In this document: one piece after another, positions 1 through 61,383 of the stretch
Layout: every line of letters starts with the position of its first letter
Position numbering within the stretch: position 1 is the first letter of the stretch
NCBI GenBank assembly: GCA_016841185.1
Contig: JAENZQ010000021.1
Coordinates: 1-61,383 of the forward strand
Length of the DNA: 61,383 bases
Direction: 5' to 3'
Source: Anaerovorax odorimutans
Lineage (GTDB): Bacteria > Bacillota > Clostridia > Peptostreptococcales > JAAYPU01
Notes under the pieces: model-generated
The model's input: only the letters and a program-made list of their open reading frames with translations
What the model was told of the DNA's origin: nothing
The model's database searches: none
Position numbers and translations under genes: made by a program

Positions 1-56
1 CTAACCTCTAACCTCTAACCTCTAACCTCTAACCTCTAACCTCTAACCTCTAACCC
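1..56. repeat. Perfect 7-bp tandem array (CTAACCT)n at window edge
   Basis: Seven exact CTAACCT units followed by CTAACCC fill the first 56 bases; the array may continue beyond the left edge. The reverse complement, AGGTTAG, also occurs inside the dispersed heptad elements (AGATTAG-AGGTTAG-GAATTAG near 20.62 kb; CCCCTAACCTCTAA near 41.25 kb), so this looks like a slippage expansion of that motif. It lies just downstream of the rplQ terminator. No gene is seen in bases 1-150. Confidence 0.9.
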
Positions 57-122
57 ATTATACATTTTTACCCGTCAAATTTAAAGGGAATTGGATTGTG
101 TGGAGTAACTTTTGTAAATAGT

Positions 123-152
123 AAAAAAAATCGGGCAAAGCCGATTTTTTTT
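123..152 (-). terminator. Intrinsic terminator after rplQ
   Basis: On the minus strand an AATCGG/CCGATT stem with a six-base loop is flanked by an A run and followed by eight T. It overlaps the rplQ stop codon and closes the long S10-spc-alpha operon. The flanking A and T runs make it potentially bidirectional. Confidence 0.85.
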
Positions 153-492
153 ACACAAGTTCCAGATATACCATTTCCGCTGCGTCCCCTCTTCTGGGGC
201 CGATTTTAAGGATTCTGGTATAGCCACCGTTTCGTTCAGCATATTTTGGTGCTACATCATCAAAAAGATGTTTTACCACCGTTTCGTCAGTGACATATGA
301 AAGCACCTGTCTTCTGGAATGTAAATCACCTTTTTTAGCTAGAGTAATCATTTTTTCAGCCATCTTTTTTGTTTCTTTAGCTCTTGTATCTGTTGTTTTG
401 ATTCGGCCTTCTCTTAAAAGGTCCGTTACAAGATTTCTAAGCATGAGGTTTCTATGAGAAGTGGGTCTGCCTAATTTTCTTTGCTCTGGCAT
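151..492 (-). CDS. rplQ: 50S ribosomal protein L17
   Basis: L17 is a large-subunit protein near the peptide exit region. The 113 residues match the usual bacterial length, and the opening [20 protein letters not shown] together with a basic TDTRAKE stretch is diagnostic. It is the last gene of the alpha operon (rpsM-rpsK-rpsD-rpoA-rplQ), 21 bp after rpoA. An AGGAGG-type site precedes the ATG, and the operon terminator overlaps its stop. Confidence 0.97.
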
Positions 493-513
493 CTTATTCC
501 CTCCTTTGCTGAG

Positions 514-1461
514 TTATTCATCACTTGGCTTAAGCCCTAATCCAAGCTCTGATAGTTTATTCTTTACTTCATCAAGAGATTTTTTCCCTAAGTTCCTAAC
601 TTTCATCATATCTTCTTCTGTCTTATGAGTAAGTTCTTCAACCGTATTGATTCCTGCACGCTTTAAGCAATTAAAGGATCTTACAGAGAGTTCAAGCTCT
701 TCTATGGTCATTTCAAGTACTTTTTCCTTTTGGTCTTCTTCCTTTTCAACCATAATTTCTACCTGATCAAAATTTTCTGTAAGCTCAATAAATAAATTGA
801 GATGCTCCTGCATAACTTTTGCACCCAAAGATGCACCTTCATCAGGTTTGATACTTCCATCTGTCCATATTTCAAGAGTAAGTTTATCAAAATCTGTAAC
901 TTGTCCGACTCTGGTATTCTCTACAATATAATTCACTTTTGTTACAGGTGAATAGATAGAGTCTACCGGTATAACACCAATGGGCATATCTTCTGTTTTA
1001 TTCAACTCTGCCGGTACATAGCCCCTTCCTCTTGAAATATTGATTTCCATAACCAGTTTTGCACCTTCTTCTAAAGTTGCAATGTGTAAATCCGGATTAA
1101 GAACCTCCAAGTCTACATCCGCAATAATATCTCCTGCAATCACTTCGCCGGGGCCATCTGCATCTATCATAACAGTCCTTGGCCCATCACTGTTTAACTT
1201 AACCGCGAGGCTTTTCAAGTTGAGAATAATTTCAGATACGTCTTCTTTTACAGAAGGAATTGTGGAGAATTCATGCAAAACCCCGTTGATCTTTACAGAT
1301 GTCACCGCGCTTCCGGGTAAAGAAGAAAGCAAAATTCTTCTCAAACTGTTCCCGAGAGTTGTGCCATAGCCTCGTTCCAGGGGCTCTACAACGAATTTCC
1401 CGTAAGTGTTATCTTCACTTAATTCAACACATTCAATGGTGGGTTTTTCTATCTCTATCAT
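514..1461 (-). CDS. rpoA: DNA-directed RNA polymerase alpha subunit
   Basis: The alpha subunit starts RNA polymerase assembly and contacts promoter UP elements and activators. The 315 residues hold the N-terminal dimerisation domain (about 1-230, with [14 protein letters not shown]) and the C-terminal DNA-binding domain (about 245-310, with [15 protein letters not shown] and [12 protein letters not shown]). I start at the ATG eight bases after GGAGG; an in-frame TTG two codons earlier lies too close to that site. It sits between rpsD and rplQ, the usual alpha-operon position in Firmicutes. Confidence 0.97.
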
Positions 1462-1538
1462 ACCCAAACCCTCCTTTTATTTTTTTGGAATTTGGGGGTA
1501 TAACTCCCACAAATAATTAGTTTCTTTAATGGAAACTA

Positions 1539-2159
1539 CTATTTAGAGTATAACTCAACAATGAGATGTTCTTCTATAGGAATATCGATATCCTCACGTG
1601 TCGGATAATTAAGGATTTTCCCTTCAAGCTTCTCAAAGTCTACTGATACCCATCCCGGAGCATTAACTGCCGCTTCTTTTACTTCCTTAAACTTAGGAGA
1701 GTTTGCACTGTTTTCCTTTACTTTTATAACATCTCCTTCAGATACATTAAGAGAAGGTATATTTACCTTATTCCCGTTAATTGTAAAATGTCCATGTCGG
1801 ATAAGCTGTCGTGCTTCCTTTCTTGAGGATGCAAGCCCCATTCTGAAAACAACGTTATCTAATCTGGTCTCAAGCATTACAAGTAAGTTTTCACCTGTAA
1901 TACCAGATTTTCTTGCAGCCTTATTAAAATATTGTCTGAATTGAGTTTCCAATACACCATAGAATCTCTTAGCTTTTTGTTTTTCTCTAAGCTGTAGTCC
2001 ATAATCAGATAATTTTCTTCTTCCCTGACCATGTTGTCCTGGTGCATAATTTCTTTTATCTATAGCACATTTCGTGCTGTAGCATCTTTCACCTTTTAAG
2101 AACAGTTTTTGCCCTTCTCGTCTGCATAGTCTGCAGGAAGGTCCTGTATATCTTGCCAT
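1539..2159 (-). CDS. rpsD: 30S ribosomal protein S4
   Basis: S4 is a primary 16S rRNA-binding protein of the small-subunit body and often an autoregulator. The 206 residues begin [16 protein letters not shown] and carry four cysteines within the first 31 positions (CxxC, then two more), the zinc-binding form of S4. The S4 RNA-binding domain ([27 protein letters not shown]) lies near residues 95-125. The gene stands in the alpha operon; in B. subtilis rpsD is unlinked, so this arrangement is the more typical clostridial one. Confidence 0.97.
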
Positions 2160-2180
2160 CTCACTACACCTCCCAATATA

Positions 2181-2585
2181 TTATACTCTTCGTCTTTTTG
2201 GCGGTCTGCAACCATTATGAGGAATCGGTGTTATATCTTTAATAAGACTTATTTCTAATCCAGCTGTCTGAAGTGCTCTGATAGCAGCTTCTCTTCCCGA
2301 TCCCGGTCCCTTTACATATACTTCAACCGTTTTTAATCCATGATCCATTGCAGCCTTGGCTGCTTCTTCCGCTGCCATCTGTGCAGCAAAAGGCGTCGAT
2401 TTTCTTGAGCCTCTGAAACCCAATGCACCTGCTGTCGACCATGATATAGCATTTCCGGCAAGGTCAGTAAGGGTAACAATTGTATTGTTAAAGGTCGATT
2501 GAATGTGAGCCTGGCCGCGTTCAATATTTTTTCTCTCACGTCTTTTTCTACGTGTTGTTGTCTTTTTTATAGCTTTTGCTACCAT
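2181..2585 (-). CDS. rpsK: 30S ribosomal protein S11
   Basis: S11 forms part of the platform near the mRNA exit. The 134 residues include the conserved [18 protein letters not shown] and [14 protein letters not shown] segments and the basic C-terminus [12 protein letters not shown]. The N-terminus carries a short lysine/arginine-rich extension. AAAGGAGG precedes the ATG. It lies 13 bp after rpsM and 21 bp before rpsD. Confidence 0.97.
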
Positions 2586-2598
2586 CTATTTGCCTCCT

Positions 2599-2973
2599 TT
2601 AACCTTTCTTCTTTTTACGTCCAACTGTTTTCTTCGGACCTTTTCTGGTTCTGGCATTGGTTTTTGTATTCTGCCCTCTGACAGGCAATCCTCTTCTGTG
2701 TCTTATCCCTCTATAGCACCCTATCTCCATTAGTCTTTTTATATTAAGTGATACTTCTCGTCTCAGATCACCTTCTACCTGATATTCCGTATCAAGTATT
2801 TTTCGAAGACTGCTGACTTCGTCTTCTGTTAAATCCTTTACTCTGGTATCCGGGTTGATGCCTGCTTTTTTCAATATAGCATTTGAAGTAGCTCTACCAA
2901 TCCCAAATATATAGGTAAGTCCAATTTCTGCTCTTTTGTCTCTGGGTAAATCGACACCGGCAATTCTCGCCAT
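2599..2973 (-). CDS. rpsM: 30S ribosomal protein S13
   Basis: S13 sits in the head of the small subunit and contacts tRNA and the L5 bridge. The 124 residues begin [21 protein letters not shown], contain the helix-two-turn-helix region ([19 protein letters not shown]) and end in the basic tail [23 protein letters not shown] lies ahead of the ATG. This is the first gene of the alpha block, after infA and rpmJ. Confidence 0.97.
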
Positions 2974-3084
2974 CCATTACACCTCCTGTATCATTTTTAG
3001 ATTATATTGAAATATCCGCCATAAGCGTTTGTTTAATCCTCGGATTAAACCAGCCGCCCGCCTAAGGCTAATATTTTTCTCTGT

Positions 3085-3198
3085 CTATCCTTGTTTCTGT
3101 TTGTGTTTAGGGTTCTCACAGAGAATCATGACTTTACCGTTGCGCTTTATAATTTTACATTTTTCACAAATCGGTTTAACTGATGCTCTTACTTTCAT
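3085..3198 (-). CDS. rpmJ: 50S ribosomal protein L36
   Basis: A 37-codon gene, [20 protein letters not shown] in its first 20 residues and ending KHKQKQG, with the zinc ligands C11, C14 and C27 and a histidine near the end. This is the standard C-plus L36, a small zinc protein of the large subunit. AAGGAGGG precedes the ATG. It sits between infA and rpsM exactly as in other Firmicutes. Confidence 0.97.
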
Positions 3199-3213
3199 TA
3201 CTATCCCTCCTTA

Positions 3214-3432
3214 TCACTTATCTCTCCAAGTGATCCGGCCTCTAGTCAAGTCGTAGGGTGATAATTCCACTTTAACTTTATCGCCTGGTAAAATTTTAAT
3301 AAAATTCATTCGTATTTTTCCGGAAATATGAGCTAATACCATATGCCCATTTTCCAGTTTGACTTTAAACATGGCATTAGGTTGAGCTTCTACAACGGTG
3401 CCCATTACTTCTATGACATCTTTTTTAGCCAT
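3214..3432 (-). CDS. infA: Translation initiation factor IF-1
   Basis: IF-1 binds the ribosomal A site during initiation. The 72 residues form an S1-like OB fold, with [20 protein letters not shown] at the start and [14 protein letters not shown] near the end. I start at the ATG eight bases after AGGAGG; an in-frame upstream ATG three codons earlier is too close to the site. It lies between a KOW-domain gene and rpmJ, a common clostridial order. Confidence 0.97.
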
Positions 3433-3455
3433 AAGATGCACCTCCTATCCTTGAT

Positions 3456-3734
3456 CTAGATGATGCCTAATTTCTCAAGCTCTCTTCTTAAATAAATATT
3501 TTCTATTTTTTCGCCTTTTTCCAGCTTCTCTTTCATTATATCATTGATAATGGAATGATCGACCAAATGTTTGACTTTTTTCTTCTTTGGTTTTTCGACT
3601 TTCCTCAAATCACCGTCTGCAATCAAAACATATTGGTCATCTATAATATCAATTACGAAAAACAACCTGTCTTTATCACGCCCGGCTTTTGAACTCACAA
3701 CCTGGCCTAAGCATAGTTCACCTGTCGTTTCCAT
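3456..3734 (-). CDS. KOW-domain RNA-binding protein (L14e-like)
   Basis: The 92-residue product opens METTGELCLGQVVSSKAGRD, a KOW-type fold, and ends in a basic, helical tail (PKKKKVKHLVDHS). It resembles the small KOW-domain RNA-binding proteins encoded between map and infA in many Clostridia; the precise role is not established, but its position implies a ribosome-linked job. The ATG at 3734 follows GAGGTG. The frame stays open 50 codons further upstream into map, but that stretch looks like a structured leader rather than protein. Confidence 0.85.
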   Translation of the reverse strand: METTGELCLGQVVSSKAGRDKDRLFFVIDIIDDQYVLIADGDLRKVEKPKKKKVKHLVDHSIINDIMKEKLEKGEKIENIYLRRELEKLGII

Positions 3735-3835
3735 TTTTTCACCTCGTACCTTTATCTCATTAAACAGCTCTAAGACTCCCTCTTCTATAGGTGGCCAGAT
3801 ACAAGAGCTGCTAAACTCGAAATTTGTTCGTCTTT

Positions 3836-3868
3836 CCATCGTGGAGAGTCTGAAACTCCCGCTGATGG
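3836..3868 (-). other. Nested hairpin between map and the KOW gene
   Basis: Outer arms CCATC and GATGG enclose an inner pairing of ACTCCC with GGAGAGT that has one bulged base. It lies just after the map stop and about 100 bases ahead of the KOW-protein start. It has no T run, so it is not a terminator; a leader structure or processing site is possible. Confidence 0.45.
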
Positions 3869-3876
3869 GACTCACT

Positions 3877-4626
3877 TCATTCAATCGTTGTCAATATTAT
3901 CGGCTCACCATCTGTTAATGCCACCGTATTCTCATAATGCGAAGATAATTTCCCATCATTTGTAACGACTGTCCAATTATCCAAAAGTACGGATACTTCA
4001 TCGGTTCCCATGTTCACCATAGGTTCAATGGCAAAGACCATTCCGGAAGCTAATCGGGTGCCTCTTCCCGGCCTGCCGTAGTTGGGAATCTGAGGATCCT
4101 CGTGCATGCTTTTCCCGATTCCATGACCAACAAAGTCTTTTACTACTGAAAATCCGTTTGATTCAACATATTCCTGTATAGCATGGGATATGTCGGTTAA
4201 CCTGTACCTTGTGTTACAATATTTCAATCCTTCATAAAAACTTTGTTCGGTAACTTTAATAAGCCTTTTAGCTTCATCGGGCACGGGACTGACTGCAAAG
4301 GTTCTTGCAGCATCTCCATGGTAACCTTCATATCTTACGCCAACATCAACGCTGACGATATCACCCTCACAAATTACTCTGTCTGAAGGTATTCCATGAA
4401 CCACTTGCTCATTTATAGATACGCATATGCTTGCAGGAAATCCGTTATATCCCTTAAAAGCAGGCGCCATGTTATTCTTCAGGATTTCTTCTTCTGCAAT
4501 CTGATCCAATTCTATTGTTGTAATTCCGGGCTTAATGGCACTTTTAATTCTTTCAAGAACACCAGCAGTTACTCTTCCTGCTTCTTTCATGATTTTAATT
4601 TCATTTTCGGATTTAATAATAATCAT
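3877..4626 (-). CDS. map: Type I methionine aminopeptidase
   Basis: This metalloprotease removes the initiator methionine from new proteins. The 249 residues form one pita-bread domain with the usual ligands: the aspartates in VSVDVGVRYEGYHGDAARTF, the histidine in GHGIGKSMHEDPQIPNYG, and glutamates in FAIEPMV and in SHYENTVAL. It starts two bases after the adk stop, so the two are tightly coupled. The secY-adk-map-infA order is standard for the spc region. Confidence 0.96.
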   Translation of the reverse strand: MIIIKSENEIKIMKEAGRVTAGVLERIKSAIKPGITTIELDQIAEEEILKNNMAPAFKGYNGFPASICVSINEQVVHGIPSDRVICEGDIVSVDVGVRYEGYHGDAARTFAVSPVPDEAKRLIKVTEQSFYEGLKYCNTRYRLTDISHAIQEYVESNGFSVVKDFVGHGIGKSMHEDPQIPNYGRPGRGTRLASGMVFAIEPMVNMGTDEVSVLLDNWTVVTNDGKLSSHYENTVALTDGEPIILTTIE

Positions 4627-4628
4627 GA

Positions 4629-5273
4629 TTATACTCCTAAAGCAGCCATGATGTCCTTAAACACTTTCTGAATATTCTGCTCCCCATCTATTGTGATGAG
4701 ATTTTGTTTTCTGCTGTAGTATTCTATCAACGGTTGTGTCTCATTGATATAAACTTCTATTCTCTTTGACACAGTATCCTCGGTGTCGTCGTCTCTTTGA
4801 TAAACTTCTCCACCGCATAAATCGCAGATACCCTTTTTTTGGGCAGGCTTAAACATAACATGATAAGTAGCCCCACAGCTGCGGCATACTCTTCTTCCTG
4901 CTGCTCTTTCAACAAGCGTATCTTTTCTTACATCTATATTAATCACCTTATCAATGGCTACATCCATTTCAGCAAGTACACTGTCAAGTTGTTCCGCCTG
5001 ATTAACGGTCCTCGGAAAGCCATCCAGTAAGAAGCCGTCTGAACAATCTTCTTCCTTTAACCGGTCTTCAACAATGGCAACCACCACTTCATCAGGAACC
5101 AATTCGCCTTTGTCCATATAGCCTTTGGCCTTTTTACCCAGCTCAGTGCCTTCTTTAACATTTTTTCGGAAAATATCTCCTGTAGAAATATGCGGGATTT
5201 TATAACTGTCGGTGATATTCGCTGCCTGAGTCCCTTTCCCGGCGCCAGGAGGTCCTAATAATACCAGTCTCAT
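4629..5273 (-). CDS. adk: Adenylate kinase (zinc-lid form)
   Basis: Catalyses AMP + ATP to 2 ADP. The 214 residues have the P-loop GPPGAGKGTQ near the start, the DGFPRT motif, and a lid with four cysteines (CRSCG and CDLCG) that should bind zinc, as in Gram-positive enzymes. I start at the ATG nine bases after AGGAG; an ATG three codons upstream overlaps that site. It lies between secY and map. Confidence 0.97.
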   Translation of the reverse strand: MRLVLLGPPGAGKGTQAANITDSYKIPHISTGDIFRKNVKEGTELGKKAKGYMDKGELVPDEVVVAIVEDRLKEEDCSDGFLLDGFPRTVNQAEQLDSVLAEMDVAIDKVINIDVRKDTLVERAAGRRVCRSCGATYHVMFKPAQKKGICDLCGGEVYQRDDDTEDTVSKRIEVYINETQPLIEYYSRKQNLITIDGEQNIQKVFKDIMAALGV

Positions 5274-5292
5274 ATTGATCATCTCCTAATTT

Positions 5293-6573
5293 TTACTTTA
5301 AGAAGCCCTGATAATTTCTCATCATCATTTGACTTTCTATTTGCTTCATGGTCTCAAGGGCAACGCCTACAGCAATCAGTAATGATGTCCCTCCAAACCT
5401 GAACTGAAGTTCGGTAAATTGAAAAATCAAGGTTGGCAGAACCGCAATAAATGCCAGGAAAATACCTCCTACCAACGTGATTCTCGTCATTACTTTTGTA
5501 ATAAAATCAGCTGTTGGTTTTCCCGGCCTTATGCCGGGTATGAAACCGCCATTTGCCTTCATATTATTTGATACTTCAATAGGATTGAAGGTGACTGCCG
5601 TATAAAAGTACGTAAAGAATATAATTAGAAAAATATTCAATATCGAGTATATCCATATTCCCGGCTGTCCATTCAATGACAGGTACTTTACTATAAAGTT
5701 TGAAAAACCACCCTCCGGGAAAAAGTAGGTCAGGGTAAGCGGAAACTGCAATAGTGACAAAGCAAAGATAACAGGAATAACCCCTGCTTGATTGACCTTA
5801 ATAGGAATATGCGTACTTTGTCCGCCATACATTTTTCTTCCCACAACTCTTTTCGCATATTGGACGGGTATTTTTCTTGTACCCTGTTGAATCGCAATAA
5901 TGCCTACAATAATGATTACCGCAATTACTACAAAAATAGATAATGTAACAATGGATACATCTCCGGTGGATAATCTGGTAATTGTCTGTTTAATGGCTAC
6001 AGGAAGCCTGGAAATAATACCTCCAAATATGATCAGAGAAATTCCGTTACCAATACCATTTTCAGTGATTTGCTCTCCAAGCCACATCAGGAATGCCGTT
6101 CCTGCCGTCAGCGTTAATACAACAACAGTAATGGAAAAGAAATCAGTATTAATTAAGGCTCTGTTGAAAAGACCTACACTTACGCCAATAGCCTGAATCA
6201 ATGCTAAACCGACTGTAAGATATCTTGTGATCTGAGCAATTTTCTTTCTGCCTTCCTCTCCTTCTTTTGCCAGTGCTTCCAGGCTGGGAATCGCAATGGT
6301 CAATAAATTAAGGATAATGGAGGCTGTAATATATGGGGTAATACTTAGAGCAAATATGGTAAAGTTACTGAAAGCCCCGCCTGAAAACAAATCATACAGT
6401 CCGAATAATCCTTCCCCTGACTGAAATAGTTGTTCCAATACGGTCCGGTCCATCCCCGGGACAGGAATATTTGAACCTAATCTGAAAATTGCAAGCATCA
6501 TAAGCGTGAATAGCATCCTTTTTTTGATGTCAGGAATCTTCCAAGCACTTATAATAGTCGACAGCATGTTCAT
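5293..6573 (-). CDS. secY: Preprotein translocase subunit SecY
   Basis: SecY forms the protein-conducting channel of the Sec translocon. The 426 residues show about ten hydrophobic segments, the plug/TM2 region LYDLFSGGAFSNFTIFALSI, and cytoplasmic loops with RKIPVQYAKRVVGRKMYGGQ and NNMKANGGFIPGIRPGKPT, all typical. It follows rplO by one base. Its partner secE is at 31.9 kb in this same window. Confidence 0.97.
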   Translation of the reverse strand: MNMLSTIISAWKIPDIKKRMLFTLMMLAIFRLGSNIPVPGMDRTVLEQLFQSGEGLFGLYDLFSGGAFSNFTIFALSITPYITASIILNLLTIAIPSLEALAKEGEEGRKKIAQITRYLTVGLALIQAIGVSVGLFNRALINTDFFSITVVVLTLTAGTAFLMWLGEQITENGIGNGISLIIFGGIISRLPVAIKQTITRLSTGDVSIVTLSIFVVIAVIIIVGIIAIQQGTRKIPVQYAKRVVGRKMYGGQSTHIPIKVNQAGVIPVIFALSLLQFPLTLTYFFPEGGFSNFIVKYLSLNGQPGIWIYSILNIFLIIFFTYFYTAVTFNPIEVSNNMKANGGFIPGIRPGKPTADFITKVMTRITLVGGIFLAFIAVLPTLIFQFTELQFRFGGTSLLIAVGVALETMKQIESQMMMRNYQGFLK

Positions 6574-6574
6574 A

Positions 6575-7015
6575 TTAGATCACCTCTGCCTTTCCTCCAG
6601 CAGATTCTATCTTATCAACTGCTGATTTACTGAATTTATGCGCCTGTATGGTAACCTTCTTTTCCAGAGTCCCGCCACCAAGTACCTTCACGCCATCAAG
6701 AACTTTCTTGATAATTCCTTTATCCATCAGCAGTTCAGGAGTAATAACTGTTTCATTTTCGAATATATTCAAGTCTTCAATATTTACTACAGCCCACTGC
6801 TTCTTAAATATATTTGTAAATCCTCTTTTGGGAATTCTTCTGTATAAGGGCATCTGACCGCCTTCAAAGCCTGGTCTTGTTCCGCCGCCGCTTCGGGAGT
6901 TCTGCCCGTTGCTGCCTCTGCCGGCGGTTTTTCCTTGTCCGGAACCGGTGCCTCTGCCTTTTCTTTTTGGATTCTTTTTGGATCCGTTGGCAGGTCTAAG
7001 TTCATGCAACTTCAT
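6575..7015 (-). CDS. rplO: 50S ribosomal protein L15
   Basis: L15 is a late-assembly large-subunit protein. The 146 residues begin [20 protein letters not shown], followed by the glycine-rich basic N-terminal arm ([19 protein letters not shown]) and [18 protein letters not shown]. Length and motifs are typical. The gene lies between rpmD and secY with an AGGAGG site in front. Confidence 0.97.
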
Positions 7016-7033
7016 CTTCTAACACCTCCTATT

Positions 7034-7216
7034 TTAGACTTCTTCTACTTCTACAAGATGTTTAACTTTTTCTATCATCCCGCGAATCTGGGGATTATCA
7101 GGATGCTCAACCGTTTGGTTTATTTTTCTTAATCCCAGTGCTTTCACATTTTTTGAGTGCAGGGGCTTTACGCCGATTGTACTTTTGATTAATTTTATTT
7201 TCAATTGCTTAGCCAC
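7034..7216 (-). CDS. rpmD: 50S ribosomal protein L30
   Basis: A small (60 aa) L30 with the usual single-domain pattern: [20 protein letters not shown], then [20 protein letters not shown]. It lies 13 bp after the end of rpsE and 18 bp ahead of rplO. Its intact state and the intact flanking genes make the broken reading frame of the neighbouring rpsE stand out. Confidence 0.96.
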
Positions 7217-7229
7217 GGCTCTCCCTCCT

Positions 7230-7736
7230 CTATCCTAATATTTCTTCCTTGGTTTTACCTCTTAGTTTTGATACGCTTTCAACTGTTTTCAGCTCTTTCA
7301 AACCTCTGATTGTGGCATTTGCCATATTTCTTGAATTATTGGTCCCTATGGAGTTTGCTCGTACATACTTTACGCCTGCCAATTCCAATACCGTACGGAC
7401 AGAACCTCCTGCAATAACTCCTGTACCTTCAGCTGCAGGCATTAACGATACTTTTCCCGCACCTTATCATCCAACAGATCTGTGAGGTATGGTGGTACCG
7501 ACTCTGGGAACATATATCATGTTTTTCTTGGCATCTTCAATGCCTTTTCTTATGGCTTCGGGAATTTCCAAAGCTTTTCCAAGGCCCACTCCCACATAGC
7601 CGTCTTCGTTTCCAACAACCATTGTAACACTGAATCTGAAATTTCTACCGCCTTTTACAACCTTTGCGACACGTCTGATATTTACAATAGACTCTTTCAA
7701 GTCTAATTTTGATGCATCAATTCTACTACGCTGCAT
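7230..7736 (-). pseudogene. rpsE: 30S ribosomal protein S5 with tandem in-frame stops
   Basis: The region encodes S5, which contacts 16S rRNA near the decoding site and supports translational fidelity. The same frame runs for 168 coding positions, but codons 90 and 91 read TGA TAA (7469-7464). Before them, 89 residues carry the double-stranded-RNA-binding half ([20 protein letters not shown]) and end TTIPHRSVG; after them the frame resumes [20 protein letters not shown] and runs to the normal end GKTKEEILG. In other S5 proteins the two stopped positions are a charged residue and an aromatic, with EVIG instead of RSVG before them. No frameshift is needed. The first internal ATG (7442) has only AAGGTG 17 bases upstream. 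S5 is essential, so this is a base-call or assembly error, a split protein, or recoding; the type 'pseudogene' records only the broken frame. Confidence 0.9.
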
Positions 7737-7755
7737 TCATTACCCTCCTTCTTCC

Positions 7756-8124
7756 TTAGAATTTAAGTCCGGCTTCTCTTGCTCCTTCAGCCAATTCTTT
7801 CACTCTTCCGTGATATAAATATCCGCCTCTGTCAAATGCAACGGTTTCAATGCCTTTATCTAATGCTCTCTTCGCAATCAATGCACCGACAGCTTTAGCT
7901 GCTTCTTTGTTCCCGCCGTATTTGGCTTTTTCCTGGATTTCTTTATCCAGTGTAGATGCCGACACAAGCGTATTTCCTTCTGTATCATTTATAACTTGAG
8001 CGTATATATTCTTTATACTTCTATATATGCACAATCTCGGTTTCTCAGGAGTTCCGAACACTTTTTTTCTGACTCTGCCATGTCTGGCCAGACGGTTATC
8101 ATTTCTGCTTTTTTTGCCTTCCAT
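7756..8124 (-). CDS. rplR: 50S ribosomal protein L18
   Basis: L18 binds 5S rRNA in the central protuberance. The 122 residues include [20 protein letters not shown], the central [19 protein letters not shown] and the C-terminal [20 protein letters not shown], all standard. I use the ATG eight bases after AGGAG; a GTG three codons upstream is too close to that site. It directly precedes rpsE, with 19 bp between them. Confidence 0.96.
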
Positions 8125-8139
8125 TGAACTCACTCCTTT

Positions 8140-8679
8140 CTATTTCTTACCGGCTTTTCCTTCTTTTCTTATGATGCGTTCATCCTGATATCGGATGCCT
8201 TTTCCTTTATAAGGCTCAGGCGGACGCTGCTCTCTTATTTTGGCTGCATAATTACCTACATCGGATTTGTTTATACCTTTAACGGTAATTTCATTTCCGG
8301 CAACCGCTGTTTCTATTCCATCCGGATCAGCCATCTCTATCGGGTGTGAGTATCCGACATTCAATACAAGTGTCTTTCCTTTTTTTTCACACTTATATCC
8401 GACTCCTACCACCTGAAGTTTCTTTTCAAATCCCTGTGTAACACCTGTTACCATATTGTTAAGCAAAGCTCTGCTTAATCCGTGCAGAGATCTGTGCATT
8501 TTATTGTCTGTCGGTCTAATGACAAATAGCTGTCCGTCTTTCTGCTCTACCTTAATGTCTTTGTGTATCTGTTCCTTCAGTTCACCTTTTGGGCCTTTAA
8601 TGGTTATAAGATTATTTTTTCCTATCTCCATTGATACTTTTTCAGGAACAGTTATAGGCTGTCTTCCAATTCTTGACAT
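8140..8679 (-). CDS. rplF: 50S ribosomal protein L6
   Basis: L6 lies near the GTPase-associated centre. The 179 residues carry two repeated folds and the conserved C-terminal segment REQRPPEPYKGKGIRYQDE. MSRIGRQPITVPEKV is the usual N-terminus, so the ATG at 8679, seven bases after AGGAGG, is preferred over an upstream in-frame ATG. It lies between rpsH and rplR. Confidence 0.97.
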   Translation of the reverse strand: MSRIGRQPITVPEKVSMEIGKNNLITIKGPKGELKEQIHKDIKVEQKDGQLFVIRPTDNKMHRSLHGLSRALLNNMVTGVTQGFEKKLQVVGVGYKCEKKGKTLVLNVGYSHPIEMADPDGIETAVAGNEITVKGINKSDVGNYAAKIREQRPPEPYKGKGIRYQDERIIRKEGKAGKK

Positions 8680-8712
8680 CACTGCACCTCCTATATCCAT
8701 TGATTCGGCTGT

Positions 8713-9111
8713 TTACCAAACATAACAAATTACTTCTCCGCCTACTCCCATTTTCCTGGCATCTTTATCTGTGATAATGCCCTTTGATGTTGAAATAATA
8801 GCAATTCCAAGTCCTCCAAGAACTCTCGGAATCTCATGTGTTTTAGCATAAACCTTTAGTCCCGGCTTTGAAATTTTCTTCATTCCGCTGATTACTTTTT
8901 CTTTATCAGCACCATACTTCATTTGTACTCTGATAATCCCTTGTTTTCCGTCTTCGATAATATCGAATCCTTTTATATATCCTTCTCTGTAGAGTATCTC
9001 GGCTATGGCCTTCTTCATATTAGAAGCCGGAATATCCACAGTCTCGTGTCCTACAGTATTTGCATTTCTAATTCTTGTAAGCATATCTGCGATCGGATCT
9101 GTCATTGTCAT
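8713..9111 (-). CDS. rpsH: 30S ribosomal protein S8
   Basis: S8 binds helix 21 of 16S rRNA and nucleates the central domain. The 132 residues start [18 protein letters not shown] and end with [20 protein letters not shown], both diagnostic. AGGAGG is nine bases ahead of the first ATG. It follows the zinc-type S14 gene, as in the B. subtilis spc operon. Confidence 0.97.
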
Positions 9112-9141
9112 GGCATATTACCTCCTTCCCTGTATTCAATA

Positions 9142-9327
9142 CTACCAACTGGCTTTCTTCACTCCGGGTATTTCTCCTTTATAAGCCAATTCTCTAAAAC
9201 ATATACGGCATATACCGAATTTTCTCAGGTATGCATGTGGTCTACCACAAATTTTACAACGTGTATATTTTCTCGTAGAATATTTTGGTTTTCTCTGCTG
9301 TTTTACAATGAGAGATTTTTTTGCCAC
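9142..9327 (-). CDS. rpsZ: 30S ribosomal protein S14, zinc type
   Basis: The 61-residue short form of S14. Two CxxC pairs ([20 protein letters not shown]) make the zinc knuckle; long S14 forms lack these and are about 89-100 residues. It starts [20 protein letters not shown] and ends GVKKASW. It sits between rplE and rpsH. Confidence 0.96.
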
Positions 9328-9338
9328 AGTCTTCCCTC

Positions 9339-9881
9339 CTATCTTGCAAATGGCATGCCCATGAGTTTTAACAATTCAAGTGCTTCTTCATCTGTCTTGG
9401 CTGAAGTTACAAATATAATATCCATGCCTTTTATTTTATCTACCTTGTCATAGTTTATTTCCGGAAAAATAAGTTGTTCCTTAATACCAAGAGCATAATT
9501 CCCTCTGCCGTCAAAGGATTTCCTGTTAACGCCTCTGAAGTCTCTTACACGCGGCAGAGCAATATTAAAGAGCTTGTCAACAAAATCATACATTCTGTCG
9601 CCTCTTAAGGTTACTTTCACTCCAACCGGGTTTCCGGCTCTCACTTTAAAATTGGCAATTGATTTCCTTGCTTTAGTGACAACAGGCCTTTGCCCACTGA
9701 TAAGTGCAAGTTCTTCAACTGCAGCTTCCAATAACTTTGCGTTATCTTTCGCTTCGCCTAAGCCCATATTTATTACAACTTTTTCAAGTTTTGGTATTTC
9801 CATTACATTGGTATACTGAAACTTTTCTTTTAAAGCATTAAATACCTGCTCCTGATATTGTTCTTTAAGTCTTACAGCCAC
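9339..9881 (-). CDS. rplE: 50S ribosomal protein L5
   Basis: L5 binds 5S rRNA and contacts the P-site tRNA and the small-subunit head. The 180 residues include the family signature [33 protein letters not shown] and the C-terminal [20 protein letters not shown]. It sits between rplX and rpsZ with a GGAGG site before the ATG. Confidence 0.97.
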
Positions 9882-9905
9882 GGTTAATTCCCTCCTTTCA
9901 AGTCA

Positions 9906-10217
9906 TTAATCCAAAATTTCACCTGTTTTTTTCGATATTCTTACTTTCTGTCCGTTTTCTTTAATCTTAAATCCTATTCTTGCAGGTGCTTTGGCCTTTG
10001 AATCCCAGATCATAACATTTGAAACATCCACAGGACCTTCCTGATGAACGATACCGGCCTGCTGAACTTTTCGAGATGCTTTCTGATGTTTGGTCTGAAC
10101 ATTTACACCTTCCACAATCACTTTATTCTCTTTTGGCAAAGCTTTAATGACTTTACCCTTTTTCCCTTTATCTTTTCCCGATATTACATAAACTAAATCG
10201 TCTTTTTTTATATTCAT
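9906..10217 (-). CDS. rplX: 50S ribosomal protein L24
   Basis: L24 is an early-assembly protein with a KOW domain at its N-terminus (DLVYVISGKDKGKKGKVIKA). The 103 residues end KENGQKVRISKKTGEILD, as expected. The ATG at 10217 lies seven bases after GGAGG; a GTG two codons earlier is too close. It lies between rplN and rplE. Confidence 0.97.
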   Translation of the reverse strand: MNIKKDDLVYVISGKDKGKKGKVIKALPKENKVIVEGVNVQTKHQKASRKVQQAGIVHQEGPVDVSNVMIWDSKAKAPARIGFKIKENGQKVRISKKTGEILD

Positions 10218-10232
10218 AGTCACACCTCCTCG

Positions 10233-10601
10233 TTATAACACTTCCGGTGCAAGTGAAATAATTTTCATAAAGTTCTTCTCCCTTAATTCTCTTGCAACAG
10301 GGCCGAATATACGTGTTCCTACGGGATTTTTATCTTCTTTGATAATAACTGCCGCATTCTGGTCAAATTTTATATAGCTCCCGTCAGCACGCCGTACTCC
10401 GCCTTTGCTTCTTACAATAACCGCTCTGACTACATTGCCTTTTTTGACAACACCTCCTGGTGTTGCGTCTTTAACAGCACATACAATTATATCTCCAATA
10501 TTCGCATACTTTCGGCTGGTTCCGCCTAAAACACGAATACAAAGCAATTCTTTTGCTCCCGAATTATCGGCAACTTTAAGACGTGTTTCTTGTTGTATCA
10601 T
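10233..10601 (-). CDS. rplN: 50S ribosomal protein L14
   Basis: L14 sits at the subunit interface and forms part of an inter-subunit bridge. The 122 residues start [20 protein letters not shown] and contain [20 protein letters not shown] and [14 protein letters not shown]. This is a fully standard bacterial L14, placed between rpsQ and rplX. Confidence 0.98.
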
Positions 10602-10621
10602 TTTCGTGCCTCCTTTCAGAA

Positions 10622-10876
10622 CTATTTAGCGCGTTCTACTATATTTACAAGTCTCCATCTTTTGTCTTTACTCAATGGCCTTGTCTCCATAATTTTTACT
10701 TTATCGCCTATTTTACATTCATTATTCTCATCATGTGCTTTGAATTTAGTCGTTCTTTTCACTGCTTTGCCATAAAGAGGATGTCTTACAAAGTCCTCTA
10801 CGGAGACGGTAATAGTTTTATCCATTTTATCGCTGACAACGTTACCGATTCTTGTTTTTCTTTTATTTCTATCCAT
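10622..10876 (-). CDS. rpsQ: 30S ribosomal protein S17
   Basis: S17 is an OB-fold primary 16S rRNA-binding protein. Its 84 residues include [20 protein letters not shown] and the signature [20 protein letters not shown]. Length is typical. It lies between rpmC and rplN, with GGAGG in front of the ATG. Confidence 0.97.
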
Positions 10877-10903
10877 GGTTCACCCTCCTTCCACGTATCT
10901 ATG

Positions 10904-11107
10904 CTACGCGTTTACCTTCTTGAGCTCCATTTCCCTCAGGATGGTTTTCGCTCGAGCAATTTCCTTTTTAACGATTCTCATACGAACAGGGTTTTCAAGC
11001 TGACCGGTAGCATGTTGAAATCTAAGATTGAATAATTCGTTCTTGAGCTTCATAATCTCACTGTTAAGTTCCATATCTGTCATGTTTCGTAATTTATCAG
11101 CTTTCAT
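10904..11107 (-). CDS. rpmC: 50S ribosomal protein L29
   Basis: L29 is a two-helix protein by the peptide exit tunnel, where signal recognition particle and trigger factor dock. The 67 residues include [20 protein letters not shown], the family hallmark. Its start overlaps the end of rplP by 11 bases, pointing to translational coupling. Confidence 0.97.
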
Positions 11108-11540
11108 TTACTTCACCACCCTTGTCTTCTAATTCGTCACGTGATACGAATTTACATTTAATAGGAAGCTTATGAATTGCAAGGCGAATGGCTTCTCTTG
11201 CTTTTTCTTCGGATACTCCGTCAATCTCAAACAAAACTCTTCCGGGCTTAACAACTGCCACCCAATACTCAGGTGCACCTTTTCCGGCACCCATACGTAC
11301 TTCGGCAGGTTTTTTTGTTACCGGCTTGTGAGGAAATATCTGAATGTATACTTTTCCTCCCCTTTTAATGGATCTGGTCATAGCAATTCTGGCAGCTTCG
11401 ATCTGATTAGATGTAATCCATGCAGGTTCTAAAGCAATAAGACCATACTTACCATAAGCAATTTGATTGCCTTTATTTGCTGTTCCTTTCATTCTTCCTC
11501 TATGCACTCTACGACGTTTCACTCTTTTAGGCATTAACAT
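11097..11540 (-). CDS. rplP: 50S ribosomal protein L16
   Basis: L16 shapes the A-site region of the large subunit. The 147 residues start [19 protein letters not shown], with the conserved arginine-rich loop around position 80 and [20 protein letters not shown] near the C-terminus. GGAGG lies nine bases upstream. It sits between rpsC and rpmC and overlaps the latter. Confidence 0.97.
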
Positions 11541-11613
11541 CGCTATGTTCCTCCTTTCTGGTCAAGAACTGCTAAGTTTTAGCCTTAGCATTTTCCGTTT
11601 CTGATTATTCTTT

Positions 11614-12363
11614 TTACTTTACTGCTTCATCTCTTTTTCTGGAGTTTTCAGGCTTTCTCTTTGGTCTTCTTTTTCTATCTTCGGTATTATTATGATTTCT
11701 GTCTTCTGTATTACTTAAATCCCCTGAAGTCTTTGGAAGCACTTCTCCTAAGTTGATCCATACTTTTACACCGATTTTTCCGTAAGTAGTATTTGCTTCT
11801 GCAAAACCATAATCGATATCAGCTCTTAAAGTATGAAGGGGAACATTGCCTTCGCTGTATTTTTCTGTGCGGGCCATTTCCACACCGCCAAGTCTTCCAG
11901 CTGACTGGATTTTAACACCTTTGGCACCGGCTTTCATGGTTCTTCCCAGAGCCTGCTTCATTGCACGTCTGAAAGAAACCCTTCTTTCAAGTGCAAATGC
12001 AACATTTTCCGCAACTAATTGCGCATCCAATTCCGGTTTTTTGATTTCAAATACGTTCAGCATAACACTTCGTTTAATATACTTTTCCAAATCGGCTTTC
12101 AATTCATCTATACCGGTTCCGCCCCGGCCGATCACCATACCGGGTTTGGCTGTATAGATCGTAATTTTAACTTTATTGTTTGCGGCTCTTTCAATCTGAA
12201 TCTTTGAAATGCCTGCCGTATATAATCTTTTTTTAATCAAGTCTCGCAATTTATTGTCTTCAATCAGAAGATCTGCGAACTCTTTTTTATCTGCATACCA
12301 TTTTGAATCCCAGTCTTTAATAACGCCCACTCTCAATCCATGGGGGCTAACTTTTTGACCCAT
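11614..12363 (-). CDS. rpsC: 30S ribosomal protein S3 with charged C-terminal tail
   Basis: S3 lines the mRNA entry tunnel and helps unwind mRNA. The KH domain ([20 protein letters not shown]) and the C-terminal fold ([20 protein letters not shown]) are intact. At 249 residues it exceeds the usual 210-225; the surplus is a charged tail after VLPKTSG with a doubled NTEDR motif followed by lysine/arginine-rich sequence. This end is variable in the family, so the tail is probably dispensable and disordered. It lies between rplV and rplP. Confidence 0.96.
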
Positions 12364-12383
12364 TCAATTCTTACCTCCTTCTA

Positions 12384-12719
12384 CTATGCTCTTTCTTTTA
12401 AAACAACTCCTATATGGCTACTTCTTTTGAGTATCATCGACGCACGTCCTTGAGAGCCAGCTCTCCATCTTTTCATAGTAGGTCCCTGGTTCGCATATAC
12501 TTCTGATACAAACAATCTGTCCGTATCCATATCATGATTGTTTTCAGCATTTGCTACAGCGGAACTGATAACTTTTTCAAGTATTTTAGCACCTTTATTG
12601 GGTGTGAATTTTAAAATTGCCAATGCTTCATTTGCATTTTTTCCTCTTACCAGATCGGTAATGGGTTTCATCTTCCTGGGAGAAATTCGTACATATTTTG
12701 CAACTGCTCTTGCTTCCAT
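12384..12719 (-). CDS. rplV: 50S ribosomal protein L22
   Basis: L22 lines the exit tunnel with its long beta-hairpin, a site of macrolide-resistance changes. The 111 residues begin MEARAVAKYVRISPRKMKPI and contain the hairpin region VYANQGPTMKRWRAGSQGRA, which looks wild type. The ATG at 12719 follows GGAGG by seven bases; an upstream in-frame ATG has no site. It lies between rpsS and rpsC. Confidence 0.96.
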   Translation of the reverse strand: MEARAVAKYVRISPRKMKPITDLVRGKNANEALAILKFTPNKGAKILEKVISSAVANAENNHDMDTDRLFVSEVYANQGPTMKRWRAGSQGRASMILKRSSHIGVVLKERA

Positions 12720-12751
12720 CGAATACCCTCCTTCCATAATCAACGTATTCT

Positions 12752-13036
12752 TTATTTCTTAACCTTTGAAGATTTTTCCTTATCCGCATGCCCTCTGTAA
12801 GTTCTTGTCGGGGCAAATTCTCCAAGTTTGTGTCCTACCATATCTTCCGTAATATAAACCGGCACATGTCTTTTTCCATCATGTACGGCTACGGTGTGCC
12901 CCACCATTTGCGGGAATATCGTAGATGCTCTGGACCATGTTTTTAAAACTTTTTTATCATTTTTATCATTCATTTCTTCTATTCTGCTTAAAAGCTTTGC
13001 TTCTACAAACGGTCCTTTTTTAAGAGATCTTCCCAT
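12752..13036 (-). CDS. rpsS: 30S ribosomal protein S19
   Basis: S19 lies in the small-subunit head. The 94 residues start [20 protein letters not shown] and contain [21 protein letters not shown] and [16 protein letters not shown], all family hallmarks. It stands between rplB and rplV in the S10 operon. Confidence 0.98.
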
Positions 13037-13079
13037 TAGCTTTTCCTCCCTTCACAGACTTATGATCTGACTTTAATGA

Positions 13080-13913
13080 TTACTTCTTATTTCTCGGTTT
13101 TACAATATATTTATCAGATGATTTATTTTTCTTTCTTGTCTTATAGCCAAGCGCCGGTTTACCCCACGGCGTAACAGGTGAAGGTCTTCCTACAGGTGCT
13201 CTTCCTTCTCCTCCACCATGCGGGTGGTCATTTGGATTCATAACAGACCCTCTTACCGTAGGTCTTATTCCCATATGCCTTTTTCTTCCGGCTTTTCCCA
13301 TCATAATATTGGCATGATCAATATTTCCTACTTCACCGATGGTTGCCTTGCACTCAAGACTGACTTTTCTCATTTCACCGGATGGCAACCTCAGAGTCGC
13401 ATGCTTTCCTTCTCTCGCCATGAGCTGAGCGGAGTTTCCTGCTGCTCGAACCATTTGAGCTCCTTTTCCGGGTTTCAATTCTATATTGTGAATCACCGTA
13501 CCGACCGGAATGTTCTTAAGGGGAAGTGCGTTTCCTATCTTAATATCCACTCTTTCACCTGATATAATCGTATCCCCTACCGAAAGCTTATGGGGTGCAA
13601 TTATATATCTTTTTTCTCCATCCGCATAAACAAGCAGTGCAATATTAGCACTTCTGTTGGGATCATATTCTATGGTCTTTACTACTGCGGGAATATCATC
13701 TTTATTTCTTTTAAAATCTATCAGTCTGTATTTTCTTTTCTGACCGCCGCCTCTATGTCGAACAGTTATCTTACCATGAGCATTTCTTCCTGCTTTTTTC
13801 TTCAGGCTTACAAGCAGGGTTTTTTCGGGTTCATTTGTGGTGATCTCTTCAAATGTTGATACAGACATCCCTCTTTGACCGGGTGTAATAGGTTTATATT
13901 TTCTAATACCCAT
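13080..13913 (-). CDS. rplB: 50S ribosomal protein L2
   Basis: L2 is required for subunit association and supports the peptidyl-transferase centre. The 277 residues contain [20 protein letters not shown], the central rRNA-binding domain and the C-terminal signature [20 protein letters not shown], including the key histidine. It lies between rplW and rpsS. Confidence 0.98.
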
Positions 13914-13952
13914 GCTGTTTCCCTCCTTCGCATTATCATTTCATTTTGTATA

Positions 13953-14243
13953 CTACATTCCCTCGAAGAATTCAATTTCCTTACTTTCGGGAGTAAGCGT
14001 TATAATCGCTTTTTTTGAATCGGCTGTCCGGCCGACATTCCGTCCCATTCTTTTCAACTTACCACGAATGTTCATAACATTTACTTTTTCAACTTCAACT
14101 CCGAAGATCTCTTCAACGGCAGCTTTAATCTGAGTTTTATTCGCTTTTTTAGCAACCTTGAAAGTGTATTTCTTATTTGTAGTATCATCCATACTTCTTT
14201 CGGTAATGATTGGTCGAATAATAATATCATAGGCTGTTGACAT
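13953..14243 (-). CDS. rplW: 50S ribosomal protein L23
   Basis: L23 surrounds the exit tunnel and is the trigger-factor docking protein. The 96 residues include [20 protein letters not shown] and [20 protein letters not shown]. Its first base overlaps the last base of rplD, so the two are probably coupled. Confidence 0.97.
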
Positions 14244-14866
14244 TATGCGTACACCTCCTCTATTTTGTGCACTGCATCTTGCGTAAGAATAAAACTGTTA
14301 TGATGGATAATTTCGTACACATTCATTGTCGTTACGAGTGTTGTTGTAACGCCCGGTATATTGGCAGCAGATTTGATGATATTTTCATCTTTTTGCCCCA
14401 TTACAATTAGAGCTTTCTTATCTGCTTTGATATTGGAAAGAACTTTAACCATCTCTTTGGTTTTCGGAGCTTCCATTTTTAAATCGTCCAAAACAATGAT
14501 TTCCTTTTCCGCCACTTTAGAAGTTAATGCTGATTTCATTGCAACCCTTCTTAACTTCTTGGGAAGCGTATATCTATAATCTCTTGGTTTCGGTGCAAAA
14601 ACAATGCCGCCGCCTACATGGTTGGGGGCAACGATGCTTCCTTGTCTGGCTCTGCCGGTACCTTTCTGTCTGTAAGGTTTTCTTCCGCCACCTCTGACTT
14701 CACTTCTTGTTTTTGCAGATTGAGTGCCCTGTCTCTGGTTTGCCAGATAATTTTTTACCACTTCGTGAACGGCGTATTGATTTATTTTTACTCCAAAGAC
14801 TTCATCTTTTAAATCCATTTCGCCCACATTTTCTCCGGCCATATTTAATATGCTTACTTTAGCCAT
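14243..14866 (-). CDS. rplD: 50S ribosomal protein L4
   Basis: L4 reaches the exit tunnel with an extended loop and in some bacteria autoregulates the S10 operon. The 207 residues have the loop region [20 protein letters not shown], the macrolide-interaction site, which looks wild type. It lies between rplC and rplW; a one-base overlap joins it to rplW. Confidence 0.97.
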
Positions 14867-14894
14867 TTATCTTTCCTCCCTTCTGCTGATATGC

Positions 14895-15536
14895 CTACTT
14901 ATCCTGTTTCTGCGCTTTTACAGCTTCCTGAATTCTCATTAGACCGCCTTTTGGTCCTGGAATTGCTCCTTTAAGAAGCATAACGTTTTTTTCCGGAATA
15001 ATTTTTATAATCTCGACATTCTGTACGGTAACTGTTTCATTGCCCATTCTTCCGGCACCGGTCTGACCTTTGAATACTCTTCCCGGATAAGATGTTCCAC
15101 CGAGAGAGCCGGGCCCTCTGTGATACTTTGAACCATGTGATGAAGGTCCTCTGGACTGCCCGTGTCTTTTTATCGGTCCCTGTGTTCCTTTACCCTTGGA
15201 AGTACCTGTTACATCAACTTTTTTGCCAACTTCGAAATCTTCAACCGTAATGGCCTGACCAACTTCATAGTTTTCAATATCATCTGCTCTGAATTCTGCC
15301 AAATGCTTTTTATACGGAAGATCCGCCTTTTCAAAATGACCTTTCAAAGGATTTGTAACCTTTTTCTCTTTCACTTCTCCAAATCCGATCTGTATACCTT
15401 TATAGCCGTCTTTTTCTTCATTTTTTATTTGTGTAACCGTAACCGGACCGGCTTCCACAACACTGACAGGTATAACTTCTCCTGCTTCCGTAAAAATTTG
15501 TGTCATCCCAATTTTTTTACCTAATATCGTTTTCAT
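14895..15536 (-). CDS. rplC: 50S ribosomal protein L3
   Basis: L3 is an early-assembly protein near the peptidyl-transferase centre. The 213 residues open MKTILGKKIGMTQIFTEAGE and contain the long internal loop with QSRGPSSHGSKYHRGPGSLG. It follows rpsJ after a 103-base gap holding a GATTACA/TGTAATC hairpin. AGGAGG precedes the ATG. Confidence 0.97.
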   Translation of the reverse strand: MKTILGKKIGMTQIFTEAGEVIPVSVVEAGPVTVTQIKNEEKDGYKGIQIGFGEVKEKKVTNPLKGHFEKADLPYKKHLAEFRADDIENYEVGQAITVEDFEVGKKVDVTGTSKGKGTQGPIKRHGQSRGPSSHGSKYHRGPGSLGGTSYPGRVFKGQTGAGRMGNETVTVQNVEIIKIIPEKNVMLLKGAIPGPKGGLMRIQEAVKAQKQDK

Positions 15537-15639
15537 TTTACACCTCCTATATTCTTACAGCGGATTACATTTGTAATCATACTAAGAAATGGCTAAGGAG
15601 AACCTTATTATCTATCTCAACCTTAATTCCTAGTACTTT

Positions 15640-15951
15640 CTAAAGTTTTATTTCAATATCAACGCCTGCCGGTAAATCAAGTCTCATAAGAGAATCTACT
15701 GTCTTGGGCGTAGGATTTAAAATATCAATAAGTCTTTTATGAGTTCTCTGCTCAAACTGCTCTCTGGAATCCTTATATTTGTGGACCGCTCTTAAAATCG
15801 TAATGATTTGTTTTTCAGTAGGCAGCGGAATAGGTCCTGATACATCAGCCCCTGTCTTTTTCGCGGTTTCTACTATTTTTCCTGCCGACTGGTCTAAAAT
15901 TTTGTGGTCATACGCCTTTAACCTGATTCTTATTTTTTGTCCTTGAGTCAT
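15640..15951 (-). CDS. rpsJ: 30S ribosomal protein S10
   Basis: S10 is part of the small-subunit head and, as NusE, of transcription antitermination complexes. The 103 residues begin [20 protein letters not shown] and end [16 protein letters not shown]. The frame stays open 19 codons further upstream, but the ATG at 15951 has AAGGAGG ten bases ahead and gives the canonical length. It is the first gene of the S10-spc-alpha superoperon, about 190 bases downstream of the predicted transcription start. Confidence 0.97.
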
Positions 15952-16142
15952 TGCTTTTTTACCTCCTTTTTCGCACGTTATGACTTTAATCGCACGAAGG
16001 GCCTTCATACACTCATCCGGGTGTTTCCTCTTTTTTTTATTAAGGTGTACAAATACCCGTCGCCCGTTTCTTGAACGGACATTCTCAGCAGAAATTCCCT
16101 GGATTCAGCAACCTTCTGCTTCATCGCTGTCCTAAAGCATGC
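15952..16142 (-). promoter_or_regulatory. Structured 5' leader of the S10 operon
   Basis: Between the predicted start point (about 16142) and rpsJ lies a leader of about 190 bases. It contains an outer GGACA/TGTCC pairing enclosing a GCAGAA/TTCTGC stem, and a short ACAC/GTGT pairing close to the ribosome-binding site. An S10 leader RNA has been described from comparative genomics in Clostridia and related Firmicutes; position and size fit, but I cannot confirm the consensus by eye. Confidence 0.5.
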
Positions 16143-16148
16143 CATAAT

Positions 16149-16177
16149 ATTATATTACTGTTTTATCAGAAAATCAA
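16149..16177 (-). promoter_or_regulatory. Sigma-A promoter of the S10-spc-alpha operon
   Basis: On the minus strand TTGATT (16177-16172) and TATAAT (16154-16149) are separated by exactly 17 bases. It lies downstream of tuf copy 1 and points at rpsJ, giving the ribosomal-protein superoperon its own start independent of the str operon. Confidence 0.85.
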
Positions 16178-16190
16178 GTATATTTTTTTA

Positions 16191-16225
16191 GGCTTGCATT
16201 CAATCTGACAGAGTGAATGCAAGCC
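16191..16225 (-). other. 12-bp perfect hairpin after tuf copy 1, no T run
   Basis: GGCTTGCATTCA pairs fully with TGAATGCAAGCC around an 11-base loop, 12 bases after the tuf stop. On the minus strand it is followed by an A run instead of T, so it does not fit a standard intrinsic terminator; the T run is on the other side and would serve plus-strand transcription. It may stabilise or process the 3' end of the fusA-tuf message. Confidence 0.6.
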
Positions 16226-16237
16226 GTCAAAACTTTG

Positions 16238-17431
16238 TTATTCAATAACAGATGTTACAACTCCGGAAGCAACCGTTCTTCCGCCTTCTCTTATGGCAAA
16301 TCTTAAGCCTTCTTCCATTGCAATGGGTGTAATCAATTCGATGTCCATTTTAATGTGGTCGCCAGGCATACACATTTCCGTGCCTTCCGGTAATTTTACG
16401 GTTCCTGTAACGTCTGTCGTCCTGAAATAAAACTGCGGTCTGTATCCGTTAAAGAACGGTGTATGCCGTCCGCCCTCTTCCTTTTTCAGTACATATACCT
16501 GGGCATTGAATTTTGTATGGGGTTTGATGGTCTTTGGTGCTGCAAGTACCTGGCCTCTTTCGATTTCTGTTCTTTGTACACCTCTTAAAAGTACGCCTAC
16601 ATTGTCTCCGGCCTGTGCCTGATCCAACAGCTTTCTAAACATTTCTACCCCTGTTACAACTACTTTTCTTGCTTCATCCGTCAGCCCTACGATTTCTACT
16701 TCATCCTGTACTTTCAGTACGCCTCTGTCTACTTTTCCTGTTGCTACGGTTCCTCTTCCTGTAATGGAGAATACATCTTCCACAGGCATCAGGAACGGTT
16801 TGTCCGTATCTCTTTCCGGTTCTGGTATATAGGAATCCACCGCTTCATAAAGCTCTATGATTTTATCTCCCCATGGGCCTTCGGGATCATTCAATGCTTC
16901 AAGAGCAGATCCTCTGATTACAGGTGTATCGTCTCCGGGGAATTCATATTCATCAAGAAGCTCTCTTACTTCCATTTCTACCAAGTCTAATAATTCTTCA
17001 TCATCTACCATGTCACATTTGTTCAGGAATACTACGATGTATGGAACACCTACCTGTCTGGATAACAGAATATGTTCTCTTGTCTGAGGCATGGGGCCGT
17101 CTGTGGCCGCTACCACCATGATCGCACCATCCATCTGGGCGGCTCCTGTAATCATGTTCTTTACATAGTCCGCATGTCCCGGGCAGTCTACATGTGCATA
17201 GTGCCTGTTCGGTGTTTCATATTCTACGTGTGCTGTAGATATGGTGATACCTCTTTCTTTTTCTTCCGGTGCTTTGTCGATTTCATCAAATGCGATTGCG
17301 TTTCCAAGTCCGTATCTTAAGTGTAATGTTTTTGTTATCGCTGCTGTCAGTGTTGTTTTGCCGTGGTCTACATGTCCTATTGTTCCAATGTTTACATGGG
17401 GTTTGTTTCTTTCAAATTTTGCTTTTCCCAT
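16238..17431 (-). CDS. tuf: Elongation factor Tu, copy 1 (str operon)
   Basis: EF-Tu delivers aminoacyl-tRNA to the ribosome. The 397 residues have G1 [11 protein letters not shown]3 DCPGHADY and G4 NKCD, followed by the two beta-barrel domains ([18 protein letters not shown] and [18 protein letters not shown]). It follows fusA by 16 bases with GGAGG ahead of its ATG. The protein is identical to copy 2 at 32.5 kb, and the DNA matches wherever I compared it, from the ribosome-binding site to just past the stop. This points to recent gene conversion. Confidence 0.98.
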
Positions 17432-17447
17432 TTTTTAATCCTCCTAA

Positions 17448-19514
17448 TCATTTCTTCATAATCTTTTCAACCAGACCTGCAGGTACTTTTTCAAAGTGAT
17501 CAAATTGCATAACGTACACACCTCTTCCCTGAGTTCTGGACCTTAAATCTGTAGCATATCCAAACATTTCAGATAAAGGCACATATCCTTTTATAATCTG
17601 TGCGCCTGCTCTTGTTTCCATGCCTTCTATTTTGCCCCTTCTGGAGTTAATGTCACCAATTACATCACCCATATACTCCTCAGGTACAGTTACTTCTATT
17701 TTGAAATAGGGTTCCAGGAGTGCCGGATTTGACTTTTTCATCGCTTCCCGAAAAGCCATAGAACCTGCAATTTTAAATGCCATTTCAGACGAGTCAACTT
17801 CATGGTAAGAACCATCATAAAGTTCAACTTTAACGTCTACAACAGGATAACCTGCTAAAGCACCGTTTTGCATGGCTTCTTTAATACCATCCTCAACTTT
17901 CGGTATATATTCCTTTGGAATAGCACCGCCAACAATGGAATTAACAAATTCAAATCCCTGTCCCGATTCCATTGGAGATACTTTGATTTTGACGTGCCCA
18001 TACTGTCCGCGGCCGCCGCTTTGTTTTGCATATTTGTGATCGATATCTGCATAGCTTGTTATAGTTTCTTTATAAGCAACCTGCGGTTTTCCGACATTCG
18101 CTTCAACTTTGAACTCCCTTAAAAGCCTGTCGACAATGATTTCAAGATGTAGTTCTCCCATTCCTGCAATAATTGTCTGGCCGGTGTCTTCATTGGTAAA
18201 TGTTCTGAAAGTCGGATCTTCTTCTGCAAGTTTCGCAAGAGCCAGACCCATTTTCTCCTGTCCGGCTTTGGTTTTCGGCTCAATGGCGATTTCAATCACC
18301 GGCTCCGGAAAACTCATGGATTCCAGTATAACAGGACTGTTTTCATCACAAAGCGTATCTCCGGTGGTAGTATCCTTAAACCCTACTGCAGCAGCAATAT
18401 CACCTGCATAAACTTCGGCTATATCTTCTCTTCGATTTGCATGCATCTGAAGGATACGTCCGATTCTTTCCTTTTTTCCTTTTGTAGAATTATATACATA
18501 AGAACCCGAATTTAATTTTCCTGAATAAACCCGGAAAAAAGCCAGTTTTCCTACAAACGGATCTGCCATGATCTTAAAGGCTAATGCTGAGAAAGGTTCC
18601 TGCTCGTCAGCCTTTCTTTCCATTACCTCCTCTGTCTCCGGATGTATCCCTTTTATAGCCGGAATATCCAAAGGAGAAGGAAGGTAATCTACTACAGCAT
18701 CCAATAACAGCTGAACACCTTTATTCTTGTATGCCGATCCGCAACATACAGGTACCATCTCATTAGAAACGGTCATTTTGCGTATTGCCGTTCTTACTTC
18801 ATCCGGAGAGATTTCCTCGCCTTCCAAGTACTTCATCATTAATTCTTCGTCGGCATCCGCCACTGCTTCGAGCAAGTTTACTTTCCATTCATCGGCCAAA
18901 CTTTTTAAGTCTTCAGGAATATCAACAATGTCCATTACTCTACCAAGATCATCTTTATAGATTCTTGCATTCATCTCTACCAGATCGATAATTCCGGTAA
19001 AGGTATCTTCTTTTCCAATGGGTATCTGAATGGGTACTGCATTTGCTTTCAGTCTTTCACGCATCATCTTCACAACATTCAAAAAATCTGCGCCTAAAAT
19101 ATCCATTTTATTGATAAAGGCCATCCTGGGCACTCTATACTTTTCAGCCTGTCTCCAGACTGTTTCAGACTGAGGCTCGACTCCGCCTTTTGCACAAAAA
19201 ACTGCCACGGTGCCATCCAGCACACGAAGAGATCTCTCAACTTCAACTGTAAAGTCAACATGTCCTGGCGTATCGATAATATTTATTCGTGTGTCTTTCC
19301 ACTGAGCAGTTGTTGCAGCTGAAGTAATGGTAATGCCTCTTTCCTGCTCCTGTTCCATCCAGTCCATTGTGGCAGCCCCTTCATGGACCTCTCCCAGTTT
19401 ATGGGTTCTGCCCGTATAGAATAATATTCTTTCTGTTGTTGTTGTTTTTCCTGCGTCGATATGTGCCATAATACCGATATTCCTAGTCTTTTCTAAGGGG
19501 AATTGTCTAGGCAT
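17448..19514 (-). CDS. fusA: Elongation factor G
   Basis: EF-G drives ribosomal translocation with GTP hydrolysis. The 688 residues show G1 [16 protein letters not shown]3 [16 protein letters not shown] and G4 NKMD, then domains II-V including [20 protein letters not shown] in domain IV. Length is typical. It lies between rpsG and tuf, as in str operons throughout bacteria. Confidence 0.98.
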
Positions 19515-19559
19515 AATAAATCCCTCCTTTCCTGCAATAATAAGTATATATAATGTTCG

Positions 19560-20030
19560 TTACCATCTGTAATGAGCGAAAGCTTTATTTGCTTCAGCCA
19601 TTTTGTGTGTATCTTCTTTTTTCTTCACTGAAGCTCCGGTATTATTTGCAGCATCCATAATTTCTTTAGCAAGCCTTTCCTGCATAGTCTTTTCTCCTCT
19701 GGCTCTCGTGTACTTTGTAAGCCATCTGAGACCAAGCGTCTGACGTCTTTCTGCTCTGACTTCAATGGGAACCTGATAATTTGCCCCGCCGACACGCCTT
19801 GCTTTTACTTCCAAAACAGGCATGATATTGTTCATAGCTTTTTCAAATACTTCCAAGGGATCATTACCTGTGTTGTTCTTTATGGTTTCAAATGCATTGT
19901 AGACGATTCTCTGGGCGGTACCCTTTTTTCCGTCAAGCATGATATTATTGATCAGTTTCGCAACTGCCTTGCTTCCGTATACCGGATCCGGAAGTACTTC
20001 TCTTTTTGGGATGTTTCCTTTTCTAGGCAC
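19560..20030 (-). CDS. rpsG: 30S ribosomal protein S7 (GTG start)
   Basis: S7 nucleates the small-subunit head and is an autoregulator of the str operon in E. coli. I start at a GTG (20030), eight bases after AAGGAGG, giving the canonical [18 protein letters not shown]-terminus and 156 residues. In-frame ATG codons further upstream would add an unconserved tail. The core [20 protein letters not shown] and the C-terminal [14 protein letters not shown] are standard. Confidence 0.96.
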
Positions 20031-20140
20031 TTCGCTTCCCTCCTTAAACATAAATTTGTTCATCGGTACTCGACAAAATATTTGCCGCTGTGCATACATA
20101 TATATATGAACCCTCAATGAGGTGCACTCTACCGACTATA

Positions 20141-20554
20141 TTATTTTTTAGGTCTTTTGGCACCGTATTTGGAACGGGCCTGATTTCTCTGTGCCACTCC
20201 TGCTGTATCCAGGGTTCCTCTGACAATGTGATATCTGACACCAGGAAGGTCTTTTACTCTTCCTCCTCTGATCAATACAACACTATGCTCCTGAAGATTA
20301 TGTCCAATCCCGGGAATATATGCTGTCACTTCGATTCCATTTGTCAGACGTACTCTGGCAACCTTTCTCAAAGCTGAGTTCGGCTTTTTAGGAGTAACTG
20401 TCTTTACGGAAGTACATACACCTCTTTTTTGTGGGGCATTAATATCAGTTTGTACTCTTCTGAGAGAATTAAGGCCTTTCAAAAGTGCTGGCGCTGTAGA
20501 TTTAAATTCTACCTTTTCTCTTCCTTTTCTGACTAATTGGCTAATCGTTGGCAT
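20141..20554 (-). CDS. rpsL: 30S ribosomal protein S12
   Basis: S12 sits at the decoding centre and controls accuracy. The 137 residues start [20 protein letters not shown] and contain the loop [20 protein letters not shown], with the lysine positions that change in streptomycin resistance looking wild type. The ATG at 20554 gives the conserved N-terminus; a GTG four codons upstream lies too close to GGAGG. It is second in the str operon, after rplGB. Confidence 0.97.
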
Positions 20555-20617
20555 CTTTCGGCACACCTCCTTTATTTTAGTATTATCTATATTATAGTTG
20601 AACTATAACCAAATTAT

Positions 20618-20715
20618 AAAGAGATTAGAGGTTAGGAATTAGTAAATGTAGTTTTTTTAAAACAAAACCTTCCTTAGCCATTATCTCTTATCTATTTATC
20701 TTTATTTCTTATCTG
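20618..20715. repeat. Heptad element B between rplGB and rpsL
   Basis: Degenerate 7-bp-period units run AGATTAG, AGGTTAG, GAATTAG, then a weak GTTTT/AAAAC hairpin and CCTTCCTTAGCC, then TTATCTC, TTATCTA, TTTATCT, TTATTTC, TTATCTG up to the rplGB stop. It shares its CCTTAG(C)CATTATCT junction with the element near 35.37 kb. The same CCTTAGCCATT word recurs in the rpsJ-rplC gap on the other strand. Confidence 0.7.
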
Positions 20716-20963
20716 TCACTTTTTAGGATTCCCGCCGTAGCGGCACCTACTTTTATACCGCAATCCTTGCCCAATTTCTTCATGGATTGCACGTGAGTAA
20801 TGGAGATTTTTCTATTTTCTGCGGCTTCTTCAATACCTTGAATTACATATTTTTCTGCATCCTGTGCAACAAATACTTCTTCTAATCTATTTTCATTGAT
20901 AGCTTTTATTGTTTGTTTGGTTCCTACTACCAACAGCCCCTTTTTCCTGTACTCGGAAAGCAT
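20709..20963 (-). CDS. rplGB: L7Ae-family ribosomal protein (YbxF-like)
   Basis: An 84-residue L7Ae/L30e-fold protein, of the kind that binds kink-turn RNA. It shows KKGLLVVGTKQTIKAINENR, VFVAQDAEKYVIQGIEEAAE and KKLGKDCGIKVGAATAGIL, matching the YbxF group encoded between rpoC and rpsL in Firmicutes. Its precise ribosomal role is uncertain. AGGAGG precedes the ATG. Confidence 0.92.
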   Translation of the reverse strand: MLSEYRKKGLLVVGTKQTIKAINENRLEEVFVAQDAEKYVIQGIEEAAENRKISITHVQSMKKLGKDCGIKVGAATAGILKSDR

Positions 20964-21122
20964 GTTTCTACCTCCTTATTATATCTCTTTGCAACAGGAT
21001 AAGGGATGATCATACATTATTTAAAATGCAGAACCTCCCTTTAACTTTGCAAGAATATCGTACAGTTCATACACCAACAATGTTGGCGCACCATTGTAGT
21101 ATATCACCTGCCTAAATCTATG

Positions 21123-24100
21123 TCAAATAATTTCTTCTTCCTGGATAACATCCTCAGGTTCATCTACTTCAGGATGGCTGATGGCAATGTTTTTATACCT
21201 TTTCATGCCGGTCCCCGCAGGAATCAATTTGCCGATGATAACATTTTCCTTTAAGCCTAATAAACGATCGTTCTTGCCTTTGATTGCGGCATCCGTCAAT
21301 ACCCGGGTAGTTTCCTGGAAAGATGCAGCCGAAAGGAATGAATTTGTAGCCAAAGAAGCCTTGGTAATACCTAAGAGCGTTCTTTTACCTTTAGCAGGTT
21401 CTCCATCCTCGGCTTCCGCCTGCTTATTAGCATCTTCAAATTCATATATATTATACAATCCGCCCGGAAGCAAATCCGTATCTCCGGCATCTTCTACTTT
21501 CACCTTTGAAAGCATCTGACTGACGATAACTTCAATATGCTTATCGTTGATATCAACACCCTGTAATTTATACACTCTCTGTACTTCCTTAAGCAGGTAT
21601 TGATAGACACCCTCTATTCCTTTTATCCGTAAAATGTCGTGGGGGTTTATGGATCCTTGTGTAAATTCGTCGCCTGCACTGATAAAATCACCGTCTTTGA
21701 CTTTAAGTCTGGATCCATACGGTATATTGTATTTTGCTTCGGTACCGTCTTCTCCTGTCACAATAATTTCAGTATTTCTTTTTGTCCCTTTGATGGTTAC
21801 GGTACCGTCAATTTCGGAAATAATCGCCAAGCCTTTTGGTTTCCTGGCTTCAAATAACTCTTCTACCCTGGGAAGACCCTGAGTGATATCGTTTCCGGCA
21901 ACGCCGCCGGTATGGAATGTACGCATGGTCAGCTGAGTTCCGGGTTCCCCTATGGACTGTGCCGCGATGATCCCGACAGACTCGCCGATATTGACGATTT
22001 CACCAGTTGCCAAATTTCTACCATAGCATAATGAACAAACACCATTCTTGGTTTTACAAGTTAAGGCAGATCTTATTTTGATCTTATCTATACCCGCTTT
22101 TTCAATTAATTCTGCCGTATCCTCGTCAATTATTTCTCCTGTTTTCACGATAATTTTGTTTGTTTTAGGATGCGTAACATCTTCACCGGAAAATCTGCCT
22201 ATAATTCTGCTCTTGAGAGATTCAATGACTTCTTTTCCGTCTGTGAAAGCTTTCACAACAACGCCTTCTTCTGTTCCACAGTCAATTTCTCTTACAATCA
22301 CATTATGGCTGACATCCACCAGCCTTCGTGTCAGATATCCCGAATCAGCTGTTCTAAGAGCTGTATCCGCCAGACCTTTTCTTGCTCCGTTTGTAGAAAT
22401 AAAGTACTCCAATACAGACAGTCCTTCACGGAAATTGGATTTAATCGGAATCTCAATGGTGTGTCCTGTTGCATTGGCCATCAGCCCACGCATACCACCA
22501 ATCTGTCTGATCTGGTTTTTACTTCCTCTTGCACCTGAATGGGCCATGATGTATAAGTTGTTTAATCTGCCCAATGTATTCATCAGAGCATCTGCTACTT
22601 CCTCCGTAGCTTTTTGCCATGTTTCAATAACTTTTTCATATCTTTCTTCATCGGAAATAAGGCCTCTTCTGAATGCTTTTTCATATTTGTCTACCTGCTC
22701 ATTGGCCTCGGACAGGATTTTGCTCTTTTCTTCAGGAATTTTCATATCGGAAACACTTATGGTAATCGCTCCAATAGTTGAATAGTGAAACCCTATTTCT
22801 TTTATATGATCCAGCATCTTTGCCGTCACAGTATTCCCAAATCGGTTAAAGCATTTATTGATTACAAGCCCTAATTTTTTCTTGTCACATAAAAAATCTA
22901 TTTCAAGTGAGTAGGGATCTGAATTTCTGTTGACGAAGCCCAGATCCTGAGGAATTTTTTCATTAAATATAAATCTTCCTACAGTAGACTCGACAAGCTT
23001 TCCTTTATCCCCTTTATACAATTGCTTCCTGACCTTCACCCTTGCATGCAGTCCTACCGCACCCGTTCTATATGCCATGAGCATCTCATCAAAGTCTTTA
23101 AATATTTTGCCTTGACCTTTCTCGCCATCTACCTCTACTGTAAGATAATAACTGCCAAGCACCATATCCTGTGTTGGTGTCGTAATAGGTGATCCGTCTT
23201 TTGGCGCAAGGATATTATTCACCGACAGCATCAGAAATCTGGCTTCGGCCTGAGCTTCAACGGAAAGCGGCACGTGAACGGCCATCTGATCCCCGTCAAA
23301 GTCGGCGTTATATGCCGTACATACCAGTGGATGAAGCTTTATGGCTTTCCCTTCAACCAAAACAGGTTCAAAAGCCTGAATGCCAAGACGGTGAAGGGTA
23401 GGTGCCCTGTTAAGTAAAACCGGATGCTCTTTTATTACTTCTTCCAGTACATCCCATACTTCTGTTCGGACTCTTTCCACCATTCTCTTCGCACTTTTAA
23501 TATTATGAGAAAGACCGCTTTCCACCAGCCTTTTCATGATAAAGGGTTTAAATAGCTCCAGTGCCATTTTCTTAGGCAGTCCGCATTGGTAAAATTTCAA
23601 TTCCGGGCCCACAACAATAACAGAACGGCCGGAATAATCCACACGCTTACCCAACAGGTTTTGTCTGAACCGCCCTTGTTTTCCTTTAAGCATATCTGAA
23701 AGAGATTTCAAAGGCCTGTTTCCGGGTCCTGTTACAGGACGCCCTCTTCTTCCGTTATCAATCAAAGCATCTACTGCTTCCTGAAGCATTCTTTTTTCAT
23801 TTCTTACAATGATGTCAGGAGCGCCCAAATCCAGCAGCCTTTTAAGTCGGTTGTTTCTGTTGATAACACGCCTGTACAGATCATTTAAATCCGAAGTTGC
23901 AAATCTGCCTCCGTCCAACTGTACCATAGGTCGGAGATCAGGCGGAATTACCGGAATAACATCCAGAATCATCCATTCAGGTCTGTTGCCGGACTGTCTT
24001 AAAGCTTCAACAACTTCAAGTCTCCTTACGGTTCTGATTTTTTTCTGACCGGTGCTCTCTTTCAATTTTTTTCTTAAATCTTTTGAAAGTTTTTCAAGGT

Positions 24101-24647
24101 CAATATGGCTTAAGATTTCTTTAACGGCTTCGGCACCCATAACCGCCTTAAAGCCATTTTTATATTTATCTTTATATTCTCTGTACTCTTGCTCCGAAAG
24201 GAGCTGTTTGTAAGATAAGGGTGTATTTTTGGGATCTGTCACAACATAAGATGCAAAGTACAGGATTTTTTCCAATGATCTTGGCGACATATCCAAAACA
24301 AGTCCCATTCTGCTGGGTATTCCTTTAAAATACCAGATATGCGAAACAGGTGCCGCCAGTTCTATATGCCCCATTCTTTCTCTTCTTACTTTGGATTTTG
24401 TGACTTCTACACCGCATCTGTCACAAATAATGCCTTTATAGCGAATCCTTTTATATTTTCCACAGTGGCATTCCCAATCTTTTGTAGGCCCGAAAATTTT
24501 TTCACAAAACAATCCTTCCTTTTCAGGTTTCAATGTTCTGTAATTAATCGTTTCAGGCTTTTTCACTTCACCTTTTGACCAGCTTCTTATCTTTTCAGGT
24601 GATGCGAGACCTATTTTTAATGATTCAAAATTATTGAGTTCGTACAA
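21123..24647 (-). CDS. rpoC: RNA polymerase beta' subunit (TTG start)
   Basis: The catalytic beta' subunit. The 1174 residues have the N-terminal zinc ribbon ([20 protein letters not shown], about residues 60-79), the magnesium-binding [12 protein letters not shown] near residue 446, the trigger-loop region and the second zinc site [13 protein letters not shown]. The only good start is a TTG at 24647, about nine bases after GGGAG, encoding [13 protein letters not shown]. It follows rpoB by 37 bases. Length is typical of Firmicutes. Confidence 0.97.
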
Positions 24648-24684
24648 GGGGTGTCTCTCCCTTCATAGTGGATTTTAGGTTGTT

Positions 24685-27600
24685 TTAATAGTCTTCGTCA
24701 TCTGAAATATCATCATCTTCATCGATGTTTTCATCATTATCCAGATCGTCATCCAGATCATCATCCAGAATCTCTTCTTCAATAAAGCCTAAATCTTCCT
24801 CGTCCGTATCTGTATCTGCATCTGCATCCGGATCTTCATCAACATTTCCTGAAGCATCTTCCGGCTTCTGATAGAATGAAAATCCTTCTACTTCCAATAT
24901 TGAATCGATTTCATTCAATTCATCTTCGACAGATTCTTTGATCTCGATTTCTCTGTCTTCTTCTGTAAGAACTTTAACATCCAATGCTAAACTCTGCATT
25001 TCCTTGATAAGAACTTTGAAGGATTCCGGAACACCGGGCTCCGGTATATTCTCACCCTTGACGATGGCTTCATACGTCTTGACACGGCCTACTACATCAT
25101 CTGATTTGACTGTCAGTATCTCCTGAAGTGTATAAGCAGAGCCGTAAGCTTCCAAAGCCCATACTTCCATTTCTCCAAATCTCTGTCCTCCGAATTGAGC
25201 CTTCCCCCCAAGGGGCTGTTGTGTCACAAGAGAATATGGACCGGTACTTCTTGCATGAATCTTGTCGTCAACCAGATGATGCAATTTTAACATATACATA
25301 TATCCGACGGTTACTGGATTGTCGAATAACTCTCCTGTCCTTCCGTCGTGAAGTTTAAGCTTGCCTGTTTCAGGATAACCACATTCTTTGAGAAGCTTAA
25401 TAATATCATGTTCTCTTGCACCATCGAATACAGGTGTAGAGATATACCAGTTTTTATGTTTTGCGGCTAACCCTAAATGTGCTTCCAGCACTTGCCCGAT
25501 ATTCATACGTGAAGGAACACCCAATGGGTTCAATACAATCTGTAAAGGCGTGCCGTCTTCCATAAAAGGCATATCCTCTTCAGGTAATATTCTGGATATA
25601 ACCCCTTTATTTCCATGACGCCCTGCCATTTTATCTCCAACATTTATTTTTCTTTTAGTTGCCACATAGCAACGCACCAGTTTATTCACTCCCGGGGGAA
25701 GTTCGTCTCCGTTGTCTCTTGAAAATACTTTTACATCTACAATTATTCCTGTTTCACCATGAGGAACTCTCAGTGAAGTATCCCGAACTTCTCTGGCTTT
25801 TTCACCAAAGATGGCTCTTAAAAGCCTTTCCTCCGCAGTCAGTTCTGTCTCTCCTTTTGGTGTTACTTTGCCCACAAGTATATCGGAAGAATTGACTTCC
25901 GCACCAATTCGAATAATTCCTTCTTCGTCAAGATCTTTTAAAGCATCTTCTCCAACGTTGGGAATGTCTCTGGTAATTTCTTCAGGTCCCAGCTTTGTGT
26001 CACGGGCTTCGGATTCATATTCTTCTATATGAATGGATGTCAGTACATCATCCATAATCAATCTTTCATTTATAAGAATGGCATCCTCAAAATTATACCC
26101 TTCCCATGTCATGAAGCCTACCAGAAGGTTTTTACCTAATGCAATTTCTCCCTGGTCGGTAGAAGGACCGTCTGCAATAGGCTCTCCGGCCTCAACATGT
26201 TCATTTTTATTTACAATAGGCCTTTGATTAAAACAAGTCCCCTGATTCGATCGCTTAAATTTCAGAAGGTTATAATAATCTTTTCCGCCGTCATGATCTC
26301 TTTTGATGACAATCTGATTAGCAACCACATGTTCAACGACTCCGTTGTTTTTAGCCAATATAACAACCCCTGAATCCTTTGCTGCCAGATATTCCATACC
26401 GGTTCCCACAATGGGCGCCTCCGAAATTAGAAGCGGTACGGCTTGTCTTTGCATGTTTGACCCCATCAGGGCTCTATTGGCATCATCGTTTTCGAGGAAA
26501 GGAATCATAGCTGTAGCAACGGATACGACCTGTTTTGGAGAAACATCCATATAGTCGGCTTCCTCTCTTGGAACAACATCAATATCTCCGCCAAAACCTC
26601 TGGCTGTTACTCTTTTATTGATAAATCGGCCTTCTTCATCTAACGGTTCGTTTGCCTGTGCAATGATAAGGGTTTCTTCTTCATCTGCCGTTAAATAGTG
26701 TATTTCCCCGGTAACGATACCTTTTTCCTTATCCACCCGCCTGTAAGGCGACTCAATAAATCCATATTCGTTTATCTTTCCATAAGTCGTAAGAGACCCT
26801 ATCAGTCCGATATTCGGACCTTCCGGCGTTTCAATAGGGCACATCCTTCCGTAATGGGAATGATGGACATCTCTTACTTCAAACCCTGCCCGCTCTCTTG
26901 AAAGACCCCCGGGTCCCAAAGCAGAAAGTCTTCTTTTATGGGTTAATTCTGCCAGCGGATTGGTTTGATCCATAAATTGAGAAAGCTGACTGCTTCCAAA
27001 AAATTCTTTAATTGAAGCCGTAACAGGTCTGATATTAATAAGTGCCTGCGGTGTAATAATATCCATATCCTGAATGGTCATTCTTTCCCTTACCACTCTT
27101 TCCATCCTGGAAAGACCTATCCTGAATTGATTCTGAAGCAATTCTCCTACAGTCCTTAATCTTCTGTTACCCAAATGGTCGATATCATCGATGTGTCCGA
27201 TTCCATGACTGAGGTTCAGGATATAGCTTATGGAAGCAATAATGTCATCTACAATAATATGCTTTGGTGAAAGCTTGGTTTTATTTGAAACTAAAGCTTC
27301 TTTTATTTCTTTATCTGTTTTGAAGTTGTTTAATATTTCTTTCAGAACAGGATAATACACTTTTTCAGGTATCCCGATATCATCAATATTGATATCAATG
27401 AATTGTCGTATATTAACAAAGTTATTTCCTATAACTTTAACAATTTTACCTTCATCATCAAAAACATGAACAAACTTGATCCCTGAATTTTCAATTTCAA
27501 TGGCTTTGGCTCTTGTAATTTTTTCTTCTTTTTTAGCAAGTATTTCACCTGTTTCAGGATCAACAACGTCTTCTGCGGCTTTACATCCGATCAGCCTGTT

Positions 27601-28443
27601 TGTTACGCCCAATTTTTTGTTATATTTATAACGACCCACTTTTGCCAAATCATATCTTTTGGGGTCAAAAAACAAAGAATCTAAAAGTGATTTTGCGCTA
27701 TCTACAGTAGGCGGTTCTCCGGGTCTTAGCTTTTTATAAATCTCCAGAAGCCCTTCGTCTACATTATTGGTATGATCTTTTTCCAAAGTTTTTAAAAGTC
27801 TCTCATCTTCTCCCAAGAGTTGAATAATCTCTAAATCCGTACCAAATCCTAATGCTCTCAGCAAGGCAGTAACAGGCTGTTTTCTTGTCCGATCCACTCT
27901 GACGGAAACCACTTCATTTGAATCCGTTTCGTATTCCAGCCATGCACCTCTATTGGGGATGATTGTGGTTGAAAAAAGCCTTTTCCCTGATTTATCAATC
28001 TCCATATTGTAGTAGGGGCCTGGCGAACGCACCAATTGGGTTACAATAACCCTTTCGGCACCATTATATATAAAAGTGCCCTTTTCCGTCATAAGAGGGA
28101 AATCACCCATGAACACTTCCTGTTCTTTGACTTCACCGGTTTCTTTATTGATTAACCGGACTTTCACCTTTAAAGGGGCTGCATAGGTTACATCTCTTTC
28201 TTTACACTCTTCCACATCATATTTGGGATTATCATCAATAGAGTAGTCGATAAATTCAAGTATGAGATTTCCGGCATAGTCCTTTATTGGGGAAATATCT
28301 TCGAAAACTTCTCTGAGACCTTCTTCCAGAAACCACTCATAAGAATCTCGCTGAATTTGGATAAGACTTGGCATAGGTGCTACTTCATTAATCTTGGAAT
28401 AGCTCATTCTAACCTTTTTGCCTGTTTTGATAGGGTGGGGCAT
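24685..28443 (-). CDS. rpoB: RNA polymerase beta subunit with acidic C-terminal tail
   Basis: Beta forms the other half of the active-site cleft. The 1252 residues include the rifampicin-pocket segment [20 protein letters not shown], which looks wild type, and [20 protein letters not shown]. The ATG at 28443 lies eight bases after AGGAG; a GTG three codons upstream overlaps the site. The last 70 or so residues form a low-complexity acidic tail, mostly Asp and Glu, absent from minimal beta subunits. It has its own promoter upstream. Confidence 0.97.
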
Positions 28444-28587
28444 GCTCTTCACTCCTTGCAGAAAAATGTTACTGAATAAACTTAATGATTGATTACTTTA
28501 TAAAACAAATTGATTGTATTAATACTATTAACATTTTTTGTATTTTTCATACTATTTTGGTTTTTTATACGTGTATGGCAATTTAAC

Positions 28588-28616
28588 ATACTATCATAAG
28601 TGGTTAAATGTGTCAA
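28588..28616 (-). promoter_or_regulatory. Sigma-A promoter for rpoBC
   Basis: On the minus strand a perfect TTGACA (28616-28611), 17 bases, then TAGTAT (28593-28588). It lies downstream of the rplL terminator and about 145 bases ahead of rpoB, so rpoBC can be transcribed separately from rplJL. Confidence 0.8.
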
Positions 28617-28666
28617 TAAAAAAAAATAATCGTTTTATTGTTTTGATTGGGCATCTAAAAAGAAAA

Positions 28667-28691
28667 GCCGGGTCAATTTTATTGACTCGGC
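28667..28691 (-). terminator. Intrinsic terminator between rplL and rpoB
   Basis: On the minus strand an 11-bp stem with one mismatch (GCCGAGTCAAT against ATTGACCCGGC) and a three-base loop is followed by TTTTCTTTTT. It starts 16 bases past the rplL stop. Partial read-through would set the ratio of L7/L12 to RNA polymerase. Confidence 0.88.
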
Positions 28692-28706
28692 AGTTTATTG
28701 TATAAA

Positions 28707-29072
28707 CTATTTAACTTCTACAGAAGCACCGACTTCTTCAAGTTTATTCTTCAGTTCATCGGCCTCTTCTTTAGAGACACCTTCTTTTACTTTGTTAGGC
28801 GCATTGTCTACCAGATCTTTTGCTTCTTTCAAGCCAAGTCCTGTAATTTCTCTGACTACTTTGATAACTTTGATCTTCTGTGAACCTGCTTCAGTAAGCA
28901 TTACATCAAATTCACTTTTCTCTTCAGCCGCCTCTTCCGCAACAGCAGCGCCGGCTGCCGCTACAGGTGCTGCAGCTGATACACCAAATTCTTCTTCGCA
29001 AGCCTTTACCAGCTCGTTCAATTCCAATACCGTCATGCCTTTTATTGCTTCAATAATTTGTTCTTTTGTCAT
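28707..29072 (-). CDS. rplL: 50S ribosomal protein L7/L12
   Basis: L12 forms the flexible stalk that recruits translation factors. The 121 residues have the N-terminal dimerisation helix, an alanine-rich hinge ([19 protein letters not shown]) and the C-terminal factor-binding domain ([20 protein letters not shown]). It lies 21 bases after rplJ and ahead of a strong terminator. Confidence 0.98.
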
Positions 29073-29093
29073 TTAAAACACCTCCATATTTCT

Positions 29094-29744
29094 CTAATTA
29101 TCATTTTCGGTTTCTTTGTTTTCTTCAGTATCTTCTGTCTTTTCTTCCGATTGACCCTTCGCTTCTGTCTGAACCGTTTCCCCGGCAGCAGCCCCTGTAT
29201 CTTCAGCAGTTTTATCTTCAGCCTTTGACTCGGCTTCCTCGGCAGAACCGGCTAAACAATCGGGATTATCAATAATTGCCTTAAGCAAGTATGCAAAGTT
29301 TGCAACAGGGGATTTGATGCTTCCGAGAAATTTTCCAATAAGTTCTTCTCTTGACGGAAGTCCGGCAATGGCTTTTATACCTTCCACATCAAAAAATTTG
29401 CCTTCGACAACACCTGCTTTAAACTCCATTTTTTTTGTTTGCTTCATAAATCCATTCAGAACTCTTGCCGGCGCAACCGCATCATCGTATCCGAAAGCAA
29501 ACGCACTGGGTCCTTCCAGTACTTGGGCCAGCTCTTCAAAGTCAGACCCTTTTATGGCTAAATTCATAAGCGTATTCTTATATATTTTGTATTCTACATT
29601 CGCGTCTCTCATAAGTTTTCTTAATGCATTAACCTCTTCAACCGAAAGTCCGCGATAATCTACAACCACAGCCGATTGCGCATTTTGCAGTTTGCTTTTT
29701 ATTTCCTTAACAATCTCTTTTTTTGCTTCCTGGTTTGCAGACAT
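29094..29744 (-). CDS. rplJ: 50S ribosomal protein L10 with acidic C-terminal extension
   Basis: L10 anchors the L7/L12 stalk to 23S rRNA. The conserved part includes QSAVVVDYRGLSVEEVNALR, YKIYKNTLMNLA and AFAFGYDDAVAPARVL. At 216 residues it is about 45 longer than most bacterial L10 (165-180); the surplus, after AYLLKAIIDNPDCLAG, is a Glu/Lys/Ala/Thr-rich acidic tail ending KETENDN. The tail follows the region that normally binds L12. The L10 leader lies upstream and rplL follows. Confidence 0.96.
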   Translation of the reverse strand: MSANQEAKKEIVKEIKSKLQNAQSAVVVDYRGLSVEEVNALRKLMRDANVEYKIYKNTLMNLAIKGSDFEELAQVLEGPSAFAFGYDDAVAPARVLNGFMKQTKKMEFKAGVVEGKFFDVEGIKAIAGLPSREELIGKFLGSIKSPVANFAYLLKAIIDNPDCLAGSAEEAESKAEDKTAEDTGAAAGETVQTEAKGQSEEKTEDTEENKETENDN

Positions 29745-29759
29745 TCTTCCACCTCCTCT

Positions 29760-29885
29760 GTATTCAGAATAATGTTTTCAAAAATCAATAAAGCCTTCTC
29801 CACCGCAGACAGAGAAAGGCCTATGTTTATATATAGTTCCTCGGCAGGATATTTAAACAATTCATGTCCCTGCTGTCTACGGTTT
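29760..29885 (-). ncRNA. L10 leader (autoregulatory attenuator of rplJL)
   Basis: The minus strand carries the conserved L10-leader words CCGTAGACAGCAGG and ATATCCTGCCGAGG, which pair GCAGG with CCTGC to form the L10-binding kink. Downstream a GCCTTTCTC/GAGAAGGC hairpin followed by TTTATTGATTTTT acts as a terminator. CCGTAGACAG can instead pair along all ten bases with CTGTCTGCGG in the terminator loop region, an antiterminator choice. The element fills the rplA-rplJ gap as in other Firmicutes. Confidence 0.9.
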
Positions 29886-29902
29886 AGTATTCTTCTTTAA
29901 TT

Positions 29903-30601
29903 TTATGCCATAACCTTCAGCGGATTTATTTTAACGCCAGGACCCATTGTGCTGGATACTGCAACACTTTTCAGGTATTGTCCTTTGGCTGCTGCAGGTT
30001 TGGCTTTTATAATCGCATCCATCAAAGCTGTAAAGTTGTCGGAAATCTTTTCTGCTCCAAATGAAGCTTTCCCTATGGGTACATGTATAATGTTTGTTTT
30101 ATCCAATCTGTATTCCACTTTACCGGCTTTAATTTCTTTGATTGCTTTTTCAACTTCAAATGTAACCGTACCTGATTTTGGGTTCGGCATAAGTCCTTTA
30201 GGACCTAATATCCTACCAAGTTTTCCTGCCACGCCCATCATATCCGGAGTTGCTACTACTACATCAAAGTCAAACCAGTTTTCTTTCTGAATTTTATTAG
30301 CTAAATCATCTGCTCCCACATAATCTGCACCTGCATCCAAGGCTTCCTTTTCTTTCTCCCCCTTGGCAAATACAAGAACTTTTTTTGTTTTGCCTGTTCC
30401 ATGGGGAAGTACGATCGCGCCTCTTACCTGCTGGTCTGCATGTCTTGAATCCACTCCCAGTTTTATATGGGCTTCAATGGTTTCATCAAATTTAGCTTTA
30501 GCTGTTTGTAAAACAAGTTCAATCGCTTCTCTTGCTTCATAAAGATTTGTTCTGTCAATTAATTTTGCACTTTCCTTATAATTCTTTCCTCTTGCAGTCA
30601 T
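29903..30601 (-). CDS. rplA: 50S ribosomal protein L1
   Basis: L1 forms the mobile stalk at the E site. The 232 residues start [20 protein letters not shown] and contain [20 protein letters not shown] and the signature [20 protein letters not shown]. The ATG at 30601 lies seven bases after AGGAGG; the frame extends 14 codons upstream without support. It lies 53 bases after rplK. Confidence 0.97.
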
Positions 30602-30654
30602 TTTATTACCTCCTTGTGGTATTAACGGTTTTTTACCTCCCACTTTATTTGGGA

Positions 30655-31080
30655 TTAATCGTTGACAACAATACCCATGCTTCTTGCGGTTCCTTTGATC
30701 ATATTAACGGCACTGTCCAAATTAGCAGCATTTAAGTCAGGCATCTTAATTTGTGCAATTTCTTTAACCTGATCCAAGGTAACCGTTGCTACTTTGTTCT
30801 TGTTTGGTACCCCGGAACCACTTTTTATTTTAGCAGCCTTTTTCAATAAAACTGCTGCAGGCGGTGTTTTTGTAATAAAAGTAAAAGATCTGTCCTGATA
30901 TACTGTTATTACAACCGGAATAACCATTCCCGACTGATCTGCCGTTTTAGCATTGAATTGCTTACAGAACTCCATGATATTGATGCCCTTTTGTCCTAAA
31001 GCAGGTCCTACCGGCGGTGCAGGAGTTGCATTTCCTGCCGGTATCTGCAGTTTAACAAAGCCATCAACTTTTTTTGCCAT
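30655..31080 (-). CDS. rplK: 50S ribosomal protein L11
   Basis: L11 sits at the GTPase-associated centre and is needed for the stringent response. The 141 residues contain [20 protein letters not shown] and the C-terminal rRNA-binding domain with [20 protein letters not shown]. The proline-rich N-terminal segment targeted by thiopeptides looks wild type. AAGGAGG precedes the ATG. Confidence 0.98.
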
Positions 31081-31092
31081 TTTCCCACCTCC

Positions 31093-31320
31093 TTAAATGA
31101 TTTGATTTATTATTTAATATTTATGATTTATGATTTAAGATTTAAGATTATGATTTAGCTCTCAGCAAAATCTCGTCATTCATCTTAATTCTTAATTCTT
31201 AACTATTAGCGCTATTGTACGCAGAGGATAGCATTGGTTTCTTTCGCTCTTCACCTAAAATAATGTTTAATAACAAAATTTAGCTCCGGCAAAATCAACA
31301 TTCACCAATCACTAATTTAT
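31093..31320. repeat. Heptad element C, rplK leader region
   Basis: The nusG-rplK gap is filled by 7-bp-period units (TTATGAT, TTATGAT, TTAAGAT, TTAAGAT; then CTTAATT, CTTAATT, CTTAACT) and two imperfect hairpins of the GATTTAGC/GCAAAATC type (about 31155-31175 and 31275-31298). A non-heptad island of about 55 bases near 31205-31260 (with AGCGCTATTGTACGCAGAGG) lies between them. All of it would be in the rplK leader or nusG-rplK spacer. Confidence 0.65.
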
Positions 31321-31321
31321 G

Positions 31322-31840
31322 TTAAAGCTTATCTATCTGGTTGAATTCCAATTCTACGGGCGTTTCTCTTCCAAACATGGAAATCAATACTTTCAGGGTC
31401 TGTTTTTCCGGATTCACTTCTTCAATGGTTCCCATAAAGCTTTCAAAAGGCCCTGATATTACTTTTACGTTGTCTCCCGGTACCACATCCAACTCATAGG
31501 ATATTTTTTCTATCCCCATCTTTCTCACTTCATCGTCCGTTAAGGGGATCGGCTTTGAACCGGGGCCGACAAATCCTGTTACGCCCTGAGTATTACGAAT
31601 CACATACCATGATTCATCATTCATATGCATCTTTACAACCACATAACCGGGAAACATTTTACGGGTTTTTATCTTCTTTTGGCCGTTCTTCACTTCAATT
31701 CTGTCTTCAGTGGGCACGGCAATATCTAATATAACTTCCTGCATCCCTCTGTTTTCCACAATCTTTTCCAGATTAGCCTTTACTTTGTTTTCATGTCCCG
31801 AGTATGTATGTACCACATACCATTTTGCATTTTCAGACAT
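31322..31840 (-). CDS. nusG: Transcription elongation/antitermination factor NusG
   Basis: NusG binds RNA polymerase and couples it to ribosomes or modulates pausing. The 172 residues have the NGN domain (KWYVVHTYSGHENKVKANLE; MFPGYVVVKM) and a C-terminal KOW domain (VVPGDNVKVISGPFESFMGT). It follows secE, as in nearly all bacteria. Confidence 0.98.
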   Translation of the reverse strand: MSENAKWYVVHTYSGHENKVKANLEKIVENRGMQEVILDIAVPTEDRIEVKNGQKKIKTRKMFPGYVVVKMHMNDESWYVIRNTQGVTGFVGPGSKPIPLTDDEVRKMGIEKISYELDVVPGDNVKVISGPFESFMGTIEEVNPEKQTLKVLISMFGRETPVELEFNQIDKL

Positions 31841-31886
31841 ACATAAGGAGTAGAATCGAGTGATTCCACTCTTCCCTCCTTTTCAA

Positions 31887-32099
31887 CTAAAAATTTATAT
31901 CCAGAATGGCTTTAAGGGCACCGCTAAAAATTGAATCTACCAACCAAATACCCAATCCAAAAATAACACAGGTGAAAAGTACAACGCCTGTATAAGACAC
32001 CAAATCAGATCTGCTGGGCCAAATTACTTTTTTCATTTCGGATCTGACATTTTTGAGAAATTTAACGGGTTTTCCTCTGGATTCTGTTAACTTACTCAT
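31887..32099 (-). CDS. secE: Preprotein translocase subunit SecE
   Basis: SecE clamps the SecY channel. The 70 residues show the conserved amphipathic segment FLKNVRSEMKKVIWPSRSDL followed by a single membrane helix (YTGVVLFTCVIFGLGIWLV), the short Gram-positive form. It lies between rpmG and nusG. Confidence 0.97.
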   Translation of the reverse strand: MSKLTESRGKPVKFLKNVRSEMKKVIWPSRSDLVSYTGVVLFTCVIFGLGIWLVDSIFSGALKAILDINF

Positions 32100-32123
32100 T
32101 AAAACTCACTTCCTTAACAGAAA

Positions 32124-32273
32124 TTATTTTGTCTCCTTATGGAGCGTGTGTGTTTTGCAAAATCTGCAGTATTTCTTTAATTCGATACGATCGGGATCAT
32201 TCTTCTTATTTTTTGTCGTATTGTAATTCCTTTGTTTGCATTCTGTACATGCTAAGGTTACCCTTACTCTCAT
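32124..32273 (-). CDS. rpmG: 50S ribosomal protein L33
   Basis: A 49-codon gene beginning [20 protein letters not shown] and ending HTLHKETK. Cysteine pairs C9/C12 and C36/C39 (CRFC) mark the zinc-binding L33 type. AGGAGG precedes the ATG by about nine bases. Its place directly before secE-nusG is the standard Firmicute arrangement. Confidence 0.96.
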
Positions 32274-32358
32274 TTTCTATACCTCCTAACAAAAATTCCT
32301 CTATATACAATGACATACTGTTCACTATTATATCATTTACTTTTAAGGGTACTTATAT

Positions 32359-32387
32359 AAGCTATCACAGATTTTTAAGCATGTCAA
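32359..32387 (-). promoter_or_regulatory. Candidate promoter for rpmG-secE-nusG
   Basis: TTGACA (32387-32382) and a weak TAGCTT (32364-32359) are 17 bases apart, just past the tuf terminator. A TATAAT lies 30 bases further downstream without a good -35. A promoter is expected here because of the strong terminator upstream, but the -10 assignment is uncertain. Confidence 0.45.
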
Positions 32388-32405
32388 TAAAAAAATACTC
32401 TTCCT

Positions 32406-32448
32406 AATAAAAATGAATAGCCGGTATTACCGGCTATTCATTTTTATT
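32406..32448. terminator. Bidirectional terminator after tuf copy 2
   Basis: A perfect 20-bp stem centred on ATAGCCGGT/ACCGGCTAT with a three-base loop, flanked by A and T runs on both sides. It lies 25 bases after the tuf stop and separates tRNA-Thr-tuf from rpmG-secE-nusG. Confidence 0.9.
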
Positions 32449-32473
32449 GATTCAGAGTTCTAAAACACTTTTG

Positions 32474-33667
32474 TTATTCAATAACAGATGTTACAACTCC
32501 GGAAGCAACCGTTCTTCCGCCTTCTCTTATGGCAAATCTTAAGCCTTCTTCCATTGCAATGGGTGTAATCAATTCGATGTCCATTTTAATGTGGTCGCCA
32601 GGCATACACATTTCCGTGCCTTCCGGTAATTTTACGGTTCCTGTAACGTCTGTCGTCCTGAAATAAAACTGCGGTCTGTATCCGTTAAAGAACGGTGTAT
32701 GCCGTCCGCCCTCTTCCTTTTTCAGTACATATACCTGGGCATTGAATTTTGTATGGGGTTTGATGGTCTTTGGTGCTGCAAGTACCTGGCCTCTTTCGAT
32801 TTCTGTTCTTTGTACACCTCTTAAAAGTACGCCTACATTGTCTCCGGCCTGTGCCTGATCCAACAGCTTTCTAAACATTTCTACCCCTGTTACAACTACT
32901 TTTCTTGCTTCATCCGTCAGCCCTACGATTTCTACTTCATCCTGTACTTTCAGTACGCCTCTGTCTACTTTTCCTGTTGCTACGGTTCCTCTTCCTGTAA
33001 TGGAGAATACATCTTCCACAGGCATCAGGAACGGTTTGTCCGTATCTCTTTCCGGTTCTGGTATATAGGAATCCACCGCTTCATAAAGCTCTATGATTTT
33101 ATCTCCCCATGGGCCTTCGGGATCATTCAATGCTTCAAGAGCAGATCCTCTGATTACAGGTGTATCGTCTCCGGGGAATTCATATTCATCAAGAAGCTCT
33201 CTTACTTCCATTTCTACCAAGTCTAATAATTCTTCATCATCTACCATGTCACATTTGTTCAGGAATACTACGATGTATGGAACACCTACCTGTCTGGATA
33301 ACAGAATATGTTCTCTTGTCTGAGGCATGGGGCCGTCTGTGGCCGCTACCACCATGATCGCACCATCCATCTGGGCGGCTCCTGTAATCATGTTCTTTAC
33401 ATAGTCCGCATGTCCCGGGCAGTCTACATGTGCATAGTGCCTGTTCGGTGTTTCATATTCTACGTGTGCTGTAGATATGGTGATACCTCTTTCTTTTTCT
33501 TCCGGTGCTTTGTCGATTTCATCAAATGCGATTGCGTTTCCAAGTCCGTATCTTAAGTGTAATGTTTTTGTTATCGCTGCTGTCAGTGTTGTTTTGCCGT
33601 GGTCTACATGTCCTATTGTTCCAATGTTTACATGGGGTTTGTTTCTTTCAAATTTTGCTTTTCCCAT
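32474..33667 (-). CDS. tuf: Elongation factor Tu, copy 2
   Basis: Same 397-residue EF-Tu as copy 1, with [18 protein letters not shown] and NKCD. It forms a unit with tRNA-Thr (53 bases upstream) and is closed by a 20-bp terminator hairpin. In B. subtilis this position, between sigH and rpmG, has no tuf. Identity with copy 1 starts at the shared spacer and ribosome-binding site AGGAGGATTAAAAA and ends a few bases past the stop, beyond which the flanks are unrelated. Confidence 0.98.
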
Positions 33668-33719
33668 TTTTTAATCCTCCTTAGCAAAATAAATGAAAAA
33701 AAATATACAATATATTAAT

Positions 33720-33796
33720 TGGAGCCCATGAGCGGATTCGAACCGCCGATCTCCGCCTTACCAAGGCGACGCTCTAACCTGCTGAGCCACATGGGC
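33720..33796 (-). tRNA. tRNA-Thr (GGT)
   Basis: A complete cloverleaf on the minus strand: acceptor GCCCATG pairs with CATGGGC, D arm GCTCAGCAGGTTAGAGC, anticodon loop TTGGTAA giving GGT (threonine), T arm with GGTTCGAATCC. The discriminator is T and CCA is encoded (33722-33720). It is presumably co-transcribed with tuf, a tRNA-tuf linkage seen in several bacterial groups. Confidence 0.96.
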
Positions 33797-33810
33797 ATTA
33801 AGTCGATCCC

Positions 33811-33845
33811 GGCTTTTTAAACATAAAAAACGGCTTTAAAAAGCC
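33811..33845 (-). promoter_or_regulatory. Two mutually exclusive hairpins ahead of tRNA-Thr
   Basis: On the minus strand GGCTTTTTAAAGCC folds into a short stem followed by GTTTTTTATG, a terminator shape (for sigH or as an attenuator). The same GGCTTTTT (33845-33838) can instead pair with a downstream AAAAAGCC (33818-33811), an 8-bp stem with a 19-base loop that would disrupt the terminator. It lies only about 20 bases past the predicted start point of the tRNA-Thr-tuf promoter. Confidence 0.6.
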
Positions 33846-33871
33846 AGAAACCTGTATATTTATCGCTACTT

Positions 33872-33900
33872 ATTGTACTATTAACCACAAATCCTGTCAA
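33872..33900 (-). promoter_or_regulatory. Strong sigma-A promoter for tRNA-Thr-tuf
   Basis: TTGACA (33900-33895), 17 bases, TACAAT (33877-33872) on the minus strand. It lies about 50 bases past the sigH stop and about 75 bases ahead of the tRNA, as expected for a highly expressed stable-RNA/EF-Tu unit. Confidence 0.85.
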
Positions 33901-33951
33901 CAATAAATATATACTGCCCATCATAGTATTTTTAAACAATTTTTAGAAATT

Positions 33952-34602
33952 TCAGTATCTGCGATTCTCCACATAGGCCTCGAGTTTTCTCTTAACGCGC
34001 TGAAGTGCATTATCAATGGATTTTATAGGTTTGTCCATATTCTCGGCAATTTCCTGATAAGATTTACCCAGCAGGTATTCTCTCAAAACTTTCCATTCCA
34101 GTTTACTTAAAGAACCGGCAACTTTTGATTCTATGTAATCGATCTCTTCTTTAAAAACAATAATGGTCTCCGGATCAGTTACTTTTTCCGAGGAAAGCAT
34201 GTCCATCAAGGTTCTCTCCGAATTTTCTTCATAAATGGGTTTGCTTAATGATACATAAGAATTTAAAGGAATATGTTTTTGCCGTGTGGCGCTTTTAATG
34301 GCTGTTATAATTTGCCGGGTGATACACATTTCAGCAAAGGCTTTAAAGGTTGCCAGCCTGGATTCGTCAAAATCCCTTATGGCTTTGAAAAGTCCAATCA
34401 TTCCTTCCTGTATGATATCTTCTCTATCTGCACCGATGAGAAAATATGCTTTTGCTTTGTTTTTAACAAATTTTTTATATTTCTGAATCAGTGATTCTTC
34501 TGCATAAACGTTGCCTTGCCTTGCAAATTTAACAATCTCTTCGTCCTTGAATTCGGTATAATCGATTAATTCATCCCTTACAAAAGATATGGTTTGGTCC
34601 AC
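33952..34602 (-). CDS. sigH: RNA polymerase sigma-H factor
   Basis: Sigma-H directs transition-state and early sporulation genes. The product has region 2 (GADREDIIQEGMIGLFKAIR) and a region 4 helix-turn-helix (LLGKSYQEIAENMDKPIKSI). I prefer the GTG at 34602, six to seven bases after GGAGGG, giving 216 residues; an ATG two codons earlier abuts that site and a further ATG at 34629 has no site. It lies after rae1 and before rpmG-secE, as in B. subtilis. Tandem Spo0A boxes lie just upstream. Confidence 0.94.
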   Translation of the reverse strand: MDQTISFVRDELIDYTEFKDEEIVKFARQGNVYAEESLIQKYKKFVKNKAKAYFLIGADREDIIQEGMIGLFKAIRDFDESRLATFKAFAEMCITRQIITAIKSATRQKHIPLNSYVSLSKPIYEENSERTLMDMLSSEKVTDPETIIVFKEEIDYIESKVAGSLSKLEWKVLREYLLGKSYQEIAENMDKPIKSIDNALQRVKRKLEAYVENRRY

Positions 34603-34648
34603 CCTCATCCCTCCTGAAATTCTCACCATTATTTCATTCTATTCATTT

Positions 34649-34665
34649 TGTCGAAATTTGTCGAA
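34649..34665 (+). promoter_or_regulatory. Tandem Spo0A boxes upstream of sigH
   Basis: TGTCGAA occurs twice on the plus strand (34649-34655 and 34659-34665), each in the context TTTGTCGAAA, exactly 10 bp apart. This matches the 0A-box consensus and the one-turn spacing bound by Spo0A dimers. The pair lies 47-63 bases ahead of the sigH start, downstream of the promoter at 34697-34725 and just upstream of a possible TAGAAT -10 at 34641-34636. Confidence 0.75.
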
Positions 34666-34696
34666 AACGCTCAAACCCATTGCAATAAGTATATTT

Positions 34697-34725
34697 ATTA
34701 TACCTTAAGGTCCTATAATCGTCAA
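34697..34725 (-). promoter_or_regulatory. Sigma-A promoter for sigH
   Basis: TTGACG (34725-34720), 17 bases, TATAAT (34702-34697) on the minus strand. The -35 overlaps the stop codon of rae1. Transcription would start near 34690, placing the Spo0A boxes about 25-40 bases downstream of the start, a repressing position if they are bound. Confidence 0.8.
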
Positions 34726-35252
34726 TGATTATTCTTCTCCTTTCTCCATTCCTCTAACTTTTTTACAATTTTTTTATCAATTCTGTCACTTAAAACATAC
34801 CTGGAACTGTTAATTGCCTCTGTTTTCTTGACAATTCTCTTGATATTATCTTGAATTTCAATGAGAAGCTCCCTTGCTGAAAGTCGGGATGCACCGCTTC
34901 CCATCACCACTTGCTGCTCAGCCCAATCCGAAGTTGCAACTCTTACTTCATTCAGTCTTTTCTTAGCTAATTCGGAAGCTTTCATTTCTATAAAAGAATC
35001 AGCCGTTTGATTTTCTTTCGTATAAACAACATGAATTCCTTTCACATTTAATTTTCTATCATTCTCGCTTTTGACCTGATGTGCGTCAAAAATAACCCAG
35101 ATATCCTGACCCGTAAAAACCTTATAGTCTACAAGCATGTGGACCAGTTGATCCCGCGCATCCTCCAATGAACTCTTTGCAAGCTCCTTCAATACCGGCC
35201 AGGCATTTATTATATTATATCCATCGATAAGGAGATACCGTTTCAATGACAT
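34722..35252 (-). CDS. rae1: NYN-domain ribosome-associated endoribonuclease (YacP/Rae1)
   Basis: The 176-residue product has a PIN-like NYN domain: LLIDGYNIINAWP, WVIFDAHQVKS, then ENQTADSFIEM and VRVATSDWAEQQVVMGSGAS, supplying the acidic active-site residues. In B. subtilis the orthologue Rae1 (YacP) cleaves mRNA in the ribosomal A site. Its place between rlmB and sigH is the conserved Firmicute context. The tail is lysine-rich (KKIVKKLEEWRKEKNNH). Confidence 0.9.
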   Translation of the reverse strand: MSLKRYLLIDGYNIINAWPVLKELAKSSLEDARDQLVHMLVDYKVFTGQDIWVIFDAHQVKSENDRKLNVKGIHVVYTKENQTADSFIEMKASELAKKRLNEVRVATSDWAEQQVVMGSGASRLSARELLIEIQDNIKRIVKKTEAINSSRYVLSDRIDKKIVKKLEEWRKEKNNH

Positions 35253-35257
35253 TCACC

Positions 35258-35420
35258 CTTTATTGGTTTATAGATTATAGATTATGGTTTATGGATTATA
35301 GTCTACGGATTGTCATAATTCCTAATATTATATCTTAATTAGCTCATTTTTGGTTTTGCCTTGCAAAACTTTCCTTAACTATTATCTGTTATCTGCTTAT
35401 CTACCTACTTATCTTGTCAA
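35258..35420. repeat. Heptad element D between rlmB and rae1
   Basis: 7-bp-period units TATAGAT, TATAGAT, TATGGTT, TATGGAT, TATAGTC, TACGGAT are followed by a hairpin GTTTTGC-CTT-GCAAAAC (35353-35369), then TTAACTA, TTATCTG, TTATCTG, CTTATCT up to the rlmB stop. The right half resembles the right half of element B. Confidence 0.7.
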
Positions 35421-36158
35421 TTATTTACTTTGGCTTCTTTGTCTCACAACTTCATACATGATAACTGCTGCGGCGGCTGAAGCGTTAAGAGATTCGATCT
35501 TTCCGTACATAGGAAGCTTCACTGCAAAATCACAAGTCTCTTTTATTAACCTGCTGATCCCTTTACCTTCACTTCCAATAACCAAAGCAATCTTTCCAGT
35601 CATATTTGAACTGAAAAGTTCATCTCCTTCCATATCTGCTGCTGCAATCCATACGCCTAAATCTTTTAACTTTTGAATGGTTTGAACAATATTTGATACT
35701 CTGACAACAGGAACATACTCGACGGCTCCGGCAGAAGCTTTGACCGCCGCAGATGTAAGTCCTGCAGCGTTCCTTTTGGGAATAATGACTCCATGTGAGC
35801 CGGCAGCATCTGCAGTTCTAATAATCGCTCCTAAATTGTGAGGGTCTTCTATCCCGTCCAATATAATGATAAATAAGTCTTCTTTCTTTGCCTGAGCTTT
35901 AAAAACAATGTCTTCCAGCTCTGAATACTCATACGCTGAAGCATACGCCATTACACCCTGATGGGCCCCTGTTGCAGCTTGCCTGTCAAGGAATTGCTTT
36001 TCCACATATTGAACAGGGATTCCCTTATCTTTTGCCATTGCAATAATTTTCTTTATAGATCCCTGATTCGCACCTTTCGCAACCAGTATCTTTTCTATTT
36101 CCCGCTCGGACTTCAACGCTTCCATAACGGGATTTCTACCTTCGATAATATCGCTCAT
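35421..36158 (-). CDS. rlmB: 23S rRNA (guanosine-2'-O)-methyltransferase RlmB
   Basis: A SpoU/TrmH-family (SPOUT) enzyme that methylates a conserved guanosine in the 23S rRNA peptidyl-transferase region. The 245 residues have the N-terminal substrate-binding domain (IIEGRNPVMEALKSEREIEK) and the three SpoU motifs: NLGAIIRTADAAG, ALVIGSEGKGISRL and LPMYGKIESLNASAAAAVIM. It is the usual neighbour of mrnC and rae1, here separated from mrnC by thyA-folA. Confidence 0.93.
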   Translation of the reverse strand: MSDIIEGRNPVMEALKSEREIEKILVAKGANQGSIKKIIAMAKDKGIPVQYVEKQFLDRQAATGAHQGVMAYASAYEYSELEDIVFKAQAKKEDLFIIILDGIEDPHNLGAIIRTADAAGSHGVIIPKRNAAGLTSAAVKASAGAVEYVPVVRVSNIVQTIQKLKDLGVWIAAADMEGDELFSSNMTGKIALVIGSEGKGISRLIKETCDFAVKLPMYGKIESLNASAAAAVIMYEVVRQRSQSK

Positions 36159-36182
36159 TAATTAGTTAGTCTCCTTTGTAAA

Positions 36183-36460
36183 GATAGATTATGGATTATA
36201 GTTTATGCATTATGAATTAAATTAGAGATTAGAGGCAGTAATAAGATAATAGATAAAAGATAATAGATAACAGTTGTGGTGAGAAATTTTCTAAAGAAAA
36301 TTTCTACCATAAATCTTAAATCTCAAATCTTATTTTCTTTTATGTCATTGCGAGCACAGCGAAGCACTCTCGTATTTATATGCGATTTTGTTTAGCAAAA
36401 TTTCCATAATCTATACTCTATAATCTATACTCTAATTATCTCTTATCTGCCTTTAATCTG
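36183..36460. repeat. Heptad element E between folA and rlmB
   Basis: 7-bp-period runs: GATTATG, GATTATA, GTTTATG, CATTATG; ATTAGAG twice; ATAATAG, ATAAAAG, ATAATAG, ATAACAG; then the hairpin AGAAATTTTC-TAAA-GAAAATTTCT (36282-36305); then AAATCTT, AAATCTC, AAATCTT; after an ATTGCGAG repeat and a second hairpin (ATTTTG/CAAAAT, about 36391) come ATAATCT, ATACTCT, ATAATCT, ATACTCT. The segment 36215-36325 is a clear inverted homologue of element G near 41.2 kb. No gene is seen. Confidence 0.75.
36344..36371. repeat. Dispersed 'GTCATTGCGAGC' repeat, copy 1
   Basis: GTCATTGCGAGCACAGCGAA continuing GCACTCTC. This belongs to the widespread family of short intergenic repeats with the core ATTGCGAGC-GCGAAGC seen in many bacterial genomes. 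It is inserted inside heptad element E. A second copy, inverted, is at 37.98 kb. Confidence 0.65.
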
Positions 36461-36980
36461 TCACCTGTATCCTGTTCTGCCTTTTTGGTTTCTCATTGAT
36501 ATATTTTGTGAATTTAAATGAAATATCATTATATTTTTTTTCTTCGCTTTGCCAAATCTGTTTCCAGCCATTTTGCCTGTCTAAATCTGCAAAGTGTTTA
36601 TCTGCCTCGTAATTATTTTCTATTTTTGTGACATAGCATTCCGAACAGTAAGGTAAAAGTTGAGAATAGACGGATTCTCCTCCTATTACAAAAACTTCTT
36701 CTTCGTTATACTTGTTCGTTTCTTGAAACAATTCTTTTAATGAATGAGATACTATCATATTTTTATTATCGTCATAACGCCTGTTTTTAGTTAATACTAT
36801 ATTGGTTCTGTCTTTCAGAGGTTTCTTTCCAGGCAAAGATTCCAAAGTTTCTCTTCCCATAATAATGATTTTGCCTAAAGTTTTCTCTTTGAAAAATTTC
36901 ATATCCTCGGGAATACGCTCTAACAGCTGCCCTTTATAACCGATTCCCCAATCTAAATCTACAGCTACAATCGCTTTCAT
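36453..36980 (-). CDS. folA: Dihydrofolate reductase
   Basis: Reduces dihydrofolate to tetrahydrofolate with NADPH. The 175 residues open MKAIVAVDLDWGIGYKGQLL and contain MGRETLESLPGKKPL and VFVIGGESVYSQLLPYCSEC, the standard cofactor- and substrate-binding motifs. The ATG at 36980 lies six bases after GAGGAGG; a further ATG overlaps the thyA stop but lies within that site. It is coupled directly behind thyA, whose product dihydrofolate it recycles. Confidence 0.95.
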   Translation of the reverse strand: MKAIVAVDLDWGIGYKGQLLERIPEDMKFFKEKTLGKIIIMGRETLESLPGKKPLKDRTNIVLTKNRRYDDNKNMIVSHSLKELFQETNKYNEEEVFVIGGESVYSQLLPYCSECYVTKIENNYEADKHFADLDRQNGWKQIWQSEEKKYNDISFKFTKYINEKPKRQNRIQVTD

Positions 36981-36991
36981 GTTCTGCCTCC

Positions 36992-37822
36992 TCATATTGC
37001 AACAGGAATTCTTTTGATTTGTTCACCGCTTTGATAGTCTTCTAAGAAAAAGTCGTCCACTTTAAAATCATAAAAATCTTTAACTTCAGAATTTATTTGC
37101 AGCTTCGGTGCAGGATAAGGTTTTCTTTCAATAAGTTCCTTAATCAACGGAATATGCCTGTCATAGATGTGTGCATCTGCTATGACATGAATGAATTCGC
37201 CTGCCTCAAGGCCGCTCACTTGAGCAAACATATGTACTAAAACAGCATATTGACAAACATTCCAGTTATTTGCTACCAAAGTATCCTGGGAGCGCTGGTT
37301 TAGAATAGCATTCAATTTCCTGCCTGTTACATTAAAAGTCATACTGTAAGCACAGGGATACAACTGCATTTCATGTAAATCGCTGTGATTATAGATATTG
37401 GTCATAATCCTCCTGCTGTATGGATTATGCTTTAAATCGTACAGTACTCTGTCTACCTGATCAAATTCTCCTTCCGGGTATTTATGCTTTATGCCTAATT
37501 GATATCCGTACGCTTTGCCTATTGAGCCTTTCTCGTCCGCCCAACTGTCCCATATATGGCTGTTTAACTCATGAATATTATTGGATTTTTTCTGCCATAT
37601 CCAAAGAATTTCATCAACGGCTGCTTTAAGGTTAGTCGGTCTTAGAGTAAGAATGGGAAATTCCTCCGAAAGGTCATATCTATTTATCACTCCGAATTTT
37701 TTTATGGTATGCGCCGGAGTACCGTCTTCCCATCTTGCACGCACATTCTCACCCTCAGAAGAAAAGCCATTTTCCAGAATATCTTTGCACATGGAAATAA
37801 AAACATTATCTGCTCTGCTCAC
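36992..37822 (-). CDS. thyA: Thymidylate synthase ThyA (GTG start)
   Basis: Methylates dUMP to dTMP using methylenetetrahydrofolate. The 276 residues carry the catalytic cysteine in LYPCAYSMTFNV (near residue 156), the dUMP-binding LNQRSQDTLVANNWNVCQYA and HVIADAHIYDRHI. The start is a GTG at 37822 seven bases after GGAGG. The pair thyA-folA is inserted in the otherwise B. subtilis-like mrnC-rlmB interval. Confidence 0.96.
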   Translation of the reverse strand: MSRADNVFISMCKDILENGFSSEGENVRARWEDGTPAHTIKKFGVINRYDLSEEFPILTLRPTNLKAAVDEILWIWQKKSNNIHELNSHIWDSWADEKGSIGKAYGYQLGIKHKYPEGEFDQVDRVLYDLKHNPYSRRIMTNIYNHSDLHEMQLYPCAYSMTFNVTGRKLNAILNQRSQDTLVANNWNVCQYAVLVHMFAQVSGLEAGEFIHVIADAHIYDRHIPLIKELIERKPYPAPKLQINSEVKDFYDFKVDDFFLEDYQSGEQIKRIPVAI

Positions 37823-37847
37823 AGTAAAACCCTCCTTTTCGATTGAT

Positions 37848-37895
37848 GAACTAAGATTTATGATTAACGATGAGATTCTGCCCCTGTCAGAATCT
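37848..37895. repeat. Short heptad element F with hairpin
   Basis: AAGATTT, ATGATTA, ACGATGA units abut a perfect 9-bp hairpin GAGATTCTG/CAGAATCTC (37871-37895, seven-base loop) upstream of thyA. It has the same layout as the larger elements but a different arm sequence. Confidence 0.55.
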
Positions 37896-37976
37896 CTCCA
37901 ATTTTATTGAATACTGTAGGAACAGGGTTCCCCTTTAATGTGCATCTAATATTTCCTCAATCTTGAGTCTTTATTA

Positions 37977-38004
37977 GATCGCCACGCTCAGCTCGCGATG
38001 ACAC
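37977..38004. repeat. Dispersed 'GTCATTGCGAGC' repeat, copy 2 (inverted)
   Basis: Read on the minus strand this is GTGTCATCGCGAGCTGAGCG followed by TGGCGATC, a variant of the ATTGCGAGC-GCGTGGCAATC repeat type. It lies between thyA and the small anchored protein gene. Confidence 0.6.
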
Positions 38005-38025
38005 GGAAGTTTTGAAAGCCTTAGG

Positions 38026-38394
38026 TCAGATTTCTTTTGCCGTTACCGCAAATTGTTTAAAGGGAAAGATTCCCAAGAGATAGCCTCTCACCCGGGCTGT
38101 ATATCTTACATTAAGGATCTTATCGACTTCCTGCCCGGTTTTAGGATCTTTATAGATAATATTGGTCTTTTTCAGGTCATCTGCAACGAAAATATCAAAA
38201 ACCCGATAAGTAATGATATGATATTGCTGCAGTTTTCCATTATATTTTTCAGAAACGGAATATTCAACAAACGTTTTGAATTCCTGTTCTTCTTTCGAAA
38301 GATCTTTTACTTCATCAAAAAACAATGATTTACCTGCTAAAATCAATATCAGCACCAAAGTAACAATGAGCATGCTCTTTTCTCTTGGATTCAT
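38026..38394 (-). CDS. Small membrane-anchored protein, unknown
   Basis: I do not recognise this 122-residue protein. It starts MNPREKSMLIVTLVLILILA, a single hydrophobic segment (about residues 8-21) with positive charges before it, so it is probably an N-terminally anchored protein. The rest is soluble, with alternating hydrophobic residues suggesting beta strands (YHIITYRVFDIFVADDLKKT; VRYTARVRGYLLGIFPF). The gene follows mrnC by 15 bases, in the same operon as cysE-cysS-mrnC. The DUF4330-type layout, anchor plus small beta domain, is only a guess and I do not assign it. Confidence 0.75.
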   Translation of the reverse strand: MNPREKSMLIVTLVLILILAGKSLFFDEVKDLSKEEQEFKTFVEYSVSEKYNGKLQQYHIITYRVFDIFVADDLKKTNIIYKDPKTGQEVDKILNVRYTARVRGYLLGIFPFKQFAVTAKEI

Positions 38395-38409
38395 CCTTTG
38401 TATTCCCCC

Positions 38410-38841
38410 TCAGGCTTTTCTGTCTTTCATAAGAATTGTTATGGATTTTTCCATAAGCTCCCGAAGCCTTTCCTCTTTCTTAAGCAAATATAAATAACCC
38501 AATAAAGCTTCAAAAGCTGTTGCCATTTTATATTCCATTATTCCGACATTTTTCGGTATGGATGACATCTTATGATTCTTTCCTCTTCTGACAATCCCCA
38601 TTTCTTCTTCCGTCAGCATATCCTGAATTGATTTTAATGCTTTTGCCTGGCTTTCCGCCTTTACGAAATCCACGGAAAGCCTGTGAAGCTCATGGACTTT
38701 TGATATACCGGTTTTAACCACAATATTTCTTACAAATAGTTCATATATTCCATCTCCAAGATAAGCCAAAACAATCGGGTTGACATCTCTGGGATTAATG
38801 TCAGTATACTGTAATCTCAAAATATCTTCAATCTCTTTCAT
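38410..38841 (-). CDS. mrnC: Mini-ribonuclease III
   Basis: MrnC is a stand-alone RNase III catalytic domain that matures 23S rRNA in Firmicutes. The 143 residues contain NPIVLAYLGDGIYELFVRNI with the acidic active-site pair, and MATAFEALLGYLYLLKKEER with the second. No double-stranded-RNA-binding domain is present, as expected. It starts eight bases after cysS, as in B. subtilis. Confidence 0.94.
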   Translation of the reverse strand: MKEIEDILRLQYTDINPRDVNPIVLAYLGDGIYELFVRNIVVKTGISKVHELHRLSVDFVKAESQAKALKSIQDMLTEEEMGIVRRGKNHKMSSIPKNVGIMEYKMATAFEALLGYLYLLKKEERLRELMEKSITILMKDRKA

Positions 38842-38849
38842 TTTTTACC

Positions 38850-40256
38850 TCAATGTCCGCTTTTTATAATCCTTACTCCTTGTGATGTATCCTCAAGGGT
38901 AATACCTTTCGCTTTCAATTCATCACGAATCTCGTCCGCTCTTTTAAAATTCTTTTCCTTTCGGGCTTGCTGTCTTTCCTCTACCAGTATCAATACGGAT
39001 TCATCTACTTCCTGAATCTCTTCCTTCTGCAAAAGCCCCAGAACCCCGACAAGCTCCGTAAAAAGCCGATAGAGTTCCTGTACAAAAGCCTTTGATGATT
39101 TATCCGTAACGGAAGTGTTGATGTCTCTTACCAGTTCAAAAACAACACTGACGGCATCAGCAGTATTTAAATCATCCTCCATCGCCTCACAAAACCGCTC
39201 TTTATGCCTGAGAATTCCTTTGAGTTTTGCTGACTCTTCAGGAAGCAATTCAAAATCCTTAGCAGTATTAAGATAATGTTCCATATTGGTTTTTGCATTA
39301 TTCAGCCTTGCAAGTGAATTTTTAGCCTGCATTATCAATTCTCTGCTGAAATTGATAGGACTTCTGTAATGTCCGGATATCAGAAATAAGCGCACAACTT
39401 CCGGGTCATACTCTTTTAGAATATCCCTGACCATAAAAAAATTACCTTTTGATTTTGACATTTTTTCATTGTCAATATTAATAAATTCATTATGCATCCA
39501 ATAATTGGCCAATGGTTTTCCGGTTAGTGCCTCGCTTTGTGCAATTTCATTTTCATGATGAGGAAATATCAGATCCTGCCCTCCTGCATGTATGTCTATG
39601 GTTTCTCCTAAGAATTTGGTGGACATGACCGAACATTCAATATGCCATCCCGGCCTTCCTTTCCCCCATGGAGATTTCCAGGATATCTCATCATCAGATT
39701 TTTGAGCTTTCCATAATGCAAAATCCATAGGATTTCTTTTCCGCGTGTCCACTTCAATCCTTGCTCCCGAATCCAGCTCCTGCATATTCTGTCTGGAGAG
39801 TTTTCCATACTCACTGAATTTTGCAGTGTTATAATAGATATCTCCATCAACTTCATAAGCATATCCTTTTTCTATAAGTCTTTCAATGAAGCAAATAATA
39901 TCGGTCATATTTTCCGTCACCCTGGGATGCAGGGTCGCATGCTTCACATTTAGTGCCTCCGCATCCTTGAAATATTCCTCAATATATTTTTCACTGACTT
40001 CAGATGCTTGAATACCTTCTTCTTTTGCACGTTTTATAATTTTATCGTCCACATCCGTAAAATTCTGAACGTATTTCACATTATACCCTCGATACTCCAG
40101 GTATTTTCTCAGTGTATCGAAAACAACAAAGGGTCTTGCATTTCCAATGTGAAAATAATTGTAAACGGTCGGTCCGCAAACATACACTTTTATTTCCTTC
40201 TCATCTATCGGAACGAATTCTTCTTTTTTTCTGGTCAAAGTATTATATATTCTCAC
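38850..40256 (-). CDS. cysS: Cysteinyl-tRNA synthetase (GTG start)
   Basis: A class I synthetase charging tRNA-Cys. The 468 residues have the HIGH-type motif FHIGNARPF, the KMSKS motif in EKMSKSKGN, and zinc ligands in [17 protein letters not shown] and [12 protein letters not shown]. The start is a GTG at 40256 after GGAGGAG and overlaps the end of cysE by 14 bases. Both are controlled by the tRNA-Cys T-box upstream. Confidence 0.96.
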
Positions 40257-40911
40257 TTGATTTCTCCTCCTTTTCTGTCTTATTTAGTTTATTCTCCAAA
40301 AGAACGATGCGCCTTCTCAGGCATTCCAGCTCCTGCATAATCGGATCGGGAAGATGGATCTGGTCCAGATCCGCTTTTTCTATCCTTTCACCGCCTTTTT
40401 TTACAACACGGCCCGGAACACCCACAACCGTACAATTTGGCGGTACTGCATCCAGAACCACAGAACCAGCACCAATTTTGGAATTATCTCCAACCATAAA
40501 AGGTCCCAATACCTTGGCCCCGCTGCTGACTACCACATTATTGCCAATGGTAGGATGCCTTTTTCCGACATCCTTTCCGGTACCGCCAAGGGTTACTGCC
40601 TGATATATGGTTACATCGTCACCTATTTCCGTCGTCTCTCCTATTACAACAGCCATTCCATGATCGATAAAACATCCTTTTCCTATTTTTGCCCCCGGGT
40701 GTATTTCAATCCCTGTGATAAATCTGGAAAATTGGGAGATGAGCCTTGCAATTAATTTCAGCCCCATATTATAAAAAACATGAGCAATCCTATGTGAAAT
40801 CAAAGCATGAACGCCGGGATAACACAATAATACTTCTAATCTGTTTCTTGCCGCAGGATCTCTTTCCAGTGCAGCATTGATATCGCCTTTAATATCTTTT
40901 ACAAATGACAT
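40243..40911 (-). CDS. cysE: Serine O-acetyltransferase
   Basis: Makes O-acetylserine from serine and acetyl-CoA, the first step of cysteine synthesis. The 222 residues have the N-terminal helical domain ([20 protein letters not shown]) and hexapeptide-repeat left-handed helix ([40 protein letters not shown]). The ATG at 40911, nine bases after GAGGAGG, is the start; a TTG six codons upstream lies inside that site. It directly follows the T-box leader. Confidence 0.95.
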
Positions 40912-40931
40912 AGTAAAAGCCCTCCTCAATT

Positions 40932-41140
40932 AAAAAAACTTTCATCTCTATCAGAGACGAAAGTTCCGCGGTTCCACTCTGTTTAGGGTTGTACCCTCAA
41001 CTCAATGCCTTATCGCGGCAAACGGCTGCCTTACTTCATTTCAGGAAGCTGCTCATAGGTGCATTTCAGCAAATCTCCTCCTAAACCGCTCTCAGCAAAT
41101 GCGGTTCTCTCTGTCGGTGAATTCTCTGCTTACTTAATCC
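40932..41140 (-). ncRNA. T-box riboswitch for tRNA-Cys
   Basis: On the minus strand the T-box sequence AGAGTGGAACCGCGG (40980-40966) is followed by a 13-bp terminator hairpin (AACTTTCGTCTCT against AGAGATGAAAGTT) and a T run. In stem I the specifier region reads GAAATGCACC, giving TGC (41063-41061), a cysteine codon. The bulge TGGA would pair with a UCCA acceptor end, matching the U discriminator usual for tRNA-Cys. Uncharged tRNA-Cys should permit read-through into cysE-cysS, as in the B. subtilis gltX-cysES region. Confidence 0.95.
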
Positions 41141-41150
41141 TAATCATCAC

Positions 41151-41300
41151 ATTATTATGATTTAAGATTTATGATTTATGGTAGAAATTTAGCTGCAGCT
41201 AAATTTCTCACCACAATTGTTATCTATTATCTTTTATCTATTATCTTATTACTGCCCCTAACCTCTAATTTAATCCATACTCTATACTCTATAAATTAAA
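41151..41300. repeat. Heptad element G between gltX and the T-box
   Basis: ATTTAAG, ATTTATG, ATTTATG lead into a 26-bp perfect palindrome (41183-41208, centre AGCTGCAGCT), then TTATCTA, TTATCTT, TTATCTA, TTATCTT, then CCCCTAA, CCTCTAA, TTTAATC, CATACTC, TATACTC. On the other strand it matches element E almost unit for unit, apart from the palindrome core. It abuts the end of gltX. Confidence 0.75.
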
Positions 41301-42774
41301 TTAAATAATCTCTGACATACCGTATTCGGGACAGAATTTTTTCTTTCCCCAACACTTTAAGAGTCATACCCATATCCGGACCATGAACTTCTCCTGTAAG
41401 CACTACCCGGATAGGCATGTATAAATTTTTCCCTTTAAGTCCTGTTTCTTTTTGAATCTGTTTAAAAACCATTTTACCAAAATCCTGATCAATTGTCCCG
41501 GCATTTTTCACTTTTTCTTCAAATATATTCAATAAGTCCTGAATGTGTGTAAGTTTCAATACCTCTTCTGCCTCTTCATTTTCAGGCTCTATGCTATCGC
41601 TGAAAAAAATAGCCGCTTCATTTTTGATTTCTTCTAAATAAGACAATCTGTCTTTTAAAACAGATACCAGATCGCTAATCCAATTTATTTTCCCCATGGC
41701 TTCCTCTTCAGAAATATAGCCGGCTTCCACTAAATAAGGGGTAGCCAATTTAGCAAGAATGTCCGAATCATACGATTTAATAAAATGGCTGTTGACCCAG
41801 TTTAACTTATTAGTATCAAATACGCCCCCGCTTTTGGATACTCTTTCAAGAGAAAAACTCCGAATCAGATCTTCCATCTGAAATATTTCCTGCTCATTAT
41901 CCGGACTCCATCCAACCAATGCGAGATAGTTGATCAATCCTTCCGGAAGATATCCTTTGTTTTTAAAATCAGCAGCCGCTACATCTCCGTGCCGCTTGCT
42001 GAGTTTCTTTCTTTCAGTATTTAGAATGTTTGGGAGGTGAACAAATACAGGTGCCTCCCATCCGAAAGCTTCATAAAGATAAACGTGCTTCGGTGTAGAA
42101 ATCACCCATTCTTCACCTCTTATGACATGTGTAATCCCCATAAGATGGTCATCTACGACTACCGCAAAATGGTAAGTTGGAAATCCGTCTGTTTTTATGA
42201 GAACCTGATCATCCAGATCATCAGTATTGACAACAACGCGCCCTCTGACAACGTCCGTAAAAACAATATCTTTATTCCCGGGAAGTTTAAGCCGAACAAC
42301 ACAGGGCTCGCCTGCCTCAACTTTTTTTCTGGCATCTGCTAACGAAATATCTCTACAGTGGCCGTCATATTTAGGAGTTTCGCCATTATTCATTTGTTCT
42401 TCACGAACCTGCTCCAATCTTTCTTTTGAACAAAAACAATAATATGCATATCCCTCTTCTAAAAGTTGATCAATATGCTTTTTGTATATGTCCAGTCTTT
42501 CTGATTGTATATATGGCCCATATTCCCCCACCTGAGTTATTTTTCCATCCTGCATCATAACACCTTCGTTGTGGTCAATGCCGCACCATTTTAGTATATT
42601 CAGCATGTTTTCAACAGCGCCGCTTACAAGACGGCTCTGATCCGTATCTTCTATCCGAAGTATGTAACTTCCGTTATTTTTTTTTGCATATAAATAATTG
42701 TATAAGGCCGTCCTTAAACTGCCAATATGAACAAATCCCGTGGGACTTGGCGCAAATCTTACTCTAACACTCAT
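41296..42774 (-). CDS. gltX: Glutamyl-tRNA synthetase
   Basis: A class I synthetase charging tRNA-Glu (and probably tRNA-Gln for later amidation). The 492 residues have [20 protein letters not shown] with the HIGH-type motif and [15 protein letters not shown] with the KMSKS-type motif, plus the zinc-type segment [13 protein letters not shown]. It stands upstream of the T-box-cysE-cysS unit, as in B. subtilis. Its last residues overlap the edge of heptad element G. Confidence 0.96.
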
Positions 42775-42860
42775 AATACCTGATATCCTCCAAATTCTTT
42801 TTAACTTTATGTAGTATTATATAGCATACCCTTAAGGTTAGCAATTAAACAATTCAAATT

Positions 42861-42966
42861 AAGTGTAAGTGAAAATATAAGTGGAAGTGTAAGTGAAAGA
42901 AGATTTTGCCTTGAGGCAAAATCTTCTTTAAATCATAAATCTTAAACCTTAACCCTTAAATCTCAA
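42861..42966. repeat. Heptad element H upstream of gltX
   Basis: A 6-bp-period stretch (TAAGTG, TAAGTG, TAAGTG, GAAGTG, TAAGTG) precedes a perfect 12-bp hairpin GAAGATTTTGCC-TTGA-GGCAAAATCTTC (42899-42926), followed by 7-bp units AAATCAT, AAATCTT, AAACCTT, AACCCTT, AAATCTC reaching the stop of the peptidase gene. Confidence 0.7.
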
Positions 42967-44360
42967 TTGATGGTGTATTCCACATACTTCAGCGGGTCCT
43001 GAGGGACATCGTCGACTCTTACTTCAAAATGAAGATGCACACCCGTGGCATTGCCGGTATTACCCATTTTAGCAATGACCTGGCCTTTTTCGACCACATC
43101 GCCCTTGCTGACTAAAATTTCATTGCAGTGACCGTAATATGTTGTTCGGTTATTTCCATGTGAAATAATGACCAGTAATCCATAGTTGCCTTTCCATCCG
43201 GAAAAGGTTACAACACCACCATCGGCTGCCATAATAGGTGTTCCTTCTTTATTGGCAATGTCTATACCTGAATGCATTCTGCCCCATCTTCTTCCAAAAA
43301 CAGAAGTCAATGTCCCTCTTGAAGGATTATCCAAAGCCCCTGTCCCTAAGGATGAAGGAATTGCTTTGGTTCCCAATAACACGATTTGATTCAATGGTTC
43401 TTTGATGATAGTTGAATCTATGTTTTCCGTTGATACGATTTCTCCGTTTTCCCGTTTCACCTGTGTTTCGATTTCTTTTACGCCAAATATACCGTCTTTT
43501 TTAATCTGTTCTTCTCCCTCATAAAGGGCTTCTGTCTTTTCATATGTAGTTTTAAACATGATTTTTTCGCTGACGACAGCCTTTTCGGTGGTTACAACCG
43601 TAAGATAAGGCTTTGGTATAACCAGACTTATTTTCTCGCCAATCTGTAATTTATCGGGATCAGTGTCCGGATTGGCAGTCTCTAAATCTTCAAGAGAAAT
43701 TTTATATTTTTCTGCAATGGTCCACAGGCTCTCTCCCTTTTTGACCTGGTGTTCTTTCATCTCAGTAGTACCTGTCAGAACATACCTCAAAGCATCATCA
43801 TAATCAAATAATTCATTTGCATGTATATTCTTCTCATGTATTTCTACTGCTTCCTTGAAAGAAACATCCAGATACCGGCTGCCTTCCTTTAGATAATGCT
43901 TTTTAATATCCTTCAAAAGCTGACCGGCTTTTTCCTCACTGTTCAAAGCCACTATCTTATCGCCGTTAACCGTCATCACCCAGGATTTCAAATAGGAGTT
44001 TTCCGATTTGGAAAGTTCCTGAACAACCGCTTCTTCGTTTATGGGCGCTATTTCAGTTACCTTTGCTTTTGAAAATAAAATCATTTCTTCATTGACAGTA
44101 GCCTCTGTACCATACTTCCGGCTTAAGTCTTTTTCAACAGAGTCCACAATCTTATAAATCTCATTTTTACTTTGAACCTGTCCCATGCTTTTCCCATTGA
44201 TACTCACTGTAAATACTGACCGGGTGCTGTCTGCCAAAAGTGCCATCATAGCAGCAATAGATAAGCCAATGATAAGAAGGGATATCATCTGAAGCGGATT
44301 ATACTTGTACTTCAGCTTTCTTCCCATATATCTCCTGAATTTTCCGAATATATCATTCAT
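42963..44360 (-). CDS. Membrane-anchored LysM / G5 / M23 peptidase
   Basis: A probable cell-wall peptidoglycan endopeptidase of 465 residues. In order: a membrane anchor (about 26-43), an extracellular region, a LysM domain (about 202-248, HQVKKGESLWTIAEKYKISL), a G5-like segment (about 250-330) and a C-terminal M23 LytM domain with zinc-ligand motifs HSGIDI (near 361) and HLHFEVR (near 440). All key residues are present, so activity is plausible. It lies alone between the Fe-S gene and gltX; the target peptide bond cannot be read from the sequence. Confidence 0.9.
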   Translation of the reverse strand: MNDIFGKFRRYMGRKLKYKYNPLQMISLLIIGLSIAAMMALLADSTRSVFTVSINGKSMGQVQSKNEIYKIVDSVEKDLSRKYGTEATVNEEMILFSKAKVTEIAPINEEAVVQELSKSENSYLKSWVMTVNGDKIVALNSEEKAGQLLKDIKKHYLKEGSRYLDVSFKEAVEIHEKNIHANELFDYDDALRYVLTGTTEMKEHQVKKGESLWTIAEKYKISLEDLETANPDTDPDKLQIGEKISLVIPKPYLTVVTTEKAVVSEKIMFKTTYEKTEALYEGEEQIKKDGIFGVKEIETQVKRENGEIVSTENIDSTIIKEPLNQIVLLGTKAIPSSLGTGALDNPSRGTLTSVFGRRWGRMHSGIDIANKEGTPIMAADGGVVTFSGWKGNYGLLVIISHGNNRTTYYGHCNEILVSKGDVVEKGQVIAKMGNTGNATGVHLHFEVRVDDVPQDPLKYVEYTIN

Positions 44361-44444
44361 TTTTTTTACCTGCCTTTTAATCTTCCACCTAATTTATTTT
44401 ATTCTTCTTTTTGAGAAAATTTACAACATTTTCTATTCTATTAT

Positions 44445-44475
44445 TTTATACAGAATCTCAATGTATACTTGTCAA
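44445..44475 (-). promoter_or_regulatory. Candidate promoter for the M23 peptidase
   Basis: TTGACA (44475-44470) and TATAAA (44450-44445) on the minus strand, with a long 19-base spacer. An AGAAAAT/ATTTTCT inverted repeat lies just downstream (about 44414-44434) and could be an operator or leader hairpin. The spacer length lowers confidence. Confidence 0.45.
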
Positions 44476-44547
44476 TAATTTCCTTACTCATTATTATCAT
44501 ATCCTTAAAGGCAGGTCAATCAAATAAGCTGCATTCGACAAAGAAAG

Positions 44548-45402
44548 TTAAAATCTCTTGAAATTCGTCTTTCTTATGGGAATATTGAAGCCCATTGAAA
44601 GAGCCTTTGCGGGACATGCTTCTTTACAGGCACCACAGCGAATACATTCAGGACTGTTGGGATTTTCATAAGGAATAACATCCATTTTACAAGCGTTTAT
44701 ACAGTTCCCGCATTCTGTACATATCTTTCTGTCCACCTGGATACGATAATATGAAACCTTATTGAATAAAGCATAAACCGCACCTAAAGGACACATATAT
44801 TTGCAGAAAAACCGATATATCTTTGTTGATAATACAACAACAAACAATAATATTGCCAGCTTCCAATTAAACAAAGCACCTGCTGAAGCACGTAAAGATT
44901 CATTGGCATACAGCAAAGGAATGCCTGACTCCAATGTCCCTGCAGGACAGATGTATTTACAAAATGCAGGTTCTCCCACGCCCCAATCGTTGGAAATGAA
45001 AGCAGGAATAAAAAAAACAAAAATCAGCAGGAAAAGATACTTTGAATGTTTCAAAAAATCATACCGATGAGGCAGATGTATCTTTTTAAAAGGGATTTTA
45101 TAAATCCATTCCTGAAAAAGCCCGAAAGGACACAGCCATCCGCAGACAAAACGCCCTAAGAGTGTACCGACGATCAGAAAAAATCCCAGGAGGTAAAAGG
45201 AAATTAAATATTGCGCACTGTTTACCACTGCCTGAAAGGCACCTATAGGGCATGATCCCAGGGCACCGGGACATGAATAGCAATTAAATCCGGGCACACA
45301 AAAAAATTTGGATTTTCCTTTATAAATTGTTCCATTCAGGAAGCCTTTATAGTAGCTATTGGTCAGAACAGCCGTTACTATCTGTACAGTTTTTCTTAAC
45401 AT
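44548..45402 (-). CDS. 4Fe-4S polyferredoxin-type membrane protein (NapH/YccM-like)
   Basis: The 284 residues combine several membrane helices with repeated cysteine motifs: a CxxCPGALGSCPIG motif near residue 45, CGWLCPFGLFQEW, CKYICPAGTLESG and CKYMCPLGAVYAL, then two C-terminal 4Fe-4S clusters (CTECGNCINACKM and CIRCGACKEACPAKAL). This is the pattern of membrane electron-transfer proteins such as NapH/YccM. It overlaps or abuts the 45-residue CXXC gene upstream. The start may be ATG 45402 or TTG 45411. The redox partner is unknown. Confidence 0.88.
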   Translation of the reverse strand: MLRKTVQIVTAVLTNSYYKGFLNGTIYKGKSKFFCVPGFNCYSCPGALGSCPIGAFQAVVNSAQYLISFYLLGFFLIVGTLLGRFVCGWLCPFGLFQEWIYKIPFKKIHLPHRYDFLKHSKYLFLLIFVFFIPAFISNDWGVGEPAFCKYICPAGTLESGIPLLYANESLRASAGALFNWKLAILLFVVVLSTKIYRFFCKYMCPLGAVYALFNKVSYYRIQVDRKICTECGNCINACKMDVIPYENPNSPECIRCGACKEACPAKALSMGFNIPIRKTNFKRF

Positions 45403-45403
45403 A

Positions 45404-45541
45404 TCAACCAATCCCTATACATTCCAGACATATATTAATGGCTTTGGTCAGTACCGTAAAAGCCTCCTGTCTTTGTATTCCGGCTATAAGCAGTACCCCT
45501 CCGGTGAAAATCAAAAAAAATTGAAAAACTCTGTGTTTCAT
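45404..45541 (-). CDS. CD1871A-type CXXC microprotein
   Basis: A 45-codon gene starting MKHRVFQFFLIFTGGVLLIA and ending ICLECIGIG. It has one membrane helix and a C-terminal CLEC motif, matching the tiny CD1871A-family proteins that accompany 4Fe-4S membrane proteins in Clostridia. Its stop overlaps the start region of the Fe-S gene (TTGATATG), so the two are translationally coupled. A structural or redox role beside the Fe-S protein is inferred. Confidence 0.85.
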   Translation of the reverse strand: MKHRVFQFFLIFTGGVLLIAGIQRQEAFTVLTKAINICLECIGIG

Positions 45542-45599
45542 ATGACGCCTCTTTTCGAATAGAATATACCTCTATTTTATTATAAAAACCAAAATTTTT

Positions 45600-46691
45600 T
45601 TATACTTTTCGCCGGATTTTTCCAATCAGTAATAAAATCAGCGGAAAAATAAATCCAAAAAAAATATTAGCGGGGACTGCAAAGGCTGAAGAATATGTTT
45701 GCAGCTCGAATATATTTTTAGAAATATACAGGCTTAAAACGTATATAAAGAGTATAAAAATATTGATGAGTGGTTTTATATGAGATAAATTAAAAAGCCC
45801 CTTGACCATTTCCAGTATAATAAATGTAAATACCGAAATAATAATAAAATCTGATATGACCCACGACGTTACAAGAATTGATTCCAGTCTTTCGAAAATA
45901 CCAAAAGCTTTAACTTGCCTGACGGCAGCATAAAAAGATAAAGGCGTACGGCTGATGATGGATGCCCCCAGAGAACCGATTGAAGATATGATCAAAAATA
46001 ATGTTACCAACAGCAGAAATACCGATATCCCTAAACCTTTATCCATTACCTTATCTTTTTCCATAATCCTGTCACTGAAAATAAAGATAAAAAATATGTA
46101 AATCCACAATGCGGTGATACCCAGGCTTCCCTTCATTACAGGCAAAATATCCATATAACTTATTGGAGTGAGCTTATTTATTTCAATTTCGGGCATCAGG
46201 AATATGAATAACAGAAAAAAAACAAACGTTAGAAAAATAATGATGATCTCATTCATCCGGGCAATAATAACGATTCCTTTTCTGAGTATATAAGCCACCA
46301 TCACCAGCATAACAACCATGAATAACTGAATTTTAATACCGGGATAAGTGGAGGTCACCAATCTTTCCGCATAATATCTGACATACAAGGCAAGCAATAG
46401 GGTGATATAAACGATATAGATCATCAAAACAATTTTTCCTGCAAGCTTACCAAGAATTATATTCAACAGATCTGAAAAAGATGCGGTCTTATGCTTCATA
46501 TAAATGCTTTTTATCAGCCAGAGGAGGATCACAAGAACAGGAAACGAAGCCAAAGGGCAAAGCCATCCGGCGTGATTGGCTTCTATGGCAGTATAATTGG
46601 CAGCAAGCCTCACCGCCGGTGTATAGACCGCCGTCAGGAATAAAAACAATGCCTGTTTTAAAGATATTTTCTCTCTGTCCGGTGCTAACAT
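45600..46691 (-). CDS. Spore germination protein, GerB/GerKB family
   Basis: An integral membrane germinant-receptor B subunit of the spore inner membrane, with an amino-acid-transporter-like fold. The 363 residues start MLAPDREKISLKQALFLFLT and show about ten hydrophobic segments. I start at the ATG at 46691, eight bases after AGGGGG; the frame extends 32 codons upstream into the preceding gene. B subunits are thought to bind the germinant; which one cannot be told here. Confidence 0.9.
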   Translation of the reverse strand: MLAPDREKISLKQALFLFLTAVYTPAVRLAANYTAIEANHAGWLCPLASFPVLVILLWLIKSIYMKHKTASFSDLLNIILGKLAGKIVLMIYIVYITLLLALYVRYYAERLVTSTYPGIKIQLFMVVMLVMVAYILRKGIVIIARMNEIIIIFLTFVFFLLFIFLMPEIEINKLTPISYMDILPVMKGSLGITALWIYIFFIFIFSDRIMEKDKVMDKGLGISVFLLLVTLFLIISSIGSLGASIISRTPLSFYAAVRQVKAFGIFERLESILVTSWVISDFIIISVFTFIILEMVKGLFNLSHIKPLINIFILFIYVLSLYISKNIFELQTYSSAFAVPANIFFGFIFPLILLLIGKIRRKV

Positions 46692-46707
46692 ATAATAATC
46701 CCCCTTT

Positions 46708-46911
46708 TTAATACTTAATTCCAATAAACTTGAGGATGATATTTGAAAGACTGTGCCGGTAAGGGTCAGAAAAATAGAAATAACCAAATGCCAATGTCAT
46801 AACTGCCATGAAAAAATATACCGCCATCTCTTTTTTCTGCTGTTTTCCCTTCATGTAAAGCAGTTCAAATATACTGATTAACAATGCCGTACATGTAAAA
46901 ACCAAAATCAC
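46708..46911 (-). CDS. Small two-helix protein in the ger operon (D-type subunit)
   Basis: A 67-residue protein with two hydrophobic segments (MILVFTCTALLISIFELLYM and MAVYFFMAVMTLAFGYFYF). It starts at a GTG overlapping the gerC stop (GTGA). Small two-helix 'D' proteins of this size lie in or beside gerA-type operons in Bacillus, where they modulate germination; position and topology fit, sequence homology is not demonstrable by eye. Confidence 0.75.
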   Translation of the reverse strand: MILVFTCTALLISIFELLYMKGKQQKKEMAVYFFMAVMTLAFGYFYFSDPYRHSLSNIILKFIGIKY

Positions 46912-48119
46912 TTTTTCACCCCGCTTTGACTGCCTATGGCTTCTTTTATAACATAGCTTCTGTTTATTTTGCTTTTTACGGATACCCGGATAGGAACCTC
47001 TTTAAATGCGTCTTCCTGCCAGTTATCTTTATATGCATTCCATTCTACAGGATATTTATGAAATACGGCATCTCCTATCCCTAAAATATCCACACCATTT
47101 TCCTTGGCGTATTCAATGGCTTTTTCGATTTCTTCACTAATGACTTTTTCTTGTTTATTTTCAAGGTCTTTTAGGGCTTCTTCTTTAAAAATATCTTCTT
47201 TTCCTTCATAATCTACAATATTACTGGACATCTCCACCTCAATGATTATTGAAAGGTTGTCCTCCTTGATTTTAGGTATTTTTTTGACCTTTGCATCGAT
47301 AATCTCGAGAGAAATCTGGTTGCCCCTATCATCCTCTACAACGATAACCCCGCCCTCCACTTTATCATTTACCCAGTTTAATCCTCTGGAAAGATGCTCT
47401 GTAAGATACCCGATCAATTTACCTTCCTTAAAAACAGCATACCCCGCAAGCATTGGGTCATACTCCTTCTTTCCTCCAAGTTCTTCCATGATTTCTTCCC
47501 ATGGCGTCCTGTGAACCAGTTGAATACACGGTATATAAACCGATGTATAGTCATGATCCATTAAGTGAATAATTTCAGCCAATACCATATCCTCTGAAAT
47601 CGACAGTTCATCATGATTTTCAAAGAGGCTTTTCAACCGGTCCGACACTATAAACTCCTTTGTATTGATCTTTTCTATTGCTTCCCGGGCCGTAACCCCT
47701 CTTACGATCAAGACATTAGGCGTCAGCCTCGTTTCATGATCACGAATGATAAAATCCAGATATTTTGAAAGCCCCTCCTTTGCAGCCGCTTCCCCAATGA
47801 TGATATATTGCAGATGCCCCCAAAAAACATCCTTACTTGCAACCGCATTAAATTTTCTGTTTGCCTCAAATAAAGTCCGACCCTCTTCCGTAACGATATA
47901 AGCCTGTTTTCTTGTTGCCTCGGCTGTGGCTCCTGCTTCGACGATTTTTGATATAATGGTCATATTTACACAATCTTCATGGTCTGCTTTATCCAGCCCT
48001 ACGGTTCTGATAAACAAATGCTCTTCGATTTCCGCTCTCTCTCTTATGATCTTTTCGCAGCCGGAAATATGGATTATCATAAGGCATACAGTAATCAAAC
48101 GCATTATCTTTTTCATCAT
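46908..48119 (-). CDS. Spore germination lipoprotein, GerC/GerKC family
   Basis: The C subunit of a germinant receptor, a lipoprotein on the outer face of the spore inner membrane. The 403 residues start with a signal peptide and lipobox ending in ISGC (cysteine near residue 21), then the Ger(x)C domains with RTVGLDKADHEDCVNMTIIS. It begins three bases after the gerA stop, with its ribosome-binding site inside the gerA end. Order here is A-C-D-B instead of the common A-B-C. Confidence 0.92.
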   Translation of the reverse strand: MMKKIMRLITVCLMIIHISGCEKIIRERAEIEEHLFIRTVGLDKADHEDCVNMTIISKIVEAGATAEATRKQAYIVTEEGRTLFEANRKFNAVASKDVFWGHLQYIIIGEAAAKEGLSKYLDFIIRDHETRLTPNVLIVRGVTAREAIEKINTKEFIVSDRLKSLFENHDELSISEDMVLAEIIHLMDHDYTSVYIPCIQLVHRTPWEEIMEELGGKKEYDPMLAGYAVFKEGKLIGYLTEHLSRGLNWVNDKVEGGVIVVEDDRGNQISLEIIDAKVKKIPKIKEDNLSIIIEVEMSSNIVDYEGKEDIFKEEALKDLENKQEKVISEEIEKAIEYAKENGVDILGIGDAVFHKYPVEWNAYKDNWQEDAFKEVPIRVSVKSKINRSYVIKEAIGSQSGVKK

Positions 48120-48122
48120 TTC

Positions 48123-49646
48123 TTACTCACCTTTTTTTTTATTTGAAGTTTTTAAGAAAAACGGACGAAAGGCATCGTATTTATTAGGCATTCTTATAAT
48201 GGTATCTTCGTATTGATAACTTTTACTCCCTACGTAAGGTGCAAGATAGGGTACCCCATAAGACTCTATTGCCGCAAGACAAAATAATATAAGTATGGCT
48301 CCTACGGCCAGGCCAAAAAGACCTATGATGCTGCAAAATATCGCCAGCACAAACCGCCAAACCCTCAATGCATTGCTGAAATCCTGATTGGGCATAGCAA
48401 AACTGGCAATGGCCGTAATGGCTATGATCAGAACAACTCCGGGAGAAACCAGCTTGGCGTTTACGGCTGCTTCGCCTACTACCAGTGCCCCCACTACAGA
48501 GACTGTCTGTCCTACGGCTTTGGGTAAGCGAAGTCCTGCTTCTATCAATACCTCGAAAGCAATCAGCATGATGAAAACTTCCATATAGATAGGAAAAGGC
48601 ACCCCTTGCTTGGAAGCCGCAATAGACTCGGCAAGTTCTGTGGGAATCATCTCAGGGTGAAAGGTGGCAACAGAAACATAAAACCCCGGCAAAACAAGCG
48701 TTGTCAGCATAAGCGAATAGCGCAGTATCCTTGTAAGGGAACCGATGATGAAATTCTGCGAATAATCGGAAGGCGTCTGAAAAAAAGATACAATGGTGAC
48801 CGGTACAATGAAAGCAATGGGAAACCCCTCAATGATAACACCGACTCTTCCTTCAATAATATTGGAACAAAAAGTATCCACCCGCTCCATATAATGCACC
48901 TTTGGAAACAAATAGCCTTTTTCTTTTACCAGTGCTTCTTCGATTATCCCGGTTGTCAAAACCCCTTCCGTCTCAATTTGTGAAAGCCTTCTTTTTATCT
49001 CTGCCACAATATTTTTATTGACGATGCCGTCAATATAAATCAAACATACCGGCGTTTTACTCTGCTTGCCGATGATTCTTTCATTTATTACCAGATTAGG
49101 TGTCCGGACCTTACGCCTGATGGTCGCCGTGTTGACCTTCAGGGTCTCAACAAAGGAATCCTTTGCCCCTTTCAAAATGTTTTCTCCCGTAGGTTCTGTT
49201 ACATTTCGTTTCTCATATTGCAGGGTATCGAAGGTAATAGCCGTTTTTTCATGATCAAATATCAAAGCTGCATTGCCGTCAATAATATCGCTGATGACAT
49301 CATTGATATGAATACGTTTTTTTTGAGATATGTAATAAACAGCACCCTGCCGGATCTCATGGATAACTTGCTTTTCGTTTTCTATATCTTTAAACCTTTT
49401 TCCATATTCCAAGGGTTTGAGTATATACTCATTGATGGACTTCTGGTCAACCAGTCCCTCCAGATACACCAGCTCCACCGTCATTTTTTTATCCAAATTA
49501 ATAAATACCTTTCTGGTTTTAAAGTCTGCAGACTTTCCAAGAACTTTTTTTATGTTATTGAATGTAAGCGTCATTTTTTCCAGATCAGGCGGTTCACTAA
49601 AAATCATTTCCTTTGGAAGCTTTTTTCTTTTCTTTTTATCAAACAA
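48123..49646 (-). CDS. Spore germination protein, GerA/GerKA family (TTG start)
   Basis: The A subunit of a germinant receptor. The 507 residues have a large soluble N-terminal domain (about 1-290) and a C-terminal membrane domain with GRVGVIIEGFPIAFIVPVTI, RLPKAVGQTVSVVGALVVGE and NQDFSNALRVWRFVLAIFCS, all characteristic. The start appears to be a TTG at 49646 after AGGAG. A sigma-G-like promoter lies 32-60 bases upstream, consistent with expression in the forespore. Confidence 0.94.
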   Translation of the reverse strand: MFDKKKRKKLPKEMIFSEPPDLEKMTLTFNNIKKVLGKSADFKTRKVFINLDKKMTVELVYLEGLVDQKSINEYILKPLEYGKRFKDIENEKQVIHEIRQGAVYYISQKKRIHINDVISDIIDGNAALIFDHEKTAITFDTLQYEKRNVTEPTGENILKGAKDSFVETLKVNTATIRRKVRTPNLVINERIIGKQSKTPVCLIYIDGIVNKNIVAEIKRRLSQIETEGVLTTGIIEEALVKEKGYLFPKVHYMERVDTFCSNIIEGRVGVIIEGFPIAFIVPVTIVSFFQTPSDYSQNFIIGSLTRILRYSLMLTTLVLPGFYVSVATFHPEMIPTELAESIAASKQGVPFPIYMEVFIMLIAFEVLIEAGLRLPKAVGQTVSVVGALVVGEAAVNAKLVSPGVVLIIAITAIASFAMPNQDFSNALRVWRFVLAIFCSIIGLFGLAVGAILILFCLAAIESYGVPYLAPYVGSKSYQYEDTIIRMPNKYDAFRPFFLKTSNKKKGE

Positions 49647-49677
49647 CTTTTTTCATCTCCTGAAAGTACCTTTTTCT

Positions 49678-49706
49678 TAGTATGTTTTTATACCGTATTT
49701 TCATGC
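49678..49706 (-). promoter_or_regulatory. Sigma-G-like promoter of the ger operon
   Basis: On the minus strand GCATG (49706-49702), 17 bases, CATACTA (49684-49678). CATACTA matches the sigma-G -10 consensus and GCATG fits its GNATR -35. This is the class of promoter used by gerA-type operons in B. subtilis. Confidence 0.7.
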
Positions 49707-49737
49707 AACAATATATAACCGTTTTCTTTCATGTTGT

Positions 49738-50337
49738 TTATGACTCTATGGAAAATGTTTCGCCTACAACAGATGCCCGATGTTTCTCCATTTGCAGTTT
49801 ATACAAACTATAAGCAATAGCACGGGTGGTTTTTTCCGCCATGGTATAAACCATCCCCAAAGAAGCGCTTTGGAGCATCAGGAGCGGAGAAAAACCGGAA
49901 ACAGCCACTACGCCTGATATTGCAATGTCCCCAACGGAAGGCAGGTTTTTTCCGACGCCGCTGCCAGGACAGATAGGCCCATATTTGATACCGATACATC
50001 CCACGTACTCCGAGTACCCTACAGAAGAATCTATTGCAATGATAAGAGTTTTTTCTCCGTTGATTTGTTTTACTGTTTTTTCCAATGTCAATGCGTGAAC
50101 CGGTTCATAAAGAGTGCCGTATAAATCAAATTCATAAAGGGCATATTTTGATAGCAGGTGCCCTGCCAAAGGCCCGTAACTGTCTCCTGTAGATCTGTCC
50201 GTACCAATGCATACAACTGCTATTTTTTCATAAGGCTTGGATATTTTATTAATCATCTGATAAATACAGTTATTCAGCTCAAATTGTGATAATCGATCTT
50301 TAGTATTTATGTATACGGATTCATTAAATAGCTTCAT
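49738..50337 (-). CDS. yyaC: Spore protein YyaC
   Basis: A 199-residue protein of the YyaC family, related to the germination protease GPR fold and found in endospore formers; its activity is uncertain. Recognisable parts are IAVVCIGTDRSTGDSYGPLA, HALTLEK, IIAIDSSVGYSEYVG and GPICPGSGVGKNLPSVGDIA. It starts at an ATG after GGGAGGG, divergent from the DAHP synthase gene and just upstream of the ger operon promoter. Confidence 0.9.
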   Translation of the reverse strand: MKLFNESVYINTKDRLSQFELNNCIYQMINKISKPYEKIAVVCIGTDRSTGDSYGPLAGHLLSKYALYEFDLYGTLYEPVHALTLEKTVKQINGEKTLIIAIDSSVGYSEYVGCIGIKYGPICPGSGVGKNLPSVGDIAISGVVAVSGFSPLLMLQSASLGMVYTMAEKTTRAIAYSLYKLQMEKHRASVVGETFSIES

Positions 50338-50414
50338 CTTGAATCCCTCCCTCGCATTAATATACTCAAATAAAGGAAAGAATATTTATTATGAATAGTT
50401 AATATTGGTATCAA

Positions 50415-50443
50415 TTGAAATTTTATTTAAAATATGTTATGAT
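50415..50443 (+). promoter_or_regulatory. Sigma-A promoter of the DAHP synthase gene
   Basis: TTGAAA (50415-50420), 17 bases, TATGAT (50438-50443) on the plus strand, about 30 bases ahead of the GGAGGG site. It lies inside the open frame upstream of the chosen start, which argues that the extra 25 codons are not translated. Confidence 0.8.
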
Positions 50444-50479
50444 CCTTTCAATTTAAATCTTACCTTTGGAGGGAATAAA

Positions 50480-51505
50480 ATGAGCTTTGAATATGTCCAA
50501 AAACTTCCATCCCCGGAAGAAATGAAGGAACAAATGCCATTAAACAAAAAAACCGGTGCCCATAAGGCGCATATCGATAAAGAGATACGGGATAGCTTTT
50601 CAGGTAAAAGCAATCGTTTTGTTGTCATTATCGGGCCGTGCTCAGCTGATGATGAGGATGCAGTGGTAGAGTATACGGTTAAATTGGCAAAGGTACAGGA
50701 AAAAGTAAAAGAAAAGCTTTTGCTGATCCCCCGGGTTTATACCAATAAGCCTCGTACTACCGGCGAAGGCTATAAAGGCATGATGCATCAACCGGACCCT
50801 AATGAAAAACCCAATATTGTAAAAGGTATTCAGGCTTTAAGACGGCTGCATATCCGGGTAATGGAAGAATCCGGCCTGACAACGGCAGATGAAATGCTGT
50901 ATCCCACAAATTATCCTTATGTAGAAGACTTGCTAAGCTACATCGCTGTAGGTGCAAGATCCGTTGAAAATCAGCAGCATCGTCTGACAGTAAGTGGAAT
51001 GGATGTGCCTGTAGGAATGAAAAATCCTACCAGCGGTGATTTAGCGGTTATGCTGAATTCCATAAAGGCGGCTCAACTTCCTCATACTTTTATTTATAAT
51101 GGCTTTGAAGTCAATACTACCGGAAACTCTCTTGCTCATGCCATGCTCCGCGGAGCCGTTAATCAATACGGAAGAAATATCCCTAATTATCATTACGAAG
51201 ATTTAATCTATATCGCCAAAATGTATCTGGAGGCGGGACTGAAAAATCCATCTCTTATTGTAGACACCAATCATGCCAATTCTATGAAAAAGTTTGAAGA
51301 ACAGCCGCGAATTGCCATGGAGATCATCAGAAGCATGAATCATTCGGAAGCCGTCAGAAAAATCGTTAAGGGCCTATTGATAGAAAGTTATCTTGTAGAC
51401 GGAAGGCAGGACACCCAGGCCGTCTACGGAAAATCTATTACAGATGCCTGTCTGGGATGGCGGAAAAGCGAAAGGCTGCTGCTGAATATCGCTGATGCGA
51501 TCTAA
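50480..51505 (+). CDS. 3-deoxy-7-phosphoheptulonate (DAHP) synthase, AroG type
   Basis: Condenses phosphoenolpyruvate and erythrose-4-phosphate, the first step of aromatic amino-acid synthesis. The 341 residues contain the type I-alpha signatures VVIIGPCSADDEDAV, RVYTNKPRTTGEGYKG, VGARSVENQQHR, VGMKNPTSGDL, VDTNHANS and SYLVDGRQDTQAVYGKSITD. The ATG at 50480 follows GGAGGG; the frame opens 25 codons earlier through the promoter. It stands alone, so regulation by linkage to other aro genes is not visible. Confidence 0.95.
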   Translation: MSFEYVQKLPSPEEMKEQMPLNKKTGAHKAHIDKEIRDSFSGKSNRFVVIIGPCSADDEDAVVEYTVKLAKVQEKVKEKLLLIPRVYTNKPRTTGEGYKGMMHQPDPNEKPNIVKGIQALRRLHIRVMEESGLTTADEMLYPTNYPYVEDLLSYIAVGARSVENQQHRLTVSGMDVPVGMKNPTSGDLAVMLNSIKAAQLPHTFIYNGFEVNTTGNSLAHAMLRGAVNQYGRNIPNYHYEDLIYIAKMYLEAGLKNPSLIVDTNHANSMKKFEEQPRIAMEIIRSMNHSEAVRKIVKGLLIESYLVDGRQDTQAVYGKSITDACLGWRKSERLLLNIADAI

Positions 51506-51516
51506 TGTCTTGTCCT

Positions 51517-51606
51517 GGACAGCCGCAAGGGCTGTCCCTACTTACTATTCTTTTCTTTTCTAAGCAAAGCCTGTCATTCTGTTCCAGTCGGGCACGGAGA
51601 CCCGAC
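51517..51606. repeat. Two dispersed hairpin repeats ending in CCCTAC
   Basis: GGACAGCC-GCAAG-GGCTGTCC followed by CTAC (51517-51541) and GTCGGG-CACGGAGA-CCCGAC followed by CCTAC (51587-51611) are two versions of the common intergenic repeat type with a GC-rich hairpin ending CCCTAC. The first, 12 bases past the DAHP synthase stop, might slow or stop transcription but has no proper T run. Confidence 0.6.
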
Positions 51607-51664
51607 CCTACAACGATGTGTAAGCTACATCTTACATCATAGATCTGAAATTGCACAAAAACTA

Positions 51665-51693
51665 TTGACTCATAATTTTTCATGCAGTATTAT
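51665..51693 (+). promoter_or_regulatory. Sigma-A promoter of the metal-efflux operon
   Basis: TTGACT (51665-51670), 17 bases, TATTAT (51688-51693) on the plus strand. Transcription should start near 51700, immediately before the palindromic operator. Confidence 0.8.
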
Positions 51694-51702
51694 ATATTTA
51701 TA

Positions 51703-51724
51703 CATATGAATAATTGTTCATATG
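51703..51724 (+). promoter_or_regulatory. ArsR/CadC-type operator
   Basis: A perfect inverted repeat CATATGAA-TAATTG-TTCATATG, centred about 14 bases past the expected start point. Size and AT-rich arms match SmtB/CzrA/CadC operators, so the neighbouring repressor should block this promoter until metal binds. Confidence 0.8.
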
Positions 51725-51748
51725 TTCATTTGAAAGGAGACAAACGAA

Positions 51749-52114
51749 ATGCCTAATAAAGATTCCATTATAGAATTGTGTGATACTCCTGTCATACATG
51801 TAGAGATCGTCAATAAAGTCAGAAAAGACATGCCGGAAGAAGAGACTCTGTATGATTTGGCAGAATTATTCAAGGTCTTTGGAGATACGACACGAATTAA
51901 AATACTTTATGCTTTATCGGCTTCGGAAATGTGTGTCTGTGATATGGCAGCTCTTCTCAGCATGACACAGTCAGCCGTATCTCATCAGCTACGAGTCCTG
52001 AAACAAGCCAGACTTGTTAAGTTCAGAAGGGACGGGAAAGTCGTTTATTATTCTTTGGACGATGAACATATCCAACAGATATTCAATCAGGGTTTAGATC
52101 ATATAAATGAATAA
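51749..52114 (+). CDS. ArsR-family metal-sensing repressor (CadC/CzrA-like)
   Basis: A winged-helix repressor of 121 residues that should release the operator when metal binds. Both known metal sites of the family are visible: the N-terminal/alpha-3 cysteines (C11 in ELCDTPVIH; C62 and C64 in EMCVCD) and the alpha-5 site D105-x-H107 with H118 and E121. The recognition helix is SMTQSAVSHQLRVLKQARLV. It is the first gene after the operator and 37 bases ahead of the P-type ATPase. Cysteine sites suggest Cd/Pb sensing and the alpha-5 site Zn. Confidence 0.93.
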   Translation: MPNKDSIIELCDTPVIHVEIVNKVRKDMPEEETLYDLAELFKVFGDTTRIKILYALSASEMCVCDMAALLSMTQSAVSHQLRVLKQARLVKFRRDGKVVYYSLDDEHIQQIFNQGLDHINE

Positions 52115-52151
52115 TAGTCATCAAATTTTGCCTTAGGAAAGAAGGTGCAGT

Positions 52152-54281
52152 ATGTCGGATAATAATAAAATAGAATTTATTCTTGAAGATTTGAATTGCA
52201 GTAATTGTGCAGCTAAAATCGAAAAAGCCGCAGGCAAAATAAACGGGGTTTCCTCTTCTGTTCTCAATTTTGTTACAAAAACCCTTACCCTTAAGATAGA
52301 AGAATCTTCAGAATTATCTCATATTGAAAAAGAATTAAAAAGTATCGTAGAACGGATCGAGCCCCATGTCATCATTAAGAAAAAAAAGGATAAAAAAAAC
52401 CAGAACAACAGCGCTTCATTAAATAAAAAAGAAGCGACGATACTGGCCGGCGGTGCATTTATATTTCTTGCCGCTTTAGTTATGAATTTATCCTTTAAAA
52501 CAGAGTTCATATTATATTTATTAAGCTATCTACTAATTGGAAAAGAGGTGCTGCTTAAAGCCGTCCGAAACCTTATAAAAGGCCAGGTCTTTGATGAAAA
52601 TTTTCTTATGGCCGTTGCAAGCATTGGAGCATTTGCCATTCAAGAATATCCTGAAAGCGTCGCCGTAATGCTTTTTTATCAAATCGGTGAAATGTTTCAG
52701 GATATGGCCGTCAACCGCTCCCGAAAATCCATCAGCGAGCTCATGGATATCCGGCCCGACTATGCGAATTTAAAAAGAAATGATACCATCCGAAAAGTAT
52801 CACCTGATCAGGTATTTTCAGGTGATATCCTGATTATTAAACCCGGAGAAAAAGTCCCCTTGGACGGCCTTGTAATAGAAGGTGAATCTATGGTGGACAC
52901 TTCTGTTTTAACAGGCGAATCGATACCGAGGCATATCCGGATCGGTGATGAATTATTGTCAGGATCCATTAATATGAACGGTTTATTAACTATTAAGGTA
53001 ACAAAGCCTTTTGCAGAATCCACTGTTTCAAAAATATTGGATTTAGTTGAAAATGCAGGCAGTCATAAAGCTCCTACTGAGAATTTTATTACAAAATTTG
53101 CACGGTACTATACGCCTTTTGTTGTATTTTCAGCTGCAGCACTTGCATTTATCCCCCCTTTGCTGATACCATCCGAAACCTTTTCGGAATGGATCAACAG
53201 AGCTTTGGTGTTTTTGGTTGTATCCTGCCCTTGTGCTCTTGTCATTTCAATTCCTTTGGGCTTTTTTGGCGGTATTGGCGGAGCATCCAGAAACGGCGTA
53301 CTGATTAAAGGAAGCAATTATCTTGAAGCTCTCAATCATGTAAAAACCATTGTATTTGATAAAACCGGAACTCTTACAAAAGGAGTTTTCAAGGTAACGA
53401 AAACTGCTCCTGAACCTTTATTTTCAAAAGATACACTCTTGGAATATGCTGCTTATGCAGAATACTTCTCCAACCATCCTATTTCACTTTCTATAAAAAA
53501 AGCTTATAAAAATTCCATCGACCCCCGAGATATTTCTGATTATCAGGAAATTTCAGGTCATGGTGCCAAAGCCATTGTTAAAGGGAAGACTATCCTTGCA
53601 GGAAATCGCAAACTTATGAAAAAGGAGAATATTACTTTTCATGAAGCAACTGCCGACGGCACCATTGTATACTTGGCCGTTGATGAACAGTATGCCGGTT
53701 TCATCGTCATTTCAGATGAAGTAAAAGAAGATAGTGCAGAAAGCATTAAAATCCTAAGACGAATGGGAATAAGGGAAATCATTATGCTCACGGGAGACAG
53801 CAGATCGACAGGCGAAAAGATCAGTAAACAGTTAGGCATTTATCATTTTTATACGGAATTACTCCCTCATGAAAAAATCGAGAAATTGGAAATAATTGAA
53901 GACAGCAAATATCGAGGAAGCAAAGTTATGTTTGTAGGAGATGGTATCAATGACGCTCCTGCATTGGCCCGTGCAGATGTAGGTGTCGCCATGGGCGGCC
54001 TTGGTTCCGACGCCGCCATAGAAGCCGCTGATGTGGTATTAATGACAGATGAACCCTCTAAACTGATAAGTGCGCTAAGAATCGCAAAAAGAACAAAAAC
54101 CATTGTATGGCAGAATATATTTTTTGCATTAAGCGTGAAGGGTCTTGTTCTCTTGTTAGGGGCAGGAGGTATCGCAACGATGTGGGAAGCTGTATTTGCC
54201 GACGTAGGCGTAGCCATTATTGCAATTCTCAATGCAATGCGGGTCATGAAAGTGAAGCGAGCCCCTAAGATAAATCAATGA
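52152..54281 (+). CDS. Heavy-metal P1B-type ATPase (Cd/Zn/Pb exporter, CadA-like)
   Basis: Exports soft divalent metals across the membrane using ATP. The 709 residues have an N-terminal HMA domain with NCSNCAAKIE, eight expected membrane helices, TGES in the actuator domain (near 252), the CPC metal motif (SCPCAL, near 357), the phosphorylated aspartate in DKTGTLTKG (near 402) and GDGINDAPALARADVGVAMG. The CPC motif, the linked CadC-type repressor and the length suggest Zn/Cd/Pb and not copper. A Lys-rich linker follows the HMA domain. Confidence 0.94.
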   Translation: MSDNNKIEFILEDLNCSNCAAKIEKAAGKINGVSSSVLNFVTKTLTLKIEESSELSHIEKELKSIVERIEPHVIIKKKKDKKNQNNSASLNKKEATILAGGAFIFLAALVMNLSFKTEFILYLLSYLLIGKEVLLKAVRNLIKGQVFDENFLMAVASIGAFAIQEYPESVAVMLFYQIGEMFQDMAVNRSRKSISELMDIRPDYANLKRNDTIRKVSPDQVFSGDILIIKPGEKVPLDGLVIEGESMVDTSVLTGESIPRHIRIGDELLSGSINMNGLLTIKVTKPFAESTVSKILDLVENAGSHKAPTENFITKFARYYTPFVVFSAAALAFIPPLLIPSETFSEWINRALVFLVVSCPCALVISIPLGFFGGIGGASRNGVLIKGSNYLEALNHVKTIVFDKTGTLTKGVFKVTKTAPEPLFSKDTLLEYAAYAEYFSNHPISLSIKKAYKNSIDPRDISDYQEISGHGAKAIVKGKTILAGNRKLMKKENITFHEATADGTIVYLAVDEQYAGFIVISDEVKEDSAESIKILRRMGIREIIMLTGDSRSTGEKISKQLGIYHFYTELLPHEKIEKLEIIEDSKYRGSKVMFVGDGINDAPALARADVGVAMGGLGSDAAIEAADVVLMTDEPSKLISALRIAKRTKTIVWQNIFFALSVKGLVLLLGAGGIATMWEAVFADVGVAIIAILNAMRVMKVKRAPKINQ

Positions 54282-54369
54282 ATTTAAAAATACATTTTTA
54301 AATTGAATCTGGAAAAAATAAAACAGTAGAAATCTACAAATTATAATAAAAAAAAATGGAGGTGGAACA

Positions 54370-54573
54370 GTGACAGTAAAAAGTGATCTGCAAAAAGCTA
54401 TTGCTTCCAGCGAATCGTCAAGAGGAACTTATGCTATGATGGCGCAATCCACAGAGGACCCACAGGCAAAGCAAATGTACAATATTATGAAAGCAGATAT
54501 GGACAGGCATTTACAATATTTGAATGACCGATTGAGTTATCTCACCCAGAATAATAACCTGAATCAACAATAA
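54370..54573 (+). CDS. DUF1657-type small protein (GTG start)
   Basis: A 67-residue, mostly helical protein. Segments SSESSRGTYAMMAQSTEDPQ, AKQMYNIMKADMDRHLQYLN and the preceding TVKSDLQKAIAS resemble DUF1657 proteins of endospore formers, which often lie near spoVA-type genes; here no spoVA gene is seen. The GTG follows GGAGGTG by five bases. It is read in the same direction as the efflux ATPase, 88 bases behind it, and is closed by a strong terminator. Function unknown. Confidence 0.75.
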   Translation: MTVKSDLQKAIASSESSRGTYAMMAQSTEDPQAKQMYNIMKADMDRHLQYLNDRLSYLTQNNNLNQQ

Positions 54574-54584
54574 ATAAAGCCCTG

Positions 54585-54648
54585 ACTTCAGATGGAGTTT
54601 CCCTTTTTGAATGCACGAAACTCTGTCTGAAGTGTTTTTTAATTTTTT
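54585..54648 (+). terminator. Terminator between convergent genes
   Basis: ACTTCAGA pairs with TCTGAAGT, and inside it GAGTTT with AAACTC, followed by GTTTTTTAATTTTTTT. It closes the plus-strand metal/DUF1657 unit 12 bases past the stop and faces the end of the GGDEF/HD-GYP gene. Confidence 0.85.
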
Positions 54649-54660
54649 TATCTTCATACA

Positions 54661-57219
54661 TCATTTATCCGTTCTTTCCGCTGTTTTTGGTTTATCGTAT
54701 AGCTGTAAAAATTTTTCAACAATTTCCGGATCGAATTGAGTTCCTGAACATCTTTTGATTTCTTCTATAGCTTCCTCATGGGACACAGCTTTGCTGTATA
54801 CCCTTTCATTGGTCATAACATCATAGGCATCTGCAATGGCAATTATCCTTGAGAAAAGTCCGATCTCTTTTTCTTTTAACCCTTGAGGATAACCTGCCCC
54901 ATCCCATCTTTCATGATGAGAAAGAATATAATCTGCATATTGAGCCAGCTCCGGGGTGGATTGTGCGATTCGATAACCTATTTCCGAATGTTTTCTCATT
55001 TCAACCCATTCTTTCTCTGAAAGAGGTCCGGGCTTTAATAGAATCCGATCGCTTATAGCGATTTTACCAATATCATGCAGCATGGACAGTAGGCTTAAAT
55101 CATCCAGTTCATTCTCACTAAGCCCCAATGACCGCCCAATTTCCACGCATAGTCTGGCCATTCTTTCCGCATGCTCCTCTGTCTCATTGCTCCTTTCAAA
55201 TAAAGATTTCTTTAGAGAAGAAATAACAGAACTCCTGAAGCTTCTACTCTCCAAAAGCTTATGCCGGTACATCATTTCTTCAGCAGCTTTTATAATATGT
55301 TTGAAATCTTCACGATGATTATGACGTGTAGCCCGACCCAATGAAATACTTGTTTTTATCGTATTATCACTTCTTTTTTGACATTCTTCCTTAATTTTTA
55401 AACAAATCTGTTCGGCCTGTTTCTCATCCTGCCCGGGGAGCAATATAATAAACTCATCTCCGCCCCAACGTGCCAGAATATCTTTACTGCTGCAGGCATT
55501 TTTAAGAATTTTCGATATTCTTTTCAAAACCCGGTCCCCTTCGGAATGACCGAAAATATCATTTGTGAATTTTAAACCGTTGACATCTCCAATAATAATG
55601 GAACTTGGCAATTCTCCGTCTTTATTAAGCTTTTTTAACTTTTGTTCAAAATAAGTCCTGTTATGCAGCCCGGTCAACATATCATGAAAGCTCATGTAAA
55701 TAATTTCTTTTTCTCTTTTCTTCTCCTCATCCACATCTCTGAAAACAAGTACGACACCGAGGATATTTCCTTTCTCATCACGAATAGGCGCTGCTGTGTC
55801 GGCAATAACTTTCTCAACACCATTTTTTGAAATAATGGCCGTATGATTTGCCAATTCTACTGTTTTCCCTTCCTTTAAAACCTTTTCTACCGGATCTATA
55901 CACCTTAATCTGGTTTTTTCGTTTATAATATGAAATACTTCGGCAAGGGGTTTTCCCATAGCATCCTTCTGTTTCCAACCTGTTAATGACTCAGCCACTG
56001 AATTCATCAACGATATGTTTCCGTGAGCATCTGTTGTAATCACACCATCACCGATAGACTGCAAAGTGGTCTTAAGTCTTTCTTTTTCCGAATAAATGAT
56101 ATGCTCATATTTTTTCTGCTGTGTAACATCACTGAAAACAGTTGCAAAATATCCTTTCTGGGGGCAAAATGCAGATATCTTAAAGTACTTATCCAATGGG
56201 GGGTAAAAAGTTGTAAAAATGGCCGGCTTTCCGGTTTCGACAACCTCTGCATATTCCTTTAAGAACGGCGCTTTCTTCAAATGATAGAATTGACTTGCCA
56301 AAACTCTTTCTTTAATTTTGTCTTTGATTCCTGTATGCCGGTAAAATGCCGGATTCACATCAATTATCCAATAGTCTGAGGCATCCCCTTTATCATCATA
56401 AACCATTTTATGGAGCGCCACTCCTTCTTCCATGTTTAAGAAAAGGCTTTGAAGTTTTGCTTCACTTATTCGCAATTTTTCCTCTGCAATAACCTTATCC
56501 GTTACATCCCAGTCTGCACCGTAATACAGACCGCCTTTGCGGATGCTTCTCCATTCCACATATCGATAAGACCCATCCTTATGCCTTAACCGAACGACAT
56601 AATCTTTGACCGGTTCATAGTTTTCCAGTCTTTTTTGTGCTTTTTCAAATCCTGCCATATCATCAGGGTGTACCAGATCCTGGTAAGTTAACCCTTCAAG
56701 GTCTTCCCGGTTATAGCCTAAAGTCTCTTCCCAGGCTTTGTTGATCATAATAAAGCGTCCTTCTGAATTCGTAATATCAATTAAATCTGCCGTTAAAGCA
56801 AAAAACATATTTGTCATTTCAGTTTGTTTGGTCAATTCATCCTGGGCTTTTCTCTTTTCGGTAATATCTCTCCATACGGCAAATACAATTTGTTTCTTGT
56901 CTTTTACAGGTACATGAGACAGCATGATTTTAAACCAGCGCTCCTGTTTATTACCGTCTATATGCAACCATTCAAATTCCTTTCCATGATAGTATGCTTC
57001 ATCTAAATATTGTATGGATTTTACAACAGAACTTTTTCCGTCAGGCTGAAATTCAGGAGATAGTTCGAAAGGACGTTTGCCCAGTATTTCGTCAAAACTC
57101 TTAAGGTTGAGTGAATCCAGCAATGCCTGATTGCATTTTATAAAAACGCCATCCTCAAGAATCGACATTGGCATATTGGATTTTTCAAACATTAACTGAT
57201 AAAACCCTTCATTCATCAT
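54661..57219 (-). CDS. PAS(x4)-GGDEF-HD-GYP cyclic-di-GMP signalling protein
   Basis: An 852-residue soluble sensor. Four PAS-type domains lie at about 6-125, 128-250, 258-375 and 380-505 (for example DLIDITNSEGRFIMINKAWE and GVITTDAHGNISLMNSVAES), followed by a GGDEF domain with intact RWGGDEF near 586 and an HD-GYP domain with LHDIGKI near 713 and HHERWDGAGYPQGL near 770. Both making and breaking c-di-GMP look possible; an RxxD inhibitory site is not seen five residues before GGDEF. No membrane segment is present. It stands alone. Confidence 0.92.
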   Translation of the reverse strand: MMNEGFYQLMFEKSNMPMSILEDGVFIKCNQALLDSLNLKSFDEILGKRPFELSPEFQPDGKSSVVKSIQYLDEAYYHGKEFEWLHIDGNKQERWFKIMLSHVPVKDKKQIVFAVWRDITEKRKAQDELTKQTEMTNMFFALTADLIDITNSEGRFIMINKAWEETLGYNREDLEGLTYQDLVHPDDMAGFEKAQKRLENYEPVKDYVVRLRHKDGSYRYVEWRSIRKGGLYYGADWDVTDKVIAEEKLRISEAKLQSLFLNMEEGVALHKMVYDDKGDASDYWIIDVNPAFYRHTGIKDKIKERVLASQFYHLKKAPFLKEYAEVVETGKPAIFTTFYPPLDKYFKISAFCPQKGYFATVFSDVTQQKKYEHIIYSEKERLKTTLQSIGDGVITTDAHGNISLMNSVAESLTGWKQKDAMGKPLAEVFHIINEKTRLRCIDPVEKVLKEGKTVELANHTAIISKNGVEKVIADTAAPIRDEKGNILGVVLVFRDVDEEKKREKEIIYMSFHDMLTGLHNRTYFEQKLKKLNKDGELPSSIIIGDVNGLKFTNDIFGHSEGDRVLKRISKILKNACSSKDILARWGGDEFIILLPGQDEKQAEQICLKIKEECQKRSDNTIKTSISLGRATRHNHREDFKHIIKAAEEMMYRHKLLESRSFRSSVISSLKKSLFERSNETEEHAERMARLCVEIGRSLGLSENELDDLSLLSMLHDIGKIAISDRILLKPGPLSEKEWVEMRKHSEIGYRIAQSTPELAQYADYILSHHERWDGAGYPQGLKEKEIGLFSRIIAIADAYDVMTNERVYSKAVSHEEAIEEIKRCSGTQFDPEIVEKFLQLYDKPKTAERTDK

Positions 57220-57366
57220 CTTTCACCCTTTTAATCCGATAGATTGTATACAATTTTTTATATTTATCGACATTTTTTTTATTTTTTTCATTATATCGTC
57301 TTTTTCTATTCTCAACAATAGTAGAATTACAATAATTACATGTAATAACAATTTCTATTACCTTTT

Positions 57367-57402
57367 TAAAATAAAAAATACCCTCTTAATTATTGAGGGC
57401 AT
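57367..57402 (-). terminator. Intrinsic terminator after kal
   Basis: On the minus strand ATGCCCTC pairs with GAGGGTAT (one G-T pair) around an AATAATTA loop, followed by TTTTTTATTTT. It ends the thiolase-hppA-adh-kal run about 45 bases past the kal stop. Confidence 0.88.
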
Positions 57403-57448
57403 TTAACAGGTTCTTATTTAAAATACTGCATTTAACCAAAACTAACAA

Positions 57449-57838
57449 TCATTTTCTTTTACGTTCTTTTAATACTACGCCTATTGCTTCTGCTTTACAA
57501 ACCGTAATCGGCTCATCTAAATAATCTGCTGCAGAGGGACCAATATCCAATCTTGAAGCAACAATTTTTTTGGCTACAAACTTCATTCTTCGAGAAGTAT
57601 TCCCCACTTCACATAATTCTGCATAAGCTTCGATGTAATCACCTGCATAAACAGGAGCCAAAAACTGCACTTCATTATATCTCAAAAATAGTCCTTCATC
57701 TCCATCAAATATGATAGATACTTCTGTAGCTGCATCTCCAAAAAGGCTCAATATGCGTGCACCGTCAACCAGATTACCTCCATAGTGAGCATCGCTTTCT
57801 GACATTCTTACTCTTATTAAAGATGTGATTTTTTCCAT
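57449..57838 (-). CDS. kal: 3-aminobutyryl-CoA ammonia-lyase
   Basis: A hotdog-fold enzyme that eliminates ammonia from L-3-aminobutyryl-CoA to give crotonyl-CoA in lysine fermentation. The 129 residues show [40 protein letters not shown] and [20 protein letters not shown], a strong match to Kal of lysine fermenters. Beta-alanyl-CoA ammonia-lyase is a close relative and cannot be excluded. It is last in the run behind the alcohol dehydrogenase (56 bases) and before a terminator. The other lysine genes (kamA, kce, kdd) are not in the window. Confidence 0.88.
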
Positions 57839-57894
57839 TTTTTAGCCTCCTCTCTTTTATCGTTGTCATGATCCTAAAACGCCAACCTTATACA

Positions 57895-59073
57895 CTAACG
57901 ATAAGAATTTTCTAAAATTGATATGCATTCTTCATCTGATAAAACCTTGCGCTCTGCATAAAATTCACTACCAGCATTTGCTTTTGCCAATTCAACAATC
58001 TTTGGAAATTCATGTTTTTTGATTCCATATTCAGACATTTTCAAATCATTTACACCGCAAGCTTTTTTTATCTTAATAAGTGCATCAACAAAATCCATAG
58101 AGCATTTTGCGTGATTTACTCCCAAGGCTCTTGCCATATCTATCATCCTGCCAGAAGTTATGCCTATCTCGGCAATATGTTTGTAATAAGCTTCGCTAAT
58201 CAAAGCCAGCCCTATTCCATGAGGCAGCTCAGGATGCAGCCCACTAAGACCATCTTCCATTGCATGCTCTGCAGTTAGACTTGTAATTGCTAAAAGCATC
58301 CCTGACAAAGTACTGGCCAATGCAACATCGGCTCTTGAATCGATATCGTTACCGTTCTTTACAGCTTTTATTAAGCTTTTTCCAACCAGGGCAATACTTT
58401 TAATTGCAAAAAGATCACTTATCTCATTTGCTTTTTTAGAAAGATACCCTTCCGTACTATGAAACAAAGCATCTAATCCTTGATAAGCTGTCAGCTCCGG
58501 AGGGACACTGAGCATCAAGGTGGGATCTACAACAGCCAGTACCGGAAAAGTTTTAGAAAACCCAAATCCTATTTTTTCACTTGTTTTTTGATTGGATATT
58601 ACCATCCATTGATCTGCTTCAGACCCGGTTCCGGCAGTAGTAGCTATTGCCACAACCGGTAAAGTTTTATTCTTGACCGGTTTGAACTTAGCAGTTCCCC
58701 CATAAAAATAGTCCCATAAATCTCCTTCATTTGTTGCTACAATTGCAATTGCTTTTGATGCGTCTATACTGCTGCCTCCGCCTAATCCAATAATGAAATC
58801 ACATCTGCTTTTTTTAGCAATTTCAGAACCTTCCATTACGCATTCTCGAGTAGGATTAGTTAGTATCTTATCAAATACCACATACTCTATGTTGGAAATT
58901 TCGAGCTGGTGAATTAATCGATCCAAATAACCAAATTTTTTTACTGATTGCCCTGCAGAAGTTACAATCAATGCTTTTCTGCCAGGGAGTGTTTCTTTAT
59001 GAAGTCTTTCCAATATGCCTTCTCCAAACAGAATTTTCGTTGGGATATAATATTTGAATTCCAAATTGCTCAT
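57895..59073 (-). CDS. Iron-containing alcohol dehydrogenase
   Basis: A group III NAD(P)-dependent dehydrogenase of 392 residues. The cofactor motif is GLGGGSSIDASKAIAIVATN; metal ligands lie in GLDALFHSTEGYLS (Asp and His), in the ITSLTAEHAMEDGL segment and in HPELPHGIGLALI. The substrate could be butyraldehyde, acetaldehyde or a hydroxy acid; the sequence does not decide. It lies 36 bases after the pyrophosphatase and ahead of kal, suggesting a role in disposing of reducing power in the same fermentation. Confidence 0.88.
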   Translation of the reverse strand: MSNLEFKYYIPTKILFGEGILERLHKETLPGRKALIVTSAGQSVKKFGYLDRLIHQLEISNIEYVVFDKILTNPTRECVMEGSEIAKKSRCDFIIGLGGGSSIDASKAIAIVATNEGDLWDYFYGGTAKFKPVKNKTLPVVAIATTAGTGSEADQWMVISNQKTSEKIGFGFSKTFPVLAVVDPTLMLSVPPELTAYQGLDALFHSTEGYLSKKANEISDLFAIKSIALVGKSLIKAVKNGNDIDSRADVALASTLSGMLLAITSLTAEHAMEDGLSGLHPELPHGIGLALISEAYYKHIAEIGITSGRMIDMARALGVNHAKCSMDFVDALIKIKKACGVNDLKMSEYGIKKHEFPKIVELAKANAGSEFYAERKVLSDEECISILENSYR

Positions 59074-59109
59074 CCTTTCTCTTTATAATACATCTGCTCT
59101 GGTGAAGGT

Positions 59110-61179
59110 TTAGAAACCAAAAATTCCAGAGCCACCATTTACCAAAATAAATATTGGCGCAAATACAACTGCAACAATGGTCATAAGTTTAATAAGAATA
59201 TTAATAGAGGGACCAGCCGTATCTTTAAACGGATCGCCTACCGTATCTCCTACTACAGATGCTTTATGGGCTTCACTTCCCTTCCCTCCATAATGTCCTT
59301 CTTCAATATATTTTTTTGCATTATCCCAAGCACCACCTGCATTTGCCATCATAATCGCAACTAAAACTCCAGCGGCCGTTGCTCCTGCAAGCATACCGCC
59401 CAGAGCCTCTGCCCCCATAATAGTCCCCACTGCCAAAGGCGCTATTATTGCCAACAACCCGGGAACAACCATTTCTCGGAGAGCAGCTTTTGTACTAATA
59501 TCAACACATTTTGCATAATCCGGAGTTGAAGTTCCTGCCATAAGTCCAGCATCTGCTTTAAACTGTCTTCTTACTTCTTCAATCATCTGAAAAGCAGCTT
59601 TTCCAACTGAATTCATCGTCAAAGCAGAGAATAGGAAGGGAAGCATCGCACCAATAAATAATCCTGCAACCACCTTGGGATTCAGAAGACTGATGGTTAT
59701 ATCAACACGATATCCGGCTTCTAATGCTAATGTCTCTATAACCTGAGAATAAGAAACAAATAACGCCAAAGCCGTAAGCGTAGCAGAGCCAATTGCAAAT
59801 CCTTTTCCTATAGCTGCAGTTGTGTTCCCTACTGAATCCAGCTTATCAGTAATTACTCTCACTTCTTTAGAAAGCTCGGCCATTTCAGCAATTCCACCTG
59901 CATTATCAGCTACAGGACCATAAGCATCTACTGCCACTACCATACCAGCTGTAGAAAGCATCCCTACGGATGCGAGAGCAATCCCATATAAACCTGCAAA
60001 TGCATATGCTACCATGATACCAATTATAATCATAATAATAGGCCATACTGTCGAAAGCATACCAACACCAAACCCACTTATTATTGTTGTAGCAGGCCCT
60101 GTCTGACATTGGTCTGCAATGATCTTCACATGCCTGTAGTCTGCAGAAGTATATATTTCCGTTATTTTTCCAATTACAATACCAGTCAACAAACCGGATA
60201 CAACAGAGAATGCACAATTATAATTCCCGAAGAAATATTTGCTAAGAATAAAGGAAAAGAATACAACAATAATACTGCTGATATATGTTCCAATATTGAG
60301 AGCCGCTGCCGGATTTGTATTTTCATTGCCTTTCACCAGCACGATTCCGATGACAGAAGCAATTATGCCAATTGCCGCCAGTACCAGCGGAAACAAAGAC
60401 CCTTCGTAGGGAAGCAGTTCAAATTCAGGGCCAAAAATTGGATTTATAATCGGTATAATAACCGCTAATGTAATGGCCGAAATAATAGAGCCAACATATG
60501 ATTCAAACAAATCTGACCCCATGCCTGCAACGTCTCCTACATTGTCCCCTACATTATCTGCAATAACAGCAGGATTCCTGGGGTCATCTTCAGGAATTCC
60601 GGCTTCTACCTTACCCACAAGGTCTGCTCCCACATCTGCAGCCTTTGTATATATACCACCTCCAACTCTGCCAAAAAGCGCCATAGATGAAGCTCCAAGC
60701 CCTAATCCTGTTATTACTGAAGCTGAATTGACACCCATTATTACAAATACACCTCCGACTCCCAAAAGCCCCAGCCCTACAACAGAAAGACCCATTACGG
60801 CTCCACTTCTGAAAGCCACCTTAAGCGCTTTGTTCATCCCAGCTTCTTTAGCTGCATTTGCCGTTCTGGCATTCCCTTTTGTTGCTACTCTCATACCAAA
60901 GTAACCTGCAAGTACAGAAAATAGCGCTCCTATTACATACAGCACTGCGGTTGTCCAATTGATTCCAAATCCAAGAACAATAAAAAGCACAATGATTACA
61001 ACTGCCATGGTTTTGTATTCTCTACTCAAAAAAGCCATTGAACCTTCTCTTATGTAGCCTGCAATCTCTTTCATTCTATCAGTACCTTCACTTAAACTGC
61101 CAATCCAAGCAGATAAAATGCAGGCCCCCAATAGAGCCATAATAGCTGCAACAGGTACTGTAATTGCTAATATATTCAT
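59110..61179 (-). CDS. hppA: Membrane-bound ion-pumping pyrophosphatase, K+-dependent type
   Basis: Hydrolyses pyrophosphate and pumps H+ or Na+ outward. The 689 residues form about 16 membrane helices with the substrate motifs [20 protein letters not shown] and [20 protein letters not shown], and the C-terminal [20 protein letters not shown] and [17 protein letters not shown]. The segment [15 protein letters not shown] has Ala where K+-independent enzymes have Lys, so it should need K+. Whether Na+ or H+ is pumped is not settled. In acetyl-CoA-based fermenters it recovers energy from PPi. Confidence 0.94.
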
Positions 61180-61228
61180 TTGCTTAATTCTCCTTTCAAA
61201 TTTCGGTTAGTAATACACAACAAAATGC

Positions 61229-61264
61229 TATAGGTATTTATACTTTCTTGTATAAATACCTATA
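61229..61264. other. 15-bp perfect hairpin between thiolase and hppA
   Basis: TATAGGTATTTATAC pairs fully with GTATAAATACCTATA around a TTTCTT loop. A T run follows it on the plus strand; on the minus strand, the direction of the genes, GCATTTTG follows, so termination would be weak. It may be a partial terminator, an mRNA stabiliser or an operator. It fills most of the gap of about 135 bases. Confidence 0.7.
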
Positions 61265-61313
61265 TATTTTTTTGGAAAAGGATTTTTAATATATACTTTG
61301 AATTTAATTACAA

Positions 61314-61383
61314 CTACATCTCAATAATTACTGCTGTACCCATTCCGCCTCCGGCACACAAGGAAGCGAGCCCGTATTTGTTA
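61314..61383 (-). CDS. Acetyl-CoA acetyltransferase (thiolase), C-terminal end only
   Basis: The window edge cuts this gene. The last 22 residues read KYGLASLCAGGGMGTAVIIE then M and a TAG stop. GLASLCAGGGMGTA is the C-terminal thiolase motif containing a catalytic cysteine. It interconverts acetyl-CoA and acetoacetyl-CoA. It precedes hppA-adh-kal on the same strand, so the cluster probably continues beyond the right edge. Confidence 0.88.
   Translation of the reverse strand, partial: NKYGLASLCAGGGMGTAVIIEM

Follow-up and report, generated by a model that had tools for sequence, protein, structure and literature searches.

The exact 10-bp repeat of the word TGTCGAA found ahead of sigH in the spore-forming clostridium Anaerovorax odorimutans probably serves as a true operator for Spo0A~P within the gene's untranslated leader, and its likeliest effect, judging from its placement between a sigma-A-type promoter (P1) and sigH, would be to lower sigH transcription. 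The repeat lies in a stretch of 61,383 nucleotides (contig JAENZQ010000021.1, hereafter the window), in which the features of the locus are arranged as follows.

33952 to 34602, - strand: sigH, with the likelier GTG start; the open frame extends to an ATG at 34629.
34610 to 34615, - strand: Shine-Dalgarno sequence AGGAGG of sigH, read from the sequence.
34636 to 34664, - strand: possible promoter P2, TCGACA-17-TAGAAT, with its -35 within box 1 and box 2 in its spacer; not clearly kept in the nearest relative in the set, G001.
34647 to 34666, no strand: putative Spo0A operator, an exact 10-bp tandem repeat with both boxes inside; the sole perfect tandem of the genome.
34649 to 34655, + strand: 0A box 2, TGTCGAA, the sigH-proximal box.
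34659 to 34665, + strand: 0A box 1, TGTCGAA, the P1-proximal box.
34697 to 34725, - strand: P1, sigma-A-type promoter TTGACG-17-TATAAT, with a start inferred near 34690; it recurs ahead of sigH in relatives.
34722 to 35252, - strand: upstream gene, whose end overlaps the P1 -35; no NCBIfam match.

The identity of sigH is supported by the SigH model TIGR02859, which the protein matches with 324.7 bits (cut-off 294.8). Translation more likely starts at the GTG 34602-34600 than at the ATG 34629, since AGGAGG (34615-34610) sits 7 nt ahead of the former, and the block from the Shine-Dalgarno sequence to the GTG is identical in G001 (19/19 positions). The upstream gene appears to resemble yacP (YacP/NYN-like).

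On the coding strand of sigH the repeat reads TTCGACAAATTTCGACA. The first-pass annotation had described two TGTCGAA words exactly 10 bp apart, and this was confirmed: the words start at 34649 and 34659 of the + strand, forming a tandem of the TGNCGAA core with the start-to-start spacing of a Spo0A operator, and they constitute the only perfect TGTCGAA tandem at this spacing in the 3,562,057 bp (3.56 Mb) of the whole genome. When one mismatch is allowed, four places in total are found in the genome, compared with one for the reversed-pattern control. From the 221 single copies of TGTCGAA, about 0.007 same-strand pairs at exactly 10-bp spacing would be expected; since one 10-bp duplication could have yielded the second box, the sigH pair is not strictly the product of two independent events. 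The exact form alone is informative, because the pattern with three mismatches is equally common in shuffled sequences (4 matches in the window against 4.5 expected), and the number of single TGTCGAA words in the window is ordinary (9 against 5.9 expected). In the genome, both TGTCGAA (221 against 790 for the reversed word) and TTTGTCGAAA (9, two of them at the sigH operator, against 40) are rarer than their reversed forms, which may be explained by their CG content; as the reversed words lack CG, this rarity was not taken as a sign of selection.

The other TTTGTCGAAA sites include some (L226, L228 and L233) upstream of a large membrane/sensor-like gene, a LexA-like gene and a response-regulator-like gene, all named by eye. 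Across 98 genomes (this genome and its relatives) the tandem has 18 matches in 13 genomes, some of them overlapping, compared with 5 for the reversed pattern. Among these genomes, G003 carries triple tandem boxes at two places (L095, L110), G029 and G007, which belong to two genera, have a tandem ahead of LysM-type genes (L098, L099), and in G077 a tandem stands ahead of a spoVT-like gene (L105); these gene names were also assigned by eye.

The factor that would read such a repeat is encoded in the same genome. A single Spo0A was found (TIGR02875, 407.9 bits, cut-off 200), and its C-terminal DNA-binding domain, conserved in this protein, aligns end to end with 1lq1, the stretch SRVERAIRHAIEVAW being identical. 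The genome also encodes an AbrB-like protein of 80 residues. Its score against the AbrB-family domain model TIGR01439 equals the cut-off (28.3 bits in both cases), and it stays below that of the SpoVT model; it is called AbrB on account of its size and likeness. A perfect TGTCGAA, of which about 0.009 are expected per 150-nt leader, is present in the abrB leader of this genome, where it follows a promoter-like sequence, and another one in the spo0A leader (L005, 2290-2340), where it overlaps the -10 of what we take, by the sigma-H consensus, to be a sigma-H-like promoter.

The form of the operator was derived from the abrB leaders of the clade, that is, from the 30 loci listed out of 67 genomes with a match. 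TGTCGAA was found within 150 nt in 26 of these 30 leaders, the reversed motif in none, and one of the four leaders devoid of the word is masked. Moreover, all 26 box-bearing leaders follow the pattern TGTCGAA-WWW-TGT, with a TGT exactly 10 bp on, whereas TGT occurs at 117 of the 4371 positions of the same leaders, operators included. Because of this recurrence, the Spo0A operator of the clade very likely has the form TGTCGAAWWWTGT, which can be used to find more Spo0A targets. The sigH site matches TGTCGAAWWWTGT, and its spacing equals the TGT spacing of the 26 abrB operators. The earlier proposal that the boxes have the arrangement bound by a Spo0A dimer is supported by this geometry, which is that of the abrB leaders, and by the closely similar Spo0A DNA-binding domain encoded in the genome, and the repeat is very likely a Spo0A site. 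Not every expected Spo0A target shows the motif: in this genome, the leaders of spoIIAA and spoIIGA lack a 10-bp tandem even when each box may contain one mismatch.

The conservation of the operator was followed in 80 sigH loci, comprising the window, 78 further matching genomes and one named MAG (L012). Two loci (L010 and L011) were left out of this set because their leaders exactly duplicate the G001 and G002 leaders, as were 19 of the 98 genomes, which gave no sigH match at 1e-40. A broader class set consisted of 106 of 268 matching genomes, mostly the better-scoring ones, and the start of each leader in the relatives was set by alignment to the window protein rather than by a start codon. 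Ahead of sigH, exact TGTCGAAWWWTGT is present in 2 of the 80 loci, namely the window and G001 (reversed control 0); with one mismatch it is found in 4 (control 0) and with two in 14 (control 1). In the class set no exact match was detected ahead of sigH in the 106 loci (control 0) and none with one mismatch (control 1), and two mismatches give 7 of 106 against 5 for the control.

At the same place G001 reads TGTCGAAATTTGTCAAA, with 16 of the 17 operator bases unchanged (the automatic alignment scores 15/17 owing to a gap). Around it, window and G001 agree in 22 of 29 columns from the -35 to the -10 of P1, in 28 of 32 from the -10 to the box and in 19 of 30 from the box to the Shine-Dalgarno sequence, and 25 of the 49 fourfold sites of sigH are identical. 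In G002, a member of the same family, the operator is absent from the sigH leader; this genome is not a clean test because its sigH runs off the contig, and its best match to AbrB has 41% identity, no close AbrB having been found there. Conservation of both boxes in relatives, by which the initial reading was to be judged, thus gives a mixed picture, the boxes being kept in G001 and absent in G002, with the truncation just mentioned.

Single TG[T/A]CGAA words were found in 17 of the 80 sigH leaders (reversed control 1/80); 11 of them lie in the upstream gene, 3 within TTGACGAA, 1 elsewhere between genes, and 2 are the operators themselves. In the class set single boxes are not enriched, as they occur in 1 of 106 leaders against 9 for the reversed control. 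Within the loci compared, the operator ahead of sigH is lineage-restricted.

The promoter has a different distribution. Two promoter-like pairs in 221 bp are within chance by consensus alone (shuffles 0.9, sd 1.1), and P1 is supported because its match recurs ahead of sigH in relatives: a P1-type promoter matching at least 10 of 12 positions is present within 200 nt ahead of sigH in 63 of 80 loci and in 100 of 106 class loci, compared with 5 and 6, respectively, in mononucleotide shuffles. Compared with the operator, the sigH promoter is much more widely distributed. The first bases transcribed from it (34668-34696 of the window) look conserved, with ATACTTATTGCAATGGGTT in the window and G001, a close form of it in G002 and other forms, for example ACATAATTTTTGGGCA, elsewhere. 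A structured or known RNA in the sigH leader was considered and rejected, given that the fold of the leader does not surpass that of shuffled sequences (z 0.43; 128 of 200 did equally well or better) and that a tRNA is the sole Rfam match over threshold in 33600-35400.

Taken as a site, the repeat is very probably bound by Spo0A, considering the agreement of both boxes with the operator form of the clade. From P1, with a start presumed near 34690, the operator would fall at about +26 to +42 of the transcripts; a Spo0A~P dimer bound there would also cover both the -35 of the possible P2 and its spacer, so that plentiful Spo0A~P would be predicted to lower sigH transcription. The operator lies 31 nt past the -10 of P1, which places the boxes downstream of a sigma-A promoter, as in Spo0A-repressed leaders of the abrB and spo0A Pv type. 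The first-pass annotation had taken the position downstream of a good promoter as suggesting repression, and the layout does seem to fit repression best; this mode is our first choice because an operator downstream of P1 may act as a roadblock and a dimer bound over P2 should hinder the polymerase. Several findings count against a repressive Spo0A operator: it is absent in G002 and in the other compared loci (2/80, 0/106), it stands 31 nt from the -10 at sigH compared with 14 nt at abrB and is oriented the other way, no tandem is present ahead of spoIIAA or spoIIGA, the pair could be one duplication, and sigH is not among the genes named as changed in a C. difficile spo0A mutant in the available portion of PMC4028888.

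The opposite sign has also to be weighed, in which Spo0A~P would activate sigH from the possible P2 through both boxes, forming a direct positive loop. P2 matches the consensus at 10 of 12 positions with a 17-nt spacer, the sigH boxes are reversed in orientation relative to the abrB boxes, and one weak box in the spoIIGA leader of this genome has the same orientation as those at sigH. A Spo0A-activating operator is centred near -40, and in spoIIG-type sigma-A promoters activated by Spo0A the boxes are found at or just upstream of the -35. At P2, in contrast, they occupy about -36 to -20, and with an operator centred near -40 the start of an activated transcript would fall near 34617, next to the Shine-Dalgarno sequence (34615-34610). 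Moreover, the P2 -10 is weaker in G001, and the number of promoter matches in the sigH leader region is within chance. Activation from P2 is judged unlikely because the boxes cover the -35 and the spacer of this promoter and do not lie at the -35 or farther upstream, and the earlier suggestion that the second -10 (34636-34641) could be the activated one is not upheld, given this overlap and the weaker -10 of the relative.

The remaining explanations concern whether the repeat matters at all, and to whom. That the boxes bind Spo0A yet have a weak or conditional effect, the tandem being a young duplication that strong selection does not yet maintain, is improbable to about the same degree as activation from P2. 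This would agree with the confinement of the operator to the window and G001, with the exactness of the 10-bp duplication and with the modest control of sigH elsewhere, as judged from C. acetobutylicum, in which sigH rises two-fold and never above three-fold in sporulation according to the available part of PMC2530871; it agrees poorly with the retention of 16 of 17 bases in G001, where half of the sigH fourfold sites have changed. Less probable still is a purely fortuitous pair of words, although the pattern with three mismatches is no rarer than in shuffles and nearly all relatives lack the operator: about 0.007 exact pairs are expected genome-wide, and the single pair present sits ahead of sigH and recurs there in G001. 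Equally slim is the chance that another regulator uses the site, for instance CcpA at the overlapping stretch TTTGAGCGTTTTCG (- strand), which resembles what we take to be the consensus of a cre site; the CG core of this stretch is absent from G001, where the Spo0A form is kept, and the Spo0A consensus was drawn from the abrB leaders of this very clade.

If repression by a Spo0A~P operator is assumed, a circuit can be outlined. Rising Spo0A~P would remove AbrB, which would free sigH as in B. subtilis; sigma-H would then raise spo0A, and high Spo0A~P would finally cap sigH directly. The first-pass annotation had envisaged a direct loop that dispenses with AbrB, and this does not apply here, where an AbrB-like gene is present whose leader carries a Spo0A-type operator. 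In this lineage Spo0A might instead influence sigH in two opposing ways, lifting AbrB, which would presumably control sigH, and blocking sigH directly. Such an arrangement would be an incoherent feed-forward loop, in which sigma-H would rise in a pulse or level off at a ceiling, and it would have arisen when a widespread sigH promoter gained a 10-bp tandem operator; it is put forward as a tentative proposal, with the odds somewhat against it. If true, it would mean that the Spo0A/AbrB/sigma-H wiring has been rebuilt in single lineages with its parts unchanged, and that direct control of sigH exists beside the AbrB route and does not just replace it.

Among known systems, direct Spo0A binding ahead of sigH has already been reported for C. 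difficile, in which the Spo0A DNA-binding domain binds in vitro to DNA upstream of sigH with a perfect box at -78 (PMC3485338, available part). The authors tied this binding to the absence of AbrB (PMC3485338; restated in PMC7643835). In the same species, sigH is transcribed from a sigma-A promoter (PMC7438776), and the changed genes named for a spo0A mutant in the available portion of PMC4028888 are sigE, sigG, sigF and sigA2, sigH not being among them. The accessible text of PMC4885068 and PMC4690370 contains nothing on Spo0A control of sigH, and a literature search with most subscription papers outside its scope returned no paper title on the present lineage. The likeness to C. difficile consists in a perfect TGTCGAA ahead of sigH (at -78 there; in the present leader at -63 and -53 relative to the GTG). 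The two differ in that the present leader has two perfect tandem boxes and that, whereas no AbrB exists in C. difficile according to its authors (PMC3485338), an AbrB-like gene with a Spo0A-type operator is found here.

The indirect route named in the initial reading, in which Spo0A of B. subtilis represses abrB and thereby raises sigma-H, is supported by the available part of PMC12090719. In the same species a roadblock is reported for abrB, and the 0A boxes downstream of the spo0A sigma-A promoter may work in this way too (PMC12090719); in C. beijerinckii mutations in a putative 0A box ahead of abrB accompany strain degeneration (PMC9871927). With the abrB operator, both of B. subtilis and of 26 of the 30 abrB leaders listed here, the sigH site shares a box pair 10 bp apart and a location downstream of a promoter, promoter-like in the case of this genome and corresponding to the roadblock in B. 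subtilis (PMC12090719). It differs from that operator in being inverted relative to transcription, in having two perfect boxes and in lying farther from the promoter (31 against 14 nt past the -10, the abrB -10 having been chosen automatically and being unreliable in several rows). The analogy between abrB and sigH is one of kind, not of detail. The spo0A Pv/Ps region of B. subtilis offers a further likeness, since there too the leader of an early sporulation regulator contains 0A boxes past a sigma-A promoter, and a roadblock is proposed; the boxes there are also upstream of a sigma-H promoter (PMC12090719), whereas the possible second promoter at sigH is of the sigma-A type and covered by the boxes.
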